A DNA stretch of 36,726 bases from a bacterium (GTDB lineage: Bacteria; Armatimonadota; Zipacnadia; Zipacnadales; UBA11051): NCBI GenBank assembly GCA_021372615.1, contig JAJFUB010000088.1, forward strand, positions 1 through 36,726, written 5' to 3'. The position numbers and the translations under genes are program-made. Under the pieces are notes generated by a model. It saw nothing but the letters and a program-made list of their open reading frames with translations, was not told the DNA's origin and ran no database searches. This document shows positions 1-36,726 of this stretch, one piece after another; the stretch's first letter is position 1; every line of letters starts with the position of its first letter.

Positions 1-430
1 AGCAGCTGGTGCGGTTCACCGCCGCTCCGCCGCCGGCCGTGGGCTGGGCCATAGTCCTGTCGGCCCTACGACGCCGGGGCCGGCCCGCCAGCCACCGCGT
101 GGCCTGGAGCCGCCGCCAGGAAGTCATCGCCACTCACAGGCTGGCTCAACCTGACCAACACGCCTGGCGCCAGCCCGTAGGGGCTTTCTGAACGTAACCT
201 GAAGCGTCCGGCTGGGGGGCGGTGCTGCGCACCGCCAGCCGTCCTGCGGACGGAACGGCCACGATCCTGAGCACCACCGGCCGTCCTGCGGGCGGGAAGG
301 CTCCCGTGGCACCTAACAGCGGCACCGACAACTGAAGAATGCACCCGCAGGCCAACGCCCCTTGCAGACTGCCGCCGTTCGGGCTATTCTGACTTCTGCA
401 TCCTGACTTCTGACTTCTTGAGGCTGCCCC
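1..430 (+). other. Window-edge region without a recognised gene
   Basis: No gene is recognised here. One plus-strand frame is open from the window edge to a TGA at 189-191, about 62 codons, with a Trp/Arg/Ala-rich product. It could be the 3' end of a gene that starts outside the window, but nothing in it matches a family I know. The rest holds two short palindromic repeats (239-295) and three near-copies of CTGACTTCT between 388 and 418, just before purQ. The purQ ribosome-binding site (GAGG, 420-423) lies at its right end. Confidence 0.4.
239..295. repeat. Two copies of a short palindromic repeat
   Basis: CCGTCCTGCGGACGG (239-253) and CCGTCCTGCGGGCGG (281-295) are near-identical palindromes with six-base arms and a TGC loop, 27 bases apart. 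The single difference in the right arm turns a T-A pair into a T-G wobble, so both copies can still fold. They are probably a small REP-like element. I see no coding role. Confidence 0.6.
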
Positions 431-1279
431 ATGTCTACCAACCGCGTCGCCCTGATCCAGTTCCCCGGCTCCAACTGCGAGTGGGAGTCCAAGCGCTCCG
501 CCGAGGCCGTCGGCCTGACGTGTGATGTGTTCCGCTGGAACGCCGACCCCGGCGCCCTGACCGACTACGATGGCTACATCATCGGCGGGGGGTTCTCGTA
601 CCAGGACCGCGTGCGCTCGGGCGTCATCGCCACCAAGGCGCCGATCATGCGCACCGTGTTCCGCGAGGTCACCGGCGGGGGCAAGCCCGTGCTGGGGATC
701 TGCAACGGCGCGCAGGTGCTGATCGAGGCGGGCCTCATCCCCGGCCTGCACCCCGGCGACGTCGAGATGGGCCTGGCGCCCAACTTTCACGACCCCGACC
801 ACCGCATCGCCGGCTTCTGCTGCCGCTGGGTGTACCTGAAGCACGCCTGCGCGCAGGGCCGGTGCGCCCTGACCAGCGAGATGCCGCAGGGCGAGGTATT
901 CCCCATCCCCATCGCCCACGGCGAAGGGCGCTTCACCACCAGCAACCCCGACGTGCTGGCGCGGCTGGTCGAGAACGACCAGATCGTGTTCCAGTACTGC
1001 GACGAACAGGGGGAGCTCCGCGAGACCCGAGACGTGAACCCCAACGGCGCGCAGCTCAACATTGCCGGGCTGTGCAGCCCGGACGGCAACGTGCTGGGGA
1101 TGATGCCCCACCCAGAGCGGGCGAGCTTCCTGCGGCAAATCCCCGGCGAACTCGGCGGGGAATGGGCGGAGCGCAAGGACGAGGCGTGGGGCGATGCGTG
1201 CGCCATGGGCAGCTCGGCACCGGGCCTGCTGGTCTTCTGGTCGCTGGCGAAGGCACTGGGCGCGGGTGTGGCGGTCTAG
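431..1279 (+). CDS. purQ: Phosphoribosylformylglycinamidine synthase, glutaminase subunit PurQ
   Basis: This is the glutamine amidotransferase subunit of FGAM synthase, step four of de novo purine synthesis. It releases ammonia from glutamine for the PurL synthetase subunit in the cytoplasm. The 282-residue product begins with the family's typical N-terminal FPGSNCEWE. It has the nucleophile elbow GICNGAQ with Cys91, the HGEGRF segment at 163-168, and the class I triad partners His227 and Glu229 in MMPHPER. It is longer than the roughly 225-residue single-domain forms and nearer the long PurQ type. The start has GAGG seven bases upstream. purL and purS are not visible, so any purine operon would lie to the left. 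The gene ends convergently with the next gene across a palindrome at 1311-1336. Confidence 0.95.
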   Translation: MSTNRVALIQFPGSNCEWESKRSAEAVGLTCDVFRWNADPGALTDYDGYIIGGGFSYQDRVRSGVIATKAPIMRTVFREVTGGGKPVLGICNGAQVLIEAGLIPGLHPGDVEMGLAPNFHDPDHRIAGFCCRWVYLKHACAQGRCALTSEMPQGEVFPIPIAHGEGRFTTSNPDVLARLVENDQIVFQYCDEQGELRETRDVNPNGAQLNIAGLCSPDGNVLGMMPHPERASFLRQIPGELGGEWAERKDEAWGDACAMGSSAPGLLVFWSLAKALGAGVAV

Positions 1280-1310
1280 CGCACTGTTCCGGCCGTACTG
1301 TAGAACCCAC

Positions 1311-1336
1311 CAGGGCAGGCGACCTCGCCTGCCCTG
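1311..1336. terminator. Perfect palindrome between convergent genes
   Basis: CAGGGCAGGCG (1311-1321) and CGCCTGCCCTG (1326-1336) form an 11-bp stem around ACCT. It lies 32 bases after the purQ stop and 31 before the end of the opposing acyltransferase gene, so it could stop transcription from both sides. No U-tract follows on either strand, so intrinsic termination is not certain. The same stem core recurs at 14632-14653, again between convergent genes. Confidence 0.65.
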
Positions 1337-1366
1337 GCTGCTGTGGTGTGGGATGGCGTGTTGCCT

Positions 1367-1999
1367 TCAGGCGTTCTCGCCGCGCTCCAGGGCCACCCGC
1401 TGCTCGATGGGCCGCAGGTCCTCCACCCGGTTGATGACGCGCCCCGGGTTACCCACCACCACGACCCCCGGCTCGACGTTCTTGGTCACTACCGCTCCCG
1501 CCCCGATGAGCGCTCCCTCGCCGATGACCACGCGCGGCAGCAGCGTGACGTTCACGCCCACCCGCGCCCCGCGCTTGATCGTCGGCCCCTCCATGTACGG
1601 GGCGGCATCCTCCTGCAGGGGGTAGACATCGTTCGACGTGACGAGCCCCGGCCCGATGAACACGTCGTCCTCGATGGTCGTGTATTGCGTCACGTGGCAG
1701 TCGCAGTGGATGCGCACGTTGTTGCCGATCTGGCAGCGGTAGTCAATGAGCGAGGCGCTCCAGATGCTCACGTTGTCCCCGATGCGGTTCTCTTCGCGGA
1801 TGATGACATTGTGCCCGGTCTGCAGGCCCGCGCCGATGGTGGTGCCACAGTAGATGATCGTGCCCGTGCGTAGGAAGCAGTTGGGGCCGAGGCGGAGAGT
1901 CAGGTCGCTGACGCGGCGCTGGGGGACGTAGCCGACAATGCAAGTGGGCTCGATGTGATGGTTCGGGCCGATGATGATGCCTTCATCCTTGGGTTCCAT
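1367..1999 (-). CDS. Hexapeptide-repeat (left-handed beta-helix) acyltransferase
   Basis: The 210-residue protein is built almost entirely of isoleucine- and valine-spaced hexapeptide repeats, for example TTIGAGLQTGHNVII, DNVSIW, IGNNVRI, IEDDVFIGPG, ARVGVNVTLLP and IGEGALIGAGAVVTKNV. It closes with the GNPGRVI end motif seen in sugar O- and N-acetyltransferases of the WbbJ/WlbB type. Such enzymes work as trimers and transfer an acyl group from acyl-CoA to a sugar, often a nucleotide sugar for surface polysaccharide. The acceptor cannot be read from sequence. The ATG at 1999 has GGAG about ten bases upstream. The gene points away from the AAA+ gene's start and shares its strand, but 94 bases separate it from that gene's stop. 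Confidence 0.85.
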   Translation of the reverse strand: MEPKDEGIIIGPNHHIEPTCIVGYVPQRRVSDLTLRLGPNCFLRTGTIIYCGTTIGAGLQTGHNVIIREENRIGDNVSIWSASLIDYRCQIGNNVRIHCDCHVTQYTTIEDDVFIGPGLVTSNDVYPLQEDAAPYMEGPTIKRGARVGVNVTLLPRVVIGEGALIGAGAVVTKNVEPGVVVVGNPGRVINRVEDLRPIEQRVALERGENA

Positions 2000-2093
2000 G
2001 GGGCGATCACTCCAGTGCGCGTGTTGGCGGACACTTCACCGCCTGCGTACGACACACCTGCCCCGACGCTCTGCGCGGGCCGGCGCGCCCGGC

Positions 2094-4190
2094 TCACTTC
2101 CCCTGGCGGAACGCGACGGGAGTCCCTGCGTCCCGGTCGACCAGGGCGAGCGCGGCCCGCGCATCCCGCAGGTGCTGCTCCAACACGTTCAGCGTCGGCA
2201 GGTGTCGCGGCTCGAAGGTCGTGGTGCGGTCGAGCGCGCTGGACTTGATGATGGTCTGCAGGCTGCGCATGCCATGCCGCAACCGGGCGGTCAGCAGCAT
2301 CATCAGCACGCCGTGGTGCAGTTGCTGTACCTTGGTCTTGCCCAGTTCCCGACGGATCGCCACGGCCCGGTTGAGCAAGTAGCAGTCGCGCCCAGAGGCG
2401 GCGTGCTCGTCCACCGGGGGGACGCTCAGCACGCGCTCCAGCCGGCTGTGGAAGTCGGGCACCTTGTGCGGGATATTGACGGGACGGTCGGCCCAGCGCC
2501 CGAACTCCGTGTCACTCGTCCAGGTCCCGCCGATGAAGGCGAAGACGCACTTACCCAGTGAGCGTTGGGAGTGCCCATCCCAGAAGGCGGCGTCCTGCAT
2601 GGGCATGAGGAAGCGGCTGACCCAACCGCCCTGACGACCGTCCCACAGGCAGTCGAACTCATCCCACTGCACGAAGGGGATCTTGCCCTGTAGCGACCAG
2701 CTCTGCACCTCCAGGAGCTTGTCCCGCAGGTGGTCGGGGCTGGTGAACTGCGAGACGTTGAAAGTCAGGCCCTTCAGGGCGCCGCCGACGGACTCCTGGA
2801 GCTGACTGACCAGGGTGGACTTGCCTGACCCCGGGCCGCCGAACACCGCAAAGCTGAGCACCCCCTCGCCGCTGCTCACGTGCTTGGCGATCCGGTGGCG
2901 CGTCACCAGCAACTCCTCCGCAAACTCCTGGTTGCAGATCTCGAACCGGCCCAGCGTGTACACGACGCTCTCGCTGTATTGTGCATCGGTGGCCTTCAGG
3001 AGGCCGATGGCGCTGTCGAGTGTCGGTGCGGGCGGTTCGTACGGGATGGGCAGGTCGGCTTCGGCGATCTCGGGCTCGGCCAGACTGGACCGGGGGAACA
3101 GCACGCCCCGTCTGATATCCTCCTCACAGTAGCCTCGGCGCAGCAGACGCCGGACGCAGACCAGGGCGCGTCGCGTCCACCACACCAGCTCGGAGTGCTT
3201 CAACTCCCCACCGAGGACATGGCAGAGCGTGGCCGCCATGATGATCCCGGCGCCCAAGACATCGCCGGCGACACGCTGTCCGAAGCTCCCCGGCTGGTCC
3301 CCCGGGAAGACCAGCAGCGTCCCCTCCCGGCCGGGAGCGTCGTTGCCCGGCCCCAGCACCAGGGCGCCGTCATTCTCTATCTGCACCACGACGGCGTCAT
3401 GCCAGCCCTTCTTCTCGTCCCACAGCGTGGGGTCGTCGCAGAGGTACTCCAGGATGCGATGGCGTTGCGTCTGCCACGCCCCCGGCATGCGCAGGCTGCC
3501 CTGGGCCAGATCCTGCGACGGGCAGAACCAGATGCCCCGCCCTCCGGCCTTGGGCTCCCTGACTCTCTTCCAGACATCCGGGAACTTGGGCGGCCCGGCC
3601 ACGGGATCGTGCGTCCGGACCAGGAAGCGACGTCCGGCCAGCAGTTCGGGCAACCACTCCTGGTTCTCCCTGAGCCATCCCTGGCGGAAATCGAGCACTG
3701 CGACCGGCGTGCCATCACCCGCGAACTCCGTGAGGGGCACAGGGATACACCCGCGGCACCTCTCGCCAACCGGGATGGCCAGACCGATCTTCCATACCTG
3801 GTCTCTCCCCCTGTCCTCGGCGGGGACTCCGGTCCAGTCCTCGTCCAGACACGCGTCCGGGTCCGGGACAGGCTTGCTGTCCCGCTCGCCCTCCTTGCGC
3901 TTGCGCCGGTCCTGCTTGGTCAGCAGGTAGATCGACTCCGGCGTGCCCTCCGGCGCCTCCGCCTCACCGCGGTCCAGGCGCTCATGCGGCCCCCCGACGA
4001 GGCTGGCCACTTCCCCTCCGAGGCATTCGACCAACTGACCCGCGCCGCCGCGCACCATGGCGATCTCGAAGTCGTCGGCCTCAACCCACGTGTCACGTAG
4101 ACTGGCCGGCTTGTGCGGCAGCGACCTGATGAGCACGTACTGCTCCCAACCCCAGTCCCCGGTGACCTGTATCTTGGGTGGCATCGCCAT
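2094..4190 (-). CDS. PfkB-like domain fused to AAA+ ATPase, possible conflict-system protein
   Basis: This 698-residue protein has two parts. Residues about 8-365 resemble a degenerate ribokinase/PfkB fold: VTGDWGWEQYVL at 9-20, GGAGQLVECLGG at 48-59, a VLDFRQGW strand, and a late glycine-rich GDVLGAGI segment where PfkB proteins hold their anion-hole region. Residues about 405-640 are an AAA+ domain with Walker A GGPGSGKST (451-459), Walker B containing WDEFD (509-513), a GWVSRFLMPMQD block, FAFIGGT, and PDFHSRLERV as probable sensor and arginine-finger region. From memory, this AAA+ type occurs in multidomain bacterial proteins with PfkB-like and RyR-like domains that are suspected stress or immunity sensors. 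No RyR domain is seen here. The ATG at 4190 has GGGAGGG seven bases upstream. It is transcribed divergently from the Rrf2 gene. Confidence 0.7.
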   Translation of the reverse strand: MAMPPKIQVTGDWGWEQYVLIRSLPHKPASLRDTWVEADDFEIAMVRGGAGQLVECLGGEVASLVGGPHERLDRGEAEAPEGTPESIYLLTKQDRRKRKEGERDSKPVPDPDACLDEDWTGVPAEDRGRDQVWKIGLAIPVGERCRGCIPVPLTEFAGDGTPVAVLDFRQGWLRENQEWLPELLAGRRFLVRTHDPVAGPPKFPDVWKRVREPKAGGRGIWFCPSQDLAQGSLRMPGAWQTQRHRILEYLCDDPTLWDEKKGWHDAVVVQIENDGALVLGPGNDAPGREGTLLVFPGDQPGSFGQRVAGDVLGAGIIMAATLCHVLGGELKHSELVWWTRRALVCVRRLLRRGYCEEDIRRGVLFPRSSLAEPEIAEADLPIPYEPPAPTLDSAIGLLKATDAQYSESVVYTLGRFEICNQEFAEELLVTRHRIAKHVSSGEGVLSFAVFGGPGSGKSTLVSQLQESVGGALKGLTFNVSQFTSPDHLRDKLLEVQSWSLQGKIPFVQWDEFDCLWDGRQGGWVSRFLMPMQDAAFWDGHSQRSLGKCVFAFIGGTWTSDTEFGRWADRPVNIPHKVPDFHSRLERVLSVPPVDEHAASGRDCYLLNRAVAIRRELGKTKVQQLHHGVLMMLLTARLRHGMRSLQTIIKSSALDRTTTFEPRHLPTLNVLEQHLRDARAALALVDRDAGTPVAFRQGK

Positions 4191-4279
4191 CGGTAGTCCC
4201 TCCCGGCAGCAATATCACACATCGGATACTCCTGCGTCGTATTCCGCAGCGGAGCCCTTCTACCTCCCTCCGACGGCCA

Positions 4280-4331
4280 TTGACTCCCCCTCTCGCTTTC
4301 CCTACAATCTACGCTAAGAAGGTAGAGATTG
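4280..4331 (+). promoter_or_regulatory. Promoter and candidate Rrf2 operator for the rrf2-larE unit
   Basis: TTGACT (4280-4285) and TACAAT (4303-4308) are separated by exactly 17 bases, a good sigma-70-type promoter. Overlapping the -10 and the initial transcribed region is an inverted repeat, CAATCT (4305-4310) and AGATTG (4326-4331), with inner CTAC and GTAG. A dyad at this position suits autorepression by the regulator encoded immediately downstream. Binding by that protein is inferred from position only. Confidence 0.6.
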
Positions 4332-4334
4332 ACC

Positions 4335-4784
4335 ATGATGCAAGTGTCCCAGAAGACCCAGTACGCACTGCGTGCCATGTTCGAGCTGGCCCGCCGGCAT
4401 GGTAGCGGCCCGACGCGCATCGGCGACATCGCCGAAATCCAGGCCATCCCCCCGCGGTTCCTGGAGGGCATTCTCAACCAGCTCCGCCAGGCCGGTCTGC
4501 TGCGCTCGGTGCGCGGCGCCCGTGGCGGCTATGAGCTGGCCCTCGAGCCGTCCGAGATCTCAGTCGGGGACATGATGCGCATCATCGAGGGGCCCATCAG
4601 CCCGACCGAGTGCCTCGAGGGCAGCGACGCCGACTGTCCGCTCTATGGCTCGTGCGCCTTCCTGCCCATGTGGCGCCGTGCCGCCCAGGCCCTGGCAGCC
4701 GTGTACGACGGCACCACCTTCGCCGACCTACTCGAAGAGGATGAGCGGATGCGCCAGGGCGCGCCGCTGAACTACGTGATCTAG
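4335..4784 (+). CDS. Rrf2-family transcriptional regulator with three conserved cysteines
   Basis: The 149-residue protein starts VSQKTQYALRAMFELA, the characteristic N-terminal helix of Rrf2 regulators. A winged helix-turn-helix follows (IGDIAEIQAIPPRFLEGILNQL) with the RGARGGYEL wing. Cys93, Cys101 and Cys107 (numbered from ATG 4335) sit where IscR-type members bind an iron-sulfur cluster, with spacing 7 and 5 rather than the usual 5 and 5. It is therefore probably redox- or Fe-S-sensing. ATG codons lie at 4335 and 4338, and a TTG at 4329 is also possible. The AAGAAGG sequence at 4316-4322 and typical family length favour 4335 or 4338. Only three bases separate its stop from larE, so it likely controls larE as well as itself. 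Confidence 0.88.
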   Translation: MMQVSQKTQYALRAMFELARRHGSGPTRIGDIAEIQAIPPRFLEGILNQLRQAGLLRSVRGARGGYELALEPSEISVGDMMRIIEGPISPTECLEGSDADCPLYGSCAFLPMWRRAAQALAAVYDGTTFADLLEEDERMRQGAPLNYVI

Positions 4785-4787
4785 CGC

Positions 4788-5612
4788 ATGACCTCCACGC
4801 CACTTCCCCCCGACTTGCTTGCCAAGCACACCGCCCTCCGGAGCGTCCTGCAGAACATGCGGAGCGTTCTGGTCGCCTTCTCCGGCGGTGTGGACAGTTC
4901 GCTGCTGCTGGCGGTGGCGCATGAGGCGCTGGGCGACCGCGCCGTGGCGGCAACCGAAGTGTCGCCCCTGTACGGCGCCGAGGAGCTACAGCGCGCGCGG
5001 GAGTTCGCCGCGAGCCTGGGCGCCCGACAGGTGCTCATCGAGGCCCGGCTGGATGACCCCCAGGTGATCGCCAACCCCCCGGACCGCTGCTACTACTGCA
5101 AGCGGCACCTGTTCGAGACCTTGCTGGGCGTGGCAGAGGAGGAGGGGTTGGCCTACGTGGCCGAGGGCGCCCATGCCGACGATCCCCACGACCATCGCCC
5201 CGGCCTGCGGGCGGCCGCCGAGTTGGGCATTCGCGCGCCCCTGGCCGAAGCCGGCCTGACCAAGCAGGACATCCGCGACCTCAGCCGCCACCTTGGCCTG
5301 CCGACATGGAACCTGCCGGCCCAGGCCTGCCTGGCCTCGCGGTTCCCTTACGGCAGCCCTCTCACCGTCGAGAAGCTGGGGCAGGTGGCGGCGGCCGAGC
5401 GGGCGCTACACGGGTTGGGGCTGGGCGAGGTGCGCGTGCGGCACTATGGGGACCTGGCGCGCATTGAGGCACCCGTGGGGGACCTGCCGCGCCTGACCGG
5501 CGAACTCCGGGCGCAGGTCGTGGCGGCCCTGAAGGCGGCCGGGTTCATCTACGTGACCCTCGACCTCCAGGGCTTCCGCTCCGGCAGCATGAACGAACCC
5601 CTCCGCCGGTAG
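4788..5612 (+). CDS. larE: ATP-dependent sacrificial sulfur transferase LarE
   Basis: LarE adenylylates and then sulfurates the pyridinium dicarboxylate precursor of the nickel-pincer nucleotide cofactor, giving up a cysteine sulfur in some species. The 274-residue protein has the PP-loop SGGVDSS at 32-38, the NPPDRCYYCKR block at 96-106, the FPYGS segment at 186-190, and the family's SGSMNE C-terminal signature. Cys181 in PAQACLASRF corresponds to the sacrificial cysteine of Lactobacillus LarE. No LarB, LarC or LarA is in the window, so partner genes must lie elsewhere or this copy serves another thiolation. It is in an operon with the Rrf2 regulator (three-base gap), suggesting sulfur or redox control. 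Confidence 0.9.
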   Translation: MTSTPLPPDLLAKHTALRSVLQNMRSVLVAFSGGVDSSLLLAVAHEALGDRAVAATEVSPLYGAEELQRAREFAASLGARQVLIEARLDDPQVIANPPDRCYYCKRHLFETLLGVAEEEGLAYVAEGAHADDPHDHRPGLRAAAELGIRAPLAEAGLTKQDIRDLSRHLGLPTWNLPAQACLASRFPYGSPLTVEKLGQVAAAERALHGLGLGEVRVRHYGDLARIEAPVGDLPRLTGELRAQVVAALKAAGFIYVTLDLQGFRSGSMNEPLRR

Positions 5613-5616
5613 CAGC

Positions 5617-5634
5617 GCGGCCCTCCAGGGCCGC
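5617..5634. repeat. Palindrome GCGGCCCTCCAGGGCCGC
   Basis: Two eight-base arms flank CC, five bases after the larE stop. The same 18-base palindrome recurs at 35820-35837 with one base pair changed on both arms (C-G to T-A), so pairing is preserved. It may serve as a transcription end for larE or be a dispersed REP-like element. Confidence 0.65.
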
Positions 5635-5641
5635 AATCGCG

Positions 5642-5831
5642 TTACGGGCCAACGCGGAACGGGATAACGGCCTCCCCCCGTGTCTCCAACGACCCCACCC
5701 TCGCCACCACCCGCGCCTCGTGCTGTCCCGGCGCCTCGGCCCGCCGAAGGTCCTGACCGGGGAGCTCAACCATGTGGACCCGCAGACACACGGCAGGAGC
5801 ACTGGTGGAGCCGACGCGGTAAGGGCCTGTT
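5642..5831 (-). pseudogene. Possible 3' remnant of a minus-strand gene
   Basis: The 324-base gap between larE and the methyltransferase contains a minus-strand frame that ends at a TAA at 5642-5644. Its last 60 or so residues read like a beta-sandwich domain end, with HEARVVARVGSLETRGEAVI followed by PFRV. Upstream of about 5831 the frame loses this character and runs into the more AT-rich promoter of the methyltransferase gene. One explanation is a gene truncated when the restriction-modification unit arrived. It could equally be a chance open frame in GC-rich DNA. No family is recognised. Confidence 0.3.
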
Positions 5832-5872
5832 ACGCAGCCCCCACGGTCGAGTCCTGGGCTGCAATCGTACTG

Positions 5873-5899
5873 TTGTTCGATCTTGGGATGTGCTATAAT
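5873..5899 (+). promoter_or_regulatory. Extended -10 promoter of the R-M unit
   Basis: TGCTATAAT (5891-5899) is an extended -10 element, with a weak -35 TTGTTC (5873-5878) at 15 bases. The element contains an in-frame ATG (5898), which therefore cannot be the methyltransferase start on this transcript. This supports the start at 5937, about 30 bases after the expected transcription start. Confidence 0.6.
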
Positions 5900-5936
5900 G
5901 CACGGCAATCCCGCCGCGCCTGGGAAGAAGCCACGC

Positions 5937-6833
5937 ATGCCACACGCCCCGCTTACTCTTGCAGCGCATGAAGTGCGCATCGCCTCGCAGTATGACCCAT
6001 CTGCCGAGGCCACCTTGCACCTGGGCGACTGCCTCGAGTTGATGGCCCAGATACCGGACGCCGCTGCCTCCCTGGTCGTGACCTCACCACCGTATAACAT
6101 CGGGAAGCAGTACGAGAAGAGACGGTCGCTGGACACCTATCTGGCCATGCAGGCGGCCGTCATCAGGGAAGCAGTCAGGATCACTGCGCCCGAGGGCAGC
6201 ATCTGCTGGCAAGTTGGCAACTACGTCGAGAACGGTGAGATCGTCCCTCTGGATGTGCTCCTGTACCCGATCTTCGCCGGGCACGGGCTTCAACTGCGCA
6301 ACCGTGTGGTCTGGCATTTCGAGCACGGCCTGCACTGCACGAAGCGCTTCTCCGGCCGTTACGAGGTCATCCTCTGGTTCACCAGGACCGAGGCCTACCA
6401 TTTCGATCTTGATGCAGTGCGAGTGCCGCAGAAGTACCAGTCCAAGAAGTACTTCAAGGGGCCGAAGGCCGGGCAGCTCTCGTGCCATCCCGCTGGCAAG
6501 AACCCGGGCGACCTGTGGATCATGCCCAACGTGAAGGCTAACCACCGCGAGAAGACGGCGCACCCGTGCCAGTACCCCATCGCGCTCGTTGAGCGCCTGG
6601 TGCTTGCCTTGACGAAGCCGGGCGACCTCGTCGTAGACCCCTACATCGGTGTTGGTACTTCCGCCGTAGCCGCGCTCATGCACCAGCGGCGAGCCGCAGG
6701 TGCAGACATCGTGGCCGAGTACCTGGACATCGCCCGACAGCGCATCGCTCAGGCGCTCGCCGGCACGGTACCGTACCGTCCGCTAGACATGCCTATATAC
6801 GATCCATCGCTGCCCAACGGGGGACACAACTGA
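5937..6833 (+). CDS. Type II DNA methyltransferase, beta class (probable N4-cytosine)
   Basis: This is the modification half of a restriction-modification pair. The 298-residue protein has the catalytic motif IV TSPPYN at 49-54, then a variable target-recognition stretch, then the HPCQYP motif X and the AdoMet-binding motif I, DPYIGVGTS, near the C-terminus. That order defines the beta class. SPPY rather than DPPY favours N4-cytosine methylation, as in the BglII-type systems to which its partner belongs. The start at 5937 has GGGAAGAAG at 5922-5930, six bases away. Upstream in-frame TTG and ATG codons overlap the promoter. Its TGA overlaps the ATG of the endonuclease by one base. It would protect the host at a GATC-centred site, which is inferred from the partner. 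Confidence 0.88.
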   Translation: MPHAPLTLAAHEVRIASQYDPSAEATLHLGDCLELMAQIPDAAASLVVTSPPYNIGKQYEKRRSLDTYLAMQAAVIREAVRITAPEGSICWQVGNYVENGEIVPLDVLLYPIFAGHGLQLRNRVVWHFEHGLHCTKRFSGRYEVILWFTRTEAYHFDLDAVRVPQKYQSKKYFKGPKAGQLSCHPAGKNPGDLWIMPNVKANHREKTAHPCQYPIALVERLVLALTKPGDLVVDPYIGVGTSAVAALMHQRRAAGADIVAEYLDIARQRIAQALAGTVPYRPLDMPIYDPSLPNGGHN

Positions 6834-7444
6834 TGCGCATCGTGGAGATGTACTCACACCTCAACGGGCACGAACACATTCTGGTTCACAAGCCTGCCAT
6901 CTGGAAGGACATCGAGAACTGCGTCCGGCGCATTGATGCCGAGGCATGCCGGACCAAGATATCCAGGGAAAAGACAATGCGTGGGAAGCTGCTCTACAGC
7001 CCGGAGGCACTCAATGGTTGTTTTGGCCGCGAGCTAGCCGCGCGCGAGTGGGCAGAGTCCCGCACCTCATACTGGGTGACTCACGACCATCAGTTGATCC
7101 GCAGGACCCTCGCTCTGGCCCCCGGCGACCAGAAGCGGGCCATCGAGGAGGCAGGGCACACGCCCATCTTCTCCTACAACCAGACGGACTTCGTCAAGAA
7201 CCGCATTGCCGTGGAAGTGCAGCTAGGCAAGTACAGCTTCATCGCCTATGACCTCTTCGTCAAGCACATGGCGTTCTTCGTCGGCGATGTCATTGACGTT
7301 GGTGTCGAGATACTGGCCATGAAGGAACTCCAGAGCCAGATGTCCTCGGGTGTCGGGTACTACGAGGGCGCGCTCTACGATCTCATTCGCCAGGGGCGCG
7401 GCGTCCCCGCAGTGCCGTTGGTTCTCGTTGGCATCGCGCCGTGA
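6833..7444 (+). CDS. Type II restriction endonuclease, BglII/BstYI family
   Basis: The 203-residue protein resembles BglII and BstYI, which cut AGATCT and RGATCY. The active-site pattern Asp-(8 residues)-Glu-x-Gln is present: Asp in QTDFVKNRIAVEVQ, then EVQ nine and eleven residues on. This matches the Asp/Glu/Gln set of BglII. The downstream segment AYDLFVKHMAFFVGDVIDVG and the C-terminal RQGRGVPAVPLVLVGI are also typical. Length agrees with the family (about 200-220). TGATG overlaps the methyltransferase stop, so translation is coupled and the methyltransferase is made first. AGATCT sites occur in this window, for example near 4556, 9225 and 36343, so the host must be modified or the true site differs. 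Exact specificity cannot be read. Confidence 0.85.
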   Translation: MRIVEMYSHLNGHEHILVHKPAIWKDIENCVRRIDAEACRTKISREKTMRGKLLYSPEALNGCFGRELAAREWAESRTSYWVTHDHQLIRRTLALAPGDQKRAIEEAGHTPIFSYNQTDFVKNRIAVEVQLGKYSFIAYDLFVKHMAFFVGDVIDVGVEILAMKELQSQMSSGVGYYEGALYDLIRQGRGVPAVPLVLVGIAP

Positions 7445-7491
7445 GCGGCGCCGTTCCCGACAGTCGTCCCCTTGTGTGAGTGAGCCGCGGT

Positions 7492-7521
7492 TTGCTCCTC
7501 GCCTCCTCTCGCGAGTATAAT
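7492..7521 (+). promoter_or_regulatory. Promoter of the PHP-domain gene
   Basis: TTGCTC (7492-7497) and a consensus TATAAT (7516-7521) are 18 bases apart and sit 29 bases before the PHP gene. This gives the gene its own transcription start, independent of the R-M unit ending at 7444. Confidence 0.6.
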
Positions 7522-7550
7522 GCCTCCCAGACTATCCCCTGGAGTCTCAC

Positions 7551-8315
7551 ATGTTGCAGCAGGCTTTTGACTGTCACACCCACACCGTGCGCTCGGCGTG
7601 CGGTGAGGACATCACCGATGAGTGGCTAGGCGAGCGGGCGCGGGAGAATGGCTTCAGCTTCGCCGTCACCGACCACACGATGCACCTGTACTACGAGCGC
7701 GAAATCGCCTGGGCCATGATGAGCGAGGACGGCATCCGGCTCTTCGAGGAGCGCCGGGAGTCGGGCCGCGAGACCATCCTGCGCTACCTGGACGACCTCC
7801 GCTCCTTCGCGACGGGCAACATGCGGGTCGGCGTCGAGCTGGATGTGCTGCCCGACGGGCAGATCATGTTCGCCGACGACCTGCGCGACCAGATGGACCT
7901 CTTCGTCGGCGCCATCCACTACCTGCCCACGGTCAAGCACAAGCTGGGGCAGGAGGCCGTCGAGGAGGAGTACCGCCGGCAGACCCGGTGGCTGCTGGAG
8001 TACGGCGTGGCCGTCCTGGCCCACCCCTTCCGCGCCGTCCTGTCGGCGGGCTATGAGGCGGGCGAGGAGCTGGTGCGGTGGACTGTCGAGCAGGCGGCCC
8101 AGTATGGCACGGCCGTGGAGATCAACTCTCACAAGCCCTTCGTCGAGCACGATGTCCAGATGGTGACACTGGCGCTCGAGCACGGTCTGCAGGTCGCGTG
8201 GGGCACCGATGCCCACAACAGCCGCGAGTTCGGGCAGTTCGGCTACCACAAGGACATCATGCGGCAGGCCGGCCTCGCCGACGACGAGATGGGGGACGTG
8301 CTGTTCAGGATGTAG
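7551..8315 (+). CDS. PHP-domain metal-dependent phosphoesterase
   Basis: The 254-residue protein is a stand-alone PHP domain. The metal ligands are visible in order: DCHTHT (7-12), VTDHT (39-43), a GVELDVLPDG glutamate, GAIHYLP, VLAHPF, EINSHK and finally GTDAHNSREFG. Such trinuclear-metal enzymes hydrolyse phosphomonoesters, as in histidinol-phosphate phosphatase HisK, or nucleotide 3',5'-bisphosphates. The spacing is closer to the HisK-like branch, but no histidine-biosynthesis neighbour is present, so the substrate is open. TGGAG lies upstream of ATG 7551. A promoter precedes it, and the next gene begins 51 bases downstream on the same strand. Confidence 0.85.
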   Translation: MLQQAFDCHTHTVRSACGEDITDEWLGERARENGFSFAVTDHTMHLYYEREIAWAMMSEDGIRLFEERRESGRETILRYLDDLRSFATGNMRVGVELDVLPDGQIMFADDLRDQMDLFVGAIHYLPTVKHKLGQEAVEEEYRRQTRWLLEYGVAVLAHPFRAVLSAGYEAGEELVRWTVEQAAQYGTAVEINSHKPFVEHDVQMVTLALEHGLQVAWGTDAHNSREFGQFGYHKDIMRQAGLADDEMGDVLFRM

Positions 8316-8366
8316 CCCCTGTCCATGGTACCCGCGTGCCCACGCGACAACAGATGGAGGCGCACC

Positions 8367-11276
8367 ATGCGCACGGCCAGCCTGTTCGCTCTTCTCGTCC
8401 TCGTCGGCGCCTCACTCGCCGGCGCCGCACCGGAGGCCCTCCGCAGTAGCGCCGCCTGGGCCATCTACCCGCAACCCTCCGCCACCGACTGGCAGGCCCT
8501 CCTGACCGGCGCCAACCTGGCCGCCGGCAAGTCGGTGGACGTGCGCCCGCAGCCCAACTACACCCACACCGTGGACCCCGACGACCCCGCGCAACTGACT
8601 GACGGCGTGCTCGCCGGCGACGGCCGCCAGATGCACACCGACCGGCGCGCCGTCGGCTGGGCCTATACGCCCTATGTCCGCGTCACGGTAGACCTGGGCG
8701 CGGTGCGGCCGGTGGGGCGGGTGCTGTGGCGTCAGGCCTCGCTGAACCAGGACAACACACTCCCCCAGCAGCTCATCCTGTCGCTCAGCAGCGACGGCGA
8801 GTCCTTCCACCCCGCCCTGCGCATCAGCCAGAAGACCCACGCCGACGACAACCCGGCGGTGACGTACGAGCCCGTCCCGGGGGACACACCGGCGATCTAC
8901 ACCCTCGCTCTGCAGGCCGGCGCGCAGGCGCGGTACGTGCGCCTGGACATCGCCGCCCATGGGCTGGTCATCGCCGACGAGTTGGCGGTGCTCGCCGGTC
9001 CGGCAGACCTGCCGGCGCTCCCGCCTGCCCAGCCGGGCAAGCGCGAATGGCTGGACAACGTTTTCGACCGCCGCGACCAGTTCAGCAAGCTCATCGCGCC
9101 GGGGAACCTGGCCGCAGGGCTGACGCTGCGCTATGCCCCCCAGCCAGACTACCGGCTGACGACCGATGGCACCGACCCGGCCAACCTCACCGACGGGCAG
9201 TTCGGCGAGCGCACCGATGAGAAGATCTGGTTCGAGAAGCGCGCGGTGTGCTGGCAGGGGGCGCCGCTGGTCAGCCTCTTCGCCGACCTGGGCCAGGTGC
9301 AGCCCATCGCGTCGGTCGTCGGTCGCTTCCTGGGTGGCAAGGAGCAGGGCGGCCTGACCTTCCCCGACGAGCTGCGGGTGCTGCTGAGCACCGACGGCAA
9401 CGACTACTACCAGGTCGTCGCCCGCCACAGGCGCGGCCTCGACGACGCCTCGGCCGAGGCCTACGACCTGCCCGAGGAGAAGGTCGCCTGGGTCCACAAC
9501 TTCGTGCTGCCGGTGGGCTACCGGGCGCGTTATGTGGTGCTGCAGGCCCTGCACCAAAAGCAGTTCATCTGCGCCGACGAGGTCGCCGTCGTCAAAGGCG
9601 CCGACACCCTTCCGGACTTCACCCCGGCCGTCGGCAAGCGCGTGACCATCGTCACCAGTGGCGTGGCCTTCGAGCCGGTGGCCGTGGAACGGGTGCCCAT
9701 TGCGACCATGCCCCTGCGCTGCAAGCTGGCCCTTCAGGATGCGCGGCCCGGCGAGAGCTTCGGCAAGCCCTGCAAGCTGGTGCTCGACCTGCCCGAGACC
9801 GTGCGCATGGACTCGGCGGGCTACACCCCCGGCACCGTGACGCACGCGGGCCGATCTTTCCAGCGCTACCAGGTGGACTGGAAGGGCGAGGGCACCGACT
9901 TTCGCCTCCAGAGCCTGCTGCCCGAGGGCAAGACCGACACGCTCTACACCTACGGCGACTGCGGCCAAGGCCCTGAGAACGAGCGGCAGATCACCTGGGA
10001 GTCCATCGTCATCCCGGCGGCGCGGCTGCCGAAGCGGCTGCACATGACGCTGGCCTGGGTCGGCTCGGAGGGCCTGGTGGAGACCTGGCCCGGCTACTTC
10101 GCGGCCATGAAGCACCTGGGCTTCAACGGCGTCGGGTTCTTCCCGAGGTACTGGTCGGACCAGACCAGGGACAAGAACATCGCCGCCGTCGCGGAGGCCC
10201 GCCGGCAGGGCCTGGCGATTATCCAGAACGAGTCACCCAGCGGCGCGCTGTCGGCGGACCGGCGACAACCTGAGACCCACTCGCAGTTCGTCGACGGCAA
10301 GACCGGCGACTTCTGCCCCGCGTACCGGGGCCAGTACTACCAGAAGGAACTGGCCAGCTTCGCCCAGCATGCCGTGTGGCTGCAGCCCGACCATATCTTC
10401 TACGACATCGAGGCCTTCTGGACCGGAGCGGTGCAGGAGGCCATGCGCTGCACCCGCTGCCAGGAGCGCTACCGGCAGGGCGGCTTCGCCAGTTGGGATG
10501 ACTTCCGCGCCGCCATGGGTGTGGAGATGCACCGGGACATGAAGGCCGCGATTGACCAGGCCCTCGCCGCGGCGGGTCTCAAGAAGCAGATCATCTACGG
10601 CAGCTACCGCACCGAGCCGGTCACGGACCTGAACGACGGCATCTTCCGGTTCGCGGACCTGTACCCCGGCCTGCTGCAGTTGGCCATGCCCAGCCTGTAC
10701 GTCGCCGGCAACGGCCAGGCGGTGGCCGACAACATCAGCCGCAACCGCGCCCGGATGCAGGCCAATGACCTCGTGCCCTGGCTGTCCACGGGCTGCTACG
10801 GCGAGTACGACCCGGTCCGCACCCGCGACCTGATCCTGGAGGCCCTCGCCAACGGCGCCCGGGGGGTGACGTACTACTGGTACGGCCACTTCGATGCCGG
10901 GCACTTCAAGTACCATGCCGAAGCGACGGACCTGGTGGCGCCCCTCGAGGACCTGTTCATGGACGGCAAGCCCGTGACCGGTCTGAAGTGCGACCATGGC
11001 AGGATCAGAGTCTGTGGCATGGGCGCGGGCAATGAGATGGCGGTGCTCGTGTCGAACTACCAGGGCGTGGCGGCGGGGACGACGGTGCAGCTCACGATTC
11101 CGGTGACACAGCGCGCCCCGGTGCGGGACATGGACAGCGGCAAGCAGATCGCGACACTGTCGCCCGGCCGCCCGCTGACGCTGCGCCTCGGCCCGCGCAC
11201 CACTCAACTGCTCTATGTGGGCAGCAAGTACGCCGCAGCCGTGCCGCGGCGCCAGGAGGCAGGCCGTGGGCAGTGA
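8367..11276 (+). CDS. Secreted glycosidase-like protein with two discoidin-type domains
   Basis: The 969-residue product begins with a signal peptide (MRTASLFALLVLVGASLAGA). Two F5/8-type-C-like domains follow in tandem, about residues 49-205 and 245-405. Each opens with a recognisable unit, NLAAG, then PQP-x-Y, then DPA-x-LTDG, so one arose by duplication of the other. A beta-rich linker leads to a probable TIM-barrel domain at about 560-900 that includes FNGVGFFPRYW, FYDIEAFW (about 678-685), a CTRC pair and GVTYYWYGHFD. The Asp/Glu of YDIE are plausible catalytic residues. I cannot assign a known glycoside hydrolase family. ATG 8367 has GGAGG six bases upstream, and an earlier in-frame ATG at 8325 would spoil the signal peptide. 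It overlaps the next gene. Confidence 0.75.
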   Translation: MRTASLFALLVLVGASLAGAAPEALRSSAAWAIYPQPSATDWQALLTGANLAAGKSVDVRPQPNYTHTVDPDDPAQLTDGVLAGDGRQMHTDRRAVGWAYTPYVRVTVDLGAVRPVGRVLWRQASLNQDNTLPQQLILSLSSDGESFHPALRISQKTHADDNPAVTYEPVPGDTPAIYTLALQAGAQARYVRLDIAAHGLVIADELAVLAGPADLPALPPAQPGKREWLDNVFDRRDQFSKLIAPGNLAAGLTLRYAPQPDYRLTTDGTDPANLTDGQFGERTDEKIWFEKRAVCWQGAPLVSLFADLGQVQPIASVVGRFLGGKEQGGLTFPDELRVLLSTDGNDYYQVVARHRRGLDDASAEAYDLPEEKVAWVHNFVLPVGYRARYVVLQALHQKQFICADEVAVVKGADTLPDFTPAVGKRVTIVTSGVAFEPVAVERVPIATMPLRCKLALQDARPGESFGKPCKLVLDLPETVRMDSAGYTPGTVTHAGRSFQRYQVDWKGEGTDFRLQSLLPEGKTDTLYTYGDCGQGPENERQITWESIVIPAARLPKRLHMTLAWVGSEGLVETWPGYFAAMKHLGFNGVGFFPRYWSDQTRDKNIAAVAEARRQGLAIIQNESPSGALSADRRQPETHSQFVDGKTGDFCPAYRGQYYQKELASFAQHAVWLQPDHIFYDIEAFWTGAVQEAMRCTRCQERYRQGGFASWDDFRAAMGVEMHRDMKAAIDQALAAAGLKKQIIYGSYRTEPVTDLNDGIFRFADLYPGLLQLAMPSLYVAGNGQAVADNISRNRARMQANDLVPWLSTGCYGEYDPVRTRDLILEALANGARGVTYYWYGHFDAGHFKYHAEATDLVAPLEDLFMDGKPVTGLKCDHGRIRVCGMGAGNEMAVLVSNYQGVAAGTTVQLTIPVTQRAPVRDMDSGKQIATLSPGRPLTLRLGPRTTQLLYVGSKYAAAVPRRQEAGRGQ

Positions 11277-11589
11277 GCCGCGCGTCAGCAGTGCTTTCCA
11301 GACGTTCCTGACCGAGGCCCCTGGGCATGCGCAGGCCTGGATGGCGGCCGTGCAGGCTCTGGACGGCGTCTCCGCCCTGGACGAGAAGACGGGTGAGTTG
11401 GCCTATCTGGCCGTCCTGGCGGCCCTGCGCATGGAGAGCGGCGTGCCCTTCCACGTGCAGATGGCCAAGCGGGCGGGCGCGACACGTGAGGAGATCATCA
11501 GCGCCGTGCTGGTGGGCCTGCCGGCGGCGGGGAACCAGGTCATCGGCGTACTGCCGGCGGCGCTGGCGGCGTATGATCAGGAGTCGTGA
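11266..11589 (+). CDS. Carboxymuconolactone decarboxylase (AhpD-like) family protein without the CxxC
   Basis: The 107-residue all-helical protein has the family core ALRMESGVPFHVQMAKRAGAT followed by REEIISAVLVGLPAAG. In AhpD-type members the SGVPFH stretch normally carries Cys-x-x-Cys or Cys-x-x-His. Here the first cysteine is replaced and only His remains, so peroxidase-linked redox activity is unlikely and a decarboxylase-like or structural role is possible. The GTG at 11266 has AGGAGG seven bases upstream, and it overlaps the end of the preceding gene by 11 bases. Translation is thus probably coupled to the secreted glycosidase gene. Confidence 0.72.
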   Translation: MGSEPRVSSAFQTFLTEAPGHAQAWMAAVQALDGVSALDEKTGELAYLAVLAALRMESGVPFHVQMAKRAGATREEIISAVLVGLPAAGNQVIGVLPAALAAYDQES

Positions 11590-11642
11590 TTGTCAGGGGC
11601 GAGAGATCCCCTCGCCCCATATGTCAACGGAGGAACGCCGCA

Positions 11643-12947
11643 ATGTGTGCTCAACTACTCGCCGGTGCCGCGAAGGTCGTCATCACCCCGCCTGTGGGGC
11701 TGGACCTGTGCGGCTTTGGGGGGCGGCCGGGGCCGTCCGAGGGCGTGCATGACGACCTGTGCGCTGCCGCGCTGTACCTGGAGTCCGAACAACCTGCCCT
11801 CATCATCACCTGCGACCTGATCGGCCTGGACCGTGACTCGGTCCGCGAGGTGCGGCAGGGCATCGAGGCCGCCACGGGCATTCCCGCCGGCCATATCATG
11901 GTCGGCTGCAGCCACACCCACTCCGGCCCCGCCACCCCCTGCATCGTCAGCCTGGGCAAGACCGACCCCGACTACCTGGCGGTGCTCAAGCGCAAACTCA
12001 TCGGCCTGGGGCGGATGGCGTTCGACAAGCGCCAGCCCTGCGCGCTGGGGACGCTGCGCGAGCCCGTCTCCGTGGGCATCAACCGCCGCGAGCGGCGCGA
12101 CACCGGCATGACCATCGGCCGCAACGAGCGCGGCAAGACCGCCCCGTGGGTGGATGTCGTGGCCGTGGACACGATGGCCGGCGAGCCCCTGGCCCGCTAC
12201 TTCGTCCACGCCGCCCACGCCGTGACCCTCAGCGGCCAGCAGATCACCGCCGACTGGCCCGGCTACGCCCAGCGGATCGTGGAGCGCATCTACGGGGACG
12301 GCTGCGTGGCGCTGTTCGGGCAGGGGTGCTGCGGGAACATCAACAGCGAGCCGCGCGGCACCTTCGAGATCGCCGAGGCCCAGGGGCGCGTCATGGCCGG
12401 GGCCGTCGTCAAGGCGGCGGAGTATGCCCTCAAGCAGCCCGAAGTCACCATCGCCTGCGACAGCATAGACCTGGCGCTGCCCTGCTTTGATCCGCCCTCG
12501 GTCGCCGAGGCCGAGGCCCAGGTGGAGGCCTTCCGCCAGACGCCGGCCAACCGCGCGGAGCGCACCTATGGCACGGACATGATGGACGCGGGCGACCTGG
12601 CGTGGTCCGAGCGCATCCTGGCGCTGTCCCGGTCGGGCGCGACGAACCTGACTCGCCCCTACGAGGTCCAGGCCATCCGCCTGAACGACTTCCTGCTGGT
12701 CGGGCTGCCGGGCGAGGTGTTCGTGGAGTATGCGCTGCAGATAGACGAGGGCGCGGCCTACGCGCAGACGGCGACCATGGCCTACGCCAACGACAATGTC
12801 GGCTACGTCCCCACGGCGGCGGCGCACGCCGAGGGGGGCTACGAGGTGACGCACGCCATCCGCTTCTACGGTGACACGATGCTGCGCCCCGAGAGCGAGA
12901 CTATGATCGTGGCGGCGGCGCTGGAGCTGGGCCGCCGCCTGGGGTGA
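11643..12947 (+). CDS. Neutral/alkaline ceramidase-like hydrolase (N-terminal domain family)
   Basis: The 434-residue protein shows the neutral ceramidase N-terminal architecture: an early AAKVVITPPVG, GVHDDLCAAALYLE, IIGLD-type strand, the metal-binding GCSHTHSGP, a second His pair in FVHAAHA, and FGQGCCGNINSE. These resemble the zinc-site motifs of ceramidases that split an amide bond in N-acyl lipids. It has no signal peptide and lacks the C-terminal ceramidase domain, so a cytoplasmic hydrolase of another amide or ester is likely. Many planctomycete and armatimonad genomes carry such stand-alone forms. ATG 11643 has GGAGG nine bases upstream. An in-frame ATG from the 11586 region is less likely because it lacks a good site and adds unrelated residues. 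It follows the CMD-family gene co-directionally. Confidence 0.75.
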   Translation: MCAQLLAGAAKVVITPPVGLDLCGFGGRPGPSEGVHDDLCAAALYLESEQPALIITCDLIGLDRDSVREVRQGIEAATGIPAGHIMVGCSHTHSGPATPCIVSLGKTDPDYLAVLKRKLIGLGRMAFDKRQPCALGTLREPVSVGINRRERRDTGMTIGRNERGKTAPWVDVVAVDTMAGEPLARYFVHAAHAVTLSGQQITADWPGYAQRIVERIYGDGCVALFGQGCCGNINSEPRGTFEIAEAQGRVMAGAVVKAAEYALKQPEVTIACDSIDLALPCFDPPSVAEAEAQVEAFRQTPANRAERTYGTDMMDAGDLAWSERILALSRSGATNLTRPYEVQAIRLNDFLLVGLPGEVFVEYALQIDEGAAYAQTATMAYANDNVGYVPTAAAHAEGGYEVTHAIRFYGDTMLRPESETMIVAAALELGRRLG

Positions 12948-13087
12948 GGGGGAACCCCTGGAGCGAGATCGGACGTTGTAGTTGCTGCGACAAGTCTCCC
13001 TACTGACGCAGTGCCGGCCCCGGCTGGGAGGGGCGGGTGTTTGCCCGCCTGCCAGGCCGTTGTGGCCTTTCGGGAAGGAACGCCAGG

Positions 13088-14533
13088 ATGAAACTGAAGA
13101 CCGGGCCTCTGCTGGTTGCTGGCATGCTCATCGTGTTGGTGGGCCTGACGGTGCTGCTGACGCCGGCCCCGCCGCCGGCGACGCCGGACGCACACGACCA
13201 TGAGGGTGAGCAAGAGAAGGCGGCCGACAAGCCCAAGCAGCAGGAGCCTGACAAGCCCTCGCTGGCCGAGATCAAGAAGATGGTTGCCAGCGAGGACGCG
13301 CACGCGACGTCCGAGGCCTTCGAGCAGTTGCAGGCCCTGATCGCCACCTCACGTACGCCCCAGGAACGCCAGGAAGTGGCCACCTACCTCAAGGGGCTGC
13401 TCACCGACCCGCGCGAGCAAATCCGCGCCGCCGCTGTGGGTCTGCTCACCGGCATGAAGGACGCCGAGTACCAACTGTTCACCACCCTGGCGACGAAGGA
13501 CCCCAGCCCGGCCGTGAAGCGGGCCGCCATCGTGGCGCTGGGGAACTACGAGCCCGGCGGTCCGGTCGAGCAGTTGCTACGGCAGCTGGCCAAGCACCCG
13601 GACGCGGGCATCCGCGCCGTGGCGGTAGTCAGCCTCACCAGCATGCTCAGCAAGGCCGGCAAGGCGGGCAACGACGCGCTCGCGCTCATGCTGGGCCAGT
13701 TCGACAATGACGCCAGCGCCAAGGCCGCGATGGGCTTCCATGCCCAGGGCGCGGCGGCACTGCCCACGCTCTTCCAGAGCCTCCAGACGAGCCCCAGCGG
13801 TCCGGCGCGCCAGGCGGCGGCCATGTGTATCGGCCTGATCTGTGCCGGCTACAACCCCTACATTGACAAGTTCGCCAAGCAGGCGCAGGTCACGCACCGG
13901 CAGGAGTACGGGCACCGGGACAGCAATCCGGCCGGTGTCCTGCCCCTGATCCGTTGCTTGCAGACCGACCCCTACCCGGCGGCCCGCGAGATCGCGGCCC
14001 AGGGGCTGGGCTACCTGGGCGACGCACGCGCCGCCAAGCCGTTGGCCGCGGCGTTGCGCGACCCGGACGCCTATGTCCGCCGGCGCGCGGCGGCCGCCCT
14101 CATCACGGTGCCGGCCCAGTCGGTCGTGCCGGAGCTATCGGCGGCGGCCACGACGGACAAGGTAGCTGACGTACGCCGCTTCGCTGTCGAGGCCCTGGGG
14201 TGGGTCGGCGGCGCGGCGGTCGTCCCGGCCCTCAACCAGGCCACGACCGACAAGGTGGCCGAGGTCCGCCGCTACGCCGCCATTGAGCTGGGCAAGATCG
14301 GCGATCCGTCTTCTGTGGACGCGCTGTCCGCCTTGCTGGATACCACGCCCGACCCCGATGCGGACGTGCGCTGGGCCGCCGTCATCGCCCTGGGCAAGCT
14401 GAAGGACAAGCGGGCGGAGCAGGTGCTGGTGCGGGCGCTGTCCGACCCGTCGCCGCAGGTCTCCAACTCGGCTGAGCGGGCCCTGCAGCGGCTCGGGATC
14501 GCGGCCCAGGAGCAGGCAGGCTACGAGGGGTAA
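13088..14533 (+). CDS. Membrane-anchored HEAT-repeat protein
   Basis: The 481-residue protein starts MKLKTGPLLVAGMLIVLVGL, a signal anchor, followed by a Pro/Glu/Lys-rich linker of about 45 residues. From about 55 to the end it is a run of HEAT or PBS-lyase-like repeats, each with the pattern VR-x-xA-x-x-ALG, for instance DVRRFAVEALGWVGG, EVRRYAAIELGKIGD and DVRWAAVIALGKLKD. No enzyme motif is seen, so the protein is probably a scaffold or interaction partner on the outer face of the cytoplasmic membrane. ATG 13088 has GGAAGGA about seven bases upstream. The 140-base gap before it holds a small hairpin (13032-13049). A strong terminator-like hairpin follows. Confidence 0.85.
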   Translation: MKLKTGPLLVAGMLIVLVGLTVLLTPAPPPATPDAHDHEGEQEKAADKPKQQEPDKPSLAEIKKMVASEDAHATSEAFEQLQALIATSRTPQERQEVATYLKGLLTDPREQIRAAAVGLLTGMKDAEYQLFTTLATKDPSPAVKRAAIVALGNYEPGGPVEQLLRQLAKHPDAGIRAVAVVSLTSMLSKAGKAGNDALALMLGQFDNDASAKAAMGFHAQGAAALPTLFQSLQTSPSGPARQAAAMCIGLICAGYNPYIDKFAKQAQVTHRQEYGHRDSNPAGVLPLIRCLQTDPYPAAREIAAQGLGYLGDARAAKPLAAALRDPDAYVRRRAAAALITVPAQSVVPELSAAATTDKVADVRRFAVEALGWVGGAAVVPALNQATTDKVAEVRRYAAIELGKIGDPSSVDALSALLDTTPDPDADVRWAAVIALGKLKDKRAEQVLVRALSDPSPQVSNSAERALQRLGIAAQEQAGYEG

Positions 14534-14564
14534 GCCACACGCCCAGACCGCATGACCAAACGAA

Positions 14565-14592
14565 ACAGGGCACACCAGATGGTGTGCCCTGT
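14565..14592 (-). terminator. Perfect 12-bp hairpin between convergent genes
   Basis: ACAGGGCACACC (14565-14576) and GGTGTGCCCTGT (14581-14592) pair fully around AGAT. Read on the minus strand the hairpin is followed by TTCGTTT, a weak U-tract, so it is best placed to end the minus-strand gene 14689-17991. It also lies 32 bases after the stop of the plus-strand HEAT gene and may block both. Confidence 0.7.
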
Positions 14593-14631
14593 GTGCTGTC
14601 GGCAGTCAGGCGTTGCTGGCGAGGGTCAGTA

Positions 14632-14653
14632 GGGCAGGCGGCCTCGCCTGCCC
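14632..14653. repeat. Second copy of the GGGCAGGCG palindrome
   Basis: GGGCAGGCG (14632-14640) and CGCCTGCCC (14645-14653) form a nine-bp stem around GCCT. The core is the same as at 1311-1336, with one changed loop base. Both copies lie between convergent genes, here 36 bases beyond the end of the minus-strand gene. Confidence 0.7.
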
Positions 14654-14688
14654 GTGCCGCGCTACTGACTTGAGGCGACCGGGCAAGA

Positions 14689-17600
14689 CTACCCCGAGCG
14701 CTGGCCGTAGACTGTCACCCGCGGAAGCATGATCCCATTGTCACGGGTGCCGATGAGGATGCGTCCGGCATCCAGGGCCTGCGTGTCGTCATACTCCAGG
14801 ATCTTGGCGTCCCACACCCACGCTGTGATCTTCGGCCCGCGCTTGCGTACCAGCAGCCGCAGCCAGTCATTGTGCTCGCCCGATTGCGGCAGACGGTACG
14901 AACACTGGGCCACGATCTGCCCCTGCCGACGCAGCACGGTGTAGGAGCTACTCACCCCGGCAAAGGCCACCTGGTAGCCGCTGGAGCCCGAAACGCCGTC
15001 CGAGCACAGCCCCAGGTAGACATCGCCGAAGCTCTCGCTGTAGCGGTTGCCGCCGGCCGGCATCATCTTGGGCGCCACGTAGATCACGGCATCCTGGTCG
15101 CCGGCATAGGAGGCCTTGGTGCTGATGAGTGCGTAGCCGCCGCTGTTGTAGCCCGAGAACCAGGCCCAGCCGGGGGTGCACGACCAGCGGCTGGTGATCT
15201 CCCACGTGCCCTGCCGCACCGCCCAGTCGGTCGGCGCGGTCTCGAAGGTGTAGTCATGCACCAGCGGGGTGGCGACCGATATGTCATCAGCGTAGATCAG
15301 GCTGCCGCCCTGATCCAGACCCAGGCAGTCCAGGTTGGGCACCGGCTGCGGGTCGTTGTAGACGGCCACCGGCTGGTGATCCACCTCCACCATGAGCTGC
15401 AGCCCCAGCCGGATCAGGCCCACCGAGAAGGACTGCCCCGGCGTGACCTTCGCCGTGGCCCTGGCCACCGGCTGGCCCAGCCTCTGCAGGACCAGCGGCA
15501 CCTCGCTCGCCGCCCAGTTGCGCGCCACAGTCAGGGTGTAGCCGCTGTCCTTACGGTCTTCGCGGGCCAGGTACAGCGCGGCGCGCGTGGCCCCGCCGGA
15601 CTGGGGGTGCAGGCCGACCTGGAGATTGAAGTCCCCCGGCAAGTAGGCGCGATGCCAGAAGCAGTTGAGGTCGCCCGCATCAGGCAGCCACGCGCCCGTG
15701 CGGCCCGCCCAGGTGTGGCGGTCAATGATGCCGGCGAAGGAGGGCGTGGGCACGTCCACCAGTTGCTCATCCGGCTCGGTCTGCGCGGCGGAGAAGTTGC
15801 GGAAGCAGGCGGACCGCATGCCCCGGGCGTACAGGCCCACCAGGCCGGTGCGGTGGCCCGGGTCGAGGACATCAACGATGCGCTGGCCGTCCACGGCCGC
15901 TCGCAGGCGCCCCTCACGCACCTCGGCCTGCAGTCGGTGCCAGCGGTTCGTGTCGCCGGCGACGGGCTTCTCGACCAGGATGGCGCCGGGGTCGCCGTGA
16001 CGGTACAGGCGCAGGCGCAACTTGCCGCCCTCGTTCATCAGTGCCATGAGGTAGTAGGTGCCGGTGTCCACATAGCGGAAGTGCAGGCCGGCCGCGGCCG
16101 CCTGGCCAACCTTGACCTCCACCTGGGCGGCGCAGTCTCCGCCGCTGGAACCCCAGGCCGGGAAGGCTCGGGCGCCCCTACTGCCCGAGGCCAGCAGCCC
16201 CTGGTCGTCCAGCCGCCAGTCGCCCTGCACCACCATGAGCTGACTGACGGGCGTGCCGTTGAGGGCCGCGGCGGTCCAAGGCCGCACCGCGATGTCGTCG
16301 AAGTTAGCCTGCCCCTTCTCGCAGTACAGGCCGATCTGGCCGCAGAGGCTGTCGGTCTGCTGCGCCTGCACGACCACGCGGCCGTCCAGGAGCCCCTGCA
16401 GGATCGGGCCGGAGGTGCGCAGGCCCAGTCGGTGCCAGTCGCCGCGCTGAACGTCCACGGCCTCCTGGGCCAGCACCTTCGTGCCCTCCGGCAGCACCCG
16501 CGCCAGTTGCAGCCGCGCGGGCTGCTGCTCGAAGCTCAGGCGCAGGGCCAGGCAATCGTCCGGCTTGCGGACATGCGCCAACAGCGCCGCCACCGGGCCG
16601 CTGCACTTGACCGAGGCGTCGTACGCGTAGTCACTCCAGAACCACGCGCCGTTGAGGGCTAGCGCCTTGTCGGTGGCGGTGCCGACGAAGTCGAAGGGGT
16701 TGGCGCCCATCTCCGGCTTGCCCTCGGCGGCCATGATCTGCCATCTGCCCACCGGCTGCTGCCACTCGTCTTCCGTGCTGCTCTCGCGCATGAAGTCATC
16801 TTCGAAAAAGACCTGGTCCAGCGGCTGGTACCGGGGATCCTCCAGGCCCTGCACGGCCAGCGCGCCCTCCTGGGGCACGCCGTCGCACGCGCGCAGCACC
16901 ACTCGGCCGTTCGCGGCCACTGAGAGCGCCCCGAAGCGCCGCATGACCAGCACGTCCAGACTGCCCGACGGCAGTGTGCCCGTGGCCACGGTCGTGGCCT
17001 TGCCTCCCTCCTGACGCTGCAGGACGGCCTTGCCCTTCTCCAGCGTCAGCTTCCGTGCCAGGGTCGGCGACCAGTACGAGACCAGCACTTGCCCGGCGCC
17101 GCCGGCCGGCAGCTTGCCGGTGAGCGCGAAGTCGGTCAACTCATCGGCCTCGGCGAGAGTCTCAAAGCCCGCGGGCGGCGCGACAGCCTCCCCGGCGGGG
17201 CTGGGGTAGGCGGGTGCCGGCGTCTCCTCGGGCGGCAGCGTGACCAGCTCGTCGCGCTGCAGGGAGCCGGTGTACACGCGGTCATCCAGCTCGCCGTTGC
17301 TGAAGTAGCGGATGAGATTGACGATGAAGGGCTCGAACTGCTGCCCGCGCAGGGACAGGTTGTAGGCGATGGAGGGGGTCGAATAGATGAGCTTGCCCTG
17401 GCCGATACTGACCGCAACGATGGCCGGCGCGCCGCGTCCGTTGACCATGAAGTGACCCCGGAAGCGCGACGGGGTGTCCTCCTCGGTGAACTCAGCCAGG
17501 ACCTGCACCTTGGAGCCCGCGTCCGGGACGACCGCGATGCCCTGGCCGCCCAGGCAGGAGACGACGCCCAGTTGGGGGAGGCCCCGCGTGAGCGCCGTGC

Positions 17601-17991
17601 CGTCATCCACGAAGCGGATGTTCGGGTAGGGCGCCGGGCCGATGCGCCGACCCGGGACCGCGGTGGCAGAGAGCGGCAGCCCGGTCTCCGCCACCACAAT
17701 GCCGCCCTCGCGGATGTACTGCTCCACCGACGACCCCAGCGCCTCGCCGCTAATCCCCCGCATGCCCAGGAAGATGATGTTGTACTGCCGGAGCTTGGCC
17801 GGGTCGCTCATGTCCTGTTCGGTGATGCGCTCGCGCGGCAGGCCATGGAGGGCCAGCAGGCCCAGGTAGCCGGTGCAGAACCCGCCGCCGACGGCAATGC
17901 GCCACGGGTGGGTCTGCGCCGCCGGCACAGCCCAGGTACGACCGCCCCCCAGGCACGCCAAGATGGTGACGAACAGGAAGAATCTGCGCAT
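14689..17991 (-). CDS. Large secreted protein: amidotransferase-like N-domain plus laminin-G-like domains
   Basis: The roughly 1,100-residue product has a signal peptide (MRRFFLFVTILACLGGGRTWA). Residues about 28-235 look like a class I glutamine-amidotransferase-type flavodoxin fold without its cysteine, with YNIIFLGMRGISGEALGSSV and REGGIVVAETGLPLSA, as often found fused to glycosidases. The rest contains at least three jelly-roll domains of the laminin-G/DUF1080 type. Each has a phrase such as VGRWQIMAAEG, VQGDWRLDDQGLLASGS or RQGTWEITSRWSC and an NFDDIAV or YADDISV strand. These probably bind carbohydrate. No catalytic site is evident. Two ATGs lie at 17994 and 17991, with GGGAG favouring 17991. 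A GTG at 18003 is also possible. It diverges from the 1,462-residue glycosidase-like gene. Confidence 0.7.
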   Translation of the reverse strand: MRRFFLFVTILACLGGGRTWAVPAAQTHPWRIAVGGGFCTGYLGLLALHGLPRERITEQDMSDPAKLRQYNIIFLGMRGISGEALGSSVEQYIREGGIVVAETGLPLSATAVPGRRIGPAPYPNIRFVDDGTALTRGLPQLGVVSCLGGQGIAVVPDAGSKVQVLAEFTEEDTPSRFRGHFMVNGRGAPAIVAVSIGQGKLIYSTPSIAYNLSLRGQQFEPFIVNLIRYFSNGELDDRVYTGSLQRDELVTLPPEETPAPAYPSPAGEAVAPPAGFETLAEADELTDFALTGKLPAGGAGQVLVSYWSPTLARKLTLEKGKAVLQRQEGGKATTVATGTLPSGSLDVLVMRRFGALSVAANGRVVLRACDGVPQEGALAVQGLEDPRYQPLDQVFFEDDFMRESSTEDEWQQPVGRWQIMAAEGKPEMGANPFDFVGTATDKALALNGAWFWSDYAYDASVKCSGPVAALLAHVRKPDDCLALRLSFEQQPARLQLARVLPEGTKVLAQEAVDVQRGDWHRLGLRTSGPILQGLLDGRVVVQAQQTDSLCGQIGLYCEKGQANFDDIAVRPWTAAALNGTPVSQLMVVQGDWRLDDQGLLASGSRGARAFPAWGSSGGDCAAQVEVKVGQAAAAGLHFRYVDTGTYYLMALMNEGGKLRLRLYRHGDPGAILVEKPVAGDTNRWHRLQAEVREGRLRAAVDGQRIVDVLDPGHRTGLVGLYARGMRSACFRNFSAAQTEPDEQLVDVPTPSFAGIIDRHTWAGRTGAWLPDAGDLNCFWHRAYLPGDFNLQVGLHPQSGGATRAALYLAREDRKDSGYTLTVARNWAASEVPLVLQRLGQPVARATAKVTPGQSFSVGLIRLGLQLMVEVDHQPVAVYNDPQPVPNLDCLGLDQGGSLIYADDISVATPLVHDYTFETAPTDWAVRQGTWEITSRWSCTPGWAWFSGYNSGGYALISTKASYAGDQDAVIYVAPKMMPAGGNRYSESFGDVYLGLCSDGVSGSSGYQVAFAGVSSSYTVLRRQGQIVAQCSYRLPQSGEHNDWLRLLVRKRGPKITAWVWDAKILEYDDTQALDAGRILIGTRDNGIMLPRVTVYGQRSG

Positions 17992-18134
17992 CATCGCTCC
18001 CACGGATGGCTTTGCTCAGTCTGTTGCCGAGGCCTCGACACTCGTTCCGCCCCGGTAGTCCTAGAGACGCCCCCGCCCCGGCGAGCTTCCGCGTATTTCC
18101 CGCGCGGCGTGTCGCCAACCTGCCCGCCGCGTGG

Positions 18135-18185
18135 GGCCGCGTGTCCTCACGCGGCCAACGGATGCGCGTGTGAGGACACACGCGC
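18135..18185. repeat. Twin hairpins with complementary loops
   Basis: GGCCGCGTG (18135-18143) and CACGCGGCC (18148-18156) close a TCCT loop. GCGCGTGTG (18164-18172) and CACACGCGC (18177-18185) close an AGGA loop. The two loops are exact complements, and GTGTCCTCAC pairs with GTGAGGACAC, so the element can fold as two hairpins or one long stem. It sits in the divergent region between the two large secreted-protein genes. Confidence 0.7.
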
Positions 18186-18238
18186 CCACGCGCTCCCGCT
18201 CCCGCCGCGCCCACGCGCTTCATGCCAGCGCCCACGCG
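18183..18238 (+). repeat. Three direct copies of CGCCCACGCG
   Basis: CGCCCACGCG occurs at 18183-18192, 18208-18217 and 18229-18238, at intervals of 25 and 21 bases, just before the promoter region of the gene at 18297. A smaller related palindrome, CGCGTG with CACGCG, lies near 8333. The copies may be repeat decay or a regulatory array. No binding protein is implied by sequence. Confidence 0.5.
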
Positions 18239-18296
18239 GCAGGTATCGCTCCATCCGACCCGAACCTACACCCAACTCGGTCTTCGGAGGCTCACG

Positions 18297-21200
18297 ATGC
18301 AACGCACCCTCGGTGTGACAATCCTCATCGCCCTGCTGGCTGCCGGCGCGGCGACCGCCGCCGACCTCACCGCCGGCGGTGTCCGCCTGACGCTGAGCGA
18401 TGACTTGAGCGTCACCGGCCTGGCGGTGGGCGGCAGGGCACTGCCCATCACACCGGCTCCCTTCGTGACGCTGTGGGCCACCGACGCCCAGCAGACCGCC
18501 ACGGCGGCAGTCACCGGTGGCAGCCTCGCCACAGGGCTCCAGGTGAGCTTCGCCGCGGCCCGGGCCAGCGCGCAACTGCAGGCCGCGCCCCGCGGAGAGG
18601 CGCTGCACTTCCGCTGCGCGGTCAAGGGCCAGGATGGGCCGGATCGGGGCCTGATCCTGCGTTTCTCTCTCCCCGTGGACGCCACCGGCTGGCGCTGGTA
18701 TGACGACATGCAGACCAGCAGCGTCATCGGGCCGGGGAAGACCTATGAGAATGTGGACGCCCTGCGCGCGTACGCCGACATGCCCGAATGGAAGGACAAG
18801 CCGGCACTGCGCATGGGGTACGCCAACCGCAACTTCTGCACGGTGATTGCGGAAGCGCCCGGGGCGACGGGCGCGATGAACCGCGCCGCTACGGGCCTGG
18901 TGCTGGCGGTGCCGGTGGACAAGCCCTGCATGTTCCGCACGGCCTATGACGGGGCGGCCAAGCGCCTGGACCTCGTCTATGACTTCGCGCTCTCGGGCCT
19001 GACCCGCAAGCCGTACGAGGTGGAGTTCGAGTTCGACCTGTACGCCTGCGATGGGGCCTGGGGGATGCGCAGCGCCCTGCAGAAGTACTACGCGCTGTAT
19101 CCCGAGCAGTTCAAGGTCTACGTGCCCCGGCAGGGGCAGTGGATGGCCTTCAGCCGGCTGTCGGAGATAGACAACGCCAACGAGTTCGGCTTCGGGCTGC
19201 AAGAGGGCGCGCCCGAGCCGCAGTACGACGACAAGATTGGCGTGCTGGACTGCACCTACTACACCCATGCGGGCATGGGCGCCAACCTGCCCAAGCCCTA
19301 CGACCCGGAGAAGGACCCGCTGCCGTCCTATGATGAGCAGGTCAAGGCCGTGAACGAGGCCTTCCGCCGGAACATGGGCGAAGAGGGCATCTACGACCTC
19401 GTCGGCACCCGCAAGCCTGACGGGAAGCTCGCGGTGGAGAAGTGGGTGGTCTACGCCCACCTGATCGCCCAGTTCAACCTCGACCCCGAGTTGCCATGGG
19501 GCCAGTGGCTGGTGGAGCGCACGATCAAGACCACCGAGAGCGTCAAGCAGGGCAAGGGCGGCGACCTGGACGGCTTCTACTACGACGGCCTCACCCACGG
19601 GCTGAACTACAACCGCGACCACTTCAAAACCACCGACGCCCCGCTGCTGTGGGATCCGGCACACCAGCAGGCGTTCCTGAACAACTTCTACTCGGCCATC
19701 GAGTTCGCGCGGGCGACGGCGGAGTTGCTCCGGCCGCGCGGGCAGATCACGATGATGAACGGTGGTCTGAGTGAGAGCTTCTACGTCGTGCCGTGGCTGG
19801 ACGTGCTGGGCGCCGAGACCGGGCTCATCATCCCGCGCTCGGGCTTCAACTCTGTGCGCTCCATCCTGTACCACAAGCCCTTCATGACGCTGCTGAAGGG
19901 CAACTACGAGCAGCGCATCGGCTATGCCGAGATGGAGCTGTTCATGAAGCGCTGCCTGGCCTACGGGGTATACCCCGGCTTCTTCGACTGGCCGCCCAGC
20001 GGCCTGGGGCCCGGCGGGCAGTACTGGAACCACTCGCGCTACTATGAGCGCGACCGCGACCTGTTCCGCAAGTACCAGCCGCTGTGTCAGGCCCTGGCCA
20101 CGGCCGGCTGGGAGCCCGTCACGTGCGCCCGCAGCTCCGACCCGAACGTCTATGTCGAGCGCTTCGGCCCCGGCTCCTCCGGCGTCGTCTGGCTGACGCT
20201 GCTCAATGAGCAGAAGCAGGCCCTGCCCACCACGCTGACCGTGGACGCGAAGGCCCTGGGTCTCAATCCCGCCAACCTGCGCGCGACGGAGATCACGAGT
20301 GGGCAGACGCTCACCGCCCCGGCCCAGGGCGGTAGCGTGGCCCTGGCCCTGACTGTCCCGGCCGAGGGCGTGGCCGTCGTGCAACTGGGCAGCCCGGCGG
20401 CGGTGGCGGCCTGGCATCTGGGGCAAGCCGCCGCGACGGTAGAGAGCGGCGCGGTGCAGCGCCAGGTGGACGCCGCCAAGCCACCCCTGCTGGTGCACTG
20501 GAAACCCGGGGGCCAGGGCTACGACCGCGAGCAGGTCGGGGACAAGACCAACGTCGTCTTCCATGCCGACGGCAAGAGCAGCATGAGCATGACGCAGTGG
20601 GTGATGCTGTTCCAGTCGGCGCCGACCCCGCTGAAGCTGCGGCTGAAGCTCAGCGCGACCAACTTCACCGATGGCGGCGACGCCCGGGTGCGCTGCCGCC
20701 TGGCCTGGGTGACGCCCAGCTACACCCACTATGAGATGAAGGACTTCAACCTGCCCGGCGGGACGTATGACGGCCGCGAGGTGGAGTTCGAGATCAACGC
20801 CGAGCAGGCCCTACGTTCGGTCGAGGTCACTCCCACGCTGGGCGCCAAGGCCAGCGGCGACCTGAAGATCGCGTCGCTGTCGGTCACCGACAGCAGCGGC
20901 CACGAGGATGTCGTGGACCCGGAGTTCGCGCGCTGGTGGGAGCCCTTCCCGGCCGCCCTGCGCGAGCCGGTGGAGGCGCAGATGACGGCCCTGAAGCAGG
21001 GCCTCGGCGGCCTGCAGGGCCGGGCCACGGATCTGGCCAAGCCCGCCTTCCGGCAGGAGCTGGGGCGAGTCTTCGCCGGCTGCCAGCAGGTGGAGCAGAA
21101 GCTGGCGCAGGCCAAGGCGGAGAACGGCGGCCGCCGGGTGTTGCGCGACCTGGACACGGTGAAGACGCACCTGAGCTACGTGGCCCTGGCCTCGTACAAC

Positions 21201-22685
21201 ATGACCACGCCGGCGATCGTCGGACCGTCGGCCGCAGCGCCCGGGGATACCGTGTCGCTCCAGTTCGCCGCCCCCAAGGCCGGAGCCGGCTGGCCGCCCA
21301 TGCGGGCGGAGCTGCAGTCCGACCTGAAGGTCATCCCCAAGAGCGGCGGCGGGGCCGTCACGATCCCCGCGGACGCCAAGCCCGGCGACAACGTCCTCGT
21401 CAACGGCCTGCTGCACCTGGGCAGGCCCGGCCAGGAGGCGACACTGCGCAGCAGCCACACGATCCGCGTCGTTACGCCGCTGGAGATGACGCTGCAGAGC
21501 GAGGGCTTCGAGGCGACGACGGGCGCGGCGCGCCTGCGGGTCCATGTGCGCAACAACCACTTGCAGGCGGTGACGGCACAGCTCGCCGTCGTGGCGCCGT
21601 CGGGCTGGGGCACGGGCGGGGCCAAGACAGTCCGCCTCCCCGCTGGCCAGGAGACGAGCACAGATGTGGTCCTCGCCCCGGCCGGTAAGCCGGCGGCCGG
21701 AGCCCTGGAGATCAGCGCCCGCGCCACCGCGGGCCCCGACGCGGCGCAGGCGCGCCTGGTCATGCTCTACATGCCGCCCGAGGCCAACCTCATCCCCAAC
21801 CCCGGCTTCGAGGACGGCCTGAAGCCCTGGGCGGCGGCGGCGACGGAGTCGCTCAGCCTCGATACGCAGGTCTTCCGCAGCGGCAAGCAGTCGCTATGCT
21901 TCAGCAACCCCACGCGCCGCGACACCCAGGCCAGCGTCGGCGTGACACTCAACCAGAAGCAGCCGACGCCCATCCTCGTGCAGGCTTCGGCGAAGGGTGA
22001 GAACGTCGAGGGCCAGCCCGGCAAGGGCTTCAGCCTCTACGTGGACATCTACTACATGGATGGCACGCCGTGGTACGGCAACACCCGCGACTTCCCCACC
22101 GGCACGACCGACTGGCAACTGGGTGAGCTGTACCTGGAGCCCGCCAAGCCCATCAAGGTCGTGAACGTCTACCTGCTCCTGCGCGGCAAGTCCGGCAAGG
22201 CGTGGTTCGATGACATCGCGGTCATGGAGGACCCGGGCCGCAAGGGCAACCTGGCACGCGGGGCACAGGTGGCAGTGGACAGCGGCTTTCCCGGCTACGA
22301 TGCCAGCCCGGTCAACGACGGGGTCATCATCGGCGAGGGCCTGCACTGGACCAAGGAGGCGTGGGCCTCGGCGGATGACGGCCAGGAGCACTTCATCGAG
22401 CTGCAGTTCCCGCAGCCCGTGACGGTGAGCCGGGCCACGATCTACTGGTCGCTGGATGCGGGCCTACCGCGCACCTCACAGGAGGTGTCGTGGCAGGTGT
22501 TCGAGGGCGGGGCCTGGCGGACGCTGAAGACGACCCGGCCGCTGCAGCCCGCCCCGCAGACGGAGATCAAGCTGGAGGCCCCGGCGACCGGGGACCGCTT
22601 CCGGCTGCTGCAGCCCGCCGGCAAGGGCTCGAAGGAACGAACCGGGCTCATGTGGGTGCGGGAAGTCGAGGTGTTCGGGCCATAA
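18297..22685 (+). CDS. Giant secreted glycosidase-like protein with carbohydrate-binding and discoidin domains
   Basis: The 1,462-residue protein begins with a signal peptide (MQRTLGVTILIALLAAGAATA). An N-terminal beta-sandwich (about 25-260) precedes a probable TIM barrel at about 280-600. The barrel shows GKGGDLDGFYYDGLTHGLNY near residue 425, ITMMNGGLSESFY, and GVYPGFFDWPPSG, in the style of glycosidases of the GH13/GH36-like superfamilies, but no family is assigned. Aspartates in the DGFYYDG segment are candidates for the nucleophile. Helical and beta linkers follow. Near 1164 a CBM4/9-like domain starts with NLIPNPGFEDG, and near 1318 an F5/8C discoidin domain starts with NLARGAQVAVDSGF and runs to the end. 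ATG 18297 has GGAGG six bases upstream. It is divergent from the laminin-G-like gene. Confidence 0.75.
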   Translation: MQRTLGVTILIALLAAGAATAADLTAGGVRLTLSDDLSVTGLAVGGRALPITPAPFVTLWATDAQQTATAAVTGGSLATGLQVSFAAARASAQLQAAPRGEALHFRCAVKGQDGPDRGLILRFSLPVDATGWRWYDDMQTSSVIGPGKTYENVDALRAYADMPEWKDKPALRMGYANRNFCTVIAEAPGATGAMNRAATGLVLAVPVDKPCMFRTAYDGAAKRLDLVYDFALSGLTRKPYEVEFEFDLYACDGAWGMRSALQKYYALYPEQFKVYVPRQGQWMAFSRLSEIDNANEFGFGLQEGAPEPQYDDKIGVLDCTYYTHAGMGANLPKPYDPEKDPLPSYDEQVKAVNEAFRRNMGEEGIYDLVGTRKPDGKLAVEKWVVYAHLIAQFNLDPELPWGQWLVERTIKTTESVKQGKGGDLDGFYYDGLTHGLNYNRDHFKTTDAPLLWDPAHQQAFLNNFYSAIEFARATAELLRPRGQITMMNGGLSESFYVVPWLDVLGAETGLIIPRSGFNSVRSILYHKPFMTLLKGNYEQRIGYAEMELFMKRCLAYGVYPGFFDWPPSGLGPGGQYWNHSRYYERDRDLFRKYQPLCQALATAGWEPVTCARSSDPNVYVERFGPGSSGVVWLTLLNEQKQALPTTLTVDAKALGLNPANLRATEITSGQTLTAPAQGGSVALALTVPAEGVAVVQLGSPAAVAAWHLGQAAATVESGAVQRQVDAAKPPLLVHWKPGGQGYDREQVGDKTNVVFHADGKSSMSMTQWVMLFQSAPTPLKLRLKLSATNFTDGGDARVRCRLAWVTPSYTHYEMKDFNLPGGTYDGREVEFEINAEQALRSVEVTPTLGAKASGDLKIASLSVTDSSGHEDVVDPEFARWWEPFPAALREPVEAQMTALKQGLGGLQGRATDLAKPAFRQELGRVFAGCQQVEQKLAQAKAENGGRRVLRDLDTVKTHLSYVALASYNMTTPAIVGPSAAAPGDTVSLQFAAPKAGAGWPPMRAELQSDLKVIPKSGGGAVTIPADAKPGDNVLVNGLLHLGRPGQEATLRSSHTIRVVTPLEMTLQSEGFEATTGAARLRVHVRNNHLQAVTAQLAVVAPSGWGTGGAKTVRLPAGQETSTDVVLAPAGKPAAGALEISARATAGPDAAQARLVMLYMPPEANLIPNPGFEDGLKPWAAAATESLSLDTQVFRSGKQSLCFSNPTRRDTQASVGVTLNQKQPTPILVQASAKGENVEGQPGKGFSLYVDIYYMDGTPWYGNTRDFPTGTTDWQLGELYLEPAKPIKVVNVYLLLRGKSGKAWFDDIAVMEDPGRKGNLARGAQVAVDSGFPGYDASPVNDGVIIGEGLHWTKEAWASADDGQEHFIELQFPQPVTVSRATIYWSLDAGLPRTSQEVSWQVFEGGAWRTLKTTRPLQPAPQTEIKLEAPATGDRFRLLQPAGKGSKERTGLMWVREVEVFGP

Positions 22686-22697
22686 GGGAAGGGGAAA

Positions 22698-22771
22698 GGG
22701 TGCCACGGCCGGACTTGCCGGGCGTGCCTGGACCCGTGCGGGCACTGCCAGCCGGGCTGGCAGTGGCACCC
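22698..22771. terminator. Nested palindrome at a convergent gene end
   Basis: An outer repeat, GGGTGCCAC (22698-22706) and GTGGCACCC (22763-22771), encloses an inner 11-base repeat, CACTGCCAGCC (22743-22753) and GGCTGGCAGTG (22755-22765). The inner and outer right arms overlap, so only one stem forms at a time. It occupies the 99-base gap between the giant glycosidase gene and the convergent URO-D-family gene. Confidence 0.65.
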
Positions 22772-22784
22772 CAGGAGTGTGCCC

Positions 22785-23861
22785 CTAGCGGTACTCCGCG
22801 AAGGCCTCGGCCACGGCCTGCACGTTGGCGGCCGGATACTCCGGGCGGTGCCACCGCAGCGATATGGCGATGAAGCCGCCCTGCGGCGTGTGGAAGGTCT
22901 CGACCAGCTTCCGCGCCTCGGCGGCGCACTGGCGTGGCGTGCCCGTGGCCAGCGTCGTCATCATGTCCACCGACGCCTTCGCGCACACCTTCCCGCGCAA
23001 CAGCTCCCCCCACTGCTCGATCCCGACCAGGTTCGGCTGCATGATCTCGACCACTTCCGGCTGCAACGCCAGGACATCATCCATGATCGCGGTGATGTCG
23101 CCATCGAACAGGCAGCCGCAGCAGAGCCCGTGGGACTTGATGTGGGCGAAGAGCTCCGCGTAGAGGGGCAGGAAGTGCTCGCGCCACAGGGCGGGCGAGA
23201 ACATGAGCCCCTCGCTGCCGGCGAACTCGTCAATGAGTGAGACCATGTCCGCGCCGGCCGCCGCCCAGCGGTCGATGACTCCCTTCTGGAAGTCCACGAT
23301 GCCGCGCATCACGGCCAGCACCTGCGGCAGGTCATCCACCAGGCGCAGCAGCAGCCCGTCATAGCCCATCAGGTTGAACGCGACCAGCAGCGGCCCGGGG
23401 TCCACGTAACCGCAGACGAACTTGTCGGGGTAGTGGCGCGATTGATCGCGCCGGACACGCTCGAAGAACGGGTCGCTGACGGAGGGGTTGGGGAAGCGGT
23501 AGTGGGTGAAGGCGGCGGGGTCGGCGAGCGGCTTCTCGATCACCTCATAAGCCGTTGCCGTGTCGTCCGGCACGCGCTGCAGGCACCCCCACTCGTCGCG
23601 ACGCAGTTGTGCCGTTCCCCTCTCCGGAGCGCGGCCGTTCCGCGCGAGGGAGAGGGGGAGGGGTGAGGATGCCGTCTCCTCCCCGAACGTCCAATGGTAC
23701 GTCACCCGTATCCCGTCATAGTCCTCCGTCGCCGGGCGGGCCAGTGCGGGGTCGAGGGTGCCATAGGCGTCGTAGAGATGGGGCACGTCATGGATTTCGA
23801 GGGGCAGGTTGCCCTGCCCCTCGAAGTGGATCGCGCGCTGGATGCGCTCACGGCCCGTCAT
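22785..23861 (-). CDS. Uroporphyrinogen decarboxylase (URO-D) family protein, MtaA-like
   Basis: The 358-residue TIM-barrel protein has family features: the MTGRERIQRAIHFEGQ start, GADMVSLIDEFAGSEGLMFS, LWREHFLPLYAELFAHIKSHG, and the late GGFIAISLRW. This branch resembles corrinoid-linked methyltransferases and their relatives more than true haem-pathway HemE, because the N-terminal arginine motif of HemE is absent. The substrate is unknown, with demethylation of a methylated compound or sugar a guess. ATG 23861 follows the pilin stop by three bases with GGAG inside the pilin gene, so the two are co-transcribed. Residues about 66-82 are Ser/Pro/Arg-rich and are encoded by an inserted palindromic repeat (23617-23657) that keeps the frame. 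Confidence 0.8.
   Translation of the reverse strand: MTGRERIQRAIHFEGQGNLPLEIHDVPHLYDAYGTLDPALARPATEDYDGIRVTYHWTFGEETASSPLPLSLARNGRAPERGTAQLRRDEWGCLQRVPDDTATAYEVIEKPLADPAAFTHYRFPNPSVSDPFFERVRRDQSRHYPDKFVCGYVDPGPLLVAFNLMGYDGLLLRLVDDLPQVLAVMRGIVDFQKGVIDRWAAAGADMVSLIDEFAGSEGLMFSPALWREHFLPLYAELFAHIKSHGLCCGCLFDGDITAIMDDVLALQPEVVEIMQPNLVGIEQWGELLRGKVCAKASVDMMTTLATGTPRQCAAEARKLVETFHTPQGGFIAISLRWHRPEYPAANVQAVAEAFAEYR
23617..23657. repeat. In-frame palindromic repeat inside the URO-D-family gene
   Basis: The outer arms CCCCTCTCC (23617-23625) and GGAGAGGGG (23649-23657) and inner arms GCGCGG (23629-23634) and CCGCGC (23640-23645) form a two-part stem. The arm is followed by more G-rich DNA to about 23667. 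On the minus strand it is translated without a stop. The encoded segment SPLPLSLARNGRAPERGT has no counterpart that I know in the protein family. Confidence 0.6.
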
Positions 23862-23864
23862 CGG

Positions 23865-24506
23865 CTACTCCGCGACGGCCGTTGTCGGCTGGAAGTACGC
23901 ATTGGTGCCAGACTGGCCATAGTACCTCGTGCCATACCTGAACCACTTGGCATGGCCGTCAGCCATGAGCATGTTGCCGCCGTCGTTGTGGATGCTGCCG
24001 CCGTTGTCGCTGCCGGTGTAGATGTAGTGATACCGGGCGCTGGCGCCGCGTTCGCCAATGAGACCCTTGCTGGCCGGCTGCACGACCTGCGAGTCCCTCA
24101 CCGGGAAGAAGCCCCAGGTCAGGCCGCCGAAGTAGTAGCTGTAGGTATACGAATGGGGCGGCGACCCACCGCTGGTGTCGGAGGCCGACGGGCAGACCAT
24201 GAGCTGCGTGTTCTTGGTGTACGGCTCCATCCGGTCTTCCCAACTATAGTAGAACGCGGCGGCCGCACCGGTGCTGACATAGTAGCGCCCGATGGTCAGG
24301 TTCGTGGTGTGGATCTCGGGGAATGTGCCATCGTAGTCGGTCGTGTACTGGAACATGGCCAGACCAAGCTGCTTGAGGTTGCTCAGGCAGCTCGACTGCC
24401 GCGCCTTCTCACGGGCCTTGGCAAACACGGGGAACAGAATGGCCGCGAGAATCGCGATGATCGCGATGACGACGAGTAACTCGATCAGCGTGAAGCCCTT
24501 CTTCAT
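23865..24506 (-). CDS. Type IV pilin/type II pseudopilin-like protein with DUF1559-type C-domain
   Basis: The 213-residue protein starts [20 protein letters not shown]. This is a class III prepilin signal, cleaved after the glycine and then methylated on Phe, with Glu5 of the mature protein in place. The next segment, [20 protein letters not shown] followed by [10 protein letters not shown], is the strongest lineage marker in the window and is typical of Armatimonadota. The C-terminal part has [10 protein letters not shown], the late DG motif of DUF1559-type pseudopilins, and a Tyr/Gly-rich beta region. It may be a secretion pseudopilin or adhesin-like surface filament subunit. ATG 24506 has GGAGGA eight bases upstream. 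It is the first gene of the unit with the URO-D-family gene. Confidence 0.88.
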
Positions 24507-24659
24507 AGACACGTTCCTCCTGAATGGTTGGGTGTTCAGCACCTCACAGGGCGCGTCCTACATATAGGTCTCAAGGTACATTCGCGCCAGGCGCCTTCGG
24601 CACCTGCTCGCACGCGCCTCTCCGCCTACAGGTGAACCCGCAAGAATCAGTGGCGGGGC

Positions 24660-25571
24660 CTACCTGGTGTGCTGCCCCAGCAGCCACTCGGTATGCTCCC
24701 GCAGCCCCTGGGTGATCGGTGTGTTCGGGACTTGCAGGCCGTCCAGGCGCAGCGGCGTCAGGTCGTAGATGCGGTGGCACAGGAAGCTCACCCACTCGGG
24801 ATGCTCGGCCAGCGACTGCGCCACGGGCAGCTCCTCGAAGGTCACCGGCACCCCCAGCACCTCGGCGATGATCTCGTAGTAGCGATACGAGGTGATGATG
24901 TCCGGGCCCACCGAGCAGTAGATCCTCCGGTAGGTCAGCGGATTGCCGGCGGCGCTGAGTACCAGGCGGGCCAGATCCCGCGCGTGGATGGGCTGCTGCA
25001 GGAAGTGGCCCCCGCCGACCAACCGCACTGGCTGCCCGGCCTGCATCCTCGCGAGCAGCTCCGGGTCGCGCGCGGCGTCGGGGAGGCAGCCGAGCTGCGA
25101 GGGCGCGCCGTAGATGTGGCACGGCCGGAAGACCGTCCAGTGCCAGCCGGTGTCGTCGGCGAGCAGCTCCAGCTCGCAGCGCCGCTTCTTGGCCCCGTAG
25201 CTGTCATCCTGCAGGAAGTACGGGTTGTCAAACGGCTGCGGGAAGCGCCGCCCGGGCGGGTCGAAGACGAAGTCGGTGGAGATGAAGACGAACTGGCGGG
25301 AGCGGCCGCGCAGCAGCTCCACATCTTGCCGGGCGTCCGCGGCCTCATAGCCGATGCAGTCCACCGCCAGGTCCCACTGCTCATCCCCCAGCGCGTCACG
25401 CAGGGCGGCCGTGTCGTGGCGGTCGGCCACGAGGGCCCGCACACCCTCGGGCACGGGCTTCTGCCCGCGCGTGACAATGGTGACCGCAAAGCCCTGGTCC
25501 ACGGCCACGCGGGCCAGGTTGCCGCTGACGTGGCCGCTGCCACCGATGATGAGTAGTCGCTTGTGGCTCAT
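24660..25571 (-). CDS. NAD-dependent epimerase/dehydratase family protein
   Basis: The 303-residue protein is an extended short-chain dehydrogenase. It has the N-terminal Rossmann motif LLIIGGSGHVSGNLAR at 5-20, an Asp/Arg-rich second strand (ALVADRHD), the STDFVFDP serine segment, and the catalytic YxxxK in SYGAKK. FRPCHIYGAPSQ and the late VGPDIITSYRY are typical of sugar epimerases and reductases such as those acting on UDP- or dTDP-sugars. The substrate cannot be fixed. ATG 25571 with AGGAGA five bases upstream is preferred over the longer open frame to 25775, whose extra 68 residues are low-complexity and repeat-derived. It is followed 153 bases later by the pilin gene on the same strand. 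Confidence 0.85.
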   Translation of the reverse strand: MSHKRLLIIGGSGHVSGNLARVAVDQGFAVTIVTRGQKPVPEGVRALVADRHDTAALRDALGDEQWDLAVDCIGYEAADARQDVELLRGRSRQFVFISTDFVFDPPGRRFPQPFDNPYFLQDDSYGAKKRRCELELLADDTGWHWTVFRPCHIYGAPSQLGCLPDAARDPELLARMQAGQPVRLVGGGHFLQQPIHARDLARLVLSAAGNPLTYRRIYCSVGPDIITSYRYYEIIAEVLGVPVTFEELPVAQSLAEHPEWVSFLCHRIYDLTPLRLDGLQVPNTPITQGLREHTEWLLGQHTR

Positions 25572-25600
25572 GGGGTTCTCCTGTACGCAGGTTCTGTGTC

Positions 25601-25799
25601 GCCCGCTCTGCGGGCTTGCGCCGCCGCGGCCCAAGGAGGTGAAGGGGGCCGGGTGACGGGGGCTTCCGCTCCCGCCTGGATTGAGTCGGCCCTCCGGGCC
25701 TTGACGGCAACAGCATGGGCCAATGGCGCCGGAGCACGCCGCGCAGGGGCCGTTAGCGCCGGAGGCGCGGCTCATGATAGGCGGGCGCGGCAGCGCCCG
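25601..25799. repeat. Intergenic region rich in short palindromes
   Basis: The 278-base gap between the epimerase start and the phosphodiester glycosidase stop contains GCCCGC/GCGGGC (25601-25606 and 25610-25615), a GGCCC/GGGCC palindrome (25688-25700), and CGGGCGC/GCGCCCG (25782-25788 and 25793-25799). A GCGCCGGA unit recurs at about 25727 and 25756. The pattern resembles other repeat-bearing gaps in the window. I see no gene. Confidence 0.5.
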
Positions 25800-25849
25800 T
25801 CCACGGGGCCCCCACCATTGCTCCCTCGGCCCAGGGCCCCGGCGACGCC

Positions 25850-27964
25850 CTACTCAACCCGCTCTGCTCGCAGATCATCGATCTCCAGCGTCCCCCGGCC
25901 GGTCTGCCCGTCCCCGGCCACGACATACACCGACTGCCAGGCCAGCGGCGGCTTGAGGCCCGCGGGCAGGCGCACCTGCACCCGCCGCCACTGCCGACCC
26001 CAGTTCACGGTGTCGGCCAGCGTGTATGTCTGGCGCGTGCCATTGCCGTCCACGACCGCGACGCGCAGCCACGGCGGCCGGTCGCCCGTGGCGCGCGCCT
26101 GCAGCGATAGCCGCAGCGCCGAGCCAAGCTGCCGGTCCAGGCGGACATACGCCGCGCGGGTGCCGGCGGGCTTGGCCAGGTCATAGGTCAGGCGGCAGTA
26201 GCGCCGGCCCTGCGCCGCCCCGCCGACATGGATGCTCACCTGGCCGGTGACCGGCCCCTTCGCCGGCGCTGTGTTGAACGTGGGCCGGAAGGCCTCCTCG
26301 AAGCCCTCCACTGCCTCGCCTGCCGCAACGCGCACCGGGGCCTCGCCCGTGGCGGCGCCCAGCGTGACGCGCACCGATCCGGCGGCGCCGGCGACGCTCG
26401 CCCGGAGCGTACCGTCGGCCAGCGTCAGCCCCGCGCCCGCCACGCTCCACCGGAGCCTCCCCTCGGGCAGGACGACCGGCTCACCCTCCGCTGTCAGACC
26501 CTCTGCGGACAGGCGCAGCGTGTCCCCGGCGCACAGCTCGATGGGGTCGGGGGCGAGGCTCAGCCTGGCGCAACTGCCTACGAGCCGCACCGGTAGCTCG
26601 GCCAGGGGCTTGTCTGCGCCCTCTAGACTGAACCGCACCGTGCCCTCGCCGGGCATGCCGCGCAGTTCGAGGCTGCCGCCGCGCAGGCGCGCTGTCATGC
26701 GGCTGGAACCCGCTGTAGCCACGGTGACGACCAGATCGCCGGCCCTCAGTGCTACCGGGTTGTACCACTCGTCCGTGCCGGTCAGCGTCAGCGGCGCCCG
26801 CGCTCCGGGCATCGCCACGAGGCGCGCGGGCGTGACGACCAGTCGCGCCAGGGCGCCATGCGGGGCCGTGGAACGCGCCAGGATGGCATTGGCGATGCGG
26901 CGCTCGGCGCCATCGGAGGGGCGGTTGACGACCTGTCCGCGCACCCAGGCGGTGGTCGAGCCGCCGCCGTCGAGATTGAGCGCGTCCGTGCAGCCCAGCC
27001 GCTGCATCAGCAGGGCCAGCTCGTGGTACGTCATCCCCACACTCCAGCCGGCCTGCCGCCCGTCTACCGTCACCACCATGATCTGGCGGTCGTTGTAGCC
27101 GATGGCGGTGCGCGGATGGCGCGGGTCCTTCGGGCCAGGGGTGAAGGGTATCTGCCCGTCGCGCAGGAGCACGAAGTTGCCGCCGGCCGCCATGGCGACT
27201 GGCCGGTCGAGCCCAGGGGTCTGCAGGCGCAGCCGCACCGGGTCGCCCGGCTTGAGGCCGGCCAGGGAGGCGGCGGCTGCACCGTCGGCGGACAGGAGGA
27301 CCTCATCCGGCCCCGCCTGGCGCGGCGTGCCGGCCGGGACGATCTCGCTGACTGTGCCCTGCCACTCCCCATTGACAGCCAGCGGCAGGCCCGCCGTCTT
27401 CACCGCCACGCAGCCCTCCGTCACGGGCCAGCCAAAGACCGCCGTGCAGACGCGGAGGCTGTTCTTCACGGGCGGCTGGTTGAGCCCGCCCAGCGGGACT
27501 TCGGCGGCGGGGAGCACGACGGTGCCAGTGGTGTCGAAGACGCCGATGCGGGGCGTGCCGTCCGCGAGCAACACGAAGGCGGGGCGGCTGCGCGCGGTCA
27601 TGACCAACTCCCCGCGCCGGACGGCCATCCCACAAAGCAGCCCGGCGTTGGGGCTGGGGGCCATCACGAAGAAGTCGTCATTGACCGCGGCCACAACGGC
27701 GTCGTCGGGCGCGGTCTCACGGGCGATGATCCCCGAGAGGGCCTCGACGCCCTGCAGCCTGCCCATGCCGAGGGCCAGGTCGAGGCGCAGGTACGGCGCG
27801 CCGCGCTCGGCCACGAAGGCACGCACCTCCCACGGCCCGTCCGCCAGACGCTCAGCCGTGTATGTCAGCCCGGGACCGACCGGGGTAGAGACAGGCTGGG
27901 CATAGCCGGCCAGGGCCAGACAGCCCAGCAACAAACCCACCAATGGCAAACGTACCCTATCCAC
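25850..27964 (-). CDS. Secreted phosphodiester glycosidase-family protein
   Basis: The 704-residue protein has a signal peptide (LPLVGLLLGCLALAGYAQP). Residues about 60-370 match the phosphodiester glycosidase (NAGPA-like) domain, which removes GlcNAc from phosphodiester-linked sugars. Signature pieces are AVNDDFFVM, MAAGGNFVLLRDGQ, TAIGYNDRQIMVVTVDGRQ, and ALNLDGGGSTT with Asp332, followed by VNRPSDGAERRIANAILA. An Ig-like region (about 375-560) follows, then a C-terminal jelly-roll domain ending in TLEIDDLRAERVE, probably carbohydrate binding. It may act on cell-wall or capsular polymers. The GTG at 27964 is the apparent start, although its ribosome-binding site is weak. It stands alone between repeats on the left and an orphan secreted gene on the right. 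Confidence 0.82.
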   Translation of the reverse strand: MDRVRLPLVGLLLGCLALAGYAQPVSTPVGPGLTYTAERLADGPWEVRAFVAERGAPYLRLDLALGMGRLQGVEALSGIIARETAPDDAVVAAVNDDFFVMAPSPNAGLLCGMAVRRGELVMTARSRPAFVLLADGTPRIGVFDTTGTVVLPAAEVPLGGLNQPPVKNSLRVCTAVFGWPVTEGCVAVKTAGLPLAVNGEWQGTVSEIVPAGTPRQAGPDEVLLSADGAAAASLAGLKPGDPVRLRLQTPGLDRPVAMAAGGNFVLLRDGQIPFTPGPKDPRHPRTAIGYNDRQIMVVTVDGRQAGWSVGMTYHELALLMQRLGCTDALNLDGGGSTTAWVRGQVVNRPSDGAERRIANAILARSTAPHGALARLVVTPARLVAMPGARAPLTLTGTDEWYNPVALRAGDLVVTVATAGSSRMTARLRGGSLELRGMPGEGTVRFSLEGADKPLAELPVRLVGSCARLSLAPDPIELCAGDTLRLSAEGLTAEGEPVVLPEGRLRWSVAGAGLTLADGTLRASVAGAAGSVRVTLGAATGEAPVRVAAGEAVEGFEEAFRPTFNTAPAKGPVTGQVSIHVGGAAQGRRYCRLTYDLAKPAGTRAAYVRLDRQLGSALRLSLQARATGDRPPWLRVAVVDGNGTRQTYTLADTVNWGRQWRRVQVRLPAGLKPPLAWQSVYVVAGDGQTGRGTLEIDDLRAERVE

Positions 27965-28100
27965 GAAGCATGGACCTCAACAAGCACGATGCTGAACGGG
28001 TTGGCGCGCTAGGGAGAGGTAAGCTGGCGGGTGTCGCACACCACGCGACACACGCCGCCTGCCCTGACGCGAACTTCGGCACGTGAACTCGCCACGATAG

Positions 28101-28841
28101 CTACATACCCAGCCTGAGGGGGGGCTTCTCTAGCTGCATCCGGTCGTCAGGATAGGCTGTCGGACCGACGTATGTTGCCCGGCCGTTCTGGTCCAGAGTA
28201 ACGTCCACCTCCTGGGCCAGCCGTACCGGCAGGATGACCGTGGCCGGGTCGTAGATCTTCGACTTCAGCACGGCGATTGTCGTGATGGCACTGGTCACGG
28301 AGTCACGGGTCAGTGGTGCAGGCGCCGGTATCAGTGACGTCACGTCTGCTCCGGTGATCCCCAGAACATAGAAGCCGATCTGTCCGCTGGCCTGCTCACT
28401 ACTTGCCGATATGCCCACGTTGAAGATATTGCTCAGGTCGAAGCCGCCCTTCTTCGTGACGAAGGTAGCCACGACGCGCAGGCCGATGCCCACCCTGTAC
28501 TTGTGGTTCTCGATGAGCATCGTTCGGTAGTTCACATAGTCCTGAGTCACCTTGATGCTCTCCTTCTCTCCCGAGACGCCGCCAAAGATGAACTCGATCC
28601 CGCCGCCCTTCTTGGCCGTCTCGGTGGTCACGGCGACCGTATGCACGGCCAGACACTTCAGCACGTCCACCGATGTCGGCGAAGCCGGAAGCCCCCATCC
28701 GGACATCTGCTCAGTAGTGAGGCAGTCCGGCTCCACTGGCCGCATCATCGTGGCCTTGATCTCGTCCTGTCCATTCGCGATCGCAACGACCAGAACCAGC
28801 ACCATGCAACTGACTGCTCTGAACGCCCGCATCGTGGTCAT
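28101..28841 (-). CDS. Secreted protein of unknown function
   Basis: The 246-residue product has an N-terminal signal peptide (MRAFRAVSCMVLVLVVAIANGQ) and then an all-beta-looking region with alternating Val, Thr and Ile. No motif or family is recognised. Features are a Thr/Lys-rich TETAKKGGGIEFIFGG, a repeated VVATFVTKKGG, and a segment LIPAPAPLTRDSVTSAITTI. Base use is visibly less GC-rich than in the flanking genes, suggesting recent gain or weak selection. ATG 28841 has GGGGAGA nine bases upstream. An ATG at 28832 is an alternative start. A terminator-like hairpin lies upstream at 28955-28983, so it is not fused to the cyclophilin gene's transcript. Confidence 0.7.
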   Translation of the reverse strand: MTTMRAFRAVSCMVLVLVVAIANGQDEIKATMMRPVEPDCLTTEQMSGWGLPASPTSVDVLKCLAVHTVAVTTETAKKGGGIEFIFGGVSGEKESIKVTQDYVNYRTMLIENHKYRVGIGLRVVATFVTKKGGFDLSNIFNVGISASSEQASGQIGFYVLGITGADVTSLIPAPAPLTRDSVTSAITTIAVLKSKIYDPATVILPVRLAQEVDVTLDQNGRATYVGPTAYPDDRMQLEKPPLRLGM

Positions 28842-28954
28842 CAGGTCAGCATCTCCCCGCGCAGAATGGTATGCCAGTCAGATACGCATTCGCCAGGGCC
28901 CACGCGATTCCTACCTCACGAGCCGGGGGTCCCACACCAGACCCCACACACGAA

Positions 28955-28983
28955 ACGGGCGCGGCCATGGCAGCCGCGCCCGT
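28955..28983 (-). terminator. Intrinsic terminator of the cyclophilin gene
   Basis: ACGGGCGCGGC (28955-28965) and GCCGCGCCCGT (28973-28983) form an 11-bp stem around a seven-base loop. On the minus strand it is followed by TTCGTGTGTGG, a short U-rich run, 26 bases after the cyclophilin stop. The same stem-then-TTCG design is seen at 14565-14592. Confidence 0.75.
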
Positions 28984-29008
28984 GAGCATCCGGAAGATCG
29001 TCGTCAGG

Positions 29009-29695
29009 CTACTTGTTGCTCGGCTTCCGGGCGGCCTTGGCGGCCTGGCGGGCGGCCTCGGCGTCCGAAGAGGTGGACTGCACGTCTACCTTCTCGATCT
29101 TGTCACCCTTCACGATCTGATCCACGACGTCCATGCCCTCGAGCACTTTGCCGAAGGTCGTGAAGTCCGCGTTCAGGTGGGCGACCGCCGACTTCTCGCC
29201 GGTCACGACGAAGAACTGGCTGCCCGCGCTGTCGGGGGCGGAGGTCTTCGCCATGGACAGGATGCCGCGCTCCAGCCCCGGCCCCTTGCCGATCTCATCG
29301 GGGATGGTGAAGCCCGGCCCGCCGCTCCCGTTGCCGTTGGGGTCGCCGCCCTGGATGACGAAGCCAGGCACGACGCGGTGGAAGGTCAGGCCATTGTAGA
29401 ACCCGCTCTCGGACAGCAGCAGGAAGTTGCCGGCGGTGATGGGCGTCTGCTTGTCGAACAGCTCGACGGTGATCGGGCCCTTCACGGTCTTGAGGACCAG
29501 GACGGTCTTCTTCTCTTCGGACACAGGTGTGTTCTCCTTGGGCGGCTGGGATGGCGGCGACGGCTCCGTCGTGGGCGCCGGCGGCGGCGTGGCCGACGCG
29601 GGGGGCTCGGACGGCGCGGGCTGGCGGCAACCCGCTGCGACGAGCAGGACGGCGGCGACAGTGCAGGCAATCAGTGACAGGCGCAGGGGAGACAT
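29009..29695 (-). CDS. Cyclophilin-type peptidyl-prolyl isomerase lipoprotein
   Basis: The 228-residue protein catalyses cis-trans isomerisation of proline bonds, probably during folding outside the cytoplasm. It has a lipoprotein signal with lipobox VAAGC (Cys23) and then a Pro/Ser/Thr-rich tether to about residue 58. The cyclophilin fold follows: GPITVELFDKQTPITAGNF, the catalytic FHRVVPGFVIQGGDP, the GSQFFV strand, and HLNADFTTFGKV. Compared with eukaryotic cyclophilins it is short, as in bacterial PpiA/PpiB. A Lys/Ala-rich tail ends the protein. It lies 51 bases downstream of phosphohexomutase 1 on the same strand and ends at a terminator. Confidence 0.9.
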   Translation of the reverse strand: MSPLRLSLIACTVAAVLLVAAGCRQPAPSEPPASATPPPAPTTEPSPPSQPPKENTPVSEEKKTVLVLKTVKGPITVELFDKQTPITAGNFLLLSESGFYNGLTFHRVVPGFVIQGGDPNGNGSGGPGFTIPDEIGKGPGLERGILSMAKTSAPDSAGSQFFVVTGEKSAVAHLNADFTTFGKVLEGMDVVDQIVKGDKIEKVDVQSTSSDAEAARQAAKAARKPSNK

Positions 29696-29746
29696 CGGCA
29701 GATCCTCGACTCGGCAGCAATGCGGGTGATTCTGGGGACCGCACCC

Positions 29747-31126
29747 CTAAGGCTGCAAGCGTGACAGCTCCTGCCGCACGATGGCGGCGGCCTCGGCCGC
29801 CCGGGCCTCGGCCGCCGACCGTTCGTCGGCCTCGGCCAGGATGCGCATGATCGGCTCGGTATTGCTGGGCCGCACGTGCAGCCACGACCCGTCGGGCCAG
29901 GTGACGCGGAGGCCCTCCGTCTCGTCGGTCTGCTCGTCGGCATAGGCGGCGCGCAGGGCCAGCAGCACCGGCTGGGCCAGCGAGGCCGAGCAGTCAATCT
30001 TCTCTTTGACGATGGCGCCGGGGCGGAACGAGCGCTGCCAGTCGCTGATGGTCCCGCCGCGCCGCGCCAGCCCCGCCAGGATGAGCGCCATGCCGGCGAA
30101 GCTGTCCTTGCCATAGCCGGCGCGCGGCCAGATGACCCCGCCGATGCCCTCGCCGCCCAGCGCCGCCTGCTCGCGCAGCATGGCCGCGACGATGTTGATC
30201 TCGCCTACCGCCGTGCGGATGACGGGGCGACCGTGGCGCGCAGCGGCCTCGTCCACCATGCGGCTGGTGGACAGGTTGGCGACGATGGGGCCCGGCTGGT
30301 CGTCCGGCAGGGCGTCGCAGGCGAAGGCGATCGTGTACTCCTCGCTGATCGGCTCGCCTAGCTCGTTCACCAGGCACAGGCGGTCGGCATCGGCGTCCTG
30401 GGCGAAGCCCAGGTCGGCCTCGTGCTCGCGCACGGCCTCGGCCAGTTGCCCCAGGTTCTCGGGGATCGGCTCGGGGCTGTGGGCGAAGAGGCCGTCCGGC
30501 GTATCGTTGAGGGTGATGACTTCGCAGCCGAGGGCGTACAGGAACGTCTCGGACGCCAGCGCGCCGGCGCCATTGCAGCAGTCCACCACCACGGTGGGCC
30601 GCCGCTCGGTGATCAGGTCAAAGTCATCGCCCAGCTCGCGCAGCACGTCCTCCAGGTGGGCCTCGATGGCCCCCCGGTCCTCCTCCACCTGTCCCAGCGC
30701 CTCGGCCGTCGCCAGCTTGAAGTTGCCCTGGTAGTAGACCGACAGCAGCTCCTGGCCCTGGTATGGCCGGAGCAGGATGCCGTCCCGGTGGATGAACTTG
30801 AGCGCGTTCCACTCCTGCGGGTTGTGGCTGGAGGTGATGGCGATGCCGCCGTCAGCGGCGTGGCGGCGCACGGCATGCTGGATGGTGGGCACGGGCGCGA
30901 TGCCGACATCAATGACGTGGCAACCTGTGGCCATGAGCCCGCCCACCAGCGCATTGCGCGCCATCTCGCCCGAGGGCCGGGTGTCGCGGCCGAGCACAAC
31001 CACCCCGCCGCCAAGGTAGGTGCCGAACGCCTGGGCGAAGCCCATGAGAAGCTGCGGGGTCAGCGAGTCGCCGACCACGCCACGCACGCCCTCCGCCCCG
31101 GTCTTCAGTGTCCTGGTATATGGCAT
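29747..31126 (-). CDS. Phosphohexomutase (phosphoglucomutase/phosphomannomutase family), copy 1
   Basis: The 459-residue enzyme moves phosphate between C1 and C6 of a sugar through a phosphoserine. All four domains are seen. The catalytic motif ITSSHNP has Ser100. The metal site is DADADR (244-249). The sugar loop is GGEGIGGVIWP. The C-terminal phosphate clamp is RPSNTEPIMRI. The PQEWNALKF form of the catalytic loop suggests the phosphoglucosamine or phosphomannose branch, but substrate cannot be set. The ATG at 31126 directly abuts the TAG of the radical SAM gene (31127-31129), and its ribosome-binding site lies inside that gene's last codons. It is paralogous to the mutase at 33162-34526. 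Confidence 0.9.
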   Translation of the reverse strand: MPYTRTLKTGAEGVRGVVGDSLTPQLLMGFAQAFGTYLGGGVVVLGRDTRPSGEMARNALVGGLMATGCHVIDVGIAPVPTIQHAVRRHAADGGIAITSSHNPQEWNALKFIHRDGILLRPYQGQELLSVYYQGNFKLATAEALGQVEEDRGAIEAHLEDVLRELGDDFDLITERRPTVVVDCCNGAGALASETFLYALGCEVITLNDTPDGLFAHSPEPIPENLGQLAEAVREHEADLGFAQDADADRLCLVNELGEPISEEYTIAFACDALPDDQPGPIVANLSTSRMVDEAAARHGRPVIRTAVGEINIVAAMLREQAALGGEGIGGVIWPRAGYGKDSFAGMALILAGLARRGGTISDWQRSFRPGAIVKEKIDCSASLAQPVLLALRAAYADEQTDETEGLRVTWPDGSWLHVRPSNTEPIMRILAEADERSAAEARAAEAAAIVRQELSRLQP

Positions 31127-32152
31127 CTACTCCACCACCACTGTGGGTGCCAGCTCGGTCGTGAGTGTGTTCTCTGCCTCGCTGTTGCCGCCAGTGTCAG
31201 TCCAGACCTGCCAGGCATCGTGCGCCCGGCACGGGTGCTGGAGGGACCGGTAGTGCTCGAGGGCCCGCCTGTGACGCAACGCCCCGATAGCAGCAGAGAG
31301 TCTCCGGTCGCCACAGTGGCACAGGCGGTGCTCTTCGCCGCAGAGATGGCAACATGCGTAGAGCCCGCCATCGGCGGTCAAGGCTATGGCCATAGCTGCT
31401 ACACTCATGGGCATGGGCAGGAGCGTCTGCGAGTCTGGCCGACGGCCCTCACGCACGTGCACTTGCACCTGGTCCGCATCCGCGATGTGCACCGCCGGGA
31501 GGGACCGGTGGGTAAGGGTGTCCATCATCGGCTTGAGGAACACAAAGGGTATGCCCAGCCGCCGGCAATCGGCGATGAGACTGGTGCATGTATGCATGTT
31601 CGCGTCGGTCACGATCATGGATACCCCAACCAGCGGAGCGGCCGCAGACTGGCCCAGTTCGCCTAACGCCGCTAGTGTCGCGCCATAGGCAGTTGCCCCA
31701 GTACCATGCAAGACCGAGTACAACTGCGCCTCACCAGCATCCATGCTCACACGAACGTAGTCAAATGCCTCTCTCAGTTCCGGGAGTGCCGCAAGCTGTG
31801 AACCATTGGTGTACAACCGTCTGGTCACCGTCGGCACTGATCCCAGGAACGCGAGAAGCTCCCGGATGTCAGGATGGAGAAGCGGCTCGCCGCCGCCCGA
31901 CACAACGATCTCCCGGGCACCCATCCCAATGAGCACCTCGAGGGCCCGTATGCACTCCTGCATATCGATGCAGGTCCCATCCCGCTGGAACCAGCACCAG
32001 CCACACCGGTGGTCGCAACGGTTGGTCGGGTGGACTGTGACGACCGACGGCCACAGGTGCTCTGGCCTGGCAAGTCGGTCACGCACCGTGCGCATGTCCC
32101 GCCGTCTGTCGTCGGGATGGAAGGTTGGTTCCACGGCGTCAGGATACACCAT
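31127..32152 (-). CDS. Radical SAM protein with cysteine-rich C-terminus, paired with TIR gene
   Basis: The 341-residue protein (from ATG 32152) has the radical SAM motif CDHRCGWC, with Cys at 46, 50 and 53, and SAM-binding GGGEPLLHP at 86-94. The C-terminal region holds ACCHLCGEEHRLCHCGD and a final CRAHD, resembling SPASM or twitch auxiliary cluster regions that modify peptides or small molecules. The motif lacks the viperin signature. In-frame ATGs at 32179 and 32161 and a TTG at 32203 are alternatives, none with a clear ribosome-binding site. All overlap the TIR gene's end (TGA 32139-32141), implying coupled translation. Its GC content appears lower than that of the mutases on either side. 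Function and substrate are unknown. Confidence 0.75.
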   Translation of the reverse strand: MVYPDAVEPTFHPDDRRRDMRTVRDRLARPEHLWPSVVTVHPTNRCDHRCGWCWFQRDGTCIDMQECIRALEVLIGMGAREIVVSGGGEPLLHPDIRELLAFLGSVPTVTRRLYTNGSQLAALPELREAFDYVRVSMDAGEAQLYSVLHGTGATAYGATLAALGELGQSAAAPLVGVSMIVTDANMHTCTSLIADCRRLGIPFVFLKPMMDTLTHRSLPAVHIADADQVQVHVREGRRPDSQTLLPMPMSVAAMAIALTADGGLYACCHLCGEEHRLCHCGDRRLSAAIGALRHRRALEHYRSLQHPCRAHDAWQVWTDTGGNSEAENTLTTELAPTVVVE

Positions 32153-33092
32153 GGTGAGCATCAAGGGCGAGATAGGCATAGTAGACGAATCTGGGTAGAG
32201 CAAATGTGTTCTCAGGTTCGTGAGCCTGCTGCAGTCCTGGGCCCCGCAGCAGACCCTCGTCCGATAGTGTTACCTTGAGGAGCCGGTCAAGTTCGCTCAC
32301 CGTATCGGGTGAGAGTGGAGCACGGTGGCGAAGCACGTTCGCGCAGCAAGCCCGCACGAACCAGCTCGGGTCGAAGAGCCCTTTCAGGAAGTAAGCTTCC
32401 GCATGACGCCAGTGTCCGGAGTTGAGCGGGACCCTGCCAAGACAATAGTAGGCCTCTCCACGGATTGCCGGGTGTGAGTGCCCCACCAGCACTTCCATGG
32501 CATCTAGGAACGGCGCGCGTATATCGTCGCCCGCGTCCCGCACCTCGATATGAGCCTTACGCCTCAGACTGATGTCACCAGAAAGTGCACCGCTCACAAG
32601 GGGCCGCAACTCCTGGGTCATCCGCTCCGCCCCGGCCCTCTTGATCGCGGAAGAAGACAGCCTCTGGAGGTCAATGTGGTGCTGTGGGCTGGCCTCTAGG
32701 TCGAGTTCCTCTGCGAGCCTGGACAAGGCGGGGAGGAGGCTGGTCCTCACCTGGCCGACATCACACAGCACATCGTTGCGTAGGAACACGGGAACACTGC
32801 TGAGTCGGATTCTGTACCGTAGTGGGTAGATCCTCTTCCCAGCGTACCAGGCAGCTCCGAGTTCGAGCAACACCCATGTGCTCTTCCTGATCGAGTTCTG
32901 GCTGAGCAGGACCAGATGACCATGGCATACATGGATGGCATGGCGTAGTCTTGACCTCAGATCGTCCCCTGCAAACAGGTTCCGATCGTCCTTCCACACG
33001 CGGATGCCGTGCCCCGCCAGTTCATCACAGAGACGCTCCGCAACTCTCTGGTCTCTCCGGCTGTAACTCAGGAAGAGCAGAAGACCTTGCAC
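32139..33092 (-). CDS. TIR-domain protein with C-terminal HEAT-like repeats
   Basis: The 317-residue protein has a TIR domain at about 4-130. It starts LLLFLSYSRRDQRVAERLCDEL, followed by GIRVWKDDRNLFAGDDL and then STWVLLELGAAW. Glu77 is at the place of the catalytic glutamate of NADase TIRs, so NAD hydrolysis or conversion to a signal is likely but inferred. Residues about 165-300 resemble HEAT repeats (HPAIRGEAYYCLGRVPLNSG, DPSWFVRACCANVLRHRAPL), a common sensor or effector partner module. The start is GTG 33092, with a GGGG run seven bases upstream. It is 69 bases downstream of phosphohexomutase 2 and overlaps the radical SAM gene. It may be an immune effector of a small abortive-infection type unit. 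Confidence 0.82.
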   Translation of the reverse strand: MQGLLLFLSYSRRDQRVAERLCDELAGHGIRVWKDDRNLFAGDDLRSRLRHAIHVCHGHLVLLSQNSIRKSTWVLLELGAAWYAGKRIYPLRYRIRLSSVPVFLRNDVLCDVGQVRTSLLPALSRLAEELDLEASPQHHIDLQRLSSSAIKRAGAERMTQELRPLVSGALSGDISLRRKAHIEVRDAGDDIRAPFLDAMEVLVGHSHPAIRGEAYYCLGRVPLNSGHWRHAEAYFLKGLFDPSWFVRACCANVLRHRAPLSPDTVSELDRLLKVTLSDEGLLRGPGLQQAHEPENTFALPRFVYYAYLALDAHHGVS

Positions 33093-33161
33093 TTTGAGCC
33101 CCCTCGACGCTGCAGTCCAGCGGTTCCAGACGGTACACCCGGGCGCATGCGGCGCACCGCT

Positions 33162-34526
33162 TCAGTGTACGAGCCGCCGCACTGCCGTCACGTATTCTTC
33201 GGCCAACGCCTCGGCCTCAGCGCGGTCGGGCGCCTCGCTGAGCACCCGGATCAGCGGCTCGGTGGCCGAGACGCGGATATAGACCCACCGGCGGTCATCC
33301 TGGTACTTGATGCCATCGGTGAGATCGGTGCGCTGCGGATCGGCCCAGTCCGGCTCGCCCTCCCCGCGCAGCTCCTCCAGCGCGCTGAAGGCGTGCTGCG
33401 TCGGGCAGGCGATGGTCGCCTTGGCCATGGCGTACTGCGAGATGCCCGCCACGATGCCGGCCAGGCTGCCACGCCGCGCCACGTGCTCGAGGATATGCGC
33501 CATGGTGGCGAGGCTGTCGTTGGCGTAGTTGAGCTTCGGGAACAGGCAGCCGCCGCTGCCCTCACCGGCCATGCAGGCACGGTTGTTGAGCGCGCCCTCG
33601 CTGATGTAGGCCTGGCCGATGCCGGTGTGGATGACCCGCCGGCCGTGCGCGCGGGCCAGGTCGTCCACGGCCTGCGTCGTGCACAGGTTCGTCACGACCG
33701 GCCCGGCGTCGCCGCGCGACAGGATCATGTCGGTGGCCACGCAGATGGTCATCTCTTCGCCGGGGGCGTGGCCATCCTCGCACACGATGCCCAGGCGGTC
33801 GCCATCGGCATCGAAGCAGAAGCCGGCATGGGCGCCAGCGGCCCGTACCAGGGCGCGCAGTTGGCTCAGGTTCTCCGCCGCCGGCTCAGGCTTGTGCGGG
33901 AAGGGCAGGTCGGGCTCGACGTTCATCTCGACGAACCGGCAGCCCAACTGCCCCAGCAGCAGCGGGGCATAGCGCGAGCAGGCGCCGTTGACGCAGTCCA
34001 CGGCCACGAGCAGGTTGGCGGCGCGGATCGCGGCCACGTCCACCTGCTCGGCGATGGCCTGCAGGTGGCGCTCGCCGGCCTCGGGGTCCTGGCCCGCGGG
34101 CTGGAGCTGATCCCACGTCGCCTTGCGGTACTCGCGCTGGTGGTAGATGTCCAGCAGTTCCTCGGCCTGGGAGCGGTTCAGGAAGATGCCATCGGCGCGC
34201 ACGGTCTTGAGCGCGTTCCAGGCGATGGCATTGTGGCCGGCGGTGATGGCCATGCCGCCGGCGGCGTCCGACTGCCGCACGGCCAGTTGCAGGGCCGCGG
34301 TCGGGCAGATGCCCAGGTCCACGACCTCGCACCCGGCGGCCTGCAGGCCCGCGAGCACGCAGCGCCGCACCATCTCACCCGAGGGGCGGGTGTCGCGGCT
34401 GATGAGCACGCGACCACCGTCCACGTAGGTGCCGAAGGCGTGCGAGTAGTTGACGATCAGGTCGGGCGTCAGGCTCTCCCCGACAATCCCGCGCGCGCCG
34501 CCGATTGTGATGCGTAGTGAACTCAT
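33162..34526 (-). CDS. Phosphohexomutase family protein, copy 2, catalytic Ser replaced
   Basis: The 454-residue protein is a close architectural match to copy 1. It has domain one RDTRPSGEM, metal site DADGDR, sugar loop GEGSGGCLFP and phosphate clamp SATEPLIRVL. The catalytic loop reads ITAGHNAIAWNALK, where Gly97 takes the place of the phosphoserine and Ala100 that of the Pro in SHNP. The codon is GGC, so this is not a sequence-reading slip between similar codons. It may be a pseudoenzyme, a partner of copy 1, or a mutase using another residue. ATG 34526 has no clear ribosome-binding site and is 14 bases from the palindrome at 34540. It follows the GHMP kinase. Confidence 0.87.
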   Translation of the reverse strand: MSSLRITIGGARGIVGESLTPDLIVNYSHAFGTYVDGGRVLISRDTRPSGEMVRRCVLAGLQAAGCEVVDLGICPTAALQLAVRQSDAAGGMAITAGHNAIAWNALKTVRADGIFLNRSQAEELLDIYHQREYRKATWDQLQPAGQDPEAGERHLQAIAEQVDVAAIRAANLLVAVDCVNGACSRYAPLLLGQLGCRFVEMNVEPDLPFPHKPEPAAENLSQLRALVRAAGAHAGFCFDADGDRLGIVCEDGHAPGEEMTICVATDMILSRGDAGPVVTNLCTTQAVDDLARAHGRRVIHTGIGQAYISEGALNNRACMAGEGSGGCLFPKLNYANDSLATMAHILEHVARRGSLAGIVAGISQYAMAKATIACPTQHAFSALEELRGEGEPDWADPQRTDLTDGIKYQDDRRWVYIRVSATEPLIRVLSEAPDRAEAEALAEEYVTAVRRLVH

Positions 34527-34539
34527 GGGTTTGGGGGGA

Positions 34540-34634
34540 GGGGTCTGTCCCCGGAAGACTGCGCCAGCAGTCTGCAGGGGGCTGACCCCATCAGAGTATG
34601 CCTACGGGGTCAGCCCCCTGCGGGGACAGACCCC
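34540..34634. repeat. Nested inverted repeat spanning the kinase end
   Basis: GGGGTCTGTCCCC (34540-34552) pairs with GGGGACAGACCCC (34622-34634). CAGGGGGCTGACCCC (34575-34589) pairs with GGGGTCAGCCCCCTG (34606-34620). A third small hairpin, AGACTGC and GCAGTCT (34556-34562 and 34567-34573), interrupts the left arm. The kinase stop codon (34610-34612) and its last residues EGSVPAGG lie inside the right arms, so the repeat supplies the kinase C-terminus. It is probably a mobile palindromic element, also able to end transcription. Confidence 0.75.
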
Positions 34635-35716
34635 TCGTCCACTTCCACGCCGTTGCTCACCGACACGATGAAGCCCCGGCCGCCGGCGCGGTCAATGGCT
34701 TCCTTGACTTCCTGTTGCTTGCCCGGGGCGTAGGCGTACATGCAGCCGCCGCAGCCCGAGCCGTTGAGCTTGCCCCCCAGCGCCCCGGCCGCCATGGCCG
34801 CCTCGATGAGGGCGTCCAGCTTCGGGTGGGAGACGCTGATGCCGTCGCGCAACTGCACATGGTGCTCGTACAGCATCCGGCCGAGCTTTTCGTGGTCGGT
34901 CACGACCGGCTCGGACAGCATCCGGCGGGCTTCCTGGCACAGGTCGCGGTTGACGAAGTTCGCTCGCACCCGTCGCCGGACGTTGGCCGGCATGAGTGAG
35001 AAGTACTGCTCCGCCTCGGCCAGCGACGTGTGCCGCAAGTCGAAGCCCGGGATATGGCGCCTGAGGATCTCCAGGCCGGCGCGCGTGTCGTCCCGCGAGG
35101 CGCGGAGCGTGCCGGTGGTGTTCTTGGGCACCCCCGTGTCGCCCAGCACAAAGCCGTCGAGCTGGGCTGCCAGGTGGGTCACGGTGATCGGCTCGCGGCA
35201 GTCAATGTACAGCAGCCCGCCGACCGCCGAGGCATAGTGGTCCATCATCCCGCCCGGCTCCTCGAACTCGACCACCTCGGCCTTGTGGGCAAAGCGGGCG
35301 ATGTCCTCGCGATCGTGCGGGAGGTTGCCGTTCTGGGTGGCCAGCAGGAACGCGGTCCAGGCCACGACCAGGGCCGAGGAGCTGGAGGTGCCGGCATTGA
35401 TGGGGATGGTGCCGTGTACGGTGCAGTCATAGCCCTGCTTGATGTGCAGGCCCTCGCGCCGCAGGACATTGGTGGCGGAGCGCAGGTAGTCGCGGTTGTG
35501 GCGGTATTCGGCCAGGCGATCGGCATGGATGAGGTCGCGCGGGCTGCCGGCCAGATCGGGGAAGTGCACCGCCAGGTGCCGGTCATCACGCACCCGGCAC
35601 GTCAGCGTGATGGTCAGGTCAATGGGGCAGGCGATGACCGACAGCCCCAGGAAGTCCTGATGTTCGCCGAACAGACAGATTCTGCCCGGCGCCGAGACAA
35701 TGGTATCCGCGCCCAC
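34610..35716 (-). CDS. GHMP sugar kinase, galactokinase-like
   Basis: The 368-residue kinase phosphorylates a sugar at C1 with ATP. It has motif 1 APGRICLFGEHQDFLG (9-24, like the galactokinase GEHTDY), motif 2 PINAGTSSSSAL (105-116), the Asp159-containing GGMMDHYAS, where galactokinases hold the catalytic base, and motif 3 LNGSGCGGCMYAY. Substrate could be galactose, galacturonate, fucose or a heptose. The two adjacent mutases suggest a sugar 1-phosphate route. The GTG at 35716 has AGGAG seven bases upstream. Its last eight residues come from a repeat element, which is unlikely to harm the fold because they extend past motif 3 and the C-terminal helix. Confidence 0.85.
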   Translation of the reverse strand: MGADTIVSAPGRICLFGEHQDFLGLSVIACPIDLTITLTCRVRDDRHLAVHFPDLAGSPRDLIHADRLAEYRHNRDYLRSATNVLRREGLHIKQGYDCTVHGTIPINAGTSSSSALVVAWTAFLLATQNGNLPHDREDIARFAHKAEVVEFEEPGGMMDHYASAVGGLLYIDCREPITVTHLAAQLDGFVLGDTGVPKNTTGTLRASRDDTRAGLEILRRHIPGFDLRHTSLAEAEQYFSLMPANVRRRVRANFVNRDLCQEARRMLSEPVVTDHEKLGRMLYEHHVQLRDGISVSHPKLDALIEAAMAAGALGGKLNGSGCGGCMYAYAPGKQQEVKEAIDRAGGRGFIVSVSNGVEVDEGSVPAGG

Positions 35717-35819
35717 TACAACGCTCCTGCCAGACGGGCCGGGAGAGCCCTCAACTCCGTCGGGATAGTCCAGTGTAAGCTACCGACCCAGGCAAGTCAA
35801 GCGCCGGGGCCGTTGGAGC

Positions 35820-35873
35820 GCGGCTCTCCAGAGCCGCCGCCGCCGTGGCGTTCCCGTGTGGCTCTGGAGAGCC
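35820..35873. repeat. Palindrome pair GGCTCTCCAGAGCC in inverted orientation
   Basis: GCGGCTCTCCAGAGCCGC (35820-35837) is a perfect palindrome, and GGCTCTGGAGAGCC (35860-35873) is both a palindrome and the exact reverse complement of its core. They flank a 22-base spacer in the divergent region between the sugar kinase and the ArsR gene. The first copy matches 5617-5634 except for one compensated base pair. Confidence 0.65.
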
Positions 35874-35897
35874 GCCGTTCCGGCGGAGAATCGGGGG

Positions 35898-35947
35898 TTG
35901 ACAGACGGTGGCCGCACTTGTATAGTATTCAACAATACACTTGAATA
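35898..35947 (+). promoter_or_regulatory. Consensus promoter with ArsR-type inverted-repeat operator
   Basis: TTGACA (35898-35903) and TATAGT (35921-35926) are 17 bases apart, one of the clearest promoters in the window. TATTCAA (35926-35932) and TTGAATA (35941-35947) are perfect inverted arms with an eight-base spacer, beginning at the last -10 base and covering the transcription start. ArsR-family proteins bind such TTCAA/TTGAA dyads, so the following gene is probably self-repressing. Confidence 0.75.
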
Positions 35948-35960
35948 GGTGAGCAATCCC

Positions 35961-36726
35961 ATGCCCTCCGGCTGCCAGGTCTACCGCGATGTGCTCTACG
36001 AACAGCTCGCCCGCCTCACCAAGGCCATCGCCCACCCCAAACGCCTGCAGATCCTCGACCTGCTGCTGCAGGCCCCGCGCACCGTGGAGGTCCTGGCCGG
36101 GGAGATCGACATGTCGATCGCGGCCACCAGCCAGCACCTGCAGGTGCTGCGCGGCGCCCGCCTGGTGGAGAGTGAGAAGAACGGCCTCTATGTCACCTAC
36201 AGCCTGGCCGACGACAGTATCTACGATCTGATGCGGCAGCTGCGGGCGATCGGGTCGGCGCGCCTGGCCGAGGTGGACCAGCTGCTGCGGCAGGTGCAGG
36301 AGGGGCGGGACTATGAGCCGGCGCCGCGCCAGGAGTTGCTCCGAGATCTGCGGCAGGGCGAGGTGGTGCTGCTGGACGTGCGGCCGACTGAGGAGTACCA
36401 GGCGGCCCACCTCCCCGGCGCCCTCTCCATCCCTCTGCCGGAGTTGCCCCAGCGCCTGGCGGAGCTACCGAAGGACCGCCGGGTGGTTGCCTACTGCCGC
36501 GGCACGTACTGTCTGCTGGCGATCGAGGCCGGGGAGTTCGCCTTCGCCGTTCGCCCCGACATCGAGCTGCAGACCGTCGCGGTCGATGACATCGGGGCCT
36601 TTGTGGCCATGGCCTTCGACGAGCCCGACCGGTGGGGCGGCAAGGCGACTGATCTGGCCGGCGACTCCCTGACCCCCCCCGAGGTGGCCAGGCGTCTCAG
36701 CGCCTTCCTCGATCGACCAGTGGAGT
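35961..36726 (+). CDS. ArsR-rhodanese regulator joined to NmrA-like segment (runs off window)
   Basis: The frame is open to the window edge, 255 codons, so the 3' end is missing. Residues about 15-100 are an ArsR winged helix (KAIAHPKRLQILDLLL, ATSQHLQVLRGARLVESEKN). Residues about 118-190 are a rhodanese domain, LLDVRPTEEYQAAHLPGA to VVAYCRGTYC with active Cys179 and Cys184. ArsR-rhodanese fusions of this kind are known sulfur- or persulfide-responsive repressors. After Glu189, at about 36530, the sequence stops matching rhodanese and becomes VDDIGAFVAMAFDEP then GKATDLAGDSLTPPEVA, the late part of NmrA-like NAD(P)-binding proteins. The start at 35961 has GGTGAG seven bases upstream. The join is either a real fusion or an assembly chimera. 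Confidence 0.8.
   Translation, partial: MPSGCQVYRDVLYEQLARLTKAIAHPKRLQILDLLLQAPRTVEVLAGEIDMSIAATSQHLQVLRGARLVESEKNGLYVTYSLADDSIYDLMRQLRAIGSARLAEVDQLLRQVQEGRDYEPAPRQELLRDLRQGEVVLLDVRPTEEYQAAHLPGALSIPLPELPQRLAELPKDRRVVAYCRGTYCLLAIEAGEFAFAVRPDIELQTVAVDDIGAFVAMAFDEPDRWGGKATDLAGDSLTPPEVARRLSAFLDRPVE

What the first reader, a model, noticed from the sequence alone, without database searches (positions are those of the whole stretch)
2094..4190. PfkB-like domain fused to a AAA+ ATPase
The N-terminal half is a worn PfkB-like fold and the C-terminal half a full AAA+ domain with Walker A, Walker B and a conserved FLMPMQD block. This looks like a sensor coupled to an ATP-driven remodeller. It stands alone in the locus, so it may act by itself.
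Basis: partly seen in the sequence, partly recalled or inferred. Interest (0 to 1): 0.58.

Follow-up and report, generated by a model that had tools for sequence, protein, structure and literature searches.

The report
Dead-kinase-like domain fused to AAA+ motor
This bacterial gene encodes a worn-out sugar-kinase-like domain joined to a Clp-type ATP-driven motor; its relatives elsewhere carry or sit beside domains of nucleotide-based immune signalling, so it is probably a stripped-down member of such a system rather than a metabolic enzyme.

Summary
The gene is real: a 698-codon ORF, 2094-4190 (-). The C-half is a genuine AAA+ domain, closest by profile to the second ATPase domain of ClpB/Hsp104; the flagged FLMPMQD lies where ClpB has its LLQVLDDG-type block. 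The N-half scores against no Pfam family, but a profile of 14 relatives matches PfkB kinases at both the first and last signatures, in order; 0 of 200 shuffles score as high. The catalytic GAGD Asp is missing in all 14: a dead PfkB-like domain is likely, though AlphaFold could not confirm the fold. The family is not a loner. Of 8 full-length relatives scanned, 6 carry a C-terminal RyR domain. An SLOG-like protein, fused or next door, occurs in 9 of 41 genomes of the order, all 9 holding a relative. Several loci also hold DUF4062/NACHT/TIR STAND proteins. A 2026 preprint shows phage RyR domains bind or cleave cyclic ADP-ribose immune signals. The window copy and its 44% relative form a divergent short clade without RyR/SLOG; the window copy has no such neighbour, only a BglII-type restriction system 1.7 kb away. 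A sensor-gated remodeller in nucleotide signalling is the best reading; ligand and substrate are unknown.

The parts
2094..4190 (-). 698-aa gene: dead-PfkB-like half + AAA+ half
   Evidence: ORF; relatives
3100..4190 (-). N-half, PfkB/ribokinase-like (approx. aa 1-363)
   Evidence: two collinear hhalign matches to PfkB, scores 25.3 and 24.8 against shuffle maximum 19.6 in 200
4137..4160 (-). GDWGWEQY, matches the N-terminal PfkB strand; the Asp that most relatives keep (GDVTIDW) is absent here
3231..3266 (-). GDVLGAGIIMAA, aligned to PfkB DTTGAGDaFaAG; catalytic Asp replaced
2133..2990 (-). AAA+ ATPase half
   Evidence: profile A4; PDB Hsp104/ClpE hits; hhalign to ClpB/C D2
2817..2840 (-). Walker A GGPGSGKS
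2652..2675 (-). Walker B FVQWDEFD
2592..2612 (-). FLMPMQD block, equivalent to the ClpB D2 LLQVLDDG-type block
2439..2456 (-). DFHSRL, candidate arginine finger (R583 invariant)
   Evidence: role inferred from recalled AAA+ anatomy
2259..2276 (-). HGMRSL, candidate sensor 2 (R642 invariant), like GARPLRR of Clp
   Evidence: role inferred

Best explanation
A short member of a family whose usual build is [catalytically dead PfkB-like domain]-[ClpB-D2-like AAA+]-[RyR]-[SLOG-like], working in nucleotide (NAD+/ADP-ribose class) signalling systems with STAND/TIR proteins. Proposed working: the dead kinase fold binds a nucleoside/ribosyl ligand or a partner and gates a Clp-like ATPase ring that remodels a partner protein. 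In the window form the RyR and SLOG-like modules are gone, so it either senses through its own N-half or borrows the RyR proteins of the C55 locus. Shown: domain anatomy, loss of the PfkB catalytic Asp, family associations. Inferred: ligand class, ring formation, remodelling, any immune role.
For: N-half/PfkB matches, 0 of 200 shuffles as high. AAA+ with Walker A/B, candidate Arg finger and sensor 2, nearest Hsp104/ClpE and ClpB/C D2. RyR above cut-off in 6 of 8 full-length relatives scanned. SLOG-like partner in 9 of 41 order genomes, all 9 among the 10 with a relative, none in the other 31 (Fisher 2.9e-8, or 2.5e-6 without the three fused-only genomes). DUF4062/NACHT/TIR neighbours in G031, G002, G022. 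RyR ligand residues H, W, H, D at the RyDEP spacing in 12 of 21 RyR sequences, including both RyR domains of the own-genome C55 locus (PMC13232231).
Against: The window copy has no RyR, SLOG-like or STAND neighbour, and the own genome has no SLOG-like match. No Pfam or PADLOC family recognises the protein. Fold not confirmed. Target and G031 form a long, divergent branch, so function may have shifted. Nothing here shows phage defence, ATPase activity or ligand binding. RyR residue spacing is lost in several fused RyR domains.
Confidence: 0.45

Rival explanations
1. A relic: a former partner of a conflict system that lost its RyR/SLOG modules and neighbours and is drifting.
For: No partner at the locus; target and G031 sit on a long stem of 2.52; the G028 copy is broken into fragments.
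Against: Intact 698-codon frame with P-loop, Walker B and candidate Arg residues kept; the 44% relative G031 has the same short build inside a multi-gene cluster.
Confidence: 0.2
2. A self-sufficient sensor-remodeller, not tied to nucleotide signalling.
For: Lone gene in the window; the Streptomyces plasmid copy is also short and has no gene annotated as RyR, TIR or NACHT within 8 kb either side (a large 'ATP-binding protein' there was not examined).
Against: The closest relative G031 sits between STAND, SLOG-like and TrkA-RyR genes.
Confidence: 0.2
3. A working PfkB kinase with an attached chaperone, in metabolism.
For: Sequence match to PfkB signatures.
Against: Catalytic GAGD Asp missing in all 14 aligned; several relatives sit beside STAND/TIR/RyR genes.
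Confidence: 0.05
4. An accessory or regulator of the BglII-type restriction system (5883-7444), or of the divergent Rrf2-LarE genes.
For: Proximity; divergent start 138 bp from the Rrf2 frame.
Against: Opposite strand with Rrf2-LarE in between; no restriction gene was seen among the relatives' neighbours that were scanned.
Confidence: 0.08

Closest known systems
RyR domain-containing protein (e.g. WP_264051538.1, Methylobacterium sp. FF17 plasmid pA)
   Same: Same N-half and AAA+ half by family profile; annotated as RyR domain-containing
   Different: Has a C-terminal RyR domain; neighbour of a SIR2/TPR giant
ClpB/Hsp104 second AAA+ domain (HCLR-type)
   Same: FNVSQF/IDMSEY-type box, Walker B, LLQVLDDG-type block, GAR-type sensor 2 region
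   Different: Single AAA+ domain, no Clp N-domain or first ATPase domain
PfkB/ribokinase family (PF00294)
   Same: First and last signature regions align in order
   Different: No catalytic Asp; below Pfam detection
RyDEP phage RyR proteins (PMC13232231)
   Same: The RyR domains at this family's loci keep the same ligand residues at the same spacing in 12 of 21
   Different: The window protein itself has no RyR domain

Membership tests
PfkB/ribokinase | Profile detection by PF00294 | tested here: not met
   No hit in the target or 10 N-half members
PfkB/ribokinase | Order and place of N- and C-terminal signatures | tested here: met
   hhalign matches 4-55 to 29-76 and 249-329 to 246-308; shuffles never as high
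PfkB/ribokinase | Catalytic Asp in GAGD | tested here: not met
   Absent in 14 of 14
PfkB/ribokinase | Ribokinase fold | tested here: inconclusive
   Single-sequence AlphaFold pLDDT 34.3 and 33.7
AAA+ ATPase | Walker A and B | tested here: met
   Core P-loop and DE residues invariant in 18 relatives
AAA+ ATPase | Arginine finger and sensor 2 | tested here: inconclusive
   R583 and R642 invariant; roles inferred
AAA+ ATPase | Oligomeric ring, ATP hydrolysis | not testable with these tools
   needs purified protein
PfkB-AAA-RyR family | Homologous N-half and AAA half | tested here: met
   Profile hits over both halves
PfkB-AAA-RyR family | C-terminal RyR domain | tested here: not met
   No RyR in the target; own-genome RyR only at C55
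Known anti-phage system (PADLOC) | Match to a PADLOC model | tested here: not met
   Only E 0.035 and 0.046, weak P-loop-region hits

The most novel reading that the evidence does not exclude
A receptor class for ADP-ribose-type immune signals in which a dead ribokinase fold, rather than one of the sensor domains known from such systems (SLOG, SAVED, Macro; recalled), gates a Clp-like AAA+ ring: RyR and SLOG-like modules are added, detached or dropped around this fixed core, and the window gene is the core alone.
Probability: 0.2. Interest if true: 0.8.

Novelty: new variant of a known kind. Interest (0 to 1): 0.45.

Why it matters
If right, it links a new AAA+ family to RyR/cyclic-ADP-ribose signalling in bacteria, just as RyR domains were reported to bind those signals, and gives testable ligand and partner predictions. 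It would also show a kinase fold reused as a sensor for a Clp-type motor.

Tried and rejected
Rejected: the Haladaptatus locus L014, a chance tblastn hit in a sulfatase-like ORF. Viral contigs gave no relatives in 3 completed scans; phage records none. My first PfkB comparison used only 3 PfkB sequences and an untrimmed tail and gave nothing (score 3.5); the result reported uses 13 sequences and a trimmed core (on). A version with match columns only gave the same two matches. hhalign probabilities stay low (2-3%), so the weight rests on shuffles, order and decoys. No structure-library search was run, because both models are low-confidence.

The SLOG name rests on weak YAcAr hits in 2 fused proteins; the separate genes L019 and L018 have no Pfam hit. 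The SLOG-like model was built from 6 sequences of relatives' loci, so co-occurrence is partly built in; the 31 genomes without a relative are the control. DUF4062 is widespread in some genomes (13 in G004) and also rings in 3 of 14 control genomes, so only adjacency counts. Gene calls in relatives are from a simple GC-bias ORF script; some starts are wrong. Rrf2, restriction and operon links were considered and judged weak.

Full report
What is there. The ORF at 2094-4190 (-) is intact, 698 codons. Window neighbours are PurQ-type GATase (431-1279), a hexapeptide transferase (1367-1999 -), Rrf2 (4329-4784), LarE (4788-5612), an N6/N4 DNA methylase (5883-6833) and a BglII-type endonuclease (6833-7444), then mostly carbohydrate and housekeeping genes (9 further ORFs scanned, not every ORF of the window).

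The AAA+ half. Pfam gives only weak P-loop hits in the target (best E 0.0012, below cut-off). A profile of 10 family members finds Hsp104 and ClpE among its best PDB hits (E 6e-5 to 4e-4); the top row, a ciliary protein with several P-loops, is a sum of weak P-loop matches, and many other P-loop proteins follow. Against the four Clp-type proteins of the same genome the hhalign p-value is 9e-6 for the group; singly it is 4e-7 and 4e-5 for the two ClpB/C-type ones, and weaker for the ClpX- and HslU-like ones (the ClpB/C, ClpX and HslU names are mine, from length and motif). R583 (DFHSRL) and R642 (HGMRSL) are invariant in 18 family members and fit an arginine finger and sensor 2 (inferred).

The N-half. 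No family model sees it. A 14-sequence profile against 13 PfkB proteins of the same genome gives two separate matches in the right order and at near-equal positions (scores 25.3 and 24.8). Column shuffles reached at most 18.5 and reversed-block shuffles 19.6 (100 each); an epimerase decoy gave 17.0 and the AAA half 14.9. The only PDB rows up to E 10 are three sequences of FruK, a PfkB-family kinase, at E 0.29, in the VVSLGAAGAL strand. The catalytic Asp of GAGD is missing in all 14, and the target also lacks the Asp of the first motif that most relatives keep. I take it as a dead PfkB-like domain, with the fold unproven: both AlphaFold runs had pLDDT near 34.

The family. Relatives were found in 10 of 41 genomes of the order (protein query, own included) and 22 of 291 of the phylum (profile, E up to 1e-10; some of these match only the RyR end). 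Pfam RyR is above cut-off in 6 of 8 full-length relatives scanned; the two without it are G031 and G002. Short forms without RyR are the target, its 44% relative G031, and a Streptomyces plasmid protein. Target and G031 form one clade (100/100); the Streptomyces one lies elsewhere, so the short build arose or was kept more than once (19 rows).

The company. The SLOG-like protein is found in 9 of 41 order genomes, always on the same contig as a relative: a separate gene in G031, G017, G025, G028, G002 and G020, fused in G022, G027, G004 and again G002. The own genome has none, with 9 positive genomes as control. G031 reads DUF4062-STAND-WD40, short relative, SLOG-like, DUF4062-NACHT-TPR, TrkA-RyR, all one strand. 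G002 adds a TIR-STAND-TPR protein, and G022 has a DUF4062-NACHT-TPR gene within 16 bp of the relative. In the own genome the paralogue at C55 carries RyR and has a small separate RyR gene beside it. Against a uniform picture: the Streptomyces copy has no such annotated neighbour, and the neighbours of G017, G025, G020 and G004 beyond the SLOG-like and RyR genes were not all scanned.

Why nucleotide signalling. PMC13232231 (2026 preprint; parts 1 and 2 of 6 read) reports phage RyR-domain proteins that cleave or sequester 2'/3'cADPR, with H75, W78, H100 and D117 contacting ligand. The same spacing (0, +3, +25, +42) occurs in 12 of 21 RyR sequences from this family's genomes, including both at C55; three more keep three of the four, five fused ones keep H and W only (insertions shift the rest), and the Methylobacterium one was not found by the pattern (G002, which has no RyR, and three short forms were also run and gave none). 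PMC7159879 (passages only) places TIR/SLOG domains as nucleotide-signal generators in conflict systems. No library paper held DUF4062 with RyR, TPR-S with RyR, or RyR domain with SLOG, AAA and prokaryotic. The 2015 review of nucleotide-centric systems that I recall as the likely prior source is not held, so the family may be described there. PMC7016017 and PMC8195603 were seen as passages only and did not bear on the bacterial RyR proteins; other papers were seen in search listings only.

Verdict. Mechanism remains inference.

Noticed in passing
window 5883-7444 (+): Two-gene type II restriction system: N6/N4 methylase and BglII-type endonuclease (PADLOC REase_II 2.9e-95), in the lower-GC stretch 6001-8000.
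   Followed up: partly
L016 8354-8854 (-), own genome C55: Small RyR-only protein directly after the RyR-bearing paralogue; both keep the H/W/H/D ligand spacing. Similar small RyR genes lie by relatives in G020, G102 and G271, and in G146 beside a contig-end fragment.
   Followed up: partly
L015 16517-18271; L023 5516-7468; L052 1468-3465: TrkA_N + RyR proteins, a possible nucleotide-gated channel or transport regulator; the first two lie at loci of this family.
   Followed up: partly
L046 1-1788 (G009): RyR + TPR-S protein whose frame ends in a nucleotide-cyclase-like sequence (cyclase label from motif memory).
   Followed up: no
L017 3167-4025 (G028): A broken copy of the short form followed by an intact SLOG-like gene: a decayed system.
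   Followed up: partly
window 4190-4329: 138-bp divergent region between the target and Rrf2, with one sigma-70-like site for the Rrf2 side.
   Followed up: partly
L025 329-6574 (Methylobacterium plasmid): 2082-aa SIR2-TPR protein near a family member.
   Followed up: no
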